Below, piece by piece: positions 1 through 64,000 of a DNA stretch of 64,000 nt. The stretch's first letter is position 1, and the number at the start of each line of letters is the position of its first letter. The stretch covers positions 806,001 to 870,000 of the forward strand of contig NZ_OU659204.1 in the NCBI RefSeq assembly GCF_915403165.1, in the 5' to 3' direction. The notes under the pieces were generated by a model. It did no database searches. It was not told where the DNA came from and was given only the letters and a program-made list of their open reading frames with translations. This DNA comes from Providencia alcalifaciens. Its GTDB lineage: Bacteria > Pseudomonadota > Gammaproteobacteria > Enterobacterales > Enterobacteriaceae. Position numbers and translations under genes: made by a program.

Positions 1-167
1 ATACCAATTGCCAAACCAATCAAAAACTCGTTAGCGCCCTGTAAGTGCATTCCATAACTGGTGAGGATTGGGAGCACCATAAACATGCCGAGCATGCGAA
101 GGGAGAATACGGACCCTAGTCCCCAAGTGGCACGGAGTTCTATAGCTGTCATTTTATTATCGTTCAT
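1..167 (-). CDS. yajR: MFS transporter YajR, N-terminal part only
   Basis: The first 55 or so codons of a major facilitator superfamily transporter, cut off by the window edge. Reading leftward from the ATG at 165-167 the product begins MNDNKMTAIELRATWGLG and continues with the RMLGMFMVLP segment typical of the first transmembrane helix of YajR. YajR is an inner-membrane H+-coupled drug/efflux type permease of unknown physiological substrate. In E. coli yajR also follows cyoE on the same strand, so the synteny supports the call. Here the two genes are separated by a large repeat array. Confidence 0.85.
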   Translation of the reverse strand, partial: MNDNKMTAIELRATWGLGSVFSLRMLGMFMVLPILTSYGMHLQGANEFLIGLAIG

Positions 168-169
168 AA

Positions 170-705
170 ATACTCTTCATATTTCGGGTTGTAGCTGTGT
201 TGGCAGCGCTCACCAACTCAGGTCACATACTAGTGTATGCTCCCAGAGATTAGTATCACTTGCCGCCTTGCTACAACACGAACTATTTTGAGTATTCGAA
301 TCTTCATATTCCGGGTTGTAGCTGTGTTGGCAGCGCTCACCAACTCAGGTCACATACTAGTGTATGCTCCCAGAGATTAGTATCACTTGCCGCCTTGCTA
401 CAACACGAACTATTTTGAGTATTCGAATCTTCATATTCCGGGTTGTAGCTGTGTTGGCAGCGCTCACTAACTCAGGTCACATACTTATGTATGCTCCTTG
501 GGATTAGTTTCACTTGCCGCCAATACTCTTCATATTTCGAGCTGTAGCGGTGTTGGCTACGTTCACTAACCCTAGTCACGTAGTTATCTACGTTCCTAGG
601 GATTAGCTTCACTTGCCGCCTAGCTACAACTCGAACTATTTTGAGTATTAAATTTCAATGAGCTTAAATTATTCTTCTTATTTCGGGTTGTAGCGGTGCT
701 GGTGT
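170..705. repeat. Tandem array of ~127-bp ERIC-like palindromic repeats
   Basis: Four and a half copies of one element. Copy 1 is 170-295, copy 2 about 297-422, copy 3 about 424-521 (lacks its right end), copy 4 523-648, and a 5' fragment lies at about 671-705. The period of copies 1-3 is exactly 127 bp (the motif TCTTCAT starts at 174, 301 and 428). Intact copies start with ATACTC and end with GAGTAT, so they carry terminal inverted repeats, and the internal GGTTGTAGC...GCTACAAC arms also pair. Copies 1 and 2 are nearly identical; copies 3 and 4 are diverged. The shape matches the ERIC/IRU-type non-autonomous elements of Enterobacterales (established family, recalled rather than searched). 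There is no coding sequence in this stretch. Confidence 0.8.
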
Positions 706-821
706 TAATTCAATTTAAAATCAATAAGTTAAGTGGTTTTTCTATATGGCAATACTGGCTTATTGATAGCAGGCGGCTATTTAACCATAAAAATCATCAC
801 AAAAATATTCGCAGACAAAGA

Positions 822-855
822 AAAACGGCGGGAAGTTTGCACTCCCCGCCGTTTG
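822..855 (-). terminator. Rho-independent terminator of the cyo operon
   Basis: On the minus strand a GC-rich stem (AAACGGCGGG paired with CCCGCCGTTT) is followed by a T-run, 30 bp beyond the cyoE stop codon. It closes the cyoABCDE operon. Confidence 0.85.
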
Positions 856-884
856 AACGCATTTATTGTCAATAATGCAATAAA

Positions 885-1772
885 TTATCGGACTAACGCT
901 ATAACAGTATCGCTTGTAACGGTTGGGTCAACTGACATCATCACACTCAGCGAGGTAATCGCCACAATGGAAAAGATGAACAGTTTGCGCGCCCAAACTC
1001 GGTCGTCATTTTCGGTTTTGAAACCAGAAATTGCCATACCAAGCCACCATAAGCTAACCGCAGCGCCGACAATCAGATATTTATAGCCTGCGTATCCGCT
1101 AATCGCTAACATTAATGTTGCGACCATAAATGCAAGGATATACAAGAAGATATGAGTCTTAGCGACAGATATACCCTTGATCACCGGTAACACTGGAATG
1201 TTTGCGGCTTTATAATCCTTAAAGCGGAAAATTGCTATGGCATATGAGTGCGGCATCTGCCACAAGCTGAAGATTAACAGCAGGATTAAGGCTCCAGCGT
1301 CAAATTCATTTGTGACAGCGCAGTAGCCAATAACTGGTGGCGCTGCGCCAGATAGGCTGCCAATCAACGTGCCATATACTGACTTACGCTTCATGTACAG
1401 GCTATATAAGCCCACATAAACAATGAAGCCAATAAGTGCAAGGAGCATTGCCAGTGCATTGGCAGCTACGAGTAGCAGTACCATACCAGCAACACCCAAT
1501 GCAGTTGCGTAAATCAGGCTAACTTTCGGGTCAATCAGCCCTTTAACTAAAGGGCGATTCTTGGTTCTTTCCATGATACGGTCAATATCACGGTCGATGT
1601 AGTTGTTAAAAACACAACCAGAGGCAACGACCAATGATACACCCAGCAAAGTCGCAATAAACAGCGGGTAATCAATCGACCCTTTTGAGGCCAGTAGAAA
1701 ACCGCCGATCACAGAAATCAGATTTCCGAAAATAATTCCTGGTTTGGTCACTTGCAGGTATTGCTTAAACAT
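885..1772 (-). CDS. cyoE: Protoheme IX farnesyltransferase (heme O synthase)
   Basis: Converts protoheme IX to heme O by adding a farnesyl group at the 2-vinyl position, supplying the heme O of the bo3 oxidase. The 295-residue length equals the E. coli protein (296). It is an integral membrane UbiA-superfamily prenyltransferase with about nine TM segments. The signature [15 protein letters not shown], with the Asp-rich prenyl-diphosphate/Mg2+ motif, is at about residues 57-71, and a second Asp-containing loop ([15 protein letters not shown]) is near residue 185. Last gene of the cyo operon, 12 bp after cyoD, with the terminator just downstream. Confidence 0.97.
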
Positions 1773-1784
1773 ATCGGCAACTCT

Positions 1785-2117
1785 TTAGTCGAGCATCATA
1801 TTGATGTTCAGGTTGTACATAATCCACAGAGAGCCAATAACAACGATACCGACGATTAGCATAGTGAACAAGAATGCTACGAGGTTCCAGCGCTCATCTG
1901 ATGATGTATTCATGTGTAAGAAACAGACTAAGTGTACAAGGATTTGTACTACAGCCATTCCAACAACAGTTGCTAGAATAACACCTTGTGAAGCCGTTCC
2001 ATTCATCACCATCCAGAAAGGAATTACCGTCAGGATAACTGACAGAATAAAACCAATCATGTATGTTTTAACGCTACCGTGGCTTGCTCCAGTATGAGCA
2101 TCTTTTGCATGACTCAT
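1785..2117 (-). CDS. cyoD: Cytochrome bo3 ubiquinol oxidase subunit IV
   Basis: Small accessory subunit of the cytochrome bo3 quinol oxidase, needed for stable assembly of the CuB site in subunit I. It has 110 residues and three predicted TM helices (about 18-40, 47-69 and 80-102) after a His/Ala-rich hydrophilic N-terminus ([14 protein letters not shown]), matching the family in length and topology. The start codon directly abuts the cyoC stop codon, so the two are probably translationally coupled. Confidence 0.97.
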
Positions 2118-2732
2118 TTAAATTGCCCCCAGCAGATAAACAACGGTAAATACACAGATCCAAACCACATCTAAGAAGTGCCAGAATAAGCTCAGGCAGC
2201 TCAGACGTGTTTTGTTCACCTCAGTTAGACCACGGCGAGAAATTTGGATCATCATGATAATAATCCAAACTAAACCAGCAGTTACGTGCAGACCGTGTGT
2301 TGCAACTAAAGCAAAGAAACCAGATAAAAAGCCACTGCGATCAGGACCGAAACCTTCAGCGATGAGTTCATGGAACTCATAAACTTCCATGGTTACGAAG
2401 CCTAGACCTAATAGGAAAGTCGCAAACAACCATAGGTTGACTGATGCAATTTTACCTTTATACATGGCAATCATTGCGAAACCGTAGGTAATACTACTGA
2501 CTAACAGTAGGAAAGTTTCGCCTAATACGAACTTAAGACTGAAGATATCTTTACCTGCAGGGCCGCCAGCAGTTCCATCAGCAAGAACAACATAGGTCGC
2601 AAATAAACAAGCGAACAGAATTAAGTCGCTCATGATATACAGCCAGAAACCAAAGACTTTAGTCCCGCCTGCATCATGGTGCCCATGCTCTGCATGGGCT
2701 GTATTATGGTTAGTCATTGTATTAGTTGACAT
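2118..2732 (-). CDS. cyoC: Cytochrome bo3 ubiquinol oxidase subunit III
   Basis: Subunit III of the heme-copper quinol oxidase. It has 204 residues, the same length as in E. coli, with five TM helices after a His-rich N-terminal tail. The family motifs [19 protein letters not shown] and [16 protein letters not shown] are intact. It overlaps the end of cyoB by 11 bp, indicating coupled translation within the operon. It does not bind the redox cofactors but stabilises the complex. Confidence 0.97.
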
Positions 2733-4713
2733 CGTTCACACCTGCCTTACGCAATTCTTCAAAGTGCTTATTCTCGATTTGCTCGATTTCAGCCACAGGT
2801 ACGTAGTAATCAACATCTTCGTCGAAGCTTTTTGCAATCCAAGTTACGATCATTCCACCGAAACCAACAATTGCGAGCCACCAGATGTGCCAGATCATTG
2901 CGAAACCAAGAATCAAGCTAAATCCAGCGATAATCACGCCAGCGCCTGTATTTTTTGGCATATGAATTTCTTCATATGAGGCTGGTTTCTTATGAGCGAT
3001 ACCTTTCTCTTTCATATCCCACCAAGCATCACGAGTTTGAACTGGTGGTTCAATCGCGAAGTTGTAGAATGGCGCTGGAGAAGAAGTTGACCACTCAAGA
3101 GTACGTCCACCCCATGGGTCACCGGTTAAATCACGGTTTTCATGACGGTCGCGGATACTGACGATAATTTGGATAACTTGGCAAGCAATACCCAGTGCAA
3201 TCAGACCAGCACCGAATGCAGCTGCCACTAACATTCCGTGGTAAGCAGGGTCGATATTCTGGCTCAAACGACGGGTCATACCCATAAAGCCTAGGATATA
3301 TAACGGCATGAATGCTAAGAAGAAACCGGTAATCCAGAACCAGAAGGCGCGGACACCCCATTTCTCATTCAGCGTGAAGCCGTAAGCTTTAGGGAACCAG
3401 TAGGTCATACCTGCGAAGCATCCGAATACCACACCACCGATAATAACGTTATGGAAGTGAGCAATCAGGAACAAGCTGTTATGCAGAACGAAGTTAGCAC
3501 CAGGAACCGCTAATAGAACACCTGTCATACCACCAACAGAGAACGTGATGATAAAGCCGATAGTCCATAACATTGGTGATTTAAGTTCGATACGACCTTG
3601 GTACATAGTGAACAGCCAGTTGAAAATCTTAACCCCTGTAGGGATAGAGATAATCATGGTGGCGATACCAAAGAAGGCGTTGACGTTTGCACCAGAACCC
3701 ATGGTGAAGAAGTGGTGTAACCAAACAACGAATGACATCACGGTAATCACGATGGTCGCCCATACCAAAGAGGTATAACCGAACAGACGTTTTTTGGAGA
3801 ATGTCGCAGCAACTTCTGAGAAAACACCAAACACGGGAAGAATCAGGATATAAACTTCTGGATGACCCCAAGCCCAAATTAGGTTGATGTACATCATCAT
3901 GTTGCCACCCATATCATTTGTGAAGAAATGGGTACCTAAATAACGGTCTAAAGTCAGCAGGGTGAGTGTTACAGTCAAGATTGGGAATGCAGCAACAATC
4001 AGAACGTTGGTACAAAGCGCAGTCCAGCTAAACACAGGCATTTTCATCATCGACATACCCGGTGCACGCATACGGATAATAGTCGCAATAAAGTTAACAC
4101 CGGTTAAGAGTGTCCCGATACCGGATATCTGGAGACTCCAAAGCCAGTAATCGACCCCAACCCCAGGGTTGTACTCCAAACCTGACAGTGGTGGATATGC
4201 TAACCAACCAGTTTGTGCGAATTCACCTACCCCTAATGAGATGTTGATTAATACAACACCCACTACGAAGAACCAGAAGCTCAAAGAGTTAAGGAATGGG
4301 AATGCAACGTCACGGGCACCAATTTGCAGAGGAACAACTAAGTTCATCAGACCAACAACAAATGGAGTCGCCATGAAGAAAATCATGATAACGCCGTGTG
4401 CTGTAAAGATTTGATCATAGTGGTGAGGGTTTAAGAAACCTTCTTGACCCGCGGAAGCCAGCACTTGCTGACCACGCATCATGATTGCATCAGCAAAGCC
4501 ACGGAACAGCATGACAATTGCGACGATGATGTACATGACACCAATTTTTTTGTGGTCAACAGACGTTAACCACTCTTTCCACAACCATTTCCATTTACCG
4601 AAGTATGAAATCAAACCGACTAAGCCAAGCCCACCAAGGACAATGGCAATCAGTGTGACAACGATAATCGGTTCATGAAGTGGAACTGCGTCCAGTGTTA
4701 ATTTTCCAAACAT
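2722..4713 (-). CDS. cyoB: Cytochrome bo3 ubiquinol oxidase subunit I
   Basis: Catalytic subunit of the proton-pumping terminal oxidase, carrying low-spin heme b, high-spin heme o3 and CuB. It oxidises ubiquinol and reduces O2 at the inner membrane. The 663 residues equal the E. coli length. Visible ligands: the [12 protein letters not shown] motif with the CuB His and the cross-linked Tyr, the His pair in WLHHFFTMG, and HFHNVIIGG containing the heme ligands. The GHPEVY glutamate of the D-channel is present. It starts 4 bp after cyoA ends. Confidence 0.98.
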
Positions 4714-4717
4714 GCCC

Positions 4718-5710
4718 TTATTCCTCAGCGCCTGCTTGAGCGTTATGGCTCATATGCATTGAATGACCTGTAGATTCTTGCGCCTGAGCAGTTGTGCTCA
4801 TATGCATAGAATGATTTGCTTCATTATTAGCATCTACAGGAGCGTGACCTTTATGGTGCTCATGACCAAACTTCATAATGATGTCTTCATAAAGTTTAGG
4901 TTTCACGCTAGAGAAGTAGGTAACAGGAACGTTAGTGCTAGGTTTAGCAACTTCGTCAAATGCCTGCATCGTGTCCATAGTTTTTGGCGATGCTTTTACT
5001 TTCTGTACCCATTCATCGAAGCCTTGACGATCCGCTGTAGCAATAGCGTTAAACTTCATATCTGAGAAGCCGTGGCCACTATAGCTTGCTGAGAAGCCTT
5101 TATAGGTACCTGGTTCGTTAGCGATTAAGTGAAGTTTTGTCTGCATACCCGCCATCGCGTAGATCTGTCCACCTAAAGATGGGATGAAGAATGAGTTCAT
5201 CACAGAATCAGACGTGATTTTGAAGTTTACAGGAACACCTACAGGGAATGCGATTTCGTTGACTGTGGCGATGCCTTGATCTGGATAGATAAAGATCCAT
5301 TTCCAGTCAGCTGAAATAACTTGAATGGTAACAGGTTCCTGATCACTAACTAATGGCTGATACGGGTCCAGCTCATGAGTCGTCTTCCAAGTGATAGCAC
5401 CCAGAATAATGATAATAATGATAGGAACTGTCCAGCAGACTAACTCAATTTTGTTAGAGTGAGCCCAGTTAGGACGGTAGGTAGCTGACTTATTGGACTC
5501 ACGATATTTTACAGCGAAGATAAACGCCATAAAAATAACAGGAATCACAACAAGGAGCATCAAGCCGATTGCAATAAGAATCAGCTCTTTTTGTTTTACG
5601 CCAACGGCGCCTTTCGGATCCATCAACACCATATCACAACCGCCTAATAATAAGGCTGCTGCAACTAGTGAGATTGCTCCAATGCTTTTTTTGTAGTTCA
5701 TAAGTCTCAT
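4718..5710 (-). CDS. cyoA: Cytochrome bo3 ubiquinol oxidase subunit II (lipoprotein)
   Basis: Subunit II of the bo3 oxidase: a lipoprotein with two TM helices and a periplasmic cupredoxin-fold domain that, as in other quinol oxidases, lacks the CuA-binding Cys residues. I place the start at 5710 (MRLMNYKKS) because it aligns with the E. coli start and has a GGGG Shine-Dalgarno-like run upstream; a longer reading frame extends to 5761 without support. The lipobox LGGC has its Cys at residue 25. The C-terminal tail is rich in His and Met (repeated HSMHMS), as in relatives. First gene of cyoABCDE. Confidence 0.96.
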
Positions 5711-6136
5711 CCACGACCCCAAATGACAAGAATCTAATTGTCGTTTCATCAGTGCGGGCATTTTACGGTAAGGTTGTGCGAGTGTAAATGATTGTAAGGT
5801 AAAGAAACGGAAATGTTAGCTTTTTATGTTAATATGATCACATGTAAAGCTTTTGCTTCTAAAAGGTTAAAATTGCTGCTGATTATAGGTATGTTTTGAT
5901 AAAACAGTATGAATACTAAATTATCTTGGTCATTTTTCAAAGAAAAATATATACAAAATTGACAAAAAAATATGGAAACTGCTTGGATTGTTAAGAAATT
6001 AAGTAGGGGAAATTACTGATTATATTGCCGATAAAGTGAAATTGATGACTTTACCGGCAAAATAATAAAGAAAAATTGTTATATTTTTGAAACTAAAGGA
6101 AATATGTTAAAAAAATAAACAATATTTCCTTAGTCA
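5711..6136. promoter_or_regulatory. Intergenic region with cyo promoter and tsx terminator
   Basis: 426 bp of AT-rich non-coding DNA between the tsx stop and cyoA start. It must hold the cyoA promoter; no ArcA or Fnr site is clear enough to claim. At 6096-6131 an imperfect hairpin (AAGGAAATA paired with TATTTCCTT) followed on the minus strand by a T-rich stretch is the likely tsx terminator. Confidence 0.5.
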
Positions 6137-6910
6137 CTAGAAGTTATACTTTAATGTATAAATGATCGCATCTTGGTAGAAGTCATCACCTAATTTATTG
6201 TCAGCATAACGATATTGAACACCAGCAGCTAAATGTGGCGTCGCGTTCCACCAGAAAGCTAATGCGCCGTTCACGCCATCACGACCACCGTTACCATAAC
6301 GTTCATGACGTGCAAATTCCATTTCATGCCAGTTAGTGATCATGAAATCTTCTTGGAACATTTTGAAGTTGTAACCCGCAACCCAACCAACCACATAGCC
6401 GTTATTACCGGAATAATAGGTTTGGTCAACATAGTGCAATGCAACGAAAGGTTTGAACCACAGATCACCAATCGAGGTGTTATAGCCGATACCATACAGT
6501 GTGTTGACTTCGTGGAAGTTGCCGCCATGTTTGTCACCCGGTAAAGACCAAGTACCATAAACGTGGCCGTATAAGTTGAATCCAGTATCTGCGATATAGA
6601 CGCGAGCTGTTGTTTTCAGCGTATAACGCTGGTTTTTGCCCGGATCTTCATGCTGTTTATTCAATGGATTTTCAACATCAAAGAAACCATACAGCTCACC
6701 CCATTTGAAATTAGCGCCACCTTCTAATTCGAAGTAAGCAAAATCTTCCTTATGGGTTGTATTTTTAGATTTATTTTCTGTATGACGGGACCAGTCGAGA
6801 TAGTTCACGTTGATATCTGCGAAACCATTCTGATACCCAAGAAAATTTTCAGCATTTGCGGTTCCTGCCAATGATGCTAGAGCAGCAGCACAGAGTAGTG
6901 TTTTTTTCAT
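6137..6910 (-). CDS. tsx: Tsx/OmpK-family outer-membrane nucleoside channel
   Basis: 257-residue outer-membrane beta-barrel with a clear signal peptide (MKKTLLCAAALASLAGTANA, cleavage after residue 20) and a C-terminal YTLKYNF ending in Phe, the usual BAM targeting signal. Internal sequence such as GELYGFFDVENP and WHEMEFARHE resembles the Tsx/OmpK nucleoside-specific channel family. It is shorter than E. coli Tsx (about 294) and nearer the OmpK-type members. Members let nucleosides cross the outer membrane. Monocistronic, with a possible CRP site upstream. Family assignment is good; the exact gene symbol is less sure. Confidence 0.75.
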   Translation of the reverse strand: MKKTLLCAAALASLAGTANAENFLGYQNGFADINVNYLDWSRHTENKSKNTTHKEDFAYFELEGGANFKWGELYGFFDVENPLNKQHEDPGKNQRYTLKTTARVYIADTGFNLYGHVYGTWSLPGDKHGGNFHEVNTLYGIGYNTSIGDLWFKPFVALHYVDQTYYSGNNGYVVGWVAGYNFKMFQEDFMITNWHEMEFARHERYGNGGRDGVNGALAFWWNATPHLAAGVQYRYADNKLGDDFYQDAIIYTLKYNF

Positions 6911-7044
6911 AAGACATTATTTTCGTTTATGTATTAATAAAAATTAGTTGCTACGCAAATTTTTAGCTTGTCAACTAACCATCCTCAAACATGTGAGATA
7001 TTAAGCTTTCAATTTGTAATTAAAAAATATCTTTCAGAGAATGA

Positions 7045-7058
7045 GTGATCGCAATCAC
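7045..7058. promoter_or_regulatory. Candidate CRP binding site upstream of tsx
   Basis: GTGA-N6-TCAC, a perfect palindromic core of the cAMP-CRP consensus, about 135 bp upstream of the tsx start codon. E. coli tsx is controlled by CRP and CytR, so the placement is sensible. Site seen; function inferred. Confidence 0.5.
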
Positions 7059-7121
7059 GCTTTTATCAATCTTTAAGCGATATTTGCTAGAGAGATCTAA
7101 TTTGCGGAAAAAGGAGAGATT

Positions 7122-7148
7122 CCCCAAATTAATTAGTTTAACTTGGGG
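7122..7148 (-). terminator. Possible ampG terminator
   Basis: A CCCCAA/TTGGGG stem lies about 40 bp beyond the ampG stop. On the minus strand it is followed by a short pyrimidine-rich tract rather than a clean T-run, so termination strength is uncertain. Confidence 0.45.
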
Positions 7149-7186
7149 AGTTACGGGCTAAATAGAGTGTAAATCAATCAAAAGCA

Positions 7187-8713
7187 TCAGGAAGGTTTAT
7201 GTTTCATGGCTTTACGGACAGCGAGAAAGTCTAGGGTTCCACCTACAATAAGGCTGATAGCTCCAATGGCTATACCTATGTTAAATATGAGATTCTGATA
7301 AGAAGGGAGCGCTAACCACAGGGATATATGGGAAGTAAATAAGTAAACTTTCACCCCTGCAAATGATGTGATTAGTAAACTAATTAACCAAACCGCTAAT
7401 ATAGATGCTGCTGCCATTAGCGCATAAACCGCGATTTTATATTCTCGAGGGAAAAACTCTCTGCGTTGAAACTCTCCCGTATCTTGGGTGTATAACAACG
7501 AAGTTCGGCAAGCGAGTAACAATAAAACCCCCGGTACTGCAACGCCGATGGAAATTAAGTAGAACATTGGCCAACCGTAGGTACTGACAAAAATACTTGC
7601 AACGGGACCGATATAGACACGACCTACAGCGGATAATGCTGAAAGCAAGGCAAATTGAGTGGCCGATAAAGACTTATTACATAAGGTCATTAATAAGGCG
7701 ACAAATGCCGCAGTTCCCATTCCTGAAAAGATATTTTCGAGGAATATAATGGACCCCATACTGATAATATTTGGCGGTGTTACTGCGAGGAACCAGTAGC
7801 CAATATTCGAACCACCTTGGAGTACGCCGAAGACGAGCAATGCTCTAAATAGGCTCATATTTTTCATCAGATAACCCCCAAATAGGGCTCCGATGATTGT
7901 AGCCGCCATACCAACTGTTTTATTTACTGTACCCACTTCGCTTAAACTGAAGCCAAGAGCATTGAGTAAAAAGTTAGTATTTAGCGCCATAACAAACGCA
8001 TCACCCATCTTATAAAAGATGAGAAGCAACAAAATCAGCCATGCATTATTTCGGCTAAAAAATTCGGCAAGTGGCTCATAAATAGCATCTTTTAACGAAG
8101 TCGGTGGGGCGGTGTTTTCCTGGGGCTCTTTTGCGAATAGGGTAGCGAAGACCCCAATAAACATCAGAGCAGCCATGACTAAGTAAAGCTGTTGCCAAGT
8201 AAGAAATTTATCAGCTAACCAAAGTGCTAATCCCCCAGAAACCAACATACTGATACGGTAGCCCATGACAGATGTTGCTGCACCAATACCGCGCTCTTCT
8301 GCGCTGAGTAAATCTGTTTTATAGGCATCAAAGACAATATCTTGGGATGCGGAACAGAATGCTACAGTGACCGCTAGCGCAGCTAGCCACCAAAGATGTT
8401 CCGACGGGTTCATAAAGCTCATGCCTGCAATGCTAATAACAAGCAAAATTTGCGTTGTTAATAACCACCCTCTGCGACGCCCTAAAAATGAAGGAGTATA
8501 GCGATCCATCATAGGGGACCATAGAAATTTTAAAACGTAGGCCTGACCGACGAGAGAAAAGAAACCGATAGTTTTGATGTCAATTTTTTCAACGGTTAAC
8601 CAAGCTTGTAATGTTCCAGCGGTTAATGCCAAGGGCAACCCTGAGACGAATCCCAATAAAATTAAGGTAACATTATTGGGCAGTGTAAATCTGGGTAGTG
8701 TCAAACGTGGCAT
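7187..8713 (-). CDS. ampG: Muropeptide permease AmpG
   Basis: Inner-membrane MFS permease that imports GlcNAc-anhydroMurNAc peptides for cell-wall recycling and thereby feeds the inducer of AmpR-controlled beta-lactamase. It has about 508 residues and 12-14 TM helices. Segments such as GFFSLVGQAYVLKFLWSP, FCSASQDIVFDAYKTD and SATQFALLSALSAVGRVY are essentially those of E. coli AmpG. The start at 8713 (MPRLTL) is preferred because GAGGG lies 5 nt upstream; a longer in-frame extension to 8782 lacks such a site. Downstream of yajG as in E. coli, but a hairpin separates the two genes. Confidence 0.95.
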   Translation of the reverse strand: MPRLTLPRFTLPNNVTLILLGFVSGLPLALTAGTLQAWLTVEKIDIKTIGFFSLVGQAYVLKFLWSPMMDRYTPSFLGRRRGWLLTTQILLVISIAGMSFMNPSEHLWWLAALAVTVAFCSASQDIVFDAYKTDLLSAEERGIGAATSVMGYRISMLVSGGLALWLADKFLTWQQLYLVMAALMFIGVFATLFAKEPQENTAPPTSLKDAIYEPLAEFFSRNNAWLILLLLIFYKMGDAFVMALNTNFLLNALGFSLSEVGTVNKTVGMAATIIGALFGGYLMKNMSLFRALLVFGVLQGGSNIGYWFLAVTPPNIISMGSIIFLENIFSGMGTAAFVALLMTLCNKSLSATQFALLSALSAVGRVYIGPVASIFVSTYGWPMFYLISIGVAVPGVLLLLACRTSLLYTQDTGEFQRREFFPREYKIAVYALMAAASILAVWLISLLITSFAGVKVYLFTSHISLWLALPSYQNLIFNIGIAIGAISLIVGGTLDFLAVRKAMKHKPS

Positions 8714-8780
8714 TATTCCCTCATCGCCTGATGTTGGTGTATTACGTTGCGCGAAGAATGGCGCAGTAGAAAGATAAAAC

Positions 8781-8806
8781 AACCCAAGCTAGAAATAACT
8801 TGGGTT
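8781..8806 (-). terminator. Hairpin between yajG and ampG
   Basis: Perfect 8-bp stem AACCCAAG/CTTGGGTT with a 10-nt loop. It is followed on the minus strand by GTTTTATC. It may terminate or attenuate yajG transcription before ampG. Confidence 0.6.
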
Positions 8807-8885
8807 AGTAGGAGAAAGCAGACTATTTTTTGCAGCCTTCGATGAACCAGACTGATACTAGTATGAAATCAGCCTTGATGCGCGA

Positions 8886-9467
8886 TTAATATCGTGAATT
8901 TTGTCTGATAAAATCGGCCAGTTCTTGGTCTTTCGCCATATCTGAAATTAAATCACTTAAAGCAAGGTTAATCGCCGCAGCAATTTTTTCATTGGTTGCA
9001 GCTAATGCTCCTTGGGTATTGTAATTACGGCTATAGGTCCGGCTTTTGGTTGAGCCATTTGGCGCGGTAGCATTAACGACAACGCTGGAATTAACCGTAA
9101 TATTATGGCGTAAACTTCCTTCGCTCACTTGCGTGCTCAATTTGTTTAATTGAACCACTAAGTTGATATTGGCGGGAGAAGTCACCATGAAACCACGAGC
9201 GGCCATCTGCTTTTCTACGGCTTCTTGCATTAGATAACGAGGATCGCGAGAGGGATTAAGCACCTCTAAAGTACCGTTTCGATTAATTTCAGCCAATGAG
9301 CGATTTGTACGGTTATCAACGCTACTTACGCTAATTGAAGTCGCATTGAGCGTCGGGTTTTTAGCTGGTAATGCAATTTTAGGTTCAAGGGACAGCGTAT
9401 TAGACGGCGCAGTACAGCCCGCTAATAGAAATAACGCAAATAGTGGAAAACACAGTTTTCTTAACAT
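8886..9467 (-). CDS. yajG: YajG family lipoprotein
   Basis: 193-residue predicted lipoprotein: MLRKLCFPLFALFLLAGC gives a signal peptide with lipobox LAGC and lipidated Cys at 18. The body matches the YajG family, which sits next to ampG and bolA in enterobacteria; its biochemical role is unknown. The start at 9467 is chosen because GGAAGA lies 3-8 nt upstream and a signal peptide follows directly; an upstream in-frame extension to 9617 is probably not translated. Divergent from bolA. Confidence 0.88.
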   Translation of the reverse strand: MLRKLCFPLFALFLLAGCTAPSNTLSLEPKIALPAKNPTLNATSISVSSVDNRTNRSLAEINRNGTLEVLNPSRDPRYLMQEAVEKQMAARGFMVTSPANINLVVQLNKLSTQVSEGSLRHNITVNSSVVVNATAPNGSTKSRTYSRNYNTQGALAATNEKIAAAINLALSDLISDMAKDQELADFIRQNSRY

Positions 9468-9729
9468 AATTCTTCCCAGTTCATCTTTCCTAATTGAAAA
9501 TGTTCCGTTATGGTTCGGGGTGCAATAACTCACACTATTAGACAACAGTTTGAGAAAAAATTCGCATAAATGTGCAGTCGATGAACATTTTGCATTCCCA
9601 AACCACAGTTTCAACAATGTAGATGCTATTATCCGCTATTTCTATAATAAGAAGATAGTTGCCAGCAGCGTGATTGGGTGATTTTTTTCAAATGTGCTTT
9701 AGCATTTTTTAATTAATTTAGGAGTCTCT

Positions 9730-10068
9730 ATGGACGCCAATATGCCACGAACTATGCAGTCTCGCGTGAGTGAAAAGCTACAGTCTGCATTTGAACCTGA
9801 ACATATGGAGGTGATTAATGAAAGTCATCAACATAATGTGTTACCCGGTTCAGAGAGCCATTTCAAAGTGGTTTTAGTCAGTGATAAATTTGAAAACAAA
9901 CGTATGATTGGTCGTCATCGTGAAATCTATGCTATTTTGGCTGACGAGCTTGCAGGTGGGATCCATGCTTTAGCCTTACACACTTACACTCCGAAAGAGT
10001 GGGGTGAATTAGTGAGTACAGCGCTAAAATCACCAGCTTGTCGTGGTGTTGGTGGTGTGAATCGCTAA
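9730..10068 (+). CDS. bolA: BolA family transcriptional regulator/Fe-S partner
   Basis: 112-residue BolA-fold protein. The core GSESHFKVVLVSDKFENKR and the conserved HALALHTYTPKEW (with the family's invariant His) match BolA. BolA is a stress-linked morphogene regulator that also binds [2Fe-2S] monothiol glutaredoxins. The N-terminus is a few residues longer than in E. coli. A TTAGGAG Shine-Dalgarno is 6 nt upstream of the ATG. It precedes tig as in E. coli. Confidence 0.95.
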   Translation: MDANMPRTMQSRVSEKLQSAFEPEHMEVINESHQHNVLPGSESHFKVVLVSDKFENKRMIGRHREIYAILADELAGGIHALALHTYTPKEWGELVSTALKSPACRGVGGVNR

Positions 10069-10401
10069 TCAAACGTCTTGATGACATATCAATAGTGTGT
10101 TTATCGAGTTGCTGTAAGTGAGCGTTTTTTCCTCGATTTGAGAGAGAAAAATGAATTTTTAGTCAGAAAAGTCACAAATAAAGAGGAATGATCGCTTCTT
10201 TTATCGGCTTTTCTCGACTCAGAGCGCATGCATCGGTATAATGCTGCGTCTAATTTTCAGTAAGGTTTCGGGACGCTTCTGATATCAGGGATGACCGTTA
10301 TGAAAGTAACGCCCCCGGTTCTGGAAGGGAGATTGCCGTTATGATTTAATGGCATAACTCTGGAGTAGACCGATCACTAAGATTTATTTTGAGGTAAGAA
10401 G
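10069..10401. promoter_or_regulatory. bolA-tig intergenic region with tig promoter
   Basis: 333 bp without a gene. A consensus -10 box TATAAT occurs at about 10236-10241, giving a long tig leader. The leader contains the repeated motif CCGTTATGA (around 10297 and 10335). A leader this long suggests post-transcriptional control, but no known riboswitch is recognisable. Confidence 0.45.
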
Positions 10402-11706
10402 ATGCAAGTTTCTGTTGAAACGACTCAAGGCCTTGGGCGTCGTGTAACAATCACCGTTCCTGCCACTGATATTGAAAAAGCGCTGAATAGCGAGCTGGTT
10501 AACGTTGCTAAGAAAGTCCGTGTTGATGGTTTCCGTAAAGGAAAAGTACCAATGCACATCGTTAAACAACGTTACGGTGCGTCTGTAATGCAAGACGTTC
10601 TGGGCGATGTTATGCAACGTAACTTTATCAATGCAATCATTGAACAAAAAATCAACCCAGCTGGCGCGCCAAGCTACAAGCCAGAAATGTTCGAAGACGG
10701 TAAAGACTTCGTTTACGCGGTTGAGTTCGAAGTATACCCAGAAATCGAATTAAAAGGTTTTGAAACTATCGAAGTTGAAAAACCAGCTGTAACCGTGAAA
10801 GACGAAGACCTCAACGACATGCTGGAAACTCTGCGTAAGCAACAAGCACAGTGGAAAGAAGTTGAAGATGCAGCGGCTGCTGATTCACGTATCACTATTA
10901 ACTTCACAGGTTCTATCGACGGTGAAGAGTTTGAAGGTGGTAAAGCTGAAGACTTCGCACTGGTTATGGGCGAAGGTCGTATGATCCCAGGCTTCGAAGA
11001 AGGCGTTGTTGGTCATAAAGCAGGTGAAGAATTCGATATCGAAGTTAACTTCCCAGAAGATTACCATGCAGAAAACCTGAAAGGTAAAGCGGCTAAGTTT
11101 GCTATCGTTCTGAAGAAAGTTGAACAACGTGAACTGCCAGAATTTACTGAAGAATTCGTTAAGCGTTTCGGTATTGCTGACGGTTCAGTAGACGGTCTGC
11201 GTGCAGAAGTTCGTAAAAACATGGAACGTGAGCTGAAAAATGCAGTTCGTAACCGTGTTAAAGCACAAGTTCTGGATGGTCTGGTTAACGCTAACGAAAT
11301 CGAAGTCCCAGCAGCAGTTATTGATGGTGAGATCGATGTTCTGCGTCGTCAAGCTGCACAGCGCTTTGGTGGCAACGAAAAACAAGCGATGGAATTACCG
11401 CGTGAACTGTTCGAAGAACAAGCTAAACGTCGCGTAGTTGTGGGTCTGCTGTTAGGCGAAGTTATCCGTACTAACGAGCTGAAAGCTGACGAAGATCGCG
11501 TTAAAGCGCTGATCGAAGACATGGCATCTGCTTACGAAGATCCATCAGAAGTTATCGAATACTACAGCAAAAATGAAGAGCTGATGAACAGTGTTCGTAA
11601 CTTAGCGTTAGAAGAGCAAGCTGTAGAAACTATTCTGGCAGCGGCTAAAGTAACTGAAAAAGAAACTAACTTCACTGAGCTGATGAACCAAGTTCAAGCT
11701 GGTTAA
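10402..11706 (+). CDS. tig: Trigger factor, ribosome-associated chaperone
   Basis: 434 residues, close to E. coli (432). It binds at the ribosomal exit tunnel and assists folding of nascent chains. The N-terminal ribosome-binding domain carries the GFRKGKVP signature (about residues 44-51). A FKBP-type PPIase domain follows (about 150-245, with [19 protein letters not shown]), then the helical C-terminal chaperone domain. A ribosome binding site GAGG precedes the ATG. Monocistronic, ending in a strong terminator. Confidence 0.98.
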
Positions 11707-11748
11707 TTTTTCTTTTTAGCAGTACTCTTCTTTTTAGAAGTACAAAGC

Positions 11749-11780
11749 AAAACCCGTGGTGTTTCACTGCGGGTTTTTTG
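11749..11780 (+). terminator. Rho-independent terminator of tig
   Basis: AAACCCG...CGGGTTT stem with inner GTG/CAC pairs, followed by TTTTTTG, 45 bp after the tig stop. Confidence 0.9.
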
Positions 11781-12207
11781 TCAATTAGCGTCGTAATATT
11801 TAGACTTTGTACAAATCATCTTGAAAATTACATTTAAACCCTAATTATAATAAGAGTTATCAAGATATCGTTCGCTGGATGATGATGGGATTTTTGTGTG
11901 GAACACATTTTTCGACAGTATAAAACCGTGTAACTAGATAGACTTGTGTTAAACTCTTTAACAGAGCGTCTTGCCTATCACAGTGTTTCCAACTGTATTC
12001 TGGCTTAATTCTTTAGCTACTTTTTAACCAAAATTTAAAAAAGTGACTAAAATAATGAAGTAAGCGAAGAGCATGAGCAAGCAGACACAACTAACTTCGA
12101 TAGAGTGTTTTTTTAGAAATATTGTTTGTAGCACAATCCCTGCCCAAAATGGCGGACAGACAGCAAATTAGGCGCAAGCACCAGAAAGTTTTTAATAGGA
12201 GATTTCG
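11781..12207. promoter_or_regulatory. clpP upstream region
   Basis: 427 bp with no recognised gene; it must contain the clpP promoter(s). No sigma-32 site is clear enough to assert. A 32-codon ORF (12073-12171, ATG to TAG) with only a weak ribosome binding site lies just before clpP. Confidence 0.4.
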
Positions 12208-12828
12208 ATGTCACATTTTGGCGGTCAGGAGCAGTTAGCATCCCAAATGGCACTTGTGCCAATGGTTATCGAGCAAACCTCTCGAGGTGAGCGCTCATAT
12301 GATATTTATTCACGTCTATTAAAAGAACGTATTATCTTCCTGACAGGTCAGGTGGAAGATCATATGGCGAACTTAATTGTCGCTCAAATGCTATTTCTTG
12401 AAGCAGAAAACCCAGAAAAAGATATTCAACTTTATATCAACTCACCAGGCGGAGTGATCACTGCAGGAATGTCAATCTATGACACCATGCAATTTATTAA
12501 ACCTGATGTGAGCACTATCTGTATGGGACAAGCGTGCTCAATGGGTGCGTTTTTATTAACCGCAGGTACAAAAGGTAAACGTTTCTGCTTACCAAACTCT
12601 CGCGTCATGATCCACCAACCGTTAGGTGGCTATCAAGGACAAGCGACAGACATTGAAATTCACGCTCAAGAAATTTTGAAAGTGAAATCGCGTATGAATG
12701 AATTGATGGCCCAACATACTGGGAAATCCATCGAAGAAATTAGTCGCGACACAGAGCGTGACCGTTTCTTATCAGCAAATGAAGCCAAAGAATATGGTCT
12801 AGTTGATCATATTTATACCAGCCGTTAA
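12208..12828 (+). CDS. clpP: ATP-dependent Clp protease proteolytic subunit
   Basis: Tetradecameric serine protease working with ClpX or ClpA. It has 206 residues (E. coli 207). The catalytic triad is visible at Ser111 ([11 protein letters not shown]), His136 (MIHQPLGG) and Asp185 (ERDRFLS), numbered as in E. coli including a short propeptide. The ribosome binding site AGGAGA is 6 nt before the ATG. Followed by clpX after 117 bp, the usual arrangement. Confidence 0.98.
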
Positions 12829-12945
12829 TTTGCGAATATTTTGATATAATTAATTTATATCCTAAAGGTTTTGATAATTTCTTGCCTTGTTTTTCTACGA
12901 GAGTTAGATAAAACAAGGCATTATAAATATAAGTGAGGTCTACTG

Positions 12946-14223
12946 ATGACAGATAAACGCAAAGAGGGGGCAGGTAAATTACTGTACTGTTCTTTCTGCG
13001 GAAAAAGTCAGCATGAAGTGCGTAAGCTGATTGCCGGTCCGTCAGTCTATATTTGTGATGAATGTGTGGATTTATGCCTCGACATCATCCGTGAAGAGAT
13101 CAAAGAACTGGCTCCGCATCGTGAGCGTAGTGAATTGCCAACTCCCCACGAAATCAGACAGCATCTTGACGACTACGTTATTGGTCAAGAAAAAGCGAAA
13201 AAAGTGTTAGCAGTTGCTGTTTATAACCACTACAAACGTCTACGTAACGGCGATAAAACCAGCGATGGTGTTGAATTAGGCAAAAGTAATATTCTGCTAA
13301 TTGGCCCGACGGGTAGTGGTAAAACGTTATTAGCGGAAACGTTAGCTCGCTATTTAGATGTGCCATTCACTATGGCGGATGCGACCACATTAACTGAAGC
13401 GGGTTATGTGGGTGAAGACGTTGAAAACATCATCCAGAAGCTACTACAAAAATGCGACTATGATGTTGAGAAAGCTCAACGTGGTATCGTCTATATCGAT
13501 GAAATTGATAAAATTTCTCGTAAGTCCGATAACCCATCCATCACGCGTGACGTATCAGGTGAGGGAGTGCAGCAAGCATTACTGAAACTGATTGAAGGTA
13601 CTGTAGCTGCGGTTCCGCCGCAAGGTGGTCGTAAGCATCCACAGCAAGAGTTTTTACAGGTTGATACCTCGAAAATTCTGTTTATCTGTGGTGGTGCATT
13701 TGCAGGGTTGGATAAAGTTATTGGCCAACGTCTGAATACTCGTTCAGGTATTGGCTTTGCGGCGCAGGTTAAAGGTGAATCAGAGAAGGCAACAGAAGGT
13801 GAATTACTCACTCAAGCGGAGCCTGAAGATCTCATTAAATTTGGTTTGATCCCTGAATTTATCGGTCGTCTACCTGTGGTTGCCACATTGACTGAACTGA
13901 GTGAAGAAGCACTGATTCAGATCTTAAAAGAGCCGAAAAACGCATTAACTAAACAGTATCAAGCTCTGTTTAACCTTGAAGGCACTGAATTAGAGTTTCG
14001 TGAAGAAGCATTAACGGCGATAGCGAAAAAAGCGATGGCACGTAAAACAGGTGCTCGTGGCTTACGTTCAATCGTCGAAGCAGCTCTACTTAATACCATG
14101 TACGATCTACCTTCAATGAGTGATGTTGAAAAAGTGGTTGTAGATGAAAATGTGATTAATGAACAGTCAGAACCGCTGTTAATCTACAGCAAACCGGATG
14201 CCCAAGCCTCTGGCGATAATTAA
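12946..14223 (+). CDS. clpX: ClpXP protease ATPase subunit ClpX
   Basis: AAA+ unfoldase that recognises ssrA-tagged and other substrates and feeds ClpP. It has 425 residues (E. coli 424). The N-terminal zinc-binding domain has four cysteines at 15, 18, 37 and 40. Walker A GPTGSGKT is at residues 120-127 and Walker B is in [10 protein letters not shown]. The pore loop GYVGEDV and the ClpP-docking IGF loop (SGIGFAAQV) are also visible. It probably shares a transcript with clpP and ends in a strong terminator. Confidence 0.98.
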
Positions 14224-14252
14224 CTTCTCGTCTGTGTTCAATAAGTAATCAA

Positions 14253-14285
14253 ACAAAATGAGGGGTAACCCTCATTTTGTTTTTT
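14253..14285 (+). terminator. Rho-independent terminator of clpX
   Basis: ACAAAATGAGGGG/CCCTCATTTTGT stem with a TAA-centred tight loop, followed by a T-run. Confidence 0.92.
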
Positions 14286-14456
14286 ATGTTTAACTAACCA
14301 TTGAATGCTAAAATCTTGTCCCCATATAGTTTATATTCTTAGTTGTGGTTTCCTTATTTTGAAATAGCGCTGTTTATATCACAGTGTTTTACAAGAATTT
14401 TTTCTGTTATAAGCAGAAACCCTTAACTGGCGTGTGCTAAACGAAGAGAGAGCTTT

Positions 14457-16886
14457 ATGAATCCAGAGCGTTCCGAACGCATTGAAATACCAGTATTGCC
14501 TCTGCGTGATGTAGTGGTATACCCACATATGGTGATCCCACTGTTTGTTGGACGTGAAAAATCCATTCACAGTCTGGAAGCAGCAATGGATCATGATAAG
14601 CAAGTGATGCTGGTTGCGCAAAAAGAAGCCTCAACCGATGAACCTGGGGTGAATGATTTATTTACTGTTGGGACAATTGCATCTGTGATTCAGATGCTGA
14701 AACTACCTGACGGTACTGTTAAAGTGCTAGTTGAAGGACTGCGCCGTGCTCGTATTACTAGCCTGACTGATAACGGCGAGTATTTCTTAGCACAAGCTGA
14801 ATATCTGGCGAACGATGGTGCGAAAGCGGCTATTTACGATGACGCATCAAAAGTGCCAAGCACTGCGGAATTGGTTGACGAAAAAGAGCAAGAAGTATTA
14901 TATCGCACGATTGTTAGCCAGTTCGAAAGCTACATCAAACTGAACAAAAAAATCCCACCTGAAGTTCTGACTTCACTGCATGCGATTGAGCAAGACCAGC
15001 TAGATAAACTGGCTGATACGATTGCTTCACACATGCCGTTAAAACTGGCAGACAAACAGCGCGTTTTAGAAATGGCAAACATTGCTGAGCGTGTTGAGTT
15101 CCTGATGGCAATGATGGAATCAGAAACTGAGTTGCTGCAAGTTGAAAAACGCATTCGTAACCGCGTGAAAAAACAGATGGAAAAAAGCCAGCGCGAGTAC
15201 TATTTGAATGAGCAAATGAAAGCCATTCAAAAAGAACTCGGCGAAATGGATGATGCTCCAGATGAAAACGAGTCGCTGAAACGCAAAATCGAAGAAGCGA
15301 AAATGCCAAAAGAGGCACAAGAAAAAGCCGAAGCGGAATTGCAGAAGCTGAAAATGATGTCTCCAATGTCAGCGGAAGCGACTGTAGTTCGTAGCTACAT
15401 TGACTGGATGGTTCAGGTTCCGTGGCATAAGCGCAGCAAAGTCAAAAAAGATTTAGTGAAAGCGCAAGAAGTGCTCGACACAGACCATTATGGCTTAGAG
15501 CGCGTTAAAGATCGCATCCTTGAATACCTCGCGGTTCAAAGCCGTGTCAGTAAAATCAAAGGGCCTATCTTATGCTTAGTAGGGCCTCCAGGGGTTGGTA
15601 AAACGTCTCTGGGACAATCTATCGCGAAAGCGACAGGGCGTGAATACACCCGTATGGCTCTGGGTGGGGTGCGTGACGAAGCGGAAATCCGTGGTCACCG
15701 CCGTACTTATATTGGTTCAATGCCGGGTAAACTTATCCAGAAAATGGCAAAAGTTGGGGTTAAAAACCCACTGTTTTTACTGGATGAAATCGACAAAATG
15801 TCTTCAGACATGCGTGGGGATCCTGCATCAGCACTGTTAGAAGTGTTAGATCCAGAACAAAACGTTGCATTCAACGACCATTATCTGGAAGTTGATTATG
15901 ACTTGTCTGACGTAATGTTTGTGGCAACATCGAACTCGATGAATATCCCTGCACCATTATTAGATCGTATGGAAGTGATCCGTCTGTCTGGTTATACCGA
16001 AGACGAAAAACTGAATATTGCTAAGAGACATTTATTATCTAAGCAAATCGAGCGTAATGCCTTGAAAAAAGGTGAGTTATCTATCGATGATAGCGCAATT
16101 ATGAGCATCATTCGCTATTACACTCGTGAAGCTGGCGTGCGTGGTTTAGAGCGTGAAATTTCTAAATTATGCCGTAAAGCAGTGAAAGCGTTGTTGATGG
16201 ATAAAAAGCTGAAGCATATTGAGATCACTGCTGACAATCTGAAAGATTACCTAGGTGTTCGTCGCTTTGACTACGGTCATGCTGATACCGAAAACCGTGT
16301 AGGGCAAGTTACTGGCTTAGCATGGACAGAAGTTGGTGGTGATTTACTTACCATCGAAACTGCCTGTGTACCGGGTAAAGGTAAGTTAACTTACACCGGT
16401 TCTCTGGGTGAAGTGATGCAAGAGTCAATTCAAACAGCATTGACTGTGGTACGCGCTCGTGCAGAAAAACTGGGTATTAACGGTGACTTCTATGAAAAAC
16501 GTGATATTCACGTTCACGTACCTGAAGGCGCAACACCGAAAGATGGCCCAAGTGCGGGTATTGCAATGTCAACGGCACTGGTTTCTTGCTTAACAGGTAA
16601 CCCTGTAAAAGCGGATGTGGCGATGACCGGTGAAATTACGTTACGTGGGTTAGTATTACCAATTGGTGGGCTGAAAGAAAAATTACTGGCAGCGCATCGT
16701 GGTGGTATTAAAACGGTTCTTATCCCTGATGATAACAAACGTGATTTAGAAGAAATCCCTCAGAATGTGATTGCTGATTTGCAAATCCATCCTGTTAAGA
16801 CAATTGAAGAAGTTCTTTCATTAGCATTAGTCAATCCTCCTTTTGGGGCTGAAGTGGTCCAAAAGAAAGCTAAAAGAGTGAGCTGA
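14457..16886 (+). CDS. lon: ATP-dependent Lon protease
   Basis: Cytosolic AAA+ serine protease for misfolded and regulatory proteins. It has 809 residues against 784 in E. coli. The N-terminal substrate-binding domain is followed by Walker A GPPGVGKT, Walker B LFLLDEIDKM, and a C-terminal protease domain with the Ser-Lys dyad: Ser in PKDGPSAG (about 699) and Lys in GGLKEKLLAAHRGG (about 742). Compared with remembered E. coli Lon, about 18 extra residues lie in the N-terminal domain after AEYL (about residues 120-140), 2 more near residue 178, and 5 at the C-terminus (ending KKAKRVS). The ribosome binding site GAGAG precedes the ATG. Confidence 0.98.
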   Translation: MNPERSERIEIPVLPLRDVVVYPHMVIPLFVGREKSIHSLEAAMDHDKQVMLVAQKEASTDEPGVNDLFTVGTIASVIQMLKLPDGTVKVLVEGLRRARITSLTDNGEYFLAQAEYLANDGAKAAIYDDASKVPSTAELVDEKEQEVLYRTIVSQFESYIKLNKKIPPEVLTSLHAIEQDQLDKLADTIASHMPLKLADKQRVLEMANIAERVEFLMAMMESETELLQVEKRIRNRVKKQMEKSQREYYLNEQMKAIQKELGEMDDAPDENESLKRKIEEAKMPKEAQEKAEAELQKLKMMSPMSAEATVVRSYIDWMVQVPWHKRSKVKKDLVKAQEVLDTDHYGLERVKDRILEYLAVQSRVSKIKGPILCLVGPPGVGKTSLGQSIAKATGREYTRMALGGVRDEAEIRGHRRTYIGSMPGKLIQKMAKVGVKNPLFLLDEIDKMSSDMRGDPASALLEVLDPEQNVAFNDHYLEVDYDLSDVMFVATSNSMNIPAPLLDRMEVIRLSGYTEDEKLNIAKRHLLSKQIERNALKKGELSIDDSAIMSIIRYYTREAGVRGLEREISKLCRKAVKALLMDKKLKHIEITADNLKDYLGVRRFDYGHADTENRVGQVTGLAWTEVGGDLLTIETACVPGKGKLTYTGSLGEVMQESIQTALTVVRARAEKLGINGDFYEKRDIHVHVPEGATPKDGPSAGIAMSTALVSCLTGNPVKADVAMTGEITLRGLVLPIGGLKEKLLAAHRGGIKTVLIPDDNKRDLEEIPQNVIADLQIHPVKTIEEVLSLALVNPPFGAEVVQKKAKRVS

Positions 16887-16908
16887 ATCAAGAAGTTTGT
16901 ATAAAATT

Positions 16909-16949
16909 AAGGCTGACAGCTAATTTAGGGCTTGTCAGCCTTTTTTTTC
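16909..16949 (+). terminator. Rho-independent terminator of lon
   Basis: AAGGCTGACA/TGTCAGCCTT 10-bp stem followed by eight T residues. Confidence 0.92.
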
Positions 16950-17124
16950 GTCGCTACTTTAGCGAAGATTCTGATAATGGTTAGCGTGCTATCTGTTTTC
17001 TTGCCATTAATATTCAGGATTGATATAACGGCTGCATCATTAATTAACTATACTTAGTAATGTTAACTATACTGTAGTTGGTTAATTAACCGATAAAGTC
17101 AAAACTAATATGGGGATGATAATA

Positions 17125-17400
17125 GTGAATAAGTCTCAACTGATTGAAAAAATCGCTGCAGAAGCGAATATTTCTAAAGCCGCAGCAGGTCGCGTAGTCG
17201 ACGCTTTCGTTGCTTCTGTAACGAAGTCTCTGAGCAAAGGTGATGATGTTACTTTAGTTGGTTTTGGTACTTTTAATGTACGTCAACGCGCAGCACGTAC
17301 AGGTCGTAATCCGCAGACAGGTAAAGAAATTAAAATCGCTGCGGCAAAAGTTCCTGCATTCCGTGCAGGCAAAGGTCTTAAAGACGCTGTTAACGGTTAA
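17125..17400 (+). CDS. hupB: DNA-binding protein HU-beta
   Basis: Histone-like nucleoid protein that bends DNA as a homo- or HU-alpha heterodimer. The mature sequence begins [14 protein letters not shown] and contains the DNA-binding arm ([15 protein letters not shown]) of the HU/IHF family. I choose the GTG at 17125 as start because GGGGAT lies about 7 nt upstream and it gives the family's standard 91 residues. An in-frame ATG at 17110 would add five unsupported residues and has no ribosome binding site. Located between lon and ppiD as in E. coli. Confidence 0.95.
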
Positions 17401-17475
17401 TTGAGTTTAGTTTCGTCTTTCACGCATTTTTGCGAAAACTCAAACTGACGTAATGTCTTTAATCAGCTAATATAT

Positions 17476-17508
17476 AAGCGCGCCATGGAAATGGTGCGCT
17501 TTTTTTTC
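17476..17508 (+). terminator. Rho-independent terminator of hupB
   Basis: AAGCGCGCCAT/ATGGTGCGCTT stem (with one G-T pair) followed by an uninterrupted T-run. Confidence 0.9.
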
Positions 17509-17573
17509 TATCTGAGTTAAAATTAGCGTAATATTAAGAAATTCAACAAAGCAAAGCGGAGTTAAGCCTTTTT

Positions 17574-19442
17574 ATGATGGAAGATCTACGCACGAAGGCG
17601 AACAGTCCTTTTATTAAAGTGTTGTTAGCTATTATTATCTTGTCATTCGTGCTGACAGGTGTTGCTGGCTATGTGATTGGTGGCTCAAGTAATAATGCTG
17701 CTGAAGTCAATGGACAGCCAATAAGCAAGGAACAATTACAGCAAGCTTTCCAGCAAGAGCGTCAGTCATTACAAGAATACTTAGGAGATAAATTCTCTGA
17801 AGTTGCGAGTAATGACAACTACATGAAAGAGCTGCGTACCCAAGCTTTGAATAACTTAATCAATAATCAATTGATTAACCAATACGCTAATGAATTACAA
17901 CTCTCTGCTAGCGACCAACAAATTGAGCAAGCTATTTTTGCTATGCAAGTTTTCCAAACAAATGGGAATTTTGATAGCGAAAAATACCGCGAAATTTTAA
18001 AACGTTACAATATTAATGCCGATGATTTTGCGGCACAAATTCGCCAAGATTTAGTTCGTGCGCAATTAGGTAAATCGTTCACCGGAACAGAATTTGCCCT
18101 GCCTTCAGAAGTAAAAGCGTATGCAGAACTGTTTATGCAGGAGCGTGAAGTTCGTACAGCAAACTTGTCATTAGCTGCGCTAGAAGCTAAACAAACCGTT
18201 TCTGAAGATGAATTAAAAGCGTATTACGCGGCAAATCAAAACAGTTTCATTTCACCTGAACAAGTTCAAGTAAGCTATGTAGAAATGGATGCGGCATCTA
18301 TGCCTAAAGCATCTGTGACGGCTGAAGAAGTGAAAGCTTACTACGATGAAAACCTGAAGAATTTCACGAAAGCGGAACAAAAGCTGTATAGCATGATTCA
18401 AGTTGCATCAGAAAAAGATGCACAAGCTTTAGAAGCTGAGCTGAAAGGCGGCGCTGATTTCGCAACTTTAGCTACCGAAAAATCCACAGATAAATTCAGT
18501 GCAGGTAACAAAGGCGTGATTGGTTGGATGGAAGCAACTTCTACACCAAGCGAAATCATCAGTGCGAATTTAACCGAGAAAGGCCAAGTTTCTGCACCGA
18601 TCAAAGTCCAAGATAATTATGTCTTATTCCGTTTGGATGATGTTAAGCCAGAATCGATTAAGTCTTTTGATGACGTTAAATCAAGTATTGAAACTAGCGT
18701 AGTCCAAGATAAAAGCGTTAAACAATTTTACGATTTACAACAGAAAGTGAGTGAAGCTGCGACTAATGACAATGAGTCATTAGCATCAGTTGAAAGCATT
18801 TCTGGCTTGAAAGTTGTGACTACGGGCTGGTTTGATCGTCAAAACCCACCGGCACAACTGAATTTCCCGAAAGTCGTTAACGAAGTATTCAGCGACCGTT
18901 TAGTCGATAAAAAAGGTACAACAGGTATCAACTCTGACGTGATCAACGTTGAAGGGGATCGTGCGTTTGTCCTGCGTGTGACTGACTATAAAGCTGAATC
19001 AACAGAGCCATTCGAAACAGTAAAAGCGGATATTGAAGCATTAGTTAAGCGTCAGAAAGCGTCTGCCCAATTAAAAGCGAATGGTGAGAAATTACTGGCA
19101 GAGTTACAAGCGGGTAAAGGTGATGAAGCATTGAAAGAGGCAGACACCCAATTTGGTGCTGTTCAAACAGTTTCATTCCTTGCTCCTGCAACTGATGTGA
19201 CTGGCGTTGCGATGAAAATGACACCGCCAACTGACGGTAAACCAACTTACGCAATCGCTTATGACCAAAAAGATAATCTGCTAATTGTACAATTAGATAA
19301 AGTGACTTTAGGTCAGCCAACTGCTGATGAGCTGAGCCAGTTATCTAACGAATATCGTGGTGCAATGAGCTCTGCGGTGAATGAAGCGTTAATGCTGAAT
19401 TTACGCGCGAATGCAAAAATTGAAGTGCAAAGCTTAGAATAA
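17574..19442 (+). CDS. ppiD: Periplasmic folding chaperone PpiD
   Basis: 622-residue inner-membrane-anchored periplasmic chaperone that sits at the SecYEG exit. One TM helix is at about residues 13-37, followed by a SurA-N-like chaperone region. A central parvulin-type domain (about 265-355, including FATLATEKSTDKFSAGNKG) follows, then a long C-terminal region. In this family the parvulin domain lacks isomerase activity. It starts MMEDLRTKANSPFIKVLLA as in relatives, with GGAG upstream. Confidence 0.96.
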   Translation: MMEDLRTKANSPFIKVLLAIIILSFVLTGVAGYVIGGSSNNAAEVNGQPISKEQLQQAFQQERQSLQEYLGDKFSEVASNDNYMKELRTQALNNLINNQLINQYANELQLSASDQQIEQAIFAMQVFQTNGNFDSEKYREILKRYNINADDFAAQIRQDLVRAQLGKSFTGTEFALPSEVKAYAELFMQEREVRTANLSLAALEAKQTVSEDELKAYYAANQNSFISPEQVQVSYVEMDAASMPKASVTAEEVKAYYDENLKNFTKAEQKLYSMIQVASEKDAQALEAELKGGADFATLATEKSTDKFSAGNKGVIGWMEATSTPSEIISANLTEKGQVSAPIKVQDNYVLFRLDDVKPESIKSFDDVKSSIETSVVQDKSVKQFYDLQQKVSEAATNDNESLASVESISGLKVVTTGWFDRQNPPAQLNFPKVVNEVFSDRLVDKKGTTGINSDVINVEGDRAFVLRVTDYKAESTEPFETVKADIEALVKRQKASAQLKANGEKLLAELQAGKGDEALKEADTQFGAVQTVSFLAPATDVTGVAMKMTPPTDGKPTYAIAYDQKDNLLIVQLDKVTLGQPTADELSQLSNEYRGAMSSAVNEALMLNLRANAKIEVQSLE

Positions 19443-19502
19443 GTTATTTGCATGGAATAATTGCGAAGCGTTTCGCAACTAAGGTTGTAATATCTGTAAC
19501 TG

Positions 19503-19526
19503 AAGGCCACCCATTGGGTGGCCTTT
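19503..19526 (+). terminator. Terminator hairpin after ppiD
   Basis: AAGGCCACC/GGGTGGCCTT stem 60 bp after the ppiD stop. Only a short T-run follows. Confidence 0.75.
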
Positions 19527-19602
19527 CGCATTATATAAACCGAAGAAAAGTTTTTGAAAAAATTCTCTGGCATTGTGATGTTTCAACACACATAGGAGAA
19601 CA

Positions 19603-19977
19603 ATGATGAAATGGAATAAAAGTATTAAACAAGGATTAGGGACAGCGTTAATGGTAGCAATGTTATGCCCTTTATCGGCATTTGCAGCAGTCAAGAAAGC
19701 AGAAACTGAAAAATCTGTAGCGGCGATTGTGCAGCCTCAAAATAGTGATGAAGTAAAAAATGTGGCGAGTTTAACATCCTCTGACCAAGTGAATATTAAT
19801 CAAGCCACTGCTGAGGAATTAGCTAGAAAACTCAATGGGATTGGTAAACAGAAAGCTCAGGCTATTGTGGAATACCGAGAAAAATACGGCGCTTTTAATA
19901 CTGTTGAAAATATCCTTGAAGTGCAGGGCATTGGGCCTGCATTTTTAGAGAAAAATCGTAATAAACTTGTCCTATAA
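19603..19977 (+). CDS. ybaV: ComEA-like helix-hairpin-helix protein YbaV
   Basis: 124 residues. The N-terminal signal peptide (cleavage likely after SAFAA near residue 29) indicates export. The C-terminal 65 residues hold two helix-hairpin-helix motifs (VNINQATAEELARKLNGIG and FNTVENILEVQGIGPAF) of the ComEA type, which bind DNA non-specifically. ComEA binds incoming DNA in competent bacteria; in enterobacteria the role of YbaV is unproven. Either of two adjacent ATG codons could start it; GGAG lies 6 nt before the first. Confidence 0.9.
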   Translation: MMKWNKSIKQGLGTALMVAMLCPLSAFAAVKKAETEKSVAAIVQPQNSDEVKNVASLTSSDQVNINQATAEELARKLNGIGKQKAQAIVEYREKYGAFNTVENILEVQGIGPAFLEKNRNKLVL

Positions 19978-19980
19978 GCA

Positions 19981-20012
19981 AAATAGCCCACTTTCAACGT
20001 GGGCTATTTTTT
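19981..20012 (+). terminator. Rho-independent terminator of ybaV
   Basis: AAATAGCCCAC/GTGGGCTATTT stem with TTTCAAC loop, then T-run, a few bases after the stop. Confidence 0.92.
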
Positions 20013-20190
20013 AGGAAATAGAAATTAGCGTTATGAGGTTAAAAACAAATTATGGGTAATATTTATGCTATTTAATTTAATTTAAAGCACGAATATGAGA
20101 GCTAAGTCTGATAAGTAATATTTTTTAAGCAGCTCTTTCAAATATTTGTTATTTTTATGTTATTAAACAATTCATCTGGTCGGAGTAGTT

Positions 20191-20619
20191 ATGGCAATAC
20201 ACATAAAAGTACTCGGTTATCACATTGATGTCTTTCAGCATGTCAATAATGCTCGGTACTTAGAGTTCTATGAAGCGGATAGATGGGATTGGATGGGTAA
20301 AGCTAATCTTATTGAATGGGCTATCCAGCATAGAATAGTTATGGCGGCGGTGAATATTAATGTTAACTATTTACAAGCCGTTGGGTTGGGCGATGAGCTA
20401 ACCGTCCATTCACGAATGGATAAAATTGGAGTGAAGAGTGCTGTTTGCTACCAACAAATTATTCGCCATCGTAATGGTGTTGATGAAGTGGTATCCGATG
20501 CGTACGTCACGTTTGTCTTTATTGATGGCAAAGTCAATAAAGCTATGGTGATCGAGGATGAACTCCGAGAAAAAATTGAATCGCTGAAAAACAAAACAGA
20601 TACGTTTATCGAAGTATAG
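20191..20619 (+). CDS. fadM: Long-chain acyl-CoA thioesterase FadM (YbaW)
   Basis: 142-residue hot-dog-fold thioesterase of the 4HBT family. The catalytic-Asp motif is in YHIDVFQHVNNARYLEF (about residues 11-27). It hydrolyses long-chain acyl-CoAs, notably a dead-end unsaturated intermediate of oleate oxidation in E. coli. It is about ten residues longer than E. coli FadM at the C-terminus. Synteny with ybaV and queC supports the call. No FadR site could be identified with confidence. Confidence 0.92.
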   Translation: MAIHIKVLGYHIDVFQHVNNARYLEFYEADRWDWMGKANLIEWAIQHRIVMAAVNINVNYLQAVGLGDELTVHSRMDKIGVKSAVCYQQIIRHRNGVDEVVSDAYVTFVFIDGKVNKAMVIEDELREKIESLKNKTDTFIEV

Positions 20620-20635
20620 GCAAATTAGAAGTATA

Positions 20636-20683
20636 GCCAACCAGGAAACTCTAACCAACCAGGAAACTCTAACCATGGTTGGC
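20636..20683. terminator. fadM/queC convergent hairpin with internal 18-bp duplication
   Basis: GCCAACC at 20636-20642 pairs with GGTTGGC at 20677-20683, and a T-run follows on the plus strand. The loop is made of a perfect tandem 18-bp repeat (20637-20654 and 20655-20672). It lies between the converging ends of fadM and queC and may serve both. Confidence 0.65.
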
Positions 20684-20691
20684 TTTTAGAA

Positions 20692-21393
20692 TTACTTCGT
20701 TGCGTTGAGTTTTTTGAGTAATGAATCCATAACGGCTTGTTTATTATTGAGATAATAATTCAAGCCTTTGCTGCGTAAATGGCAGGCGGCGCATTCGGAA
20801 CAGCCATCACCTGGAATACCATTGTAGCAAGTGAGAGTTTGAGTGCGGATAGTCTCAAGGTGCCCAAAGTAATCAGCAAGAGCCCAGGTTTGCGCTTTGT
20901 CTAACCACATAAGAGGTGTTTCGAAACGAACGTCTTTTGCTAGGCCTAGACTAACTGCATGATTGAGTGCTTTGACAAACTCATCGCGGCAATCAGGGTA
21001 ACCTGAAAAGTCGGTTTCACAGACCCCAGTGATCACAGCTTCGGCCTGTACTTGGTATGCATAGATAGCGGCGAGTGTTAGGAATAGAATATTACGTCCG
21101 GGTACAAAAGTACTTGGTAACCCGCTGGCTTCGCTCTCTTCATAGTCTGGAACTGGGATGTTATCACGGGTTAAGCTACTAACTGCTAGCTCATTGAGCA
21201 GGGTGACGTCGAGAACTTTATGCGCTTTTGCACCTAATTGTAAGCTGAGCTTTTGTGCAATGTCGATTTCTAAGCGGTGGCGCTGACCATAATCAAAGGT
21301 GACACAATGAACCTCATCATAATGTTTGAGTGCTTGAATTAGACAGGTTGTTGAGTCTTGTCCTCCGCTGAAGACAACAACAGCACGTTTCAT
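20692..21393 (-). CDS. queC: 7-cyano-7-deazaguanine (preQ0) synthase QueC
   Basis: ATP-dependent enzyme converting 7-carboxy-7-deazaguanine to preQ0 in queuosine biosynthesis. It has 233 residues (E. coli 231). The N-terminal PP-loop SGGQDSTT is at residues 9-16, and four zinc-ligating cysteines lie near residues 190-206 ([17 protein letters not shown]). The C-terminal run KKLNATK ends close to the convergent hairpin. In E. coli, ybaE and cof lie between queC and decR; here decR follows directly in divergent orientation. Confidence 0.97.
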
Positions 21394-21622
21394 GAGTTTC
21401 TCCTAAGATTAAATAATGAGGATATTAATTCAGCTCTATGTTAACGAGCAAAGAGGGGAATGAACAGTCTGTTTTTGTACCTTCAACCTCTAAACTAAGC
21501 AATTTATGCTATGTTTCGGTTATTTATGCAAAATTATTCTACAATACTAGCAATTTATAACAGCTTTATTATTTCATCATGATAGACTTTTGCTGATAAC
21601 AGGATTCGCTCAGGGGCTAAAC

Positions 21623-22084
21623 ATGCTGGATAAAATAGATAAAAAACTACTTTGCTTATTACAAAATGACAGCAGCCTATCATTAAACTCATTAGCAGAA
21701 GCGGTTAACTTAACCTCGACACCATGCTGGAAGCGACTCAAGAGGTTAGAAGACGAAGGATATATTCGAGGACGAGTCACTCTATTAGATAGCGAAAAAC
21801 TGGGATTGGGACTGACGGTAATTGTCATGATTAAAACCCAACAACATAATAGCGAATGGTATGCGCAATTTGTCTCATTTGTAGAAAAACTACCTGAGGT
21901 TTTAGTGTTTTATCGTATGGCCGGTGAGTATGACTATCTGATGCAAGTCGAAGTTCATGATATGAAATCTTATGATCTATTTTACAAAAAATTGGTCAAT
22001 GGTGTTCATGGATTAATTGATGTAACCTCCAGTTTTGCAATGGAAAAAATAAAATATACAACCGTGTTGCCAATCCCTGATTAA
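21623..22084 (+). CDS. decR: Lrp/AsnC-family regulator DecR (YbaO)
   Basis: 153-residue Lrp/AsnC-type regulator: N-terminal winged HTH ([30 protein letters not shown], positions about 18-47) and C-terminal RAM/ASNC effector domain. The sequence is very close to E. coli DecR, which activates cysteine detoxification (the cyuPA operon) in response to cysteine. Start set at 21623 ([10 protein letters not shown]), matching E. coli and preceded by AGGGG; an upstream in-frame codon at 21590 adds eleven unsupported residues. No cyuPA genes are in the window. Confidence 0.92.
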
Positions 22085-22168
22085 CCAACAAGTCATATAT
22101 TAGCGGAAGAGCGCAAAGTTCCTAATAATAAAGCAAGCAGTCACTAACATCATTCAAGGCAGTAATAC

Positions 22169-23914
22169 GTGCGATTATTTTCACAGTTACGTTGGTATTT
22201 TATAAGCGAATGGCGTCGCTATGCTGGCGCTATTTGTTTTCTTGTGGTCATTGCTATTTTACAAATGATCCCACCACGCTTTGTTGGTGTGATAGTGGAT
22301 GGTATTAGCAAAGGATCGATGACTAATCAACAACTTGTGACGTACGTATTATCCATGCTAGGAATTGCTTTAATCGTTTATGGGTTACGCTACGTTTGGC
22401 GTTTATGGCTATTTGGTGCTTCCTATAAATTGGCGGTTCGATTAAGACAACAAGTTTATCAGCAGCTTAGCTTACAAAATCAGCCATTTTATTTGAAATA
22501 TCGCACGGGCGATCTCATCGCACGTACCACGAATGATGTGGATCGTGTGGTATTTGCCGCAGGCGAAGGCGTCTTAACTCTCGTGGACTCCTTGGTGATG
22601 GGATGTGCCGTCTTGATCATGATGAGCATCGAAATAAGTTGGCAGCTAACACTCCTTGCATTGATCCCTATGCCCATTATGGCATTGGTCATTAAGCGTT
22701 ATGGCGATCAGCTTCATCACCGTTTTAAACATGCTCAAGGTGCTTTTTCATCGTTAAATAACCACGCTCAAGAGAGCTTAACCAGTATCAGAATGATCAA
22801 AGCATTTGGTCTTGAAGCTCATCAATCCAATCAATTTGAGCAAGTTGCTACCGAAGCTGGACGCAGGAATATGCATGTAGCAAAGATTGATGCTCGCTTT
22901 GATCCAACCATTTTTATGGCGATTGGAATGGCAAATTTGTTAGCCATCGCGGGTGGAAGCTGGATGGTGTTGAATGACACATTAACTCTCGGGGAGCTCA
23001 CCAGCTTTGTCATGTATTTAGGGTTGATGATCTGGCCGATGCTTGCCCTTGCATGGATGTTTAACATAGTTGAACGAGGAAGTGCAGCATATAGCCGGAT
23101 TTTAAGCTTATTAGACGAGCCATTAGTGATTAAAGATGGTAACCAAAGTTTGCTTGCGGCAAAAGGCGAGTTAAACGTCAATATCCGAACATTTTCGTAC
23201 CCCGAAACCCAGCGCCATGCTTTGCATGATATCCAGTTCGACCTAAAACCAGGGGGCTTCCTTGGGGTATGTGGGCCAACGGGATCAGGGAAATCGACAT
23301 TGCTTACTGTGTTACAACGCCATTTTGATGTGAATGAAGGTGAGATTATTTATCAAAATAAATCACTGAAAGATATTCGACTCGATGAGTGGCGGGCAAG
23401 GTTATCAATAGTGAATCAATCTCCATTCCTATTTTCTGATTCGGTCGCAAACAATATCGCTCTTGGGAAGCCTAATGCAACAATGGAGCAAATAGAAGAA
23501 GCGGCTCGAGTTGCTTGTGTACATGAAGACATTTTACGTCTACCGGAAGGGTATCAAACCCAAGTGGGGGAGCGTGGTGTTATGCTCTCAGGGGGACAAA
23601 AACAGCGAATTTCCATTGCACGGGCGATTTTACAAAATGCTGAAATCCTTGTTTTGGATGATGCGCTATCCGCAGTTGATGGGCAGACTGAGCACACTAT
23701 TTTGCAGAATTTGAGTCGTTGGAGACAGGGGAGAACGTTAATCATCAGTGCCCATCGTCTATCAGCCTTAGTGGATGCCGATAATATTCTTGTACTATGT
23801 CATGGTGGAATAGTTGCCAAAGGTACTCATAAAGTACTCTCCCAGCAATCTGGTTGGTACAGCGATATGTATCATTATCAGCAAATTGAAGCTGCTTTGG
23901 ACGGCGATCTATGA
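22169..23914 (+). CDS. mdlA: Multidrug-like ABC transporter half-subunit MdlA
   Basis: 581-residue ABC exporter half-transporter with six N-terminal TM helices and a C-terminal nucleotide-binding domain. Walker A is GPTGSGKST and the signature is [10 protein letters not shown]. Walker B is [13 protein letters not shown], with Asp in place of the catalytic Glu, implying a degenerate ATP site in a heterodimer with MdlB. The start codon is GTG. The substrate is unknown. It overlaps mdlB by 4 bp (ATGA). Confidence 0.95.
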
Positions 23915-25689
23915 GCCAGAGAAAGCCGCTTTGGCCTGCATTAAAACGCTTATTATCTTACGGTAAACCTTACCGCGGTACCATGGGGGTAGCGATTGCC
24001 ATGCTATGGTTGGCTGCTGCTGCAGAAGTTAGTGGGCCCTTACTGATTAGCTACTTTATTGACAATATGGTGGCAAAAAAACAGATCATTATGCCGCTGA
24101 CCCTGTATATGGTGATTGGGTTTATTGCGCTGCAAATCATTGCTGCACTTCTTCATTACCATCAAAAAATTCTGTTTAATCAAGCCTCTGTTGGAGTGGT
24201 GCAAAATCTACGAACTGATGTGATGAATGCGGCTTTGCGCCAGCCATTAAGTGCTTTTGATAAGCAACCGGTGGGGCAGATTATTTCTCGTGTTACCAAC
24301 GATACTGAAGTGATCAAAGATCTGTTTGTTATGGTGGTACCAACGATCTTTCGCAGTTTGGCATTAATTTGTGCCATGTTAGTTGCCATGTTTTCTTTAG
24401 AGTGGCGAATGGCATCCATTGCGGTACTCATTTTCCCAGCAGTTCTGGTCGTAATGTTGGTTTATCAGCGGCTTAGTACGCCAATTGTGCGCCGTGTTAG
24501 GGCATACCTTGCAGATATTAATAATGGTTTCAATGAAGTCATTAATGGTATGACGGTTATCCAGCAATTTTTACAGCAAGCCAGATTTGGCAAAAAAATG
24601 TTGGAAGTAAATGAAAATCACTATTATTCAAGAATGAAAGCATTGAAATTAGATGGATTACTACTCAGGCCATTGCTGAGTTTGTTCTCTGCCTGTGTGC
24701 TATGTGGGCTATTGTTACTATTTGGATTTGATGGTACCAGTACTGTTGGTGTTGGGGTTCTGTATGTTTTCATTAACTATTTAGGCCGTTTAAACGAACC
24801 GTTAATTGAGCTGACATCTCAGCAGTCCATGTTGCAACAAGCGGTTGTATCCGGTGAACGTGTTTTTGAGTTGATGGATAGTCCACAACAAGGCTATGGC
24901 GAAAATGTTGCGCCATTACAGGGCGGGGCAATTGAGATCAAACACCTCTCTTTTGCTTATCGAGATGATAAAAAAGTCCTCGATGACATTAATTTATCTG
25001 TCCAAGAGCACCATTTCGTGGCACTTGTTGGGCACACGGGAAGTGGAAAAAGTACCATTGCAAACTTAATCATGGGGTATTACCCATGGCAGGAAGGGGA
25101 AATTTTGCTGGATGGACGGGATTTAAATTCACTTTCCCATCAAGTATTACGAAATGGTATTGCTATGGTGCAGCAGGATCCTGTGGTACTCGCGGCTTCA
25201 TTTTTTGATAACGTGGCACTAGGACGTGATGTTTCCCAAGAAAAAGTATGGGAAGTCCTTGAAACCGTACAATTAGCTCAGCATGTCCGTGAATTGCCAG
25301 ATGGATTGGATTCATTGTTAGGTGAGCAAGGAAACACTTTATCCGTTGGGCAACGACAGCTATTGGCAATGGCGCGAGTGCTTGTCATAACACCGAAAAT
25401 TCTGATATTGGATGAAGCGACCGCGAATATAGACTCCGGCACTGAGCAGGCAATTCAAAAGGCACTACGTGTTATTCGTCGAAACACTACGCTGGTGGTG
25501 ATAGCTCATCGCTTATCAACGATTGTCGATGCTGACCAAGTTGTTGTTCTTCATAGAGGAATGATCGTTGAACAAGGAAGTCATGCTGAACTTCTCCAGC
25601 AGGAAGGCCGCTATTATCAGATGTATCAATTACAACAAGTGGGTGAATCGTTGAACTCTCGTGATGAAGCGGCAGCATTATTAGTTTAG
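23911..25689 (+). CDS. mdlB: Multidrug-like ABC transporter half-subunit MdlB
   Basis: 592-residue partner of MdlA with the same TMD-NBD layout: Walker [10 protein letters not shown], a modified signature [13 protein letters not shown], and Walker [13 protein letters not shown] with the catalytic Glu. The pairing of a Glu-deficient MdlA with a Glu-containing MdlB is what heterodimeric exporters show. Translationally coupled to mdlA. In E. coli glnK-amtB follows; here it is absent. Confidence 0.95.
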
Positions 25690-25747
25690 TTAGTGCTTAC
25701 TGACATACTTTATATTGAATTGACGAATTGATTAAGTTACTACGCAA

Positions 25748-25794
25748 GAAAAAGCCTCACAGTTAGGGATCCCTATAAAGTTGAGGCTTTTCTT
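25748..25794. terminator. Bidirectional terminator between mdlB and tesB
   Basis: AAAAAGCCTCA/TGAGGCTTTT stem with A-run before and T-run after, so it can serve both convergent genes. Confidence 0.85.
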
Positions 25795-25846
25795 ATTTTA
25801 AAGTAAGTAAAGACTTACTTTTTTCGGGCTGATATAAATCGGGAAA

Positions 25847-26713
25847 TTATCGAGGCTTTCTCTTGCGAATGACCCCTTCTTGTACCGTTGTTGCCACTAA
25901 ATCCCCTTGCTGATTATAAATTTGCCCTTTAACAAACCCACGCCCGCCAGAAGCAGAAGGGCTTTCAATGGCATAAAGTAACCATTCATCTAGGCGATAG
26001 GGACGATGAAACCACATTGAATGGTCAATCGTTGCGACTTGTAAATCGCGTTCCATGAACCCACGTCCATGAGGCTGTAAGGCTGCGGGAAGGAAATTGT
26101 AATCGGATGCGTAACCTAACAAGTAGTCATGTAACTCTGGTGTGTTGGGAAGCTCTCCTTTCGCCTTAAACCAAATATAGCGAAATGGTTCTTGAGGTGC
26201 ACTATCAAACGGGCTATAGAACTGAATCGGGCGAAACTCGAAAGGATTAGGGCGCAGGGCATATTTTTTGACAGCATCAGGGAGTTGGTCTGCGAAGCGT
26301 TGAATGATTTCATCCTGTGAAATTAGTTGCTCTGGCGCGGGGACATCGGGCATTAAATTTTGATGATTAAATCCGTCTTCTTGTTCTTGAAATGAGGCAG
26401 TCATAAAGAAGATCGGTTTACCATTTTGAATAGCGCTAATACGACGTGTACTAAAGCTGCCACCATCACGTAAAATTTCTACATCGTAGACAATCGGTTT
26501 TTGGCTGTCTCCTGGACGCAGAAAATAGCTATGAAATGAAGTTATGATGCGATCTTCGGGTGTGGTTTGTTTCGCTGCATACATGGCTTGCCCAACAACC
26601 TGTCCACCAAAAACTTGTGGTAAACCAAGATCTTCACTTTGCCCCCGAAAAATACCTTCTTCAATTTTTTCGAGTTTTATTAGGTTAATTAAGTTTTGTA
26701 ATTCAGTGCTCAT
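25847..26713 (-). CDS. tesB: Acyl-CoA thioesterase II
   Basis: 288-residue double hot-dog thioesterase (E. coli TesB 286) that hydrolyses medium- and long-chain acyl-CoAs. Typical stretches: [17 protein letters not shown] near residue 35, [11 protein letters not shown] near residue 60, and the C-terminal hot-dog with [14 protein letters not shown]. The catalytic Asp (in [12 protein letters not shown]) is retained. Monocistronic. The sequence ends RKRKPR, beside the mdlB convergent terminator. Confidence 0.96.
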
Positions 26714-26951
26714 AGTTACCTTGAAGATGGTTAAAAAATATCAGATGCAGCTATTTTCCCATTAATCCACCGAAATAGGTAGGCAGTTTGTGTACGGATT
26801 AATTGACAATCATTTTTGGTTACAATTTGAAATATAATTTCATTATTTAATTTGTATTAGATATAATTTTCTAAGTTTAGATAAACGCTAATATATCAAG
26901 ATTAATCATATTAAAATGTCTAATTAAATCAAAATATTACAGGTAATTATA

Positions 26952-27410
26952 ATGACATTCTATCGTTACATGATTAGTTCGTTGATACTTATTTTCTTAG
27001 TAGGGTGTGAAGGGAATAACGCCAATCCCCCTGAAAAAAGGGTAAAAGGGAAAAGTAGTCGCGAAAATCAGCAGGTAGACATTGGTACGATCAGCGGAAA
27101 TATCCTTATTGCTAAAAATAAAGGATTATCTGAAAACGTGGATATTACGGTCACTATGGTAGATAACTCATTTGTTGAGTTGCCAGCGCTGATATTATCT
27201 CAAAAGCACTATACTAACTTGAACAATCAAGTGACGCTTCCGTATCAGCTGACTTACCACAAAAATGAAATAAGAAACCAAGCTAAAATCACGGTTAGTG
27301 CGACGTTACACGCTGATGGAAAATTAGTCTATATTACAGAATCGTCGACGGAAGTGATCAACAATGGTATGGTTGAAAATATTGATTTACTTCTGGTTCC
27401 TGCTAACTAG
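26952..27410 (+). CDS. ybaY: YbaY-family lipoprotein
   Basis: 152 residues with a type II signal peptide (lipobox FLVGC, Cys19), followed by a low-complexity linker. A YbaY/YscW-type beta-sandwich domain (about residues 48-150: ISGNILIAKNKGLSENVDI onward) completes it. Members are small periplasmic lipoproteins; YbaY has been linked to glycerol and osmotic response in E. coli but its function is unknown. Placement between tesB and ffs agrees with E. coli. Confidence 0.85.
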   Translation: MTFYRYMISSLILIFLVGCEGNNANPPEKRVKGKSSRENQQVDIGTISGNILIAKNKGLSENVDITVTMVDNSFVELPALILSQKHYTNLNNQVTLPYQLTYHKNEIRNQAKITVSATLHADGKLVYITESSTEVINNGMVENIDLLLVPAN

Positions 27411-27526
27411 CGGTAGCTTCTTATTAATAATTATTAATTCCTACCAATATTTGTTGTTCATACCAAACTGTATTAAATAGCCCTTCAGATTTTTGTGTAA
27501 TAAAACAGCACTTGATCGCCACTTTC

Positions 27527-27555
27527 TTGCTATTTAACTATCTATCAAGCATAAT
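27527..27555 (+). promoter_or_regulatory. Promoter of the 4.5S RNA gene
   Basis: -35 TTGCTA (27527-27532), 17-bp spacer, -10 CATAAT (27550-27555). The predicted start about 21 nt before the mature RNA fits the known 5' leader removed by RNase P. Confidence 0.7.
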
Positions 27556-27582
27556 GACCGTGCTTTGAAAGAAGCAATCAAT

Positions 27583-27696
27583 GGGGGCTCTGTTGGTTCT
27601 CCCGCAACGCTAACTTGTTAACTAGGTCAGGTCCGGAAGGAAGCAGCCATAGCAGGGGTCGTGTGTGCCGGGATGTCGCTGGCAGGGCTCCCACCC
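27583..27696 (+). ncRNA. ffs: 4.5S RNA, signal recognition particle RNA
   Basis: 114 nt, beginning GGGGGCTCTGTTGG and ending CTCCCACCC, the same length as E. coli 4.5S RNA. The universally conserved Ffh-binding apex GTCAGGTCCGGAAGGAAGCA is intact. It forms the SRP with Ffh and targets nascent membrane proteins to FtsY/SecYEG. Confidence 0.98.
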
Positions 27697-28059
27697 AATA
27701 TTAAGTTCCCCCCTTTAATCTTCATATCCTCGTTTTTATCAATCAAACGTTCAGTAACAATAGCCATTGTTCTTTAGCTATGCATTCTTGTTATTATCGC
27801 GCTTAGTTTAATATATTTTAATAATAAGAAATTGATTACTATTCTTAATTGGTATTTACAATGGTTAAATTGATATCAAAATAGCGATTATCGCATGAAA
27901 TGTTAAATTAATTGGGATTAGGGAAAAATGAAAATAAAAGGATATAGAGAGTCTGTCAGTATTCGGTGAATACTAACTAAGATAAATAAGGAATTTTCAT
28001 TGAGCCGATAAAGTATTACCGGCTATAACCATTCACTATCTATGCGCGTAAATAAGTAT
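27697..28059. other. Non-coding stretch between ffs and hha
   Basis: 363 bp, AT-rich. The only structure I see is a weak AGCCG/CGGCT hairpin at about 28000-28023 that could end the tomB-hha transcript on the minus strand. No gene is supported. Confidence 0.4.
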
Positions 28060-28263
28060 TTATCTAACAAACTTCCAAACAGATGCTGGGATTTTATCGT
28101 AAAGTTTATTCATAGTGAGTTCGGCAAGACGATGATCAGCTGCAGAGTAAAATAACTCTAATTCATCATCAGATAACTCATACTTATTTTTCTCAATGAC
28201 GCGCTCAAGTGTTTCAATAGTGGTGCATTTTCTTAAACGCATCAGATAATCGGATTTGGTCAT
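28060..28263 (-). CDS. hha: Haemolysin-expression modulating protein Hha
   Basis: 67-residue Hha/YmoA family protein ([25 protein letters not shown]...). It has no DNA-binding domain of its own; it binds H-NS and tunes silencing of AT-rich horizontally acquired genes, and in the TomB-Hha pair acts as the toxin. It follows tomB by 72 bp, the standard order. In this window, the AT-rich adhesin and fimbrial regions are plausible H-NS/Hha targets (inference). Confidence 0.96.
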
Positions 28264-28335
28264 AACGCCCTTTCTTTATGTGTCGATAACCTAAAATGTA
28301 CTATGTGATAGTGAAATTAAAGGTAAATGGTGATT

Positions 28336-28704
28336 CTATGTCTTACTTGTCAGGCATTTTAGATCATCATCGAGCACGGCGACAAGATTTTGATTCATAC
28401 TTTCCCAGTCAATGATTTCGTTGAAAGTAATTACTGGGCTGCCAAATAAATTATATGTCTCGTCAAGATACTCTTCAACAAGAGAAATAACGAGATTTTC
28501 TTTTGGATACTTGATTTTGAATCGCCAGACAAAAGCTGCAATATGCTCAACGAGCTCATTGAGGCTGATGCTTTGTGCCGAACTAAGATCATTTATCCAA
28601 TGGGTGTTTGTTTTTTGTAAACTTGATATTGCGTCTCTATTCAAACTGTTACACAGATATTTTAATTCGGCTATATCATGTTTCTTGGGTGAGTATTCAT
28701 CCAT
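28336..28704 (-). CDS. tomB: Hha toxicity modulator TomB
   Basis: 122 residues, close to E. coli TomB (124), starting MDEYSPKKHDIAELKYLC. TomB neutralises Hha and affects biofilm formation. Start at 28704 is chosen because a near-perfect Shine-Dalgarno (GGAGGTGATT) lies directly upstream; the in-frame codon at 28716 is inside that region. In E. coli acrAB lies upstream; here it is absent and about 480 bp of AT-rich DNA precedes tomB. Confidence 0.95.
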   Translation of the reverse strand: MDEYSPKKHDIAELKYLCNSLNRDAISSLQKTNTHWINDLSSAQSISLNELVEHIAAFVWRFKIKYPKENLVISLVEEYLDETYNLFGSPVITFNEIIDWESMNQNLVAVLDDDLKCLTSKT

Positions 28705-29183
28705 AATCACCTCCATGGGCGAATCTGACTTTTACTTTGTGTATTTTTGTATCAAAAATAATGTCATATCAACTAAATATAAGCATCTGTTTTCAATATA
28801 AACAAACATAGTTAGTATATTGATAAATATAAGATTATCACTAATTGAGAGAGTTTTTAGATTGTCACTAATATAAAAGTAATGTTCAAATATAAACTGA
28901 TTGCTCAGATTGCTTTCGCCACATCAATAATAATAGCACTTTTATTTCATAAGTCACCACCCAATAATGACTTTTTTAAGGTGGGAACCGTAAGGGGGAC
29001 TAGGAAAAATCGGGCTAATATTTTTTCTATCACACTCTAATGAAGAATGTAAATGGTATTGTGCGGTTTCGGCAATTAAGTGTATTTAGATGATATGTTA
29101 CAACTCAAATTGTGATCGAGATTGATATCGGGATTAAGCCTAATTAAATAGTTTATTTCTAATCATTGAGTTTTATTTAATAT
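28705..29183. promoter_or_regulatory. AT-rich region upstream of tomB
   Basis: About 480 bp without a gene, expected to carry the tomB-hha promoter. Two copies of AGATTRTCACTAAT (28832-28845 and 28859-28872, 27 bp apart) may be regulator sites. No coding remnant is recognisable. Confidence 0.35.
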
Positions 29184-29219
29184 AAAATCCCCTAAGGTTT
29201 AACCTTTGTGGGGATTTTT
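29184..29219 (-). terminator. Terminator of mltD
   Basis: AAAATCCCC/GGGGATTTT stem with an inner AAGGTT/AACCTT pair, T-rich on both sides, 13 bp from the mltD stop. Confidence 0.88.
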
Positions 29220-29231
29220 GAAATATTTAAT

Positions 29232-30611
29232 TTAAAGATATAAATTCAATGTAACACCTGGCTTTAAATCTGCCATTTTAACCCCTGAGTTCCAATTCAT
29301 CAGGTCGTTAAGTTTAATTCCATGGCGCTTAGCAATACTGTAATAAGTATCGCCTTTTCTGACTTTGTAGGTTCCACCTTTACGGTTATTGCTGGTCGGT
29401 GTTGTGCCTGAAATTTTTAATGTTTGTCCTGGAACGATGTTAGCTTTAGCTGTTTTTAACCCATTTAGTTGTTGGATATTCTTGGCAGTTGTATTGAATT
29501 TTTTAGCAATACTTGCGATAGATTCACCTTTGCGAACTTTATAACTAAAGGTTTTAGCTTGCTTTGAATTCGCTTTTGCTGTCTGAATGTTACTGGCTGC
29601 TGCTTGCGCATAACGATTTTGTGCTACCGCGTTGCGAATATCATTTAATACGTCTTGATCCGTCAGTGAAACTTTTAACTGCTCAGCTTTTGCAGTTGGC
29701 AACATAATATAATGCGGGCCATTTGGCGACGTAACGCCTCGGGTATAACCCGAATTATAGGTTTTAATGGATTCTTCTGTTAAACCTGTCAATTCAGCAG
29801 CTTGAGTCAATGTAATTTGTTGCCCCACATCAACTTGTGTTAACCCTCTATTCTTATTACTGTTCGGTAATCTGACTTGATAGCGTTCTGGTTGTCTTAA
29901 CACTTGGCTAAGCGCAAGGATCTTTGGAACATATTGTTTGGTTTCTTTAGGTAATTGAAGAGACCAAAAATCTGTTGGTAAGCCAGCTGCTTCATTCTTT
30001 TTAATCGCGTTTTGTACGCAGCCTTCACCGCAGTTATAAGCAGCAAGTGTGAGCTCCCAATCGTGGCCGAACATAATATTCAGATTTTCAAGGAGATCTA
30101 AAGCTGCTTTTGTGGATGTCACAACATCACGTCGCTCATCAACCCATTGTGTCTGTTTTAACCCATATGAACGTGCAGTAATGGGAACAATTTGCCAAAG
30201 ACCCGCCGCTTGCGCAGGGGAAGTGGCTTTAGGATTATATGAACTTTCAATAACAGGAATTAAGGCTAATTCCATTGGTAAGTTACGATCATTGATTTCA
30301 TCTACAATTAAGTACATGTAAGGCTCTGCTCTTACTGCCACATCATAGATAAAACTTTGTTTATTGGAGTAACTATTGGCCATTTCCCGAATTGTTGCGT
30401 TTTCGGGGATATCCATCTTCAGTTCACCACTAATATAACCCCAAAGGTCATGATCGACTTTGGAAACCTGTCTACTTGCTGCCTGGTTATGGGATGCAAC
30501 AGTGTCAATTGAGTGGTTGGCTGAAGATTTTGGTTGCTTAACGGTGACTTTGGAAGTGCCTTGACAGCCCGCAAGCAAAACAATGGCGATGAGGGTCGCG
30601 ATTATCTTCAT
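29232..30611 (-). CDS. mltD: Membrane-bound lytic murein transglycosylase D
   Basis: 459-residue outer-membrane lipoprotein that cleaves the glycan strands of peptidoglycan. Lipobox LLAGC with Cys16. The lytic transglycosylase domain (about 100-230) has the catalytic Glu in IESSYNPKATSPAQAAGLWQ (Glu122). Two C-terminal LysM domains (about 350-397 and 410-458) bind peptidoglycan; both carry the Y-V-R-K-G-(E/D) start. Standalone transcription unit beside gloB. Confidence 0.96.
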   Translation of the reverse strand: MKIIATLIAIVLLAGCQGTSKVTVKQPKSSANHSIDTVASHNQAASRQVSKVDHDLWGYISGELKMDIPENATIREMANSYSNKQSFIYDVAVRAEPYMYLIVDEINDRNLPMELALIPVIESSYNPKATSPAQAAGLWQIVPITARSYGLKQTQWVDERRDVVTSTKAALDLLENLNIMFGHDWELTLAAYNCGEGCVQNAIKKNEAAGLPTDFWSLQLPKETKQYVPKILALSQVLRQPERYQVRLPNSNKNRGLTQVDVGQQITLTQAAELTGLTEESIKTYNSGYTRGVTSPNGPHYIMLPTAKAEQLKVSLTDQDVLNDIRNAVAQNRYAQAAASNIQTAKANSKQAKTFSYKVRKGESIASIAKKFNTTAKNIQQLNGLKTAKANIVPGQTLKISGTTPTSNNRKGGTYKVRKGDTYYSIAKRHGIKLNDLMNWNSGVKMADLKPGVTLNLYL

Positions 30612-30693
30612 TAGCTCTGTTTTTCTTTGTTTTTAATGTTTAAAAGTTGACCAGATAATACTGGCTTTAGCTGTTATTGACAATAATTATACA

Positions 30694-31446
30694 TCAATAT
30701 TCATCTTTTAATTGGCGTAATAATGTAAAAACTGCTCGTAATGATGGATTTGTCATATTAATGTTCAGTTTTTGTTGCAATTCAGGGTTGTCGCACTGTA
30801 AAAAAATGTTGATATTTTTCTCAGTTTTCAATGTGCTAGGTACTGTTGCTTGCTGATTATTGCGCAAAGTTCTTACTTTTTCAGAATAATTCGTAATTGT
30901 CTCATTTTCAGGCCAAATATGATGAGCAAATTGTAAATTAGACTGCGTATATTCATGTGCACAGCAGACGAGAGTATCATCAGGAAGTGCTGCGATTTTT
31001 TGAATCGATTGATACATTTGAGCGGGAGTGCCCTCGAAGATCCGTCCACAACCGGCTGAAAATAATGTATCACCGCAAAATAGGTAAGGGGCTTGGTAAA
31101 AACCGATATGCCCAAGCGTGTGACCTGGGAGACCAATGACTTGAAAATTGAAGTCACCAATGGTGACGGAATCTCCATCACACACCAACTCTGTAGCCCC
31201 TTTAACTAAGGTTTCTTGGGGGCCAAATACAGGGATTTTTGGATATTGAGCAATAATTTCTTTTACACCCTGAGTATGGTCGTTATGATGATGGGTGAGT
31301 AAAATTGCAACAGGGGTCAATTGGTTAGCCGTTAATATTGAGAGAACCGGCTCTGACTCAGCAGGGTCAACGATGATACACTGATGGCTGTTTGCTAGTA
31401 GCCAAATGTAATTATCATTTAACACTGGTACTCGAATTAACTCCAT
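30694..31446 (-). CDS. gloB: Hydroxyacylglutathione hydrolase (glyoxalase II)
   Basis: Second enzyme of the glyoxalase pathway: hydrolyses S-lactoylglutathione to D-lactate and glutathione. It has 250 residues of the metallo-beta-lactamase fold with the di-zinc motif THHHNDHTQG at residues 51-60, plus LPGHTLGHIGF and CGDTLFSAGCGR. Start at the ATG 31446 (MELIRVP) with GAGGTTGATT directly upstream; a TTG two codons earlier is unlikely. Divergent from yafS, 34 bp apart, as in E. coli. Confidence 0.97.
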   Translation of the reverse strand: MELIRVPVLNDNYIWLLANSHQCIIVDPAESEPVLSILTANQLTPVAILLTHHHNDHTQGVKEIIAQYPKIPVFGPQETLVKGATELVCDGDSVTIGDFNFQVIGLPGHTLGHIGFYQAPYLFCGDTLFSAGCGRIFEGTPAQMYQSIQKIAALPDDTLVCCAHEYTQSNLQFAHHIWPENETITNYSEKVRTLRNNQQATVPSTLKTEKNINIFLQCDNPELQQKLNINMTNPSLRAVFTLLRQLKDEY

Positions 31447-31480
31447 AATCAACCTCGATCTGATTTTTAAGGGGAATGTT

Positions 31481-32206
31481 ATGAAACCTGCGCGTATTGA
31501 AGAAAAGATTCAAATGCCCGCCAGTTGGTCTGATATTCCTTTTGGTGAACACTATCGCCAAGCCTTGGAAGCCCAGTTAGCGCCTTGGTGGCAAAAAATG
31601 TTTGGTTTTCACCTGCTTAAATTAGGGCATTTGAGTACAGAAATCCACACTAAAGAGTGCATGATCCCGCATCAATTTACGCTAGGTGAAGATCCTCACG
31701 TATTTGATGTCGCGGCAAATCCCGAAGCTCTGCCTTTTGCGGATAAGACAATTGATGCCTGTTTAATGCCCCATTTGCTCGCATATAGCCGTGATCCACA
31801 TTGGATCTTACGGGAAGTTGATCGGGTATTGATCGATGATGGCTGGCTGATTTTATCGGGATTTAACCCATTTAGCTTAGCTGGAATGGCGAAATTAGTA
31901 CCGATTTTGCGTAAGCAGCAGCCTTACTGTAGCCGTTTTTTCCCTTCTCTTAGGGTATTTGATTGGCTAGGGTTACTCAATTATGAGGTGCTATATCACC
32001 GAAATTGCCAAGTGCTTCCTTGGGTCTCATCGGAAAAACAGGTCAATAAACGTTGTGGTGGAATTGGTGTGATCAGCGTGATTGTTGCAAGAAAACGTAC
32101 GTATCCATTAACACCAACGCCCCTGAAATTTAAGCAACCTAAAGTGAAAATTTCAACAGCGTTGGGTGCAACGAAAGAAATCAGTAAATCGAAGCAACTT
32201 CGTTAA
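31481..32206 (+). CDS. yafS: Class I SAM-dependent methyltransferase YafS
   Basis: 241-residue predicted methyltransferase. The methyltransferase-11 type core is visible around residues 75-130: VFDVAANPEALPFADKTID, then LLAYSRDPHWILREVDRVL and GWLILSGFNPFS. The substrate is unknown. It lies between gloB and rnhA as in E. coli. The C-terminus is basic and lysine-rich. The AGGGGA ribosome binding site is 6 nt before the ATG. Confidence 0.88.
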   Translation: MKPARIEEKIQMPASWSDIPFGEHYRQALEAQLAPWWQKMFGFHLLKLGHLSTEIHTKECMIPHQFTLGEDPHVFDVAANPEALPFADKTIDACLMPHLLAYSRDPHWILREVDRVLIDDGWLILSGFNPFSLAGMAKLVPILRKQQPYCSRFFPSLRVFDWLGLLNYEVLYHRNCQVLPWVSSEKQVNKRCGGIGVISVIVARKRTYPLTPTPLKFKQPKVKISTALGATKEISKSKQLR

Positions 32207-32218
32207 ATCTGAACCTGA

Positions 32219-32689
32219 CTATTCTTGAGTAGGTTGGTAGCCTGTATCTTCTTTTGTTGGCGCATTGGCTGCAGCGCGAGCTAATTCATCACATTTTTCA
32301 TTTTCAGCATGACCCGCATGACCTTTTACCCAGCGCCAATCGATAGTATGGCGCGTAATTGCTTGGTCGAGTCGCTTCCAAAGATCTACATTGACCACTG
32401 GCGATTTATCCGCTTTTTTCCATTGGCGGCGTTTCCAATTGTGGATCCACTGAGTGATCCCTTGGCGTACATATTGGCTATCGGTAGTCAGGATAATATC
32501 GCATGGTCGGGTAAGTGACTCTAACGCGATGATTGCCGCGAGTAATTCCATACGATTATTGGTGGTGAGGAAAAAACCATCACTGAGTGTTTTCTCATGT
32601 TGCTGATAACGAAGTACGATACCGTATCCGCCGGGTCCTGGGTTACCTAAACAAGACCCATCAGTGAAAATTTCTACCTGCTTTGTCAT
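32219..32689 (-). CDS. rnhA: Ribonuclease HI
   Basis: Endonuclease degrading RNA in RNA-DNA hybrids (R-loops, primers). It has 156 residues (E. coli 155). All four active-site carboxylates are present: Asp10 ([16 protein letters not shown]), Glu48 (NNRMELLAA), Asp70 (TTDSQYV) and Asp134 (EKCDELAR), with His124 in KGHAGHAEN. Divergent from dnaQ with a 54-bp gap, so the promoters overlap, a known enterobacterial arrangement. Confidence 0.98.
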
Positions 32690-32743
32690 TTCTGTTACAC
32701 TCTTCCTTATTCATCAACTTCTAGTTTGACACAAAAAAACATT

Positions 32744-33505
32744 ATGAGCACGGCGATAACCCGACAAATTGTCCTCGATACTGAAACCACAGGTATGAAC
32801 AAGCTTGGTGTTCATTATGAAGGGCACAATATCATTGAAATTGGTGCTGTAGAGGTGATTAATCGCCGCTTAACAGGACGCAATTTCCATGTGTACATCA
32901 AACCAGACCGTCTCGTTGACCCAGAAGCTTTCGAAGTCCACGGAATCAGTGATGAATTTTTGCAAGACAAACCGGTATTTGCCGATATAGTCGATGAGTT
33001 TATCGAATTTATTCGCGGTGCAGAACTTGTCATTCACAATGCACCCTTCGATATTGGCTTTATGGACTACGAGTTTCGTAAGCTCAACAGAGGCATTCCT
33101 CCAACTTCAGAATTTTGCACTATTACCGACAGCTTAGTATTAGCTCGCAAGATTTTCCCTGGTAAACGTAATAACTTAGACGCCTTATGTGATAGATACC
33201 TTATCGATAACTCCAAGCGAACATTGCATGGCGCTTTACTCGATGCTGAGATCCTCTCTGACGTCTACTTAGCGATGACTGGAGGGCAGACCTCGCTTGC
33301 ATTCTCAGTGGACTCTGAATCCAGCAATACAGAGCAAGGCAATGAAATTCAACGTATTGAGCGTCCAGCCAGTGGGTTAAAAATTATTTATGCTTCTGAT
33401 GAGGAAATTGCAGAACATGAATCCCGCTTAGATATCGTGGATAAAAAGGGTGGGAAACCTTGCTTATGGCGGCAAACTGAGCAAGATGACGAAACTCTTC
33501 ATTGA
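32744..33505 (+). CDS. dnaQ: DNA polymerase III epsilon subunit (3'-5' exonuclease)
   Basis: Proofreading exonuclease of the replicative polymerase. It has 253 residues. DEDDh active site complete: Asp12 and Glu14 (VLDTETTG), Asp103 (NAPFDIGF), His162 and Asp167 (LHGALLDAEI). The C-terminal segment that binds the alpha subunit is conserved. I use the ATG at 32744 (MSTAITRQIV), equal to the E. coli start; a TTG at 32726 is in frame but has no ribosome binding site. The tRNA-Asp gene follows, as in E. coli (aspV). Confidence 0.97.
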   Translation: MSTAITRQIVLDTETTGMNKLGVHYEGHNIIEIGAVEVINRRLTGRNFHVYIKPDRLVDPEAFEVHGISDEFLQDKPVFADIVDEFIEFIRGAELVIHNAPFDIGFMDYEFRKLNRGIPPTSEFCTITDSLVLARKIFPGKRNNLDALCDRYLIDNSKRTLHGALLDAEILSDVYLAMTGGQTSLAFSVDSESSNTEQGNEIQRIERPASGLKIIYASDEEIAEHESRLDIVDKKGGKPCLWRQTEQDDETLH

Positions 33506-33572
33506 GACCGACAGTTTTGTGAGCTGACAAGGCTAAAAACTGCTCAACCGTACGATTTTTCAAGAAAAAGAG

Positions 33573-33601
33573 TTGACTGTCATATCAAGTATTCGTAATA
33601 T
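33573..33601 (+). promoter_or_regulatory. Promoter of the tRNA-Asp gene
   Basis: -35 TTGACT (33573-33578), exactly 17 bp, -10 TAATAT (33596-33601), then a GC-rich discriminator (GCTTGGCG), typical of stringently controlled tRNA promoters. Confidence 0.8.
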
Positions 33602-33627
33602 GCTTGGCGTTCCCAGTAGGGAACTTC

Positions 33628-33704
33628 GGAGCGGTAGTTCAGTTGGTTAGAATACCTGCCTGTCACGCAGGGGGTCGCGGGTTCGAGTCCCGTCCGTTCC
33701 GCCA
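33628..33704 (+). tRNA. aspV: tRNA-Asp (anticodon GTC)
   Basis: 77-nt cloverleaf ending in encoded CCA. The acceptor arms GGAGCGG/CCGTTCC pair, the anticodon stem CCTGC/GCAGG holds loop CTGTCAC with GTC at 33662-33664, and the T loop is GTTCGAGTCC. The 3' end borders the accessory region, and tRNA genes are frequent integration sites. Confidence 0.97.
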
Positions 33705-33714
33705 ATTTATTAAG

Positions 33715-33746
33715 CCCTGAGTCTAACGACTCGGGGTTTTTTTTTG
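33715..33746 (+). terminator. Terminator of the tRNA-Asp transcript
   Basis: CCCTGAGTC/GACTCGGGG stem, tight loop, nine T residues. Confidence 0.93.
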
Positions 33747-34135
33747 CTTTAAAATCACCGGTTACATGGTGTTTCCTGCCTTTGGATGTACATGCCTCGA
33801 ATCGCTCTCACTCTTCAGGGGAAAGCTAGATGGCTCATTACAACCTACTTTGTTTACTGTATTCTCGGGAACATATTTATCTTCAGATGATTTATAGGAA
33901 CGAGAATTAATCTTATTATATATACATTGGTATTTCCGATTATTGAAATAGGAATTAGCAATGTATTTAAATTAATATTTCTTTTTATGAACTAAGAATA
34001 ATTCCTAGGTGAATTAGGAATTATAAGGGAATATTCTTAGTTTGTATTCAAACATAGTATTTAAGTGAAATTATGAAAATTAATAGATGATATATATTGC
34101 TAATTATGTGCTCTGACTATTTTGAAGGTGATTAA
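33747..34135. other. AT-rich intergenic DNA with two nested inverted repeats
   Basis: No gene is supported. Two consecutive nested hairpins stand out. The first (33922-33966) has outer arms ATACATTG/CAATGTAT and inner arms TATTTC/GAAATA. The second (33990-34042) has outer arms AACTAAGAATA/TATTCTTAGTT (11 bp perfect) and inner arms ATTCCTA/TAGGAAT. They could be part of a non-coding RNA, a remnant of an inserted element, or a regulatory structure. Confidence 0.5.
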
Positions 34136-34201
34136 ATGATAAAGGTATTTAATTTGCATGTTATAAATCTATATTATACACGCGGTGGGAGTATTTCATG
34201 A
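34136..34201 (+). CDS. Candidate small protein 1 (21 residues)
   Basis: ATG ORF preceded by a strong ribosome binding site (AAGGTGAT, 4 nt spacing). The peptide begins MIKVFNLHVINLYYTRG and stops at TGA 34199-34201. It overlaps the next tiny ORF by 4 bp (ATGA), a typical sign of translational coupling. I do not recognise it. It could be a leader peptide or a true small protein, or chance in AT-rich DNA. Confidence 0.35.
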   Translation: MIKVFNLHVINLYYTRGGSIS

Positions 34202-34257
34202 TAATAAGTTTTTTACTCGCATTAAGATATTTTTGCCAGAATGTTAATAGCCATTAA
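34198..34257 (+). CDS. Candidate small hydrophobic protein 2 (19 residues)
   Basis: Starts inside the stop of the preceding ORF, with its own ribosome binding site GGTGGGAG 6 nt upstream. The peptide begins MIISFLLALRYF and is hydrophobic at its N-terminus, as many small membrane proteins are. A short terminator-like hairpin follows 14 bp after the stop. Unknown; evidence is limited to signals in the DNA. Confidence 0.35.
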   Translation: MIISFLLALRYFCQNVNSH

Positions 34258-34272
34258 CATAGCCTATAGCCC

Positions 34273-34292
34273 CCTCTTTTAGAGAGGTTTTT
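34273..34292 (+). terminator. Possible terminator after the small ORFs
   Basis: Short CCTCT/AGAGG stem with TTTAG loop followed by TTTTT. The stem is only 5 bp, so efficiency is doubtful. Confidence 0.45.
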
Positions 34293-34514
34293 ACTTAGGT
34301 GTAAATGCTTGGTATTTATATATATATAGAATAAAAATTTTATTTTTATCAATTTTATGGTTTTTATGCTCACACACTATATGGGTTAGAAAAATAAATA
34401 ATCTTTTAACATGTAAATTATATCAATAAAAACAATTAATTATGAATTGATTGATAGAATAGCGACTGAAATTGATAGCATTTCTTTGGATTGGTAAAAT
34501 CAAGGGGGGTAAAA

Positions 34515-34544
34515 TTGACGCATATCAACTTTGAACGATATAAT
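34515..34544 (+). promoter_or_regulatory. Near-consensus sigma-70 promoter ahead of the adhesin operon
   Basis: TTGACG (34515-34520), 18-bp spacer, TATAAT (34539-34544). Transcription would start near 34551, about 210 nt upstream of the lipoprotein gene, leaving a long leader that contains the hairpin at 34634-34661. Confidence 0.65.
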
Positions 34545-34633
34545 GCTGAAGTTTTCATCATGTAACAAAATGCTTCGTGCACTCACTTAATGGGTTAAAT
34601 TGAAGCGAAAATAACTATAAATATTTTATTTTT

Positions 34634-34661
34634 AAGCTGAAAACTCAATGATTTTCAGCTT
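34634..34661. terminator. Strong hairpin in the leader of the adhesin operon
   Basis: Perfect 10-bp stem AAGCTGAAAA/TTTTCAGCTT with an 8-nt loop. On the plus strand TTAGTATTTATT follows, so it may be an attenuator or the end of a roughly 110-nt small RNA. On the minus strand a T-rich tract also follows. Confidence 0.5.
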
Positions 34662-34761
34662 TAGTATTTATTCAAATCACTGCGATATTTATTCTCTCTA
34701 ATATTAAGTAGAGGGATTTTGCTTTACACAAATTAAACACCATAGCGTTGAAAGGATTAAT

Positions 34762-35271
34762 ATGAAAAAGTTCACTGGCGTTGTAATACTATTATGTATT
34801 GCAGCATTGACGGGTTGTGTACGTAATGAAGGATTGCACGGATATAATAACGAAACATGGAAGAATAAGAATATTCTTAAAGAAAACAAAGAAGTCGAAA
34901 GTAATAAAGCATTAGTTTCTTTCTATAGAATAGATAATCAAGTTGAAGGGAAAACAATTAATATATTCGTGAATAAACAGTACCTCACTTCATTAGAGCC
35001 TAATGCGACTAAACAAATTAAATTATGCTCTGGAAACAACAATTTTACTGCATATAAAACAGATGTCAGCGAACGCTATAATACTAAATTAAATGAAATC
35101 GATAATAAGCCACTAGAGCCAGGCAAATCTTATGCGTTCTTGGTCACTGAAACCAATGGAACAGTATCATTAAAACCAATGACAGAAAAAGAAGTTAATG
35201 AATTTAAAGGGAATGTTAGCACCCAGGTTCATACTTTACCGCGTGTGGATGTAGCTCAAAGCTGCCAATAA
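34762..35271 (+). CDS. Small lipoprotein preceding the giant adhesin
   Basis: 169 residues. The signal peptide MKKFTGVVILLCIAALTGC carries lipobox LTGC (Cys19). A compact domain (about 48-130) contains ALVSFYRIDNQVEG, KTINIFVNKQYLTSLEP and an LCSGNN motif with one Cys. I recall similar domains in lipoproteins or OmpA-like proteins linked to Bap-type adhesin operons, but cannot confirm. The GAAAGGAT ribosome binding site precedes the ATG. It lies 65 bp before the adhesin on the same strand and could help hold the adhesin at the outer membrane (inference). Very AT-rich coding, unlike the adhesin repeats. Confidence 0.7.
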   Translation: MKKFTGVVILLCIAALTGCVRNEGLHGYNNETWKNKNILKENKEVESNKALVSFYRIDNQVEGKTINIFVNKQYLTSLEPNATKQIKLCSGNNNFTAYKTDVSERYNTKLNEIDNKPLEPGKSYAFLVTETNGTVSLKPMTEKEVNEFKGNVSTQVHTLPRVDVAQSCQ

Positions 35272-35336
35272 TTAACACAATTTTAAACTAAATTTAATTC
35301 AATAAATAATTGTCCGATACGAGGCAATGGATAACT

Positions 35337-38300
35337 ATGTCTATTAAAAAAATATCAATTAAAGTTAATAATAGCAAAGAGACGATCGAGCAATATTCTG
35401 TTACTGGTGGGGAAAACGGTGCAGGAAAATTAAAACAACCACTGCATATTAATGCACAAAAAGATGTAAACTATTTATTAATCGACGAAAATACACAATT
35501 TGCACCAGAAAACATCGCGGTTAAGCGAGTTGATAAAAATCTTGTCATCGCATTTGAAGGCGGCGATGTAGAAAGCCCTGATTTAATTATCGAAAATTAC
35601 TTTGCTGAGAATGGTGCCATTGGTTACCAAGACGGCGATGCAAACCTCATTATTGGTCAATATGAAAATGGCCAATATTTCCCATACGTTCCTGAAAGTG
35701 CGGTAAAAGCTGACGCCATCAGCCAATTAGCCGATGGCCAAGCGGCCGGGCAAGCGATTGGTGGTGATGCATTACCTCCATTATGGGCATTTAACCCATG
35801 GTGGTTAGCTGCACTGGTTCCTCTTATTGGTATTCCTGCAGTTGCAATCAGTGGCGGCGGCGGTGGCGGCGGTCATTCTAAAGTTGTTGACCATGCACCT
35901 ATTGCGGGCGATGACTCTGCACATGCAAAACATAATACGCCAGTCACTATCCATGTTACTGAGAATGACAGTGATGTTGATGGTGACTTAAATCCAAATT
36001 CTATTCGTATTGTCAAAGAAGGTTCTAAAGGAACCGTGACAATCGGTAAAGATGGAAAGATTATCTATACACCAAACAAAGGTGAATATGGCGTTGATAC
36101 CATCACTTATGTGGTGAAGGATCGTGCAGGTCACGAGTCGAATGTTGCGACCATTACCGTAAAAATTGACGCGGCTCCAGAAGCGAAAGACGATTCTGCG
36201 GCAACCAAAGAATCCAAGCCTGTCACCATCGATATGGAAAACAACTACTCCGACAAAGACGGCGATGTTGACCATAGCTCTTTAGCGGTTAAAACCAATG
36301 GTGGCAAAGGTTTCGCGAAGTTTGTTAATGGCAAGCTAGTGTATCAGCCGAATAAAGGCGAAGTGGGTACTGATACCATCACTTATACCGTGACAGATAA
36401 AAACGGTAACATCTCTGAAGATGCGACGATCACCATCAACATCGATGCACCGCCGGTAGCAAACGACGACTCAGCCAAAGCCAATAAAGCAACGCCAGTT
36501 GAATTAGATGTTTTAGGCAATGATACCGATCTCGACGGTGATATTGACCCAACCACATTAGAAGTTGTGGGTGAACCAACCAAAGGCACCGTAAAAGTTG
36601 TCGATGGCAAGTTGGTGTACACCGCAAACCCAGATGCAACAGGCCAAGACACCATTACGTATCTGGTTAAAGATAAAAATGGCAACGTGTCCAACAAAGC
36701 GACCGTGACTATTGATATCACAGAGCCGCCAGTCGCGAACGAAGATAAAGCCGATACTCGCCACAATACCCCAGTGGAAATTGATATCACCGCGAACGAC
36801 ACCGACCTCGACGGTGATTTAGATAAAAACAGCGTAGTGATCACTCAGCCGGGCACCAAAGGCACCGTGACCATCGGCGAAGATGGCAAGCTGATCTACA
36901 CCCCAAATAAGGGCGAGCACGGCACCGACACCATCACCTACACCATCAAAGATAAGAACGGCAACGTGTCGGAAGAAGCGACCGTGACCGTCACTATCGA
37001 TGCACCGCCAGTGGCAGCGGACGATAACGCTCACGCCCACCACAATGAAACCATCACCATTGATGTGCTGGCGAACGACGACGATGCGGACAAGGATTTA
37101 GATCCAAGCTCGGTGAAGATTGTGGACGGTGGTAATAAAGGGACAGTGGCTATCGGTAACGATGGCAAGCTGATTTACACCCCGAATAAAGGGGAGTACG
37201 GCACCGACACCATTACTTATCAAGTGTTTGATGCACACGGTAACGTCTCCAACGAAGCAACGGTGACCATAACCATCGATGCCGCACCAATCGCGGAAGA
37301 CGATAAAGGCACCACACTGCAAGGTAAGCCTGTCACGGTGGATTTAAGCGACAACATCAGCGATTTAGACGGTGACTACGATCTTTCCACCCTGACAGTC
37401 GTCAGCAACGGCAAACAAGGTGTTGCGACCATTGGTGCCGATGGCAAGCTGATCTACACCCCGAATGAGGGCGCGCACGGGACGGATACCGTCACCTACC
37501 AAGTGTTTGATAAGCACGGTAACGTGTCGAACACGGCAACGGTGATTATCACCATCGAAGCGGCACCAATTGCGGAAGACGATAAAGGCACCACGCTGCA
37601 AGGTAAGCCTGTCACGGTGGATTTAAGCGACAACATCAGCGATTTAGACGGTGACTACGATCTTTCCACCCTGACAGTCGTCAGCAACGGCAAACAAGGT
37701 GTTGCGACCATTGGAGCCGATGGCAAGCTGATCTACACCCCGAATGAGGGCGCGCACGGGACGGATACCGTCACCTACCAAGTGTTTGATAAGCACGGTA
37801 ACGTGTCGAACACGGCAACGGTGGTCATTACCATCGAAGCTGCACCAATTGCAGAAAACGACAAAGGCAGCACTGTGCAAGGTAAGCCAGCGATTGTTGA
37901 CTTGAGTGATAATATCAGCGATTTAGACGGTGACTACGATCTTTCCACCCTGAAAGTTGTCAGCAATGGCAAACAAGGTGTTGCGACCATTGATGCCGAT
38001 GGCAAGCTGATCTACACCCCGAATGAGGGCGCACACGGGACAGATACCGTCACCTACCAAGTGTTTGATAAGCACGGCAACGTGTCGAACACGGCGACGG
38101 TGGTCATTACCATCGAAGCGGCACCAATTGCAGAAAACGACAAAGGCAGCACCGTGCAAGGTAAGCCAGCGATTGTTGACTTGAGCGATAATGTTAGCGA
38201 TTTAGACGGTGACTACGATCTTTCCACCCTGAAAGTTGTCAGCAATGGCAAACAAGGTGTTGCGACCATTGATACCGATGGCAAGCTGATCTACACCCCG

Positions 38301-40778
38301 AATGAGGGCGCGCACGGCACTGATACCGTCACCTACCAAGTGTTTGATAAGCACGGCAACGTGTCGAACACGGCGACGGTGGTCATTACCATCGAAGCGG
38401 CACCAATTGCAGAAAACGACAAAGGCAGCACCGTGCAAGGTAAGCCAGCGATTGTTGACTTGAGCGATAATATCAGCGATTTAGACGGTGACTACGATCT
38501 TTCCACCCTGAAAGTTGTCAGCAATGGCAAACAAGGTGTTGCGACCATTGATGCCGATGGCAAGCTGATCTACACCCCGAATGAGGGCGCGCACGGCACT
38601 GATACCATCACCTACACCGTGAAAGACAAAAACGGTAACGTTTCCAATGTCGCCACCGTAACCATTGAAATCGACGCTGCACCAGTAGCAACCGATGATC
38701 GCGGTATTACCTTAAAAGATACGCCAGTAACGGTAGATCTGAGTGACAACATTAGTGACTTAGATGGTGACGCTGACCTTTCCACATTAGAAATCGTAGC
38801 TAATGGTAATAAAGGAAAGGCCGAGATCGATGCAAATGGAAAACTGATTTACACGCCAAATCCGGGTGTAACAGGCACTGATACCATCACTTATAAAGTA
38901 TTTGATAAGCATGGTAACGTTTCAAATACAGCAACCGTCACTATCTCGATTAAAGAGAAAGGATCTGAAGCGGTTGATGTTTACGAAAAAGGCTTAAGAA
39001 CGGATGGTACTGCAGGGGATTCTCAAATCCTTGCGGATGGAAAAATCATTCTCGCAAACCCAGAAGATAAGCCAGTTGCTGAGCAAGATATTCAGATCAC
39101 TAAGCCAACAACGGAATTAACCTCTGGTGGTAAGCCTATCACTTGGGAAAGTACCGATAATGGTTTCGTTGGTAAAGACGCTGACGGTAAAGAAGTGATT
39201 ACGCTGACAGCGAATAGTACAACCGATAATGGTCAAACGACTGTTGACTACAAAGTTGAGCTCAAAGGCCTTGTCGATCACCCAGCAGGCAAAGACTCTT
39301 TGAATATTGAGTTTGGTGTGAAGAATGGCACCGATGAAGTGAAAACTGAAATCGTGGTTCATGATGATAAGCCAAGCGCTGCGGATGTTGAGTTAACGGT
39401 AGATGCTCCTGAAGAAACGTCGTTCTATGCCAACGTCATTATCTCTCTGGATTATTCAGGAAGTATGTGGACTTATGACAGTGGGCTACCAGATAACACT
39501 TCTGATGGTCGTGATGGAAAAATGAGTCGTTTTAATGCGGCATTGAACTCCATCGAGACCTTACTGGATAACTATCAAGAACGTTTAGATAGTGCTGATA
39601 CAGGTGAAGTGCGTGTTAGCTTGAACGCGTTTGCGGAGAAAGCTACCGCAATTGGTACATCCTCACAACATAACTATGGTCAGGCATACTGGTGCTCAAT
39701 TGATGAAGCCAAATCCATTATTGCTGATTTGAGAAAAACACAGTGGGCACCGCCATTCCTTAAAGATATCGGTGGTAATACTAACTATGATGCGGCGTTA
39801 CAGCAGATTGTCAGTATATACAAAAACAATCCAAAATCAGGTGAGCCGATTAAAAACGATAGTGCTGACAATACGTTCTACTTTATCAGTGATGGTATCC
39901 CGAATATGGGGAACCAAGAAGGTGGTAGAGGCCATGGAATTGATGCAACTTCACCGGGTGACTTCGTGCCTGGTAGTCCGAACTCCGATATTGGAGAAGA
40001 TAAATGGACTCAGTTTTTAGCTACAAATGGAATTCGTTCTGTCGCTATTGGTATTGGTCAGGATATGGCGTTGGAGTCAGGCGGAAAGACAGGTAAAGAC
40101 TACCTAGAATCCGTTGCTTTTGATGGCCAAAAAGGCGAAAACAACGATGCTAACGACGTTATCGTTCTGAAAGATATGAGCTCTTTAGGCAATATTCTGA
40201 GCAAATATGTCCCGAACGAAAACACCATTGAAAGTAGCTTTTCGAAAAATGGCAGTGACGAGAAAACACTGAGCTTCGGCGCGGATGGAATGAAATCTAT
40301 CAGCATTGAAGTGGATGGCCACACTTACAAATACGATCCAACTACCAAGGGAATTACATCGGATAACCTTGATAAGAGCATGTGGGTTGATTTTGGTCAG
40401 GGTGAGTTAGCCGTTAAAACAGATGCGGGTGGTTTACTCTCTATCTCTTTAGGCGAGAAAAACTTCGGTCACTTAACCTATCGTCCGGGGGCTACACGTC
40501 CAACGGGAATGGAGAAAGAGACCTTTACGCTGACGTTAACTGATAACGACGGTACTAACGGTAAGTCATCAATTTCAGTGGATATCAGTAAGTTAAAAGA
40601 GTCAGGCAACACTGGCTTAAATGATACTGATTTAACAGCTCTGAAATTGTTCTCACCAGAAAGTGCAATGGAGTTACATGGAGTAGACACCGATGTCAAT
40701 GCAACATCAAGTCACTCTACTGGTTTCATGAATTCATCGTTAGATGCATTACAAGAAACTCAGAGCGCCATTATTTAA
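35337..40778 (+). CDS. Giant BapA-like T1SS adhesin with Ig-like repeats and vWA domain
   Basis: About 1,813 residues. Layout: N-terminal BapA/SiiE-type prefix domain (about 1-150); a hydrophobic WWLAALVPLIGIPAVAI stretch and Gly7 run (about 160-183); eleven cadherin/Ig-like repeats of 92-93 residues (about 186-1206), each with Ca2+-type D-x-D-G-D motifs and an IYTPN...GTDTITY signature; a linker with a T1SS-143-like region; a von Willebrand A domain (about 1363-1628) with complete MIDAS (DYSGS, Thr in GGNTNYDAAL, Asp in ISDGIPN); and a C-terminal secretion region ending ETQSAII. No RTX nonapeptides (GGxGxDxxx) are visible. I start at the ATG 35337; a TTG at 35310 is in frame. Followed by its type I secretion genes. 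Likely a surface adhesin for biofilm or host binding. Confidence 0.85.
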   Translation: MSIKKISIKVNNSKETIEQYSVTGGENGAGKLKQPLHINAQKDVNYLLIDENTQFAPENIAVKRVDKNLVIAFEGGDVESPDLIIENYFAENGAIGYQDGDANLIIGQYENGQYFPYVPESAVKADAISQLADGQAAGQAIGGDALPPLWAFNPWWLAALVPLIGIPAVAISGGGGGGGHSKVVDHAPIAGDDSAHAKHNTPVTIHVTENDSDVDGDLNPNSIRIVKEGSKGTVTIGKDGKIIYTPNKGEYGVDTITYVVKDRAGHESNVATITVKIDAAPEAKDDSAATKESKPVTIDMENNYSDKDGDVDHSSLAVKTNGGKGFAKFVNGKLVYQPNKGEVGTDTITYTVTDKNGNISEDATITINIDAPPVANDDSAKANKATPVELDVLGNDTDLDGDIDPTTLEVVGEPTKGTVKVVDGKLVYTANPDATGQDTITYLVKDKNGNVSNKATVTIDITEPPVANEDKADTRHNTPVEIDITANDTDLDGDLDKNSVVITQPGTKGTVTIGEDGKLIYTPNKGEHGTDTITYTIKDKNGNVSEEATVTVTIDAPPVAADDNAHAHHNETITIDVLANDDDADKDLDPSSVKIVDGGNKGTVAIGNDGKLIYTPNKGEYGTDTITYQVFDAHGNVSNEATVTITIDAAPIAEDDKGTTLQGKPVTVDLSDNISDLDGDYDLSTLTVVSNGKQGVATIGADGKLIYTPNEGAHGTDTVTYQVFDKHGNVSNTATVIITIEAAPIAEDDKGTTLQGKPVTVDLSDNISDLDGDYDLSTLTVVSNGKQGVATIGADGKLIYTPNEGAHGTDTVTYQVFDKHGNVSNTATVVITIEAAPIAENDKGSTVQGKPAIVDLSDNISDLDGDYDLSTLKVVSNGKQGVATIDADGKLIYTPNEGAHGTDTVTYQVFDKHGNVSNTATVVITIEAAPIAENDKGSTVQGKPAIVDLSDNVSDLDGDYDLSTLKVVSNGKQGVATIDTDGKLIYTPNEGAHGTDTVTYQVFDKHGNVSNTATVVITIEAAPIAENDKGSTVQGKPAIVDLSDNISDLDGDYDLSTLKVVSNGKQGVATIDADGKLIYTPNEGAHGTDTITYTVKDKNGNVSNVATVTIEIDAAPVATDDRGITLKDTPVTVDLSDNISDLDGDADLSTLEIVANGNKGKAEIDANGKLIYTPNPGVTGTDTITYKVFDKHGNVSNTATVTISIKEKGSEAVDVYEKGLRTDGTAGDSQILADGKIILANPEDKPVAEQDIQITKPTTELTSGGKPITWESTDNGFVGKDADGKEVITLTANSTTDNGQTTVDYKVELKGLVDHPAGKDSLNIEFGVKNGTDEVKTEIVVHDDKPSAADVELTVDAPEETSFYANVIISLDYSGSMWTYDSGLPDNTSDGRDGKMSRFNAALNSIETLLDNYQERLDSADTGEVRVSLNAFAEKATAIGTSSQHNYGQAYWCSIDEAKSIIADLRKTQWAPPFLKDIGGNTNYDAALQQIVSIYKNNPKSGEPIKNDSADNTFYFISDGIPNMGNQEGGRGHGIDATSPGDFVPGSPNSDIGEDKWTQFLATNGIRSVAIGIGQDMALESGGKTGKDYLESVAFDGQKGENNDANDVIVLKDMSSLGNILSKYVPNENTIESSFSKNGSDEKTLSFGADGMKSISIEVDGHTYKYDPTTKGITSDNLDKSMWVDFGQGELAVKTDAGGLLSISLGEKNFGHLTYRPGATRPTGMEKETFTLTLTDNDGTNGKSSISVDISKLKESGNTGLNDTDLTALKLFSPESAMELHGVDTDVNATSSHSTGFMNSSLDALQETQSAII
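35892..38954 (+). repeat. Eleven tandem 276/279-bp repeats inside the adhesin gene
   Basis: Unit starts: 35892, 36171, 36447, 36723, 37002, 37281, 37560, 37839, 38118, 38397 and 38676. Units 6-10 (37281-38675) are nearly identical at DNA level, while 1-5 and 11 are diverged, indicating recent expansion or gene conversion. The repeats are clearly more GC-rich than the flanking DNA. Confidence 0.92.
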
Positions 40779-40786
40779 GGCTAATT

Positions 40787-40824
40787 ATTGAGGGTTACCA
40801 TGGGTAGCCCTCAATATTTTATTT
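40787..40824 (+). terminator. Hairpin between adhesin and secretion genes
   Basis: ATTGAGGGTTACC/GGTAGCCCTCAAT stem followed by a T-rich tract, directly after the adhesin stop. It could lower expression of the exporter genes relative to the adhesin. Confidence 0.75.
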
Positions 40825-40860
40825 CGCCAACACCAGTTTTATTTACTTTGTGCCAACTTT

Positions 40861-42120
40861 ATGAAATCTCTAATTAATAGCATCTTAGCGTTATTCTTCG
40901 TGAAGATGCTTTCCCTTTCTGCTGTGGCAGATGTGGTTGAATTAAAAAACCTATTAAAAGATTCACTCGATAATGCCCCAGAAGTCCAAGAGGCTTATGC
41001 CAATTATCAAGCGGCACAAAGCAACGTTAGTGCAGCGGAAGCTGGGCATTACCCTGTCGTCAGTTTAATGGGAACTCAGCCTCTTGCGCAGCAACACAAA
41101 TACGAAAGTAACGCGATGGAATCAGGGTTTCACCTTGGTACTAAAGCGACAATGAACATTTATGCTTGGGGCGGAATTGAAGCGGGTGTAGACCGCGAAC
41201 AATCCAAGCAAAGTTACTATGAAAACCAATATATTCTTTCTCAAGAAGATATCAGTGTGCGTATTAGCCAGCTTTATTTGCAGGTTTTGCGCCACAAAGA
41301 AACTCTTGATGTGATTGATGAAAACCTAGCTCGCCATCATCAAATTGAAAAACAACTGACCACGATCGTTCAGCATGACTCAGGCCGAATGAGCGAATTA
41401 ACGCAAGTGAAAGCGCGCACCTTAAAAGTGGAAATGAGCCGCGCCGAAACAGAGCGAAACCTAAATTTAGCCCTGAGCCAATTATCGATTTTGACTCAGC
41501 GCCAGCTAACCGTTGACCAATTTGTTGACCCTTTCAGAGCGACAACTAGCGGTGCGATTTTAGCCAAATTTCAAGAAAATAATCTAGAAAATAACCCGAG
41601 TTATAAAGCCCAAGTGGCTGATGCCCAAAGCCTTGATGCCGAAGTTAAAGTGGCCAGCGCGATGAGAAAGCCAGCACTGAACTTGGAAGTTAATGCAACG
41701 CCAGATAATAGCGAAGTTTTCTTACGTGTTTCTTGGAATATTTTCGACCAAGCGAGCTATTACAGCCAAGCGCAGAAAGAGTATGCGCTGTCCGCAGCCA
41801 ATGAGCGTATTAAAAAGACATTTCGTGAAATTAAAGAGATGAGCCAATCTGCGGCGATCAACATGGCGCAAAGTGAAAAGCAAGGCAACATTGCGAAAGC
41901 CTATATCGCAGAGCAAAAAGTGGTGATCAGCAACTATGAAAAGCAATTCACGATCAACCGCCGCACGTTGATAGATCTGCTTGATGCGTATAACGAGCTA
42001 GCGAGCATTCAAACCAGCGCCGTTATTTTACAAAACGACTTCCGTGACGCGACACTCAATTACCTCAGTGTGCAGGCAAAAATGTCTGCATGGATGAACC
42101 AAGAATTGGCTTCCAGATAA
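40861..42120 (+). CDS. TolC-family outer-membrane channel of the adhesin T1SS
   Basis: 419 residues with an N-terminal signal peptide (ending near SAVADVV) and two copies of the TolC/OEP coiled-coil pattern. Indicators: LKDSLDNAPEVQEAYANYQAAQSN near the N-terminus and the second-half repeat NNLENNPSYKAQVADAQSLDAEV. It resembles the LapE/AggA-type channels that pair with BapA/LapA adhesins. It forms the outer-membrane tunnel, docking to the HlyD-type adaptor. Ends 3 bp before the ABC exporter gene. Confidence 0.88.
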   Translation: MKSLINSILALFFVKMLSLSAVADVVELKNLLKDSLDNAPEVQEAYANYQAAQSNVSAAEAGHYPVVSLMGTQPLAQQHKYESNAMESGFHLGTKATMNIYAWGGIEAGVDREQSKQSYYENQYILSQEDISVRISQLYLQVLRHKETLDVIDENLARHHQIEKQLTTIVQHDSGRMSELTQVKARTLKVEMSRAETERNLNLALSQLSILTQRQLTVDQFVDPFRATTSGAILAKFQENNLENNPSYKAQVADAQSLDAEVKVASAMRKPALNLEVNATPDNSEVFLRVSWNIFDQASYYSQAQKEYALSAANERIKKTFREIKEMSQSAAINMAQSEKQGNIAKAYIAEQKVVISNYEKQFTINRRTLIDLLDAYNELASIQTSAVILQNDFRDATLNYLSVQAKMSAWMNQELASR

Positions 42121-42123
42121 ATT

Positions 42124-44340
42124 ATGAATATTATTAATAACCTATCTTTAGTTACCAAGCGTTTGGGTTATACCCTTTCACCAGAAATTTTATTAGCACA
42201 AACTAAACGCACAGAATCGAAATCTTTCGATTATGCCTCGTTAGTGAATGTGTTGAATTCCCACCAATTTGATAATCAGATCATTGAAATTGATCTGCGT
42301 AAGATCCCGACGATTGCCACACCGTTTCTGGTGCTGTTGGCAAACAATGAATCGGTAGTGATCAGCAAAATTGAAGATGGCGAAAATGGACGCCATTTTG
42401 AGATCTTAACGGAAGAAGGTTTACGTCAAACATTAAGCGTGCAAGATCTGGCAATGAACTACAGCGGCTATAGCTGGTTTATTAAACGCAATATTCGCTC
42501 AGAAACTCGTTCAGAAATTGATAAATACGAAACCAGTGGTTTCTGGAAAGTGATTTGGCGTTATAAAAAATATTACTACCAAGTGATCATCGCATCGTTT
42601 GTGATCAACTTATTAGCCTTAATCAGCTCTCTGTATGTGATGAACGTGTATGACCGCGTAATCCCAAACCAAGCTTACGAAACCTTATGGGTACTGACCA
42701 TCGGTGTTGTGCTGGCAATTAGCTTTGAATTTCTCGCTAAAATGCTGCGATCTTACCTATTAGATATCGCAGGGAAAAAAGCGGACATTGTGATCAGCGC
42801 CATGCTATTTCACCGAGTGATGGGGATCCGTCTCGATAAGCGCCCAGCTTCATCAGGATCGTATGCCAACAATTTACGTGACTTCGAATCCATTCGCGAG
42901 TTTATGACCAGCGCGAGTTTACTCGCTCTCGTCGATCTGCCGTTTGTTTTGCTGTTTATTGGTGTGATCAGCATGATTGGTGGCTACTTAGCATTGGTGC
43001 CACTGACCATTATCCCGATTGTAGTGATCGCGGGTATTTTGATCCAAAAGCCATTGGCGAAAGGGATCAATGCCTCAATGAAAGAGACCTCTCAACGTCA
43101 AGGCTTAGCGGTGGAATCCATTGAAGGGATCGAAACCTTAAAACTGAATAATGCGGTGAATTGGGCCCAACAGCGCTGGGAAATGCTGACAGAGAAAACG
43201 GCATTTTCATCCATTGCAGTGCGTAATCTAACCAACTTTATGGTCAACTTCAGTGCGGCGATGCAGCAGCTTAATACTGTGGGTTTAGTATGTTTAGGGA
43301 CTTACCTGATCCATGCGAACGATGTGAACTCGCGCATTACGATGGGAGCGCTGATCGCTAGTGTGATCTTATCCGGTCGTGCGCTAGCACCGCTTGGGCA
43401 AATTGCAGGGCTAGCAACACGTTTCCAATCAGCGCGCATGGCATTAGCCGGTGTGCGAAATATCTTTAGCCGTCCTATTGAACGTGAAGATCATAAAAAA
43501 TACATTTCACCGACTGCAGTTCATGGAGCATTACGACTGGCTAATGTGACCTATCAATATAATAAAGATGGGCAACCCGCATTAAACAACATTAACTTAG
43601 AGATCAAAGCCGGAGAGAAAGTCGCGATCCTCGGTAAAATTGGTGGTGGGAAAAGTACATTACTGAAGCTACTGACTGGCTTGTATGAGCAACAGCAAGG
43701 GAATATCAGCTTAGATGATCTCGATATTCGCCAAATTGACCCGATTTTCCTGAGAAGCAAGGTGGGCATGTTGACGCAAAAGCCGCGTTTATTCTTCGGG
43801 ACTTTACGTGAAAACTTAGACTTGGCGCGTCTTGATGGCTATTCCAGCGATGACGATTTAGTACGTGCGCTCAAACGCTTCCAGCTCGATAAAATCATTC
43901 GTCAGCATCCAGCAGGGCTTGATATGCCCCTTGGTGAAGATGGTTTAGGGCTTTCAGGCGGGCAAAAACAGATGGTGGCACTGGCTCAGTTAACCCTGCA
44001 TAACCCAAATGTGGTGTTACTGGACGAGCCAACCACGGGCATTGATGTGGATACTGAAAAACTGGTGCTCGATGCGCTAGAAGCGTGGACGAAAGATAAA
44101 ACGCTGATCGTCGTCACCCACAAATTGCCAATTTTACGTTTGGTTGACCGTATTATCGTGATGGATGAAGGCAAAATCTTAATTGATGGTCCGAAGCAGA
44201 AAGTCTTAAAAGCTTTAGGACAAACGGAGCAAGCCGCTGGCACAGTTACGACGGATAAACCCGCTCCACAGCCTGCGCCACAAGTGCGAGTCGTTTCACA
44301 GGTTAGACACGTAATTAATAAAGAAGAAGGGGCGATTTAA
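42124..44340 (+). CDS. Type I secretion ABC exporter (LapB/LssB type)
   Basis: 738 residues. The first about 130 residues form a C39-peptidase-like domain without a catalytic Cys, used in this class to bind rather than cleave the substrate. A six-helix TMD (about 150-430) follows, then an ATPase domain with Walker A GKIGGGKST, signature LSGGQKQMVAL and Walker B VVLLDEPTTGID. The C-terminal tail is Pro/Gln-rich. It powers export of the adhesin. It sits 3 bp after the TolC-like gene and 1 bp before the HlyD gene, so the three form a tight unit. Confidence 0.93.
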   Translation: MNIINNLSLVTKRLGYTLSPEILLAQTKRTESKSFDYASLVNVLNSHQFDNQIIEIDLRKIPTIATPFLVLLANNESVVISKIEDGENGRHFEILTEEGLRQTLSVQDLAMNYSGYSWFIKRNIRSETRSEIDKYETSGFWKVIWRYKKYYYQVIIASFVINLLALISSLYVMNVYDRVIPNQAYETLWVLTIGVVLAISFEFLAKMLRSYLLDIAGKKADIVISAMLFHRVMGIRLDKRPASSGSYANNLRDFESIREFMTSASLLALVDLPFVLLFIGVISMIGGYLALVPLTIIPIVVIAGILIQKPLAKGINASMKETSQRQGLAVESIEGIETLKLNNAVNWAQQRWEMLTEKTAFSSIAVRNLTNFMVNFSAAMQQLNTVGLVCLGTYLIHANDVNSRITMGALIASVILSGRALAPLGQIAGLATRFQSARMALAGVRNIFSRPIEREDHKKYISPTAVHGALRLANVTYQYNKDGQPALNNINLEIKAGEKVAILGKIGGGKSTLLKLLTGLYEQQQGNISLDDLDIRQIDPIFLRSKVGMLTQKPRLFFGTLRENLDLARLDGYSSDDDLVRALKRFQLDKIIRQHPAGLDMPLGEDGLGLSGGQKQMVALAQLTLHNPNVVLLDEPTTGIDVDTEKLVLDALEAWTKDKTLIVVTHKLPILRLVDRIIVMDEGKILIDGPKQKVLKALGQTEQAAGTVTTDKPAPQPAPQVRVVSQVRHVINKEEGAI

Positions 44341-44341
44341 A

Positions 44342-45577
44342 ATGGATCAATATGGTAAAGCGCCAAAAGAGCATCGCACTTTTTCCAATGACTTTTCTCA
44401 CGATTTAGAATCGGTAATGAGAAAAGAGCGCAGTAACTTACTGTTTTTGCCTATTATCTTTCTGGCGCTGTTACTGACGATTTTTGTGATCTGGGCCTAT
44501 AACAGTAACTTAGAAGAGATCATTCGTGGGCAAGGAACCATTATTCCAAGTAGCCGTGAACAAGTGATCCAGAGTATTGACCCTGGCAATATCCAAGAGA
44601 TGTACGTTAAAGAGGGGGATATTGTCGAAAAAGGGCAAATTTTGCTGAAGTTGGATGATGTGCGCAGTATGGCATTATTGCGTGAAAGCCAAGCGCGAGT
44701 GCAAAACCTTGAAGCCATCTCCGCGCGTTTGCAGGGAGAATCTCGCAACGAAGTTCCTGATTTTTCAAAGATAGTTGATCAAGAATTAGTCGCGCGTGAA
44801 ACCAACGCCTATAACGCGAAAAAAACGCAGCGTGACCAAGCTATTGCAGGCTTACGTCAAAGCAAAGGATTATTAGACCGAGAAATTGCTATCACCAAAC
44901 CGCTGGCGAAAGAAGGGTTAGTTTCCAATGTGGAAATTCTGCGTATGGAAAGACAATCGGTTGAATTAGCGACACAAATTAACGAACGCATGAATAACTA
45001 CCTTGCGGAAGCAAACGCTGAATTGGTGAAAGTGGAATCGGAGCTAGATCAAGCGGAAGAGTCGATGAGTATGCGTGAAGACCCTGTCGCGCGTTCGGAG
45101 ATCCGCGCACCCGTTCACGGCATTGTAAAAAACATTAAGATCAATACTATCGGTGGCGTGGTGAATACGGGGCAAGACATCCTTGAGATTATTCCCCTCG
45201 ATGACAAATTAATGGTGGAAGCTTATATTCGCCCACAAGATGTGGCTTTCTTAAGACCGGGAATGCCAGTGGTGGTTAAAGTGACTGCCTATGATTACGC
45301 TATTTATGGTGGTTTAAATGGGGTAGTGAAATTAATCAGCCCAGACACCTTAAGTAATGATACTCGTCGCAGTGAGTTAAAACTCAATCCAGATGAGACG
45401 TTCTACCGCATTCTTGTCGAAACGGATACCAATTACCTGTTAGATAAAAATAACCATAAAATGGAAATTATTCCGGGTATGGTGGCATCGGTGGATATTA
45501 AAACGGGCGAGAAAAGCGTTTTTGATTACCTGATTAAGCCTATCACGCGGATGAAACAGGCGATGACAGAGCGTTGA
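44342..45577 (+). CDS. HlyD-family membrane fusion protein of the adhesin T1SS
   Basis: 411 residues. A short cytoplasmic N-terminus, one TM helix (about 34-54), a lipoyl half (GNIQEMYVKEGDIVEKGQ), a long alpha-helical hairpin (about 105-245) and the second lipoyl/beta-barrel part (IRAPVHGIVKNIKINTIGG, then the HlyD C-terminal signature near VKVTAYDYAIYGGL). It links the inner-membrane exporter with the TolC-like channel. Last gene of the unit, with a terminator after it. Confidence 0.93.
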   Translation: MDQYGKAPKEHRTFSNDFSHDLESVMRKERSNLLFLPIIFLALLLTIFVIWAYNSNLEEIIRGQGTIIPSSREQVIQSIDPGNIQEMYVKEGDIVEKGQILLKLDDVRSMALLRESQARVQNLEAISARLQGESRNEVPDFSKIVDQELVARETNAYNAKKTQRDQAIAGLRQSKGLLDREIAITKPLAKEGLVSNVEILRMERQSVELATQINERMNNYLAEANAELVKVESELDQAEESMSMREDPVARSEIRAPVHGIVKNIKINTIGGVVNTGQDILEIIPLDDKLMVEAYIRPQDVAFLRPGMPVVVKVTAYDYAIYGGLNGVVKLISPDTLSNDTRRSELKLNPDETFYRILVETDTNYLLDKNNHKMEIIPGMVASVDIKTGEKSVFDYLIKPITRMKQAMTER

Positions 45578-45616
45578 TCCGCTAGTGGAATAACGTAGTG
45601 TGATAAATTATGTAAT

Positions 45617-45649
45617 AAAGGGCGCTAATATATGCGCCCTTGTTGTTTT
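45617..45649 (+). terminator. Terminator of the adhesin secretion operon
   Basis: AAGGGCG/CGCCCTT stem with a 10-nt AT-rich loop, then TGTTGTTTTG. Confidence 0.8.
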
Positions 45650-46060
45650 GTGTGGATTTTCCAGCAAAATATTTGCCAAATATCACTAATATTGTGGCTA
45701 ATTACTCAAGAAGCATAAATCACCTTGATCCTAAGTGGTGAACTCAGGTTTAATAAGGTTAGGCAATTGCGCAAAACGAAGAGCTCAAAGGGATATTTTG
45801 CGCAATGGAAAGGATTCAGCTTGACGGTTGCGATAAAGATCCGCAGTCTGCTGTCATATTGTTTCAAATAATTGCTGTATGGATGAAATTGCGCTAGTTT
45901 CGTAGGGTCTCATCGCTAAACTTCAAGTTGTGGGTAGGTCTAATAAGCTTTTATGCACCTGCGGCTCGAATTATTGAGGCTAACTCTATAAACCGCAATG
46001 ATTCCCTATTGCGTTGTGAATATTGGTTTAAGTACGTTCTATCCTACTTGGAGTATACTA
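45650..46060. promoter_or_regulatory. tktA upstream region with an 11-bp inverted repeat
   Basis: About 410 bp without a gene. ATTGCGCAAAA (45766-45776) and TTTTGCGCAAT (45796-45806) form a perfect inverted repeat with a 19-bp centre. A second smaller palindrome, CGCAAT-N8-ATTGCG, lies at 45994-46013. Either may be a regulator site for tktA or form mRNA structure; the promoter itself is not obvious. Confidence 0.5.
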
Positions 46061-48055
46061 ATGACGACTCGTAAAACCCTTGCTAATGCTATCCGCTTTC
46101 TAAGTATGGATGCGGTTCAAAAAGCAAAATCAGGGCACCCTGGCGCACCAATGGGCATGGCTGATATTGCTGAAGTTCTTTGGCGCAACCATATGAATCA
46201 TAACCCAGCAGATCCTCATTGGGCTAACCGCGACCGCTTTGTACTGTCTAACGGTCATGGTTCAATGCTGATTTACAGCTTGCTGCATCTGACAGGTTAT
46301 GACTTATCTATTGATGAGTTAAAGAACTTCCGTCAATTACATTCTAAAACCCCAGGTCACCCAGAATATGGTTATACGCCAGGCGTTGAAACCACTACTG
46401 GTCCTTTAGGCCAAGGTATTGCAAACGCAGTCGGTTTTGCGATTGCAGAACGTACTTTAGCGGCACAATTTAACCGCCCAGGGCATGACGTTGTCGACCA
46501 CCACACCTATGTGTTCATGGGTGACGGTTGTATGATGGAAGGTATCTCCCATGAAGTGTGCTCATTAGCAGGTACTCTGAAATTAAATAAACTGGTCGCA
46601 TTCTACGATGACAACGGCATCTCTATCGATGGTGAAGTTGAAGGCTGGTTTACTGATGATACTGCAGCACGTTTCGAAGCATACGGTTGGCACGTTATTC
46701 GTGACATCGATGGTCACAATGCAGACCAAATCAACGCTGCAGTGAACGAAGCTCACAAGCAATCAGACAAACCAACGCTGATTATGTGCAAAACCGTTAT
46801 CGGTTTTGGTTCACCAAACAAAGCAGGCACCGAAGCGGTTCATGGCGCACCTTTAGGTGATGCAGAAATCGCAGCAACTCGTGAAGCACTGGGTTGGAAA
46901 TTCGGTCCATTCGAAATTCCAGCGGATATCTATCAAGCTTGGGATGCGCGCGAAGCGGGTAAAGAAAAACAGCATTCTTGGAATGAAAAATTTGCGGCAT
47001 ACGCAAAAGCACATCCAGAATTAGCGAAAGAATTCGAACGTCGTATGGCGGGTGAACTGCCAGCGAACTTTGATGCAGAAGCGAAAAAATTCGTTGAAAA
47101 CCTGCAACAAAACCCTGCGAACATCGCAAGCCGTAAAGCATCTCAAAACGCGTTAGAAGCATTCGGTAAAGTATTACCTGAATTCATGGGCGGTTCTGCG
47201 GACTTAGCGCCAAGTAACTTAACCATGTGGTCTGGCTCTAAACCTCTGAATGAAGACAAAGCGGGTAACTACATCCATTACGGTGTTCGCGAATTCGGTA
47301 TGTCCGCTATCATGAACGGTATCGCTCTGCACGGCGGTTTCATCCCTTACGGCGCAACATTCTTAATGTTCGTTGAATACGCACGTAACGCAGTACGTAT
47401 GGCAGCGCTGATGAAAATTCGCAGCATCTTCGTTTATACCCATGACTCTATCGGTCTGGGTGAAGATGGTCCAACGCACCAACCAGTAGAACAACTGGCA
47501 AGCCTGCGTGTGACTCCAAACATGAGCACATGGCGTCCATGTGACCAAGTGGAATCGGCGGTTGCATGGAAATATGCCATTGAGCGTAAAGATGGCCCAA
47601 GTGCACTGATTTTCTCTCGTCAAAACCTGGAACAGCAACCTCGTACCGCTGAGCAATTAGCGAATATCGAGAAAGGGGCTTATATCCTGAAAGATTGCGC
47701 AGGCACACCTGAGCTTCTCTTTATTGCAACCGGTTCTGAAGTTGAATTAGCGGTGAAAGCGGCTGACCAACTGACTGCGGAAGGTCGTAAAGTTCGCGTG
47801 GTTTCTATGCCTTCTACGGATGTATTCGACAAGCAAGACGCGGCTTACCGTGAAGCTGTTCTGCCTGCAAACGTAAGTGCTCGTGTGGCTATCGAAGCGG
47901 GTATTGCAGATTACTGGTTCAAATACACTGGTCTGAATGGCGCTATCATTGGTATGCACTCATTCGGTGAATCTGCACCAGCGGATCAGCTGTACAAAGA
48001 GTTCGGTATTACGGTTGAAAACGCTGTTAAAGCGGCAAAATCGCTGCTGAAATAA
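46061..48055 (+). CDS. tktA: Transketolase
   Basis: TPP-dependent transfer of two-carbon units in the non-oxidative pentose phosphate pathway. It has 664 residues. TPP-binding motif [19 protein letters not shown]-terminal [20 protein letters not shown], and the sugar-phosphate binding GAPLG and [15 protein letters not shown] regions are present. Start at 46061 ([13 protein letters not shown]) with GGAG 8 nt upstream; an in-frame ATG at 45998 is unsupported. Followed by epd-pgk-fbaA as in the tktA-epd neighbourhood of enterobacteria. Confidence 0.97.
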
Positions 48056-48128
48056 TTCATTTTATACCTTGAGGTGCATTCGGAATAAGCGGCTGCACCT
48101 CTGAAAATAAAGTGAATTAACCTAATTT

Positions 48129-48168
48129 ACGCCTCAATATCAAGTTTGGTATTGGGGCGTTGTTTTTT
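48129..48168 (+). terminator. Rho-independent terminator of tktA
   Basis: ACGCCTCAATA/TATTGGGGCGT stem, then TGTTTTTTT. Confidence 0.9.
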
Positions 48169-48392
48169 TGTGCACCGTTTCTTGTTTTTCTATTGCGTTC
48201 TCTAAATATATCCCTTAATCTAAAACTCAACAAGCTGAACCGTTTCAGTTGTATTTGGAATAATGTAAATAAATTTTAAAAATGTCGAGTGAAGCACACT
48301 TTTGATGTTTGACAGTTAAAATGAGCAGTAGAGTTGGTGGTAGTCAGTTATCCTTAGCAACCGTGTGATTTTGCTCAGATACAAGGTGTAGA
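48169..48392. promoter_or_regulatory. epd upstream region
   Basis: 224 bp of non-coding DNA. A consensus -35 TTGACA occurs at 48309-48314, but no good -10 lies at the right distance, so the promoter cannot be placed with confidence. Confidence 0.3.
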
Positions 48393-49412
48393 ATGGCAAT
48401 CAGGGTAGCAATAAACGGCTTCGGTCGAATTGGTCGAAGTGTTCTCAGAGCGTTATATGAATCAGGTCGCCGGGCAGAAATTGTCGTTGTTGCGGTCAAT
48501 GAATTAGCGGAACCAGAAGGTATCGCTCATTTGCTGAAGTATGATTCAAGTCACGGACGCTTTGCGTGGGATGTTCGCCTCAATGGCGACCAGCTACAAG
48601 TTGGAGATGACAGCATGCGTCTTTTCCATCAAGCGGATATCAGCAAGCTACCTTGGAAAGAGTTAGGTGTGGATGTGGTGTTAGATTGCACGGGCGTTTA
48701 TGGCTCTCGCGAAGATGGGTTAAAGCATCTGCAAGCCGGCGCGAAAAAAGTGCTCTTTTCCCATCCGGGAACCGATGATCTCGATGCGACCATTGTGTAT
48801 GGCGTCAACCATGACAGCCTACAAAGAAGCGATAGCATCGTTTCCAATGCATCTTGTACCACCAACTGTATTATTCCAGTCATCAAAGTGTTGGATGATG
48901 CATTTGGTATCGAGTCGGGCACAGTCACCACCATTCATGCATCCATGAATGATCAACCTGTGATTGACGCCTACCATAAAGATTTACGCAGAACGCGCGC
49001 AGCGAGTCAGTCGATTATTCCTGTTGATACGAAACTAGCAGCGGGGATCACGCGAATTTTTCCAAAATTCCAAGGCAGCTTTGAAGCGATTTCTGTACGC
49101 GTTCCAACTACCAATGTCACGGCCATTGACTTAAGCGTCACTGTGGATGCGCATGTTTGTGTTGATAACGTCAACAAGCTATTACAGAGCGCCGCGCATG
49201 GGCATTTTCGTGGTATAGTAGACTATACTGAACTACCGTTAGTCTCGATGGATTTTAATCATGATCCGCACAGTGCGATTATTGATGGCACGCAAACACG
49301 AGTTAGCGGCAAGAACTTAATCAAAACCCTGGTTTGGTGTGATAACGAATGGGGGTTTGCTAACCGGATGCTAGATACAACCCTAGCGATGGCAGCAACA
49401 GGTTTAAATTAA
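48393..49412 (+). CDS. epd: D-erythrose-4-phosphate dehydrogenase
   Basis: NAD-dependent oxidation of erythrose 4-phosphate to 4-phosphoerythronate, the first step of pyridoxal 5'-phosphate synthesis. It has 339 residues of the GAPDH superfamily: Rossmann start [21 protein letters not shown] and catalytic Cys in [12 protein letters not shown] (about Cys155). Epd-type features that separate it from GapA include [29 protein letters not shown]. First gene of the epd-pgk-fbaA cluster. Confidence 0.96.
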
Positions 49413-49515
49413 TTGGCGTCTGACAGACCGCGAGGCACAATAGATAAATACGCTATTGACCACCTTGCACAGTCGCTAATGAAAACTTTATAGAGAATCA
49501 ACAAGAGGATTCACC

Positions 49516-50679
49516 ATGTCTGTAATTAAGATGACCGATTTGGACTTAGCGGGTAAACGCGTTTTCATTCGTTCGGACCTAAACGTTCCTGTTAAAGACG
49601 GTAAAGTTACTTCAGATGCACGTATCCGTGCTTCATTACCAACAATTGAATTAGCGCTGAAACAAGGTGCTAAAGTCATGGTTACTTCCCACCTCGGTCG
49701 TCCGACGGAAGGTGAGTACAATGAAGAGTTTTCACTGCAACCTGTTGTTGACTATCTGGCAGAAAAATTAGACAACCCAGTTCGTTTGGTGAAAGACTAC
49801 CTGAACGGTGTTGATATCGCTGAAGGCGAATTAGTGGTTCTGGAAAACGTTCGCTTCAATAAAGGCGAAAAGAAAGACGACGAAACCCTGTCTAAACAGT
49901 ATGCAGCACTGTGTGATGTCTACGTTATGGATGCATTCGGTACTGCTCACCGCGCTCAAGCATCAACTCACGGTGTGGCTAAATTCTCTCCAGTTGCGTG
50001 TGCAGGCCCTCTGTTAAGCAACGAATTAGAAGCATTAGGCAAAGCGTTAGGTAACCCAGCGCGCCCAATGGTTGCTATCGTAGGCGGTTCTAAAGTTTCC
50101 ACTAAACTGACTGTATTAGATTCCCTGTCTAAAATTGCTGACCAACTGATTGTTGGTGGTGGTATCGCGAATACTTTCATCGCAGCAGAGGGTAACAATG
50201 TGGGTCGTTCACTGTATGAAGCTGACCTGATCCCTGAAGCGAAAAAATTACTGGCTCATTGCCAGATCCCTGTACCAACAGACGTTCGTGTTGCAACTGA
50301 GTTCTCAGAAACTGCTGAAGCAACCCTGAAAGCCAGCAACACCATCAAAGATGATGAGCAAATTCTGGACTTAGGTGATGAATCCGCAGAACGTCTGGCT
50401 GAAATTCTGAAGAATGCGAAAACCATTCTTTGGAACGGCCCAGTGGGCGTATTTGAATTCCCTAACTTCCGTAAGGGAACTGAAATCGTTGCTCGTGCTA
50501 TCGCAGACAGTGACGCTTTCTCAATCGCTGGTGGTGGCGACACCCTAGCGGCGATCGATTTATTTGGTATCGCTGATAAGATTTCATACATCTCTACTGG
50601 TGGCGGTGCTTTCCTTGAATTCGTTGAAGGCAAAAAGCTCCCAGCTGTTGTGATGCTAGAAGAACGTGCTAAAGCGTAA
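49516..50679 (+). CDS. pgk: Phosphoglycerate kinase
   Basis: Glycolytic enzyme transferring phosphate from 1,3-bisphosphoglycerate to ADP. It has 387 residues, the same as E. coli. Substrate-binding [15 protein letters not shown] and SHLGRP at the N-terminus, nucleotide-binding [11 protein letters not shown] in the middle, and GGGDTLAAI plus [10 protein letters not shown] near the C-terminus are all intact. A GAGG ribosome binding site precedes the ATG. The 103-bp gap from epd probably carries an extra promoter. Confidence 0.98.
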
Positions 50680-50696
50680 TTAATTTGTTCATACAC

Positions 50697-50720
50697 AACA
50701 GGCAGCGTAGGCTGCCTGTT
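50697..50720 (+). other. Stem-loop between pgk and fbaA
   Basis: AACAGGCAGC/GCTGCCTGTT stem with GTAG loop and no T-run. It probably marks RNA processing or stabilises the pgk 3' end rather than terminating. Confidence 0.7.
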
Positions 50721-50739
50721 CACCACAGGACCTTTTCAC

Positions 50740-51816
50740 ATGTCTAAAATTTTTGATTTTGTTAAACCAGGTGTTATCACTGGTGATGATGTACAGAAAG
50801 TTTTCGCGGTTGCCAAAGAAAATAACTTTGCATTACCAGCTGTGAACTGTGTTGGTACTGATTCAATTAACGCCGTACTTGAAGCGGCAGCAAAAGTACG
50901 TGCTCCAGTGATTATTCAGTTCTCTAACGGTGGTGCTGCATTTATCGCAGGTAAAGGCCTAAAAGCTGAAGGACAACAAGCGGCGATTTTAGGTGCGATT
51001 TCTGGCGCTCATCACGTCCATCAAATGGCAGAGCATTACGGTGTTCCAGTTATTCTACACACTGACCACTGTGCGAAGAAATTGCTGCCATGGATTGATG
51101 GTTTGTTAGATGCGGGTGAAAAACACTACGCGAAAACCGGTAAACCACTGTTCTCTTCTCACATGATTGACCTGTCAGAAGAATCTCTGGAAGAAAACAT
51201 TGCAATCTGTTCTAAATATTTAGAGCGCATGGCGAAAATCGACATGACTCTGGAAATCGAATTAGGTTGTACTGGTGGTGAAGAAGACGGTGTTGATAAC
51301 ACTGGCATGGACAGCTCAGCGCTGTACACCCAACCAGAAGACGTGGCTTATGCTTATGAAAAACTGAATGCTATCAGCCCTCGTTTCACTATCGCAGCCT
51401 CTTTTGGTAACGTACACGGTGTTTATAAGCCAGGTAACGTACAATTAACGCCAAAAATTCTGCGTAACTCCCAAGACTACGTGTCTGAGAAATTCAACCT
51501 GCCACACAATAGCTTAGACTTCGTATTCCACGGTGGTTCCGGTTCAAGCGCTGCTGAAATCAAAGAAGCAGTTAGCTACGGTGTTATCAAAATGAACATC
51601 GATACCGATACTCAGTGGGCTAATTGGGATGGTATTTTACAGTATTACAAAGCGAAAGAAGGCTACCTGCAATCTCAGTTAGGTAACCCAGAAGGCGATG
51701 ATAAGCCAAACAAAAAATACTACGATCCACGTGTGTGGCTGCGTAAATCACAAGAATCTATGGTTGTTCGTTTAGAGCAAGCATTCAAAGAACTGAACTG
51801 CGTAGACGTTCTGTAA
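50740..51816 (+). CDS. fbaA: Class II fructose-bisphosphate aldolase
   Basis: Zn2+-dependent aldolase splitting fructose 1,6-bisphosphate. It has 358 residues (E. coli 359). Metal ligands in HTDHCAKK (first zinc His), HGVYKPG and VFHGGSGSS; the class II signature GVPVILHTDHCAKKLLPW and the Glu-rich LEIELGCTGGEEDGVDN are present. Transcribed with pgk and followed by a strong terminator. Confidence 0.98.
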   Translation: MSKIFDFVKPGVITGDDVQKVFAVAKENNFALPAVNCVGTDSINAVLEAAAKVRAPVIIQFSNGGAAFIAGKGLKAEGQQAAILGAISGAHHVHQMAEHYGVPVILHTDHCAKKLLPWIDGLLDAGEKHYAKTGKPLFSSHMIDLSEESLEENIAICSKYLERMAKIDMTLEIELGCTGGEEDGVDNTGMDSSALYTQPEDVAYAYEKLNAISPRFTIAASFGNVHGVYKPGNVQLTPKILRNSQDYVSEKFNLPHNSLDFVFHGGSGSSAAEIKEAVSYGVIKMNIDTDTQWANWDGILQYYKAKEGYLQSQLGNPEGDDKPNKKYYDPRVWLRKSQESMVVRLEQAFKELNCVDVL

Positions 51817-51840
51817 TTTACGAGTTTGTCTTGTGAATAA

Positions 51841-51879
51841 ATCATCCCCCAGCAGGGTAGCTTGCTGGGGGATTTTTTA
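51841..51879 (+). terminator. Rho-independent terminator of fbaA
   Basis: ATCCCCCAGCA/TGCTGGGGGAT stem followed by TTTTTT. Confidence 0.94.
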
Positions 51880-51903
51880 TGTTTTCAACTAACGAGCCTG
51901 TGA

Positions 51904-51956
51904 CTTGCCCGTATTGATTGCTAGCGTCTTGCCCGTATTGATTGCTAGCGTCTTGC
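51904..51956. repeat. 24-bp tandem repeat after fbaA
   Basis: Two perfect copies (51904-51927 and 51928-51951) of a unit beginning CTTGCCCGTATTG, followed by the first five bases of a third. Non-coding on the plus strand. Confidence 0.8.
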
Positions 51957-52014
51957 ATTTCTTGTAATCTTCGCGTGCTTTGAACAATCAGAAATGCCCT
52001 ATAAGGTAATGCAA

Positions 52015-52290
52015 ATGACTGAACACACATCTAAAGACCCATTGCATGGGGTCACGCTTGAAATGCAGGTAACAGAATTAGTTAACCATTATGGTTGGGC
52101 AAAATTAGGCAGCATTATCAAAATAAACTGCTTCAATAAAGATCCAAGTGTTAAATCAAGCTTAAAATTCCTACGAAGAACACCATGGGCGCGGGCTGAA
52201 GTTGAAGCTCTCTATCTTGATATGCGAGAAGACGATTCAATGGATGAAGCCAATTTGTCTGATGACCCGTGGGGCAATCACCGGATTTAA
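52015..52290 (+). CDS. VF530-family small protein (DUF2132)
   Basis: 91 residues. The compact domain [21 protein letters not shown]...[28 protein letters not shown] is typical of the VF530/DUF2132 family, whose Vibrio member is described as DNA-binding with a four-helix fold; cellular function is unknown. Start at 52015 (MTEHTSKDP) with TAAGGT 7-8 nt upstream. In-frame ATGs at 51994 and 52009 are possible but fit less well. The acidic tail [18 protein letters not shown] is lineage-specific. Confidence 0.85.
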
Positions 52291-52358
52291 TATCTTACAT
52301 CCCGTCGCGCTATGATCTCTATCTATGGATCGTCACTACGAATGGAGAATAAACCACC

Positions 52359-52772
52359 ATGCTTATTCGCCTTGCTACTTTGCAGGACATTGCCTCACTG
52401 CTCAATATTGATACCTATATCATGGTTGACCCTATGCGTGGGCAGCAAATTCAAAATTGGGTTACAAATCAAAGCTGCTATCTTGCGGAGGAGGAGGGGG
52501 AAGTGCTGGGGTATGGGGTATTAAATTACCATTTCTTTGGTTGTGGTTTTATTGAAATGATTATGGTTGCTGAGCGGTTTCGCCACCGAGGCATTGGCCT
52601 TGCGCTGTTGAAGGCTTTACAGGAAATTTGCCATCACCCTAAATTATTTACATCGACCAATCAATCCAATTTGTTGATGCAAAAATTACTATCAAAATCG
52701 GGTTTTATTCCTAGCGGACAGATTGATAATCTCGATGATAATGACCCTGAAATTATTTTTTATCATAAATAA
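52359..52772 (+). CDS. GNAT-family N-acetyltransferase
   Basis: 137 residues. The GNAT fold is recognised by N-terminal IRLATLQDIASLLNID, the central beta-strand pair CYLAEEEGEVLGYGVL, and the acetyl-CoA loop VAERFRHRGIGLALL (R-x-x-G-I-G). The acceptor substrate is unknown. The C-terminal half is somewhat unusual (STNQSNLLMQKLLSKSGF), with the common asparagine and Gly-Phe positions kept. GGAG lies about 11 nt before the ATG, rather far. Confidence 0.85.
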   Translation: MLIRLATLQDIASLLNIDTYIMVDPMRGQQIQNWVTNQSCYLAEEEGEVLGYGVLNYHFFGCGFIEMIMVAERFRHRGIGLALLKALQEICHHPKLFTSTNQSNLLMQKLLSKSGFIPSGQIDNLDDNDPEIIFYHK

Positions 52773-52814
52773 AAATCATTGATATCAGTTTAGACTGCTT
52801 TTATGAATGAAAAC

Positions 52815-52840
52815 GCCCCCTAAAAAGATGCTTAGAGGGC
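52815..52840. terminator. Terminator at the end of the fimbrial operon
   Basis: GCCCCCTAA/TTAGAGGGC stem with one mismatch. On the minus strand GTTTTCATT follows, so it more likely ends the leftward fimbrial transcript than the GNAT gene. Confidence 0.65.
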
Positions 52841-52891
52841 ATGATTACGTAGCGATTAAGTTAGGCTGTAGGTGGTATAAATACAACGGCA

Positions 52892-53149
52892 TTACAGATT
52901 AATCGGTATTATTACCGAAGAATTTCTACGCTCTAAAAAGTAATTTAAATCGCACTGAAGTACATTGGCAAAAATACATAATCGGTGGATCGTGAAATTT
53001 TGAGTTCCGCGCTCATAGCGAGAGATCTGTTGTTGGCTTAAGCCGGTTTTCTTACCAAGAATACTGGCACTCCAGCCTAATAATAGTCGGCGTTTACGAA
53101 CTTTTGCACCAATATCGGTATTGGAAATTTGGTTGTCGTAGAGAGTCAT
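52892..53149 (-). CDS. MrpJ-like HTH regulator at the end of the fimbrial operon
   Basis: 85 residues dominated by an HTH_3/XRE domain: IGAKVRKRRLLLGWSASILGKKTGLSQQQISRYERG, with the recognition helix in LSQQQISRYE. Small HTH proteins of this type close many Proteus and Providencia fimbrial operons; MrpJ represses flagellar genes when fimbriae are made. A GAGGA ribosome binding site lies 7 nt upstream and the gene starts 33 bp after the membrane protein gene, so it is probably cotranscribed. Whether it represses motility here is inferred. Confidence 0.8.
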   Translation of the reverse strand: MTLYDNQISNTDIGAKVRKRRLLLGWSASILGKKTGLSQQQISRYERGTQNFTIHRLCIFANVLQCDLNYFLERRNSSVIIPINL

Positions 53150-53182
53150 TATGCTGTCCTCGTTTATCTTTTAATTTTCTCA

Positions 53183-54571
53183 TTATGCAAATGAGAAAAT
53201 ATTGGTGTGAAAGAAAGATTGACCATTAAATAAATTTAATCCAATAATAAAAACGCTTAGGCCAATAATAAAAGTGCTAAAACTAAATAATAAAGATAAA
53301 TGCTTGTTAATATAGAAACTGGATTGTTCTTTTAATGGGAATGACGCATCTGCAAATGATAAAAACAGTATAATAATTCCCCAGTGTAATACTGATTGTA
53401 AAAATGGGTGCTCTAAGTTGCTGTTAATAACCACAGGTGTTAATGCTAATACCAAGGATATGGAATATCCGTTACCATTTTTTTTGTATTTAATAATTGA
53501 CTGGTAAATAACATATATTCCACCTGTTATTAGTAATGACATGAAAATAAGGTTAATAAACCCGCCAGTCATAATCCAACGTAATATCTCATTATAAACA
53601 TGTGGCACAATATAATTTTCTGAACTTAAAAATGGGAGCTGGTTTTTCTCCATGCTCGCATTAAGCATTAAAGGTTGTTCCCAAACTTCAGCTGAAGGGT
53701 AGATAAACAGTGAAATAGAAAACCGTAACATTTGCTTAAGGTGAAAGCGGTTGATTATCTCATTGTCGATATACTTTGGGCATAGCTGAATAAGGTAAAC
53801 TCCAATAAATACAGCAACAGCAATAATGAAATAGCTGGCACTCACTCTTACTTTATTTTTTTGATAAAACAAGCAGATAAAAACAAATGCACAAACTGCA
53901 AAACTCAGTGTAGTGGTGATAGATTGTAAAACAACCAGTGTCACCGTAAACAAGAAAATGCAAAGGCTTAATAGCGTGATTCGGCATTTCTCTTGAATGA
54001 ACGATGCAAGTTTAAATTGCGATAACACTAGGGTCATCAACGAAAACATGCAGCTCATTGCCATGTTAACCGACAAAATGGTAATTTGTTGCGTCAAACC
54101 ATATGATCGCATATCAGTTGCAAAATAAAAAATAGTGGTTTCAAAAAAGTATTGATAAATAGTAAATAAACACTGAATAACATTAATCGCGATAAAACAA
54201 TAAATACAAAAAGATTGAATTAACCACTTCTCTCGTATTTGCAATCCGACAATATACAGTATGACTCCTGCACTAATACCAGACCAATACCAAAATATAA
54301 TGTTATGACTTTCTTTTATATAAAAAAGGTTGATGCTTAATATGGCTAATGCTAAACAGAAACACATTGCAGGAATAGTAATGAAAATTCGATTTTTTCT
54401 ATAAAACACTGTAAATGCAATGATGGAAATGATTAATGCAATCGCTAACCAGCTAATAATATTTTGAGGCAGCGATTGCCTTAAGCTACCTAAATTATCA
54501 ATATAAATTATGCTGGCGAGATTCCAAATAATAAAAATACTAATAAATACAGCACGAGAAAGCATAATCAT
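53183..54571 (-). CDS. O-antigen ligase/PglL-like polytopic membrane protein in fimbrial operon
   Basis: 462 residues with about 11-12 predicted TM helices and one large extracytoplasmic loop (about 270-345). The loop end IVPHVYNEILRWIMTGGFINLI resembles the Wzy_C motif (H-N-x-x-L...E-x-G), with a two-residue insertion between His and Asn. The segment NSNLEHPFLQSVLHW resembles the Glu-Pro-Phe-x-x-Ser-x-x-His signature of PglL-type O-oligosaccharyltransferases. These enzymes move lipid-linked sugars onto protein or lipid A in the periplasm. It starts 39 bp after the tip-adhesin stop and ends 33 bp before the HTH gene. Family similarity is remote; a polysaccharide polymerase is the main alternative. 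Confidence 0.6.
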   Translation of the reverse strand: MIMLSRAVFISIFIIWNLASIIYIDNLGSLRQSLPQNIISWLAIALIISIIAFTVFYRKNRIFITIPAMCFCLALAILSINLFYIKESHNIIFWYWSGISAGVILYIVGLQIREKWLIQSFCIYCFIAINVIQCLFTIYQYFFETTIFYFATDMRSYGLTQQITILSVNMAMSCMFSLMTLVLSQFKLASFIQEKCRITLLSLCIFLFTVTLVVLQSITTTLSFAVCAFVFICLFYQKNKVRVSASYFIIAVAVFIGVYLIQLCPKYIDNEIINRFHLKQMLRFSISLFIYPSAEVWEQPLMLNASMEKNQLPFLSSENYIVPHVYNEILRWIMTGGFINLIFMSLLITGGIYVIYQSIIKYKKNGNGYSISLVLALTPVVINSNLEHPFLQSVLHWGIIILFLSFADASFPLKEQSSFYINKHLSLLFSFSTFIIGLSVFIIGLNLFNGQSFFHTNIFSFA

Positions 54572-54610
54572 AAAATTTTACTGCATGTTAATTATAAAAT
54601 AGCATGTTAA

Positions 54611-55669
54611 TTATAAATAAGTCGCAATTAACCACGCGTTACCGGTGTATTTTCCTGGCTCAGCATCTAGCCCATAAAGGTGGCTTTCGATTTCAATATT
54701 TTTCACTTTATCAATGGTAGTCTCGATGGTTTTACCCCGTTGATTACTTTCTGCATCGTACAGTGATAACTCAGAGTAAATCGTGTTATTACCTGACTTC
54801 AGCGGCACACGTTTTTGCGGATCGTTATCCATAACGTAATCTAAGGCAAATTTCACTCTAACCCCCTGACTTCTATCACATTGATAGGTCGCAGTACGGG
54901 TTTGTTTACTATCAAATTCAATGGCATCCAATGTATTGTGGTTAATATTTAGATTATCAATATTGGATTTGCAGTTTGATGGGTAGTTAATTACCGACTG
55001 AGTTAAATCTAGTTTTACACTCGCTTTATCCGCGGGAACGAACACATCAGGTGTACCTGGATATTGGAACATTCGGGTATAGCCTGCAATCATTGCAGGA
55101 GGGATGACAACCTTGCCATCTATCGGAATATCTTTTACATAAATACGTACTTCAAATGGGAATTGAACGGTGAAGAACCCAGCATCTAATGGCCCCATTT
55201 CTTCGGAAGAACATCCACGCCCAGAAATGTTTTTCCAACCCTGAGTAATTCCATTGTCTGAATACAGTGTGAAGTAAGTATTTGCATTAATTTTATAAGC
55301 GGTGAGCCCCTTAATGTTAAAGCCCGCTTCTGGCATATAAGCAAAAACACGATGAAAGGCATAATTCCATGCCAGTCCGTTTTGGTAGTTACCCGCTAAA
55401 AAATTCACTTTGCAATATACAGTACCGTAAGGTTGCGATGAATTAGCATCGATCACGATGCCCTCTTTGTTTGGTGGAGCGACAGAATAGTATTTTGCAC
55501 CATCGCTACCAATGGTCGGTGTGCTCGCGATGACCGAGTTATTAGAGACAAGATTCATTCTATAGCCACCACCACTGGATGAGTAGCGAGTTAACCCATG
55601 AGACACTTGGCTATATAAAAACAGTGACATAAACACTGCTATTAACGAAATTTTGGATGTTTTTTTCAT
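54611..55669 (-). CDS. Two-domain fimbrial tip adhesin
   Basis: 352 residues, about twice the size of a pilin. Signal peptide ends near QVSHG (residue 25). The N-terminal half (about 26-210), with cysteines in TVYCKVNF and GRGCSSEE, is presumably the receptor-binding lectin domain. The C-terminal half (about 215-352) has the pilin-type Cys pair (YPSNCKS and YQCDRSQG) and an incomplete Ig fold completed by the next subunit. Position after the minor subunits matches MrpH-like or FimH-like adhesins. No conserved receptor motif is recognised. Confidence 0.85.
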   Translation of the reverse strand: MKKTSKISLIAVFMSLFLYSQVSHGLTRYSSSGGGYRMNLVSNNSVIASTPTIGSDGAKYYSVAPPNKEGIVIDANSSQPYGTVYCKVNFLAGNYQNGLAWNYAFHRVFAYMPEAGFNIKGLTAYKINANTYFTLYSDNGITQGWKNISGRGCSSEEMGPLDAGFFTVQFPFEVRIYVKDIPIDGKVVIPPAMIAGYTRMFQYPGTPDVFVPADKASVKLDLTQSVINYPSNCKSNIDNLNINHNTLDAIEFDSKQTRTATYQCDRSQGVRVKFALDYVMDNDPQKRVPLKSGNNTIYSELSLYDAESNQRGKTIETTIDKVKNIEIESHLYGLDAEPGKYTGNAWLIATYL

Positions 55670-55684
55670 TGTCGTTACCTAACT

Positions 55685-56197
55685 TTAAAGATAATCAATC
55701 ATCACTGACAGTGCCGCATTAAACGGGCCGACTTCAAGTGTTTCGGGCACTTGATTCGTAACTAATTGTGACTGCAAGGTCAATGTGGCGGTGTCACCAC
55801 TCACTGACGGGAAAATGGGCTCCCATTTCAGTAGATTGATAGCGGTATTTCTATTGGCTTGGGAAAAGCGGATCCCTAAGCCTTGAATCGTGGTGCTTAA
55901 TACCGTTTCGTTATTAATCGTGAGGGTGGATCCCTCTTTTGGGGATAAGTAAACCCGTAAATTTTTGCGCAGATCGCACTGTTTAATTAGGATCCCAAAG
56001 TTGTATTTTTCTTCGGTTAAGCGGTCTAACGCCACATTTTGAAAATTCACGTACAGCTCTTTATCGCCATTTTCATTGGTGATCACACAGGATGGACGCA
56101 CCAATGTGGTTTCCAACGTAATTAAAATATCAGCCAGTGAAAAGCTGCTCATTAGTAGGCAAATCGCCCCTAAAAAACCGGATATTTTCATCTGCAT
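55685..56197 (-). CDS. Minor fimbrial subunit
   Basis: 170 residues with signal peptide (cleavage near FSLA, about residue 22). Pilin features: RPSCVITNENGDKE with the first Cys, KQCDLRK with the second, and a C-terminal hydrophobic-aromatic end (ALSVMIDYL) with the penultimate Tyr used as chaperone/usher donor motif. Probably a tip or adaptor subunit next to the adhesin (MrpG-like by position). 15 bp before the adhesin gene. Confidence 0.82.
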   Translation of the reverse strand: MQMKISGFLGAICLLMSSFSLADILITLETTLVRPSCVITNENGDKELYVNFQNVALDRLTEEKYNFGILIKQCDLRKNLRVYLSPKEGSTLTINNETVLSTTIQGLGIRFSQANRNTAINLLKWEPIFPSVSGDTATLTLQSQLVTNQVPETLEVGPFNAALSVMIDYL

Positions 56198-56201
56198 TCT
56201 C

Positions 56202-56738
56202 CTACTGGTAGTCCAGATTGAAAGTGACTAAGGATGAGAAACTCCCTGTTTTGAGTCGTCCGTTAAAGGGCTTTTGCGCATATACCCCAAACTGGAGTGG
56301 GTTAATAGAGCCTTTTCCCGATTCCGTGACGGTACTGATATCAATCGGGGTATTAAATTTCAAAGGTTGAGCATTCTTGCCATCAGTTAACGCGAGTAAC
56401 ACATTGGACTCGCCGGTCGTTTTCAAATAGGTGACGCCGTTATGGGTTTCAGTATCTTGAGTGTTTAGCGTAATTTTGATGGTTTTATTTAATGCCGCCG
56501 TTGAGCAATCGACGATATCCAACTGAAAAGGTTGAACATCAGAGCGCCCCAGATTTTCAAGTTCAGAAAAGCGCAGACCCGATAAGTAAACCGTTTTCTT
56601 CGTGTCATCGTCAGATAAGCGACAACCAATAGGCACCAGCGTCCCTTCAAAATAGACAGATAAACTATTTGCCAAGCTGCCGTAGCTGGTAAATAACAAG
56701 CTACTCATGCCAACCATAAGTGCGAATGTTTTAGTCAT
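56202..56738 (-). CDS. Minor fimbrial subunit
   Basis: 178 residues with signal peptide (to about SLANS, residue 25). The Cys pair sits in VPIGCRLSDDD and IVDCSTAAL, and the C-terminus LVTFNLDYQ has the pilin beta-zipper pattern. Likely an MrpF-like structural minor subunit. Its start overlaps the preceding 121-residue gene by 8 bp and its stop is 4 bp before the next pilin gene, so translation is tightly coupled. Confidence 0.82.
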   Translation of the reverse strand: MTKTFALMVGMSSLLFTSYGSLANSLSVYFEGTLVPIGCRLSDDDTKKTVYLSGLRFSELENLGRSDVQPFQLDIVDCSTAALNKTIKITLNTQDTETHNGVTYLKTTGESNVLLALTDGKNAQPLKFNTPIDISTVTESGKGSINPLQFGVYAQKPFNGRLKTGSFSSLVTFNLDYQ

Positions 56739-57096
56739 AAATCATCTCCAAACGGCGTGCTGAATTCTCGGCTGGAAGTAAAAAGGTCATACTCTTATTT
56801 GCCTGCGGTTTTGAGAAAACATATTGCTGACCTGCAAATTTCAACGTGAATGGCGTCCACGGTTGGTTATAAGTACGGGTGGCACAATGGGCATAACTCA
56901 CTGTAAATTGATAAACAGGTTCATTGACATGGTTGACCGCTCTTGTCATCGTCACATTGGGCTGGCAAGGCGTTATGAGAAAACGCGCATGAACATAAAC
57001 AGTGCCTGTTGTTTCCAATAATGAGGGTTGCGATGGCGTTTCTGCCAATACAGGCATGGCGAACATGAGAGATAACCCAAAGTGATACAGTTTCAT
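56731..57096 (-). CDS. Short fimbrial subunit-like protein
   Basis: 121 residues, clearly shorter than the other subunits. Signal peptide MKLYHFGLSLMFAMPVLAET (cleavage about residue 18). Two cysteines (FLITPCQPNV and YAHCATRT) are placed as in pilins, but the C-terminal pilin strand is reduced (ENSARRLEMIYD). It may be an MrpE-like subunit or a terminator/anchor subunit; the sequence alone does not decide. It overlaps the following gene by 8 bp. Confidence 0.7.
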   Translation of the reverse strand: MKLYHFGLSLMFAMPVLAETPSQPSLLETTGTVYVHARFLITPCQPNVTMTRAVNHVNEPVYQFTVSYAHCATRTYNQPWTPFTLKFAGQQYVFSKPQANKSMTFLLPAENSARRLEMIYD

Positions 57097-57123
57097 GTTG
57101 ATATTCCTGTTTATCCGTTACGT

Positions 57124-57852
57124 CTATGGTGTGACTGTGCACTGCGATGCTTGGCACTTAAACGCCAGTGAAGGTTTTCCACCATAATCATTGATATAGG
57201 TGAGATATGGCGTTGCGAATTTCGCTGATTTTAGGTTATGTGTTGATTTCGGTGGCACCATAACGGCATCAAAATCACTCTGCTCAGACTGCTTTTGGCT
57301 GTTACCAATGCCGATAACGGTCAGATAAAAACTTGTTGGGTTATTTAGCTGATAACCATTGGCAGTTGGGGTTAACGTCACCTGTTTTGTCCACTCTTTT
57401 TTGCTATCAGCCACAATCGCTTCTGGACGATAAAACAGTTTTACACGGCTTTGCAGGGCGATTTGTAGAACACCTGCTTCTGTGGATTTCGGTGGAATTT
57501 CACGCAAGTTATAGTAAAACAGAGACTCTCTATCTTGAGGTAACTTACTGATATCTGGCGCAGAGCTTAAACGAACTAAGCTGGTGGATTTTGGCTCCAT
57601 ACGCTGAATGGGTGGCGTCGCGATAATTGGGCCAGCTTCCAATTTTTTCTCTGCCGCATCTTCCAACCATGATTGTGCTAAGTAAGGCAATTCAGGGTTA
57701 TCATTGCGAATAGTGATGTTAATAGACTGCTGATCACCATCAAAAATAATACGAGTACGATCCAGTGTGACTGCGGCGTAAGTGGTGCCCATTGCACCGA
57801 TAGCGGTCAATAAGACACTGGTGCGAAGTAAATTAAAAATATTTGATTTCAT
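57124..57852 (-). CDS. Periplasmic fimbrial chaperone
   Basis: 242 residues of the PapD/FimC family. Signal peptide (to about TYAA, residue 27), then VTLDRTRIIFDGDQQSINITIRN with the conserved Arg in the donor-strand cleft (TRII). The signature RESLFYYNLREIPP and the cleft Lys in LQSRVKLFYRP follow. Two Ig domains; the second ends with a Cys pair near the C-terminus (FKCQASQCTVTP), probably a disulfide. It delivers subunits to the usher encoded 12 bp upstream. Confidence 0.95.
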   Translation of the reverse strand: MKSNIFNLLRTSVLLTAIGAMGTTYAAVTLDRTRIIFDGDQQSINITIRNDNPELPYLAQSWLEDAAEKKLEAGPIIATPPIQRMEPKSTSLVRLSSAPDISKLPQDRESLFYYNLREIPPKSTEAGVLQIALQSRVKLFYRPEAIVADSKKEWTKQVTLTPTANGYQLNNPTSFYLTVIGIGNSQKQSEQSDFDAVMVPPKSTHNLKSAKFATPYLTYINDYGGKPSLAFKCQASQCTVTP

Positions 57853-57864
57853 TTAAATTGTTTC

Positions 57865-60354
57865 CTAATGACAAATTAATACAGGGTAGCTTTCTGCACT
57901 GTTTTTAAACTCAGTGACTTGCGTGCTGCATTGCAATTTATTTCCCCAGTAAAGGTTAAGCAGGTCATTTGGCATCACGCCGACAATCCATGTGATCCCT
58001 TGCTCACCCACAATACCGAGCTCAATGTTATTTTTATTACGCACACTGGCACCAAAGGGTGGGTAAGTGCCATCAGCCAGTTTTAAACGGGCAAAGGTTT
58101 TTTCCCCTTGAATAACATTAAGGCTGCGATAACCGATGGCCCCACGAGTTAATGTGGCTTCGGTAACACTCTCTAACGCTTCGATATTGTTTGGTAATTT
58201 ACTGGTATTAATTGATGCTGTTGTTTTGCGATAGCTACTCACGTTAGGGAGCACAGTTAAGCCAAAGCGGTTAGTTTTATAAACACCGCCGTTTAATGGC
58301 ACGTTGCTCGCTCCCGGGGTTTCAACGACTAAGCGTGTTCCACCATAGGCTGCCTGATGCAGTGCGATTCCTTCTTTAACCAATGTGATCCCACCGTTAA
58401 TCGACCCACCAATGGTGTGGTACTCGTTGGGAACATAACTGGCATTGGCCGAGAGTGATGACGTTGGGAAATTTTGGCTCAAATAACCACTAAAACTGGT
58501 TTGTGAGTCTTGGTACTGTCCCGTTTGATAACCCACATTCAGGTTATAACTACGCTGATCGTTGTAGCCGCTATAGCCCACGTTATGGGTTGAAGAGCGA
58601 CGTCCATTTTGGTCGCGTGTATAGCCCTCAGAGAAACTCATGCTGCTGCCCATAGTAAGGGGAACGGTGACATACAACGTAATGGCATCATCCTGATATC
58701 CCGCTCTTTTTGAACGTGTTGCAGATGCTGTTAAGCTGATATTTTTTAATCCTAAATAGGCAATATTGAAGGCGGTGTTGATATAGGCCCCAAATTGCTC
58801 TTCCGTTTGGCTATTCCAATACGTGTTGTACTGGTAGTTTCCACCCAGTGAGAACGCATCAAAATATTTATTAATATTGACCTGATAGCTCTCTTTATGT
58901 GCTTGGGTTTCAATCCCTGTACAGCGTTCGTCCAACGTTTGCTGTAATGAACGATAGGTTTCATCCGAGAATCGATAACCTGCGAAGGTAATGTCGGTTC
59001 TCGCCTCATCAAACGATTTTGAGTAACTTAAACGGTAACTGCGCCCTGTTAATGTGTTGCTGAGTAACTTTGCATGGGACTGTGTTATGTCAAATGACAA
59101 GCTCCCGAAGGTAAATAAGTCACGCCCAAAACCGGCTGAAAATGCTTGGTAGTTTTTGGATAAAATCGAACCACCATAAATAGACCAAATATTATTAAGT
59201 CCATAAGAGAGTTCACCCGAAGCGGTCATATCCCCTTCAAGGTGACGCCCATCGTAACGAGGTTTACCAACGGCAAACTTATAGCGAACTTGCCCAGGGC
59301 GCGTTAAATAAGGCAGCGCCGCGGTAGTTATGCTGAATTTCTGTTCTTCACCATTTTCTTCACGCACCGTGACATCTAAGGTTCCACGGATTGAGCTATC
59401 CAACGTTTGGATCTGGAATGGACCTGCGGGAACAGTAGTCTCTAAAACAATTCGGTCATGGCTTTTGACGATCACCGTAGCGTTAGTTTGTGCAATCCCG
59501 ATGATCTCAGGTGCATATCCCGTCAATTTTGGCGGTAGCATGTTTTCGTCGGTTTCTAATGACAAACCGGTAAATTGCCAAGAGTCAAAAATGGCGGAAT
59601 AGAAATAGTTTTCCCCCACCGTGAGAACCGAGGCGATATTCGTTAATGAACGATAAGCATATAAACGGCTGAATATGGCATCGCTATATTCATTGTTATA
59701 GTTACCCGATGATTTACGATAGTTCGCTTGGTAATCCCCACGTAAGCGCCACGCACCGAGGTTTAACCCTGTGGTTCCGTTCGCAGATAAATAGGATTCT
59801 TTTGTTCCGCTATCTCGACGGGTAAAGGAGCCGGTCAAGGTGTAGTCGAGTAAGAAGCCGTTAATACCATCTTCCCAGCGAGAAGGTGGCACCCAGCTAG
59901 GATCGGTATATTCCAGATAACTTTGTGGGATCAAAATTGTCAGTGTTAATGTGGATAAATCCACGCTCATGGTACTGCCTTCAAGCGCAGACAAATCGAT
60001 ACACTGATCGTTATCGCGATATTTAATTAAGCGAATAGCTTCTGGTTTTAAGCCGAGCTGATCTGCAATGGTTGCTGGAACACAGACAACGCTAAATAAT
60101 GAATCTTCAGCAGAAGTTGGTGCACCCACCGTAATATCGCGGGCATTACCCAAACGTTCATTATTGACTTTAATCGTTAGATGATAATTTCCAGGCATAA
60201 CAAATCCGGCCTGAGAAAACTGGCTAAAGTCAATATTCTGAGTATCTTTGGTATCAAGCATATCTGTATTAAATTCAACAGAAAAAGCGACAGTAGGAAT
60301 ACTGGATAAGCAAGATATAATAATTAACTGGTGAAAAATATTAAATTTAGCCAT
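57865..60354 (-). CDS. Outer-membrane fimbrial usher
   Basis: 829 residues of the FimD/PapC family. Signal peptide (to about VAFS, residue 25); N-terminal chaperone-binding domain FNTDMLDTKDTQNIDFSQF; a 24-strand barrel with a plug domain (about 230-330); and two C-terminal Ig-like domains, ending with a Cys pair (LQCSTQ and PVLICH). The usher assembles and exports the fimbria. It starts 27 bp after the second pilin gene. Confidence 0.96.
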   Translation of the reverse strand: MAKFNIFHQLIIISCLSSIPTVAFSVEFNTDMLDTKDTQNIDFSQFSQAGFVMPGNYHLTIKVNNERLGNARDITVGAPTSAEDSLFSVVCVPATIADQLGLKPEAIRLIKYRDNDQCIDLSALEGSTMSVDLSTLTLTILIPQSYLEYTDPSWVPPSRWEDGINGFLLDYTLTGSFTRRDSGTKESYLSANGTTGLNLGAWRLRGDYQANYRKSSGNYNNEYSDAIFSRLYAYRSLTNIASVLTVGENYFYSAIFDSWQFTGLSLETDENMLPPKLTGYAPEIIGIAQTNATVIVKSHDRIVLETTVPAGPFQIQTLDSSIRGTLDVTVREENGEEQKFSITTAALPYLTRPGQVRYKFAVGKPRYDGRHLEGDMTASGELSYGLNNIWSIYGGSILSKNYQAFSAGFGRDLFTFGSLSFDITQSHAKLLSNTLTGRSYRLSYSKSFDEARTDITFAGYRFSDETYRSLQQTLDERCTGIETQAHKESYQVNINKYFDAFSLGGNYQYNTYWNSQTEEQFGAYINTAFNIAYLGLKNISLTASATRSKRAGYQDDAITLYVTVPLTMGSSMSFSEGYTRDQNGRRSSTHNVGYSGYNDQRSYNLNVGYQTGQYQDSQTSFSGYLSQNFPTSSLSANASYVPNEYHTIGGSINGGITLVKEGIALHQAAYGGTRLVVETPGASNVPLNGGVYKTNRFGLTVLPNVSSYRKTTASINTSKLPNNIEALESVTEATLTRGAIGYRSLNVIQGEKTFARLKLADGTYPPFGASVRNKNNIELGIVGEQGITWIVGVMPNDLLNLYWGNKLQCSTQVTEFKNSAESYPVLICH

Positions 60355-60380
60355 AGTGTTCTTATCATTTAAAATATTTA

Positions 60381-60938
60381 TTAGTCGTAACTTACATTGA
60401 ATTTAATCGTGGCAAAGTAATTTCCGGGTTCAATCTCATTATTAATTGTGTCAATTTCTGTTTCATATTTCAAAAAGCTTATTTTTGTTTTGCTATCAAA
60501 GTAAATAGCGCTGTTTGAAATAGAATACGATTTATTCGGAGTGACTAAATTGTTATTGGTGTCATAAATATAGACAATGACACCATCCGTGGGACCTGAT
60601 AGTTTTATTGCGTTATTGTAGAGGTCACTATTGGCAAAGAATTTAATTTTTATACCTTTTTTATTATCTTTGTCATACTCGCTAATACAGTTGTTCAATT
60701 TAATATTAAATGTTTTTCTATTATTATTTTTTGCTTCTTCTGTATCGATATTATTTTTAGATACAAGGTCATAATTAATATATTGGTATTGGCTATCTGT
60801 TTCTATTGAGCAGGGCGCAGCAACAATATATCCACGCATAACAGTTTCACCACGAATACCGCCATCAACCGTATATTCCGCATTTGAAATAAAAGGAGCT
60901 AATAATAGCGTTGACCATAAGAAAGATAAATTTCGCAT
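60381..60938 (-). CDS. Second pilin/minor fimbrial subunit
   Basis: 185 residues from the start at 60938 (MRNLSFLWSTLLLAPF), chosen because AAGGTT lies just upstream and a signal peptide follows; a reading frame to 60974 overlaps the stem-loop and is unlikely. Cysteines in VAAPCSIETDS and LNNCISEY are in pilin positions, and the C-terminus FATIKFNVSYD has the pilin donor strand. By position it corresponds to MrpB, a possible rod anchor or terminator. Very AT-rich, Asn- and Lys-rich coding. Confidence 0.82.
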   Translation of the reverse strand: MRNLSFLWSTLLLAPFISNAEYTVDGGIRGETVMRGYIVAAPCSIETDSQYQYINYDLVSKNNIDTEEAKNNNRKTFNIKLNNCISEYDKDNKKGIKIKFFANSDLYNNAIKLSGPTDGVIVYIYDTNNNLVTPNKSYSISNSAIYFDSKTKISFLKYETEIDTINNEIEPGNYFATIKFNVSYD

Positions 60939-60954
60939 AATGAACCTTTTTATT

Positions 60955-60972
60955 GGGAGGGTTTCCCCTCCC
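60955..60972 (-). other. GAAA-tetraloop stem-loop after the major pilin gene
   Basis: On the minus strand GGGAGGG-GAAA-CCCTCCC, a perfect 7-bp GC stem closed by a GNRA tetraloop, followed by AATAAAAAGG rather than a T-run. Such structures between the major pilin and downstream genes stabilise pilin mRNA or partly stop transcription, giving excess major subunit. Confidence 0.8.
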
Positions 60973-60979
60973 ATAAAAA

Positions 60980-61531
60980 TTATTCGTAAGTGATTTTGAA
61001 GTCAGCGATAGAGTTGAATTCACCTTCAGTTACTGGAGTAGCAGCATCAACACGTTTTGCTAATGCAGTAAATTCCAGAACGTTTTCACCTTGTCTGTTA
61101 CGAATTTGGTTCAGTACAGATTTAGCTTCATCAAATTTAAAATCTTTAATTTGAATACCAACGTTATTCGCAGTACCTGTTACGCCTAAGAATTCTTTAT
61201 TAGTACCCACGTAGTTTTTACCACCGAAAGTGATTTTGATATCTTTAACTGCAATCCATTTACCTTCAGTATCCTTACTGAATTCGTCGAAGTTACACTC
61301 TTTTAATTTAATGGAGATATCTTTCTCTGCTGCATTACCTGCTTCTAAAGAAGCACGAGACAGTTGACCAAATGGAACTTCTTGTTTGGTGCTTTCAGAT
61401 TCGATATTACATGGGGAGTTAACAACTTGACCGCTAAAGTGTAATTCACCCGTGTTGCCGCTAGCTAAAACAGATGCAGAAAGAGTAGAAGCTGCAAATA
61501 AAACAGCAACAGATAATTTATTTAATTTCAT
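60980..61531 (-). CDS. Major fimbrial subunit (pilin A)
   Basis: 183 residues. Signal peptide of 23 residues (ending SVLA), then GNTGELHFSGQVVNSPCNIES, the classic N-terminal pilin motif with donor strand and first Cys; second Cys in LKECNFDEF; C-terminus SIADFKITYE with penultimate Tyr. MrpA/FimA-type rod subunit. First gene of the fimbrial operon, behind the about 290-bp promoter region and before the stem-loop. Confidence 0.93.
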   Translation of the reverse strand: MKLNKLSVAVLFAASTLSASVLASGNTGELHFSGQVVNSPCNIESESTKQEVPFGQLSRASLEAGNAAEKDISIKLKECNFDEFSKDTEGKWIAVKDIKITFGGKNYVGTNKEFLGVTGTANNVGIQIKDFKFDEAKSVLNQIRNRQGENVLEFTALAKRVDAATPVTEGEFNSIADFKITYE

Positions 61532-61819
61532 GTGATAGATCCTTAAAGATAAGTAATTTTTAGTCCCTAAAGTGAATGCAAATTGCCTAGTGCATCCATG
61601 CGTCGGCTTTTGTGTAAGTCATTTCGACGAAAACAATTTTATCCATCAGGAGAGTTTTTTGAAATAAAGTATTGATATTTTAATAAAGTAAAATATTTAA
61701 TTCTGATATTAATGTTTTTAATGTGGGTTTTAATGTTTTTATTTTGGCGTGGTAATGTATGGGATTTTTAATCACTTTTGCTTTAAGGTAAATTAATAAG
61801 TGATTTTTAAAAAATAAAA
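61532..61819 (-). promoter_or_regulatory. Fimbrial operon promoter region
   Basis: About 290 bp of AT-rich DNA between the regulator-pair terminator and the pilin gene. AATCACTT...AAGTGATT (about 61769-61805) forms an inverted repeat of 8 bp that could bind the membrane-bound regulator. I looked for long inverted repeats flanking an invertible promoter like that of mrp and found none, and no recombinase gene is in the window. Confidence 0.5.
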
Positions 61820-61821
61820 AA

Positions 61822-61855
61822 ATAGAGCATTAAATGTCAGAATTTGATGCTCTAT
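61822..61855 (-). terminator. Terminator of the regulator pair
   Basis: ATAGAGCAT/ATGCTCTAT 9-bp perfect stem followed on the minus strand by a long T-run. It separates the regulatory genes from the fimbrial structural operon. Confidence 0.88.
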
Positions 61856-61887
61856 ATTTGTCGTAATGAATTGTTTGCTGATTGAAA

Positions 61888-62370
61888 TTAAATTGTGCAA
61901 ATAAAAAGAGGGGAAAAATTTTCTTCAAAAATATAGTTTTTTTCACTCAAACGCTTTATGTTAACAAAATAAATCTGCCCCTCTTGTGGAATACCCCGTA
62001 TTTTTATTTTATTTTGAGCCTGGTCATTAGGATCAATAACAACCCGTTCGACTTGTGAGAAAAAATGCCCGCCTTGGTAGACATATTTCATGTAAAACTT
62101 GCGAGCAATAACATAACTTTTACCATCATTGTTGATGGTTCCATTCATGACAAAGGTATGATGCTCAGGGTCATTCTCATTTGGAATAATGCTAAGTAGG
62201 TAATAGCCTTTTAAGTCTGAACGGCTGTCTGATATATCAATTTTCAATGTTGCTCTGCAACTGGGGACAATGGCGGTGCTGTTTTTATAATAAACATAGC
62301 TACTAATGAAGACTAAGATGGTTGAAATAATCAGTAGCCAAAAAGCCCTGACAGATTTCTTATTTGACAT
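61888..62370 (-). CDS. Single-TM periplasmic partner of the CadC-like regulator
   Basis: 160 residues with a short basic N-terminus (MSNKKSVRAF), one TM helix (about 9-27) and a periplasmic domain of about 130 residues with two cysteines (VPSCRATLKI and the C-terminal FICTI). No enzymatic motif is seen. Start at 62370 (ATG); an in-frame GTG at 62382 is the alternative. It overlaps the regulator gene by 11 bp, so the two are coupled. Architecture recalls ToxS, which stabilises ToxR, but sequence similarity is not evident; the role is inferred. Confidence 0.7.
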   Translation of the reverse strand: MSNKKSVRAFWLLIISTILVFISSYVYYKNSTAIVPSCRATLKIDISDSRSDLKGYYLLSIIPNENDPEHHTFVMNGTINNDGKSYVIARKFYMKYVYQGGHFFSQVERVVIDPNDQAQNKIKIRGIPQEGQIYFVNIKRLSEKNYIFEENFSPLFICTI

Positions 62371-63178
62371 AAAAATTCTCACAACTCACTGTTGTACTAT
62401 CTTTGGGGGTGTTAGGACAATAAGATAAAAATAAAAAGTTATCATAGAGATTTTTATCATTCGTGACGATCCCGACATTGTAATAAAATAACGTAGCCGG
62501 TTTTTTGCAATCAATATTTAATCGAGTTAACTGGTTCTGTAAATCAGTAAAACTAATCGTCGTCATATCGGGTTTATGGTAGCTATTAATATAGCGTATG
62601 CTGCACTGGTCAATGCGACCCACTTCAGGGTATTCTGTTCGTGTAGCAAAAAAATAGCTTTTAAAAAGATATAGTAAGCAAAAAATAATAATCACAACTA
62701 AGGCTAGCTCAATAAAACGGTTATTGAGAATGTAACTTTTTTTCTTTACTGTTTGTGCTTTTTCTTTCGGTGCATTTTCTATAATCGGTGTTTTCAGTGG
62801 CTCACTAAGTAATATTTCTAGAGGTTCTTCTTGCTGGGTATCTTGATTTAATTCTGATGATAACGACTGCAACTGCGCATTAAGCTTGATACCAACTTTA
62901 GGTATAGTCGTAATTATTTCACCATCACAAAATGAGGATAAATGGCGGCGTAAAACAGAAATGCTACTGTTGAGATTATTATCGGATGCAACTTGGTTAT
63001 GTTCATCCCACACTCTGCTTAATAATGTTTCACGATCTAAAACCTCACCATTATTTTGCACTAACACCAATAATAAGCGGTTTAGTGTGGTAGTCAGTTT
63101 AATTGCATCGTCGATATTATCGCGATATAACAACCCCTGATGGCTGTCATAAATAATATTATTAATAAGATATTTCAT
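62360..63178 (-). CDS. CadC/ToxR-like membrane-bound transcriptional regulator
   Basis: 272 residues. An N-terminal OmpR-type winged helix (about 1-100) has LTTTLNRLLLVLVQNNGEVLDRETLLSRVWDE and SSISVLRRHL as helix-turn-helix parts and IITTIPKVGIKL as the wing. A charged linker, one TM helix (about 155-177) and a 95-residue periplasmic sensor with cysteines (IDQCSIRYI, NIDCKKPA, LSYCPN, VSCENF) follow. The four cysteines could form disulfides that sense the periplasmic state. It is upstream of the fimbrial operon on the same strand and is its probable regulator (inference). Confidence 0.82.
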   Translation of the reverse strand: MKYLINNIIYDSHQGLLYRDNIDDAIKLTTTLNRLLLVLVQNNGEVLDRETLLSRVWDEHNQVASDNNLNSSISVLRRHLSSFCDGEIITTIPKVGIKLNAQLQSLSSELNQDTQQEEPLEILLSEPLKTPIIENAPKEKAQTVKKKSYILNNRFIELALVVIIIFCLLYLFKSYFFATRTEYPEVGRIDQCSIRYINSYHKPDMTTISFTDLQNQLTRLNIDCKKPATLFYYNVGIVTNDKNLYDNFLFLSYCPNTPKDSTTVSCENFYVK

Positions 63179-63319
63179 ATTCTGTTTATTTTTATTTATT
63201 TGGGTGTCATATAAGTATTTTTCCAGTGTATACCTCTAATTTGGTTGGTGTCAATTAGACTGGAATTGCTTGATAATGGATTTGATTTAAGAAAATTACA
63301 TTAGATAGATATAATAAAA

Positions 63320-63349
63320 AAGCCCCTAAATGATGAATTTAGGGGCTTA
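63320..63349 (-). terminator. Terminator of hpaBC
   Basis: AAGCCCCTAAAT/ATTTAGGGGCTT 12-bp perfect stem, then T-rich DNA on the minus strand. Confidence 0.92.
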
Positions 63350-63376
63350 GAATAGCGTAATAAAATGGAGGTTAAA

Positions 63377-63895
63377 TTAGGCTGTATGCTCTAAGATTTT
63401 ATGCAAAACGGGATGGAATTTACGTTTAAAATAAACTAAGCCATGTCCATCATCGCTAACAATAATCTTTTTCATCTCAACCATATAGACAGAGTGAGTG
63501 CCAATATCTTGTACTTGGGTAATTTCACCTTCAAGATTCGCAAGGGCATTTCTTAACAGTGGTTGCTCTAAAATGCCTTTATCCCACATGTCCCATCCAA
63601 AGCGCTCATCCATTGTCGAACCTTTCATACCGGCAAAGTGACAAGCTAAATCTTCTTGATCATGGTTGAGAACGTTAACGCATAGGCGGCCATTCTTTTG
63701 AAAAACCGCATTCATAGTACTATTGCGGTTAACGCATACCATCAAAGTCGGTGGCGTATCAGTCACAGAACAAACCGCAGTGGCAGTAATACCACAACGA
63801 CCTTCTGGACCATCCGTGGTGACGATGTTAACAGCGGCACCGAGACTTGCCATCGCATCTCTGAAGCGTAAGCGATGTTCATTTTCTAAAGACAT
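63377..63895 (-). CDS. hpaC: 4-hydroxyphenylacetate 3-monooxygenase reductase component
   Basis: 172 residues of the flavin reductase (FRP/DIM6-like) family. It supplies FADH2 to HpaB. It starts MSLENEHRLRFRDAMASLGAAVNIVTTDG, and the flavin-binding pattern GITATAVCSVTDTPPTLMVCVN is present. HpaB and HpaC hydroxylate 4-hydroxyphenylacetate to homoprotocatechuate. It begins 19 bp after hpaB ends, in the same operon. Confidence 0.94.
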   Translation of the reverse strand: MSLENEHRLRFRDAMASLGAAVNIVTTDGPEGRCGITATAVCSVTDTPPTLMVCVNRNSTMNAVFQKNGRLCVNVLNHDQEDLACHFAGMKGSTMDERFGWDMWDKGILEQPLLRNALANLEGEITQVQDIGTHSVYMVEMKKIIVSDDGHGLVYFKRKFHPVLHKILEHTA

Positions 63896-63914
63896 TTTGA
63901 CCTCCTGCTGCCGA

Positions 63915-64000
63915 TTACTTCAGCAGCGAATCTAACAGATTAATATCGTTGTTGTTGTGCAGGTGAGGACGCTTCCAGCCGTGCTGGTCGTAGTCAGATA
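63915..64000 (-). CDS. hpaB: 4-hydroxyphenylacetate 3-monooxygenase oxygenase subunit, C-terminal end
   Basis: Only the last 27 or so codons are in the window. The readable end, SDYDQHGWKRPHLHNNNDIN followed by LLDSLLK and TAA, matches the C-terminus of HpaB, the FADH2-dependent oxygenase. The following hpaC confirms the pairing. Confidence 0.85.
   Translation of the reverse strand, partial: SDYDQHGWKRPHLHNNNDINLLDSLLK

Follow-up and report, generated by a model that had tools for sequence, protein, structure and literature searches.

Chaperone-usher fimbriae, CFA/I among them, are major adhesins; type IV pilins and general periplasmic proteins are the targets for which PglL-type O-glycosylation is discussed. 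In one survey, 21 of 31 PglLs adjoin type IV pilin genes (PMC3643930), and a 2025 review describes TfpO/PilO, TfpM and PglS as oligosaccharyltransferases (OTases) whose genes adjoin those of their own filament targets (PMC12645811). The close linkage of OTase gene and target gene is what these systems share with the locus described here; their targets are type IV pilin-like, and we liken them by gene arrangement, not by sequence. A fimbrial pilin bearing an O-linked glycan is also on record, with CfaB of CFA/I O-glycosylated at T74 and T78, although the part of that report consulted names no fimbria-encoded OTase (PMC5000012). We found no description of an OTase linked to chaperone-usher fimbriae in the open-licence literature, in keeping with the first-pass annotation of this locus, which did not recall the arrangement as described; 'fimbri' and 'chaperone' are absent from the main text of the 2025 review, and 'fimbri' and 'usher' from the consulted sections of PMC3643930.

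The window, a 64,000-nucleotide stretch of Providencia alcalifaciens DNA, carries an intact open reading frame with an ATG start on its minus strand (53183-54571), encoding a 462-aa polytopic membrane protein. It is separated by 39 bp from the MrpH-like adhesin gene on its 5' side and by 33 bp from the MrpJ-like regulator gene on its 3' side, reproducing the spacing of 33-39 bp first given for a gene between tip adhesin and regulator. Around it, an usher, a PapD-type chaperone, pilins and the adhesin form a single strand block, ordered as two pilin-like genes, usher, chaperone, a 121-aa protein, two pilins, adhesin, PglL-like gene and helix-turn-helix (HTH) regulator:

62360-63178, minus strand: winged-HTH-like regulator that adjoins the operon and is conserved there (orthologue annotated helix-turn-helix)
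61888-62382, minus strand: small protein that adjoins the operon and is conserved there (orthologue annotated FidL-like)
60980-61531, minus strand: pilin-like subunit pilA (position and conserved order; orthologue annotated fimbrial protein)
60381-60974, minus strand: pilin-like subunit pilB (position and conserved order)
57865-60354, minus strand: outer-membrane usher (Pfam; best NCBIfam match PRK15284)
57124-57852, minus strand: PapD-type chaperone (Pfam; best NCBIfam match StfD)
56731-57096, minus strand: 121-aa operon protein pil1, without a Pfam or NCBIfam family match
56202-56738, minus strand: fimbrial subunit pil2 (PF00419)
55685-56197, minus strand: fimbrial subunit pil3 (PF00419)
54611-55669, minus strand: MrpH-like adhesin gene, 352 aa (MrpH_C just over cut-off; in 15 of 15 loci, broken in one)
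53183-54571, minus strand: PglL-like, predicted WaaL-fold, polytopic membrane protein, 462 aa (reading frame, alignments, model, profile comparison)
52892-53149, minus strand: MrpJ-like HTH regulator, 85 aa (HTH_3; found in all 15 loci)
52813-52842, minus strand: weak terminator-like hairpin 3' of the last operon gene (11 such sites in the region versus 7.3 expected in shuffles)

The usher and chaperone lie far above their Pfam cut-offs and the regulator passes HTH_3 (E 2.2e-12), with the adhesin passing MrpH_C narrowly (27.6 bits against a cut-off of 27, E 3.2e-6). The MR/P fimbria of Proteus mirabilis shares the MrpH_C adhesin domain and the MrpJ-like regulator at the operon end, and its mrp operon is not known to contain an OTase gene. 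Counting both strands, terminator-like sites in the region are hardly more numerous than in shuffled sequence; five fall on the minus strand, and the only intergenic one among these is that 3' of the regulator. In the gap between the adhesin and the OTase-like gene, a stretch of some 16 bases is directly repeated (TTTATAATTAACATGC, window 54582-54616). The 121-aa protein is the fastest-evolving operon gene in the window clade (dN/dS 0.146), with 31-55% identity outside that clade. Elsewhere in the window, positions 40861-45577 hold a type I secretion-like set (TolC-like, ABC permease/ATPase, HlyD-like) upstream of tkt, epd, pgk and fbaA, whose HlyD-like and ABC permease/ATPase genes are annotated as such in a P. 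alcalifaciens plasmid 2 record (L150).

Both segments behind the original Wzy_C-like and PglL-like labels are present in the protein, PHVYNEIL at residues 323-330 and NLEHPFLQSVLHW at residues 385-397. As formal family matches the labels were not confirmed: the protein falls below the Pfam cut-offs of Wzy_C (E 0.01, 16.1 bits against 31.7), PglL_A and Wzy_C_2, and an NCBIfam scan returned no match. Across the 15 orthologues described below, searches at E up to 0.1 matched Wzy_C in six, Wzy_C_2 in seven and PglL_A in none. The kinship itself stood up, and we assign the protein to the PglL/WaaL type because of its orthologues, profile-profile comparison and fold. A profile of the 15 orthologues aligned to one of PglL-type proteins over 430 columns (hhalign 100%, E 1.5e-40), which together with the tree below shows shared descent, and homology to the PglLs of Neisseria, Acinetobacter and Vibrio extends across most of the membrane part. 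A mixed profile of orthologues and canonical members matched two relevant solved structures, WaaL 7tpg and the oligosaccharyltransferase 9rmk, a match that the canonical members may carry.

An AlphaFold model built from 13 sequences (pLDDT 65.8, pTM 0.73) predicts a WaaL-type fold, with loop 265-328 scoring under 50 and the loop that holds the active site poorly modelled. Its top Foldseek match in the PDB was WaaL 7tpg_B (probability 1.00, TM 0.42/0.47, E 4.8e-3), with none at E up to 0.001 and a second-ranked match at probability 0.18; the outcome that would have counted against the first-pass annotation, a structure without any GT-C/Wzy-like fold, was therefore not obtained. The WaaL match also favours an ordinary O-antigen ligase or polymerase that sits in the operon by happenstance, but its linkage tracks the fimbria and the gene is missing where the fimbria is missing, while a separate gene in the genome exceeds the Wzy_C cut-off; we rejected an ordinary WaaL/Wzy on that fimbrial linkage and that separate gene, and regard it as very improbable. 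Unlike WaaL, the window protein has a fimbrial operon context and PglL-type sequence kinship, and equivalents of WaaL R215 and H338 are not conserved in it. As with PglL, its gene adjoins a likely filament target, but that filament is of the chaperone-usher kind and no type IV pilin is involved.

Comparison across 24 Providencia genomes revealed orthologues of the 462-aa gene in 15 (the window's own included), at 53-97% identity to the window protein. In all 15 genomes the gene has an identical position within this chaperone-usher operon, so the first-pass proposal survives the survey of relatives on which it had been staked; because that position is held down to 53% identity, the placement is more than chance, and the PglL-like gene is a conserved member of this operon. 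An adhesin of at least 55% identity occurs in the same 15 genomes, broken by stops in one of them (G011). The other nine Providencia genomes contain only adhesin paralogues at 34-40% identity (six genomes) or no adhesin (three). Gene order is identical across the 15 loci apart from two gaps: L043 yielded no recognisable pilB, and L041 lies on a contig that stops short of the regulator pair. The window genome encodes 18 ushers, and the PglL-like protein matches only one of its genes, itself.

Several irregular gene copies came to light alongside this survey. The broken adhesin gene of G011 (L035 5390-6442) has several stops and its OTase-like gene is open; an OTase-like region in the plasmid 2 record (L150 9001-10389) is annotated as two small hypothetical genes; and an in-frame stop interrupts one of the window genome's 18 usher genes (G000:C1:293246-294916).

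Pairwise rates revealed that the window gene is under strong purifying selection. Within the window clade, dN/dS of the PglL-like gene is 0.052 (median of 15 pairs), between those of the usher (0.035) and the adhesin (0.069). Another clade, comprising four genomes, gave 0.126 for the PglL-like gene, 0.056 for the usher and 0.112 for the adhesin. Truncation and the loss of active-site residues described below might suggest a decaying, functionless remnant, but the frame is open in 15 of 15 orthologues and dN/dS is 0.05 to 0.13. We rejected a pseudogene on these two observations and consider it exceedingly improbable.

A second, longer relative of the window protein is found in six of the 24 Providencia genomes and ends a different chaperone-usher operon in all four loci examined (L044-L047, 552-564 aa). 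Two of these four proteins were scanned; both pass Wzy_C and Wzy_C_2, and one passes PglL_A. Located 3' of the second-fimbria OTase in L044-L047 are genes for a DsbA-like protein, for a protein that matches lipid A acyltransferase below threshold, and for an ABC/HlyD-like export set.

Active-site positions were compared in the numbering of N. meningitidis PglL (PMC3643930), with which positions counted on the 9rmk chain agree; 'Y405' is our label by counting and lies outside the list in the consulted sections of that source. According to those sections, R224, R298 and H349 are important in WaaL and conserved in PglL, and Q178, N180, G316, G318, H400, E404 and P406 are PglL-only residues (PMC3643930). 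The window protein has Ile at R224, Tyr at H349 and no Arg at the aligned R298, and at the seven PglL-only columns it reads Q, T, V, E, N, E and P, keeping three of seven. Two sites are central to what follows:

53594-53602, minus strand: codons H324, V325 and Y326, aligned to PglL H347, S348 and H349 (sequence and alignments)
53408-53410, minus strand: codon H388, aligned to PglL Y405 (sequence and alignment)

Some of these losses characterize all 15 orthologues, hereafter the short lineage, in which most of the C-terminal domain is absent, R224 is Ile or Val in every member, and G316 is lost in 15 and G318 in 14. At R298 they have Leu or Ile in one alignment and Lys or Asn in another; R283 is invariant and close to that position, and it might stand in for R298. 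Other changes are confined to the window's six-species clade, where H349 is Tyr (five) or Phe (one), position 405 is His, H400 is Asn and N180 is Thr. The remaining nine short-lineage orthologues keep H349, Y405 and N180.

Canonical proteins were compared at the same positions. Among 40 linked proteins (from the 39 loci surveyed below plus Enterobacter vonholyi L086), H349 is present in 39, the exception being the broken end of L133, R298 in 40 and R224 in 32; among 15 other canonical proteins the counts are 15, 15 and 12. R224 is thus not Arg in 8 of 40 linked and 3 of 15 other canonical PglLs, and in the second Providencia fimbria all four proteins retain H349 and R298 and have Leu at 224. 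Pfam searches at E up to 0.01 on 15 canonical proteins (12 from the linkage survey and three second-fimbria Providencia proteins) matched Wzy_C in 15, Wzy_C_2 in 15 and PglL_A in 14, with cut-offs compared for the first of the 15, which passes all three profiles.

Might the window protein nevertheless work as an O-oligosaccharyltransferase and glycosylate the adhesin or a pilin, with H324 or H388 replacing His349, perhaps through a His/Tyr exchange between 349 and 405? The changes at H349 and Y405 do look like an exchange between two positions, H388 occurring exactly in the six species without H349, and the equivalents of Q178, N350, E404 and P406 are retained as in PglL, as is H324 at position 347. 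Strong selection and the retention of H349 in nine orthologues also fit a working enzyme. However, position 405 may also be Trp, Phe, Leu, Met or Ile in canonical proteins, so His there is no proof of an exchange; Tyr or Phe replaces H349 in six of six window-clade species, against the near-universal His of canonical proteins; and the protein is missing GxG as well as most of the C-terminal domain. We judge a working enzyme unlikely. The first-pass suggestion that the gene glycosylates a fimbrial subunit or the adhesin is accordingly doubtful for the window strain, because its protein has lost PglL residues at aligned positions, GxG and the bulk of the C-terminal domain; for the canonical relatives it is a fair hypothesis, by analogy.

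To place these proteins in context, we surveyed 246 genomes of Enterobacteriaceae in the GTDB sense, a family wider than that of NCBI, and found strong PglL-type matches (E under 1e-50) in 32. The survey contributed 37 loci, to which an order-wide search added two (G339 and G419); a broken-gene fragment in G555 (E 5.6e-56) is not among the 39. Of the 39 loci, 34 have an usher gene no more than 8 kb away (32 of 37 counting family-survey loci alone); the exceptions are L090, L094 and L099 together with L133 and L136, the last two cut by contig ends. By contrast, ushers were found within 8 kb of none of 13 WaaL-type loci from the same family, hand-picked among its weaker matches, and none of eight PglL loci from other families. 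The resulting statistics (Fisher 1.3e-8 versus WaaL-type controls and 4e-6 versus other-family PglLs; binomial 3e-29 at an assumed 10% chance rate) overstate independence because a number of the 39 loci are closely related to one another, and shared ancestry could partly explain the linkage. Canonical PglLs recur beside chaperone-usher operons across the family.

The arrangement of these loci bears on whether the two partners act together. With Enterobacter vonholyi included, the OTase is downstream on the usher's strand in 28 of 40 loci, often with a gap under 100 bp, divergent in five, upstream on the same strand in two and without an usher in five. Klebsiella aerogenes offers an annotated example; the Hafnia alvei OTase is annotated as two pieces, and that of Serratia marcescens is divergent from the operon. 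PRK15284, the Stf usher model, was the best NCBIfam match of all five linked ushers scanned. Distances between OTases and between ushers correlate (r 0.82, n = 41; r 0.71, n = 29, 0 of 5,000 permutations), as expected from shared descent of entire loci; from 49 loci with an usher over 600 aa and an OTase over 440 aa these tests used 41, then 29 after removal of the short lineage and near-copies. Distances to the 'nearest fimbrial gene' are too large where the adhesin went unrecognised.

PglL genes and chaperone-usher operons might instead occupy common variable sites on chromosomes or plasmids and move together without acting on one another, as the divergent and upstream OTases and the presence of several loci on plasmids would allow. 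We find this improbable, given the predominance of close downstream placement on the usher's strand, the position of the Providencia gene inside the operon in every orthologous locus and the absence of ushers from control loci. Among 13 matching plasmid records, the four examined (H1, H2, H4 and H13) all have an annotated usher beside the OTase; DNA-level comparison with E. coli genomes gave no match. In Scandinavium goeteborgense, the OTase is followed by a nucleotidyltransferase-like gene (annotated glycosyltransferase), a WavE-family gene and a polysaccharide-type ABC exporter. On plasmid pSg66741_1 of that species (L154 9001-17429, same replicon as L132), glycan synthesis/export-like genes, including a Wzm-like permease and an ABC ATPase, lie 3' of the operon and OTase. 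This plasmid is the single case of glycan genes beside the OTase, which is not general among the linked loci.

Phylogenetic analysis, from which the fragments L119, L133 and L136 were excluded, recovered the short lineage as a single clade (100/100) with a very long stem (2.94 changes per site). This clade falls inside a 27-row group (99/100) whose other twelve members are Enterobacteriaceae proteins too, ten of them with an usher nearby. Support for its closest sister is lacking (86/65), and with so long a stem the placement is possibly a long-branch effect. Because H349 was lost along a branch of no great length (0.24 versus 0.21 for the neighbouring clade), the tree suggests that the functional shift occurred on the short-lineage stem, preceding the loss of H349. 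The low dN/dS of the window clade indicates that selection keeps the gene despite that loss.

We also looked for acceptor segments, scoring stretches in which at least 15 of 20 residues are Ser, Thr, Pro, Gly or Ala. These occur in 0 of 98 ORFs from short-lineage operons, 2 of 23 from the second Providencia fimbria and 11 of 172 from other linked operons, lists that contain near-copies and some non-fimbrial ORFs. The adhesin of the second fimbria has an inter-domain stretch rich in these residues (L044, L045). Among the ORFs of all three sets there is no convincing acceptor segment, and the signal is too weak to name an acceptor.

Ordinary catalysis by the window protein is unlikely, and a changed or lost activity serving the same fimbria is therefore the best reading. 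Specifically, we place just on the likely side of even the proposal that the gene is a fimbria-dedicated descendant of a PglL-type O-oligosaccharyltransferase whose activity has been changed or lost. The canonical linked enzymes probably glycosylate a co-encoded adhesin or pilin, by analogy with the OTase/target adjacency established for type IV pilins, and would transfer a lipid-linked glycan in the periplasm before or during assembly. The window lineage would descend from such an enzyme that was stripped, along the stem of the lineage, of several active-site residues and the bulk of the C-terminal domain, and its present role for the same fimbria would be an altered one. In the window clade, which lacks the conventional His349, the site may be rearranged or the protein may be non-catalytic and serve, for instance, to retain a lipid-linked glycan or the adhesin at the inner membrane.

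For the family as a whole, we see a little under an even chance of a widespread O-glycosylation system dedicated to chaperone-usher fimbriae, in which linked PglL-type enzymes glycosylate the adhesin or pilins and one Providencia branch has become a fimbrial factor, kept by strong selection, whose active site is unconventional or absent. If the consistent PglL-usher partnership is true, many fimbriae may carry glycans, which would affect receptor binding, antigenicity and assembly. The Providencia branch is a natural experiment in its own right, in which the catalytic-site His has been lost and strong selection with the fimbria retained.
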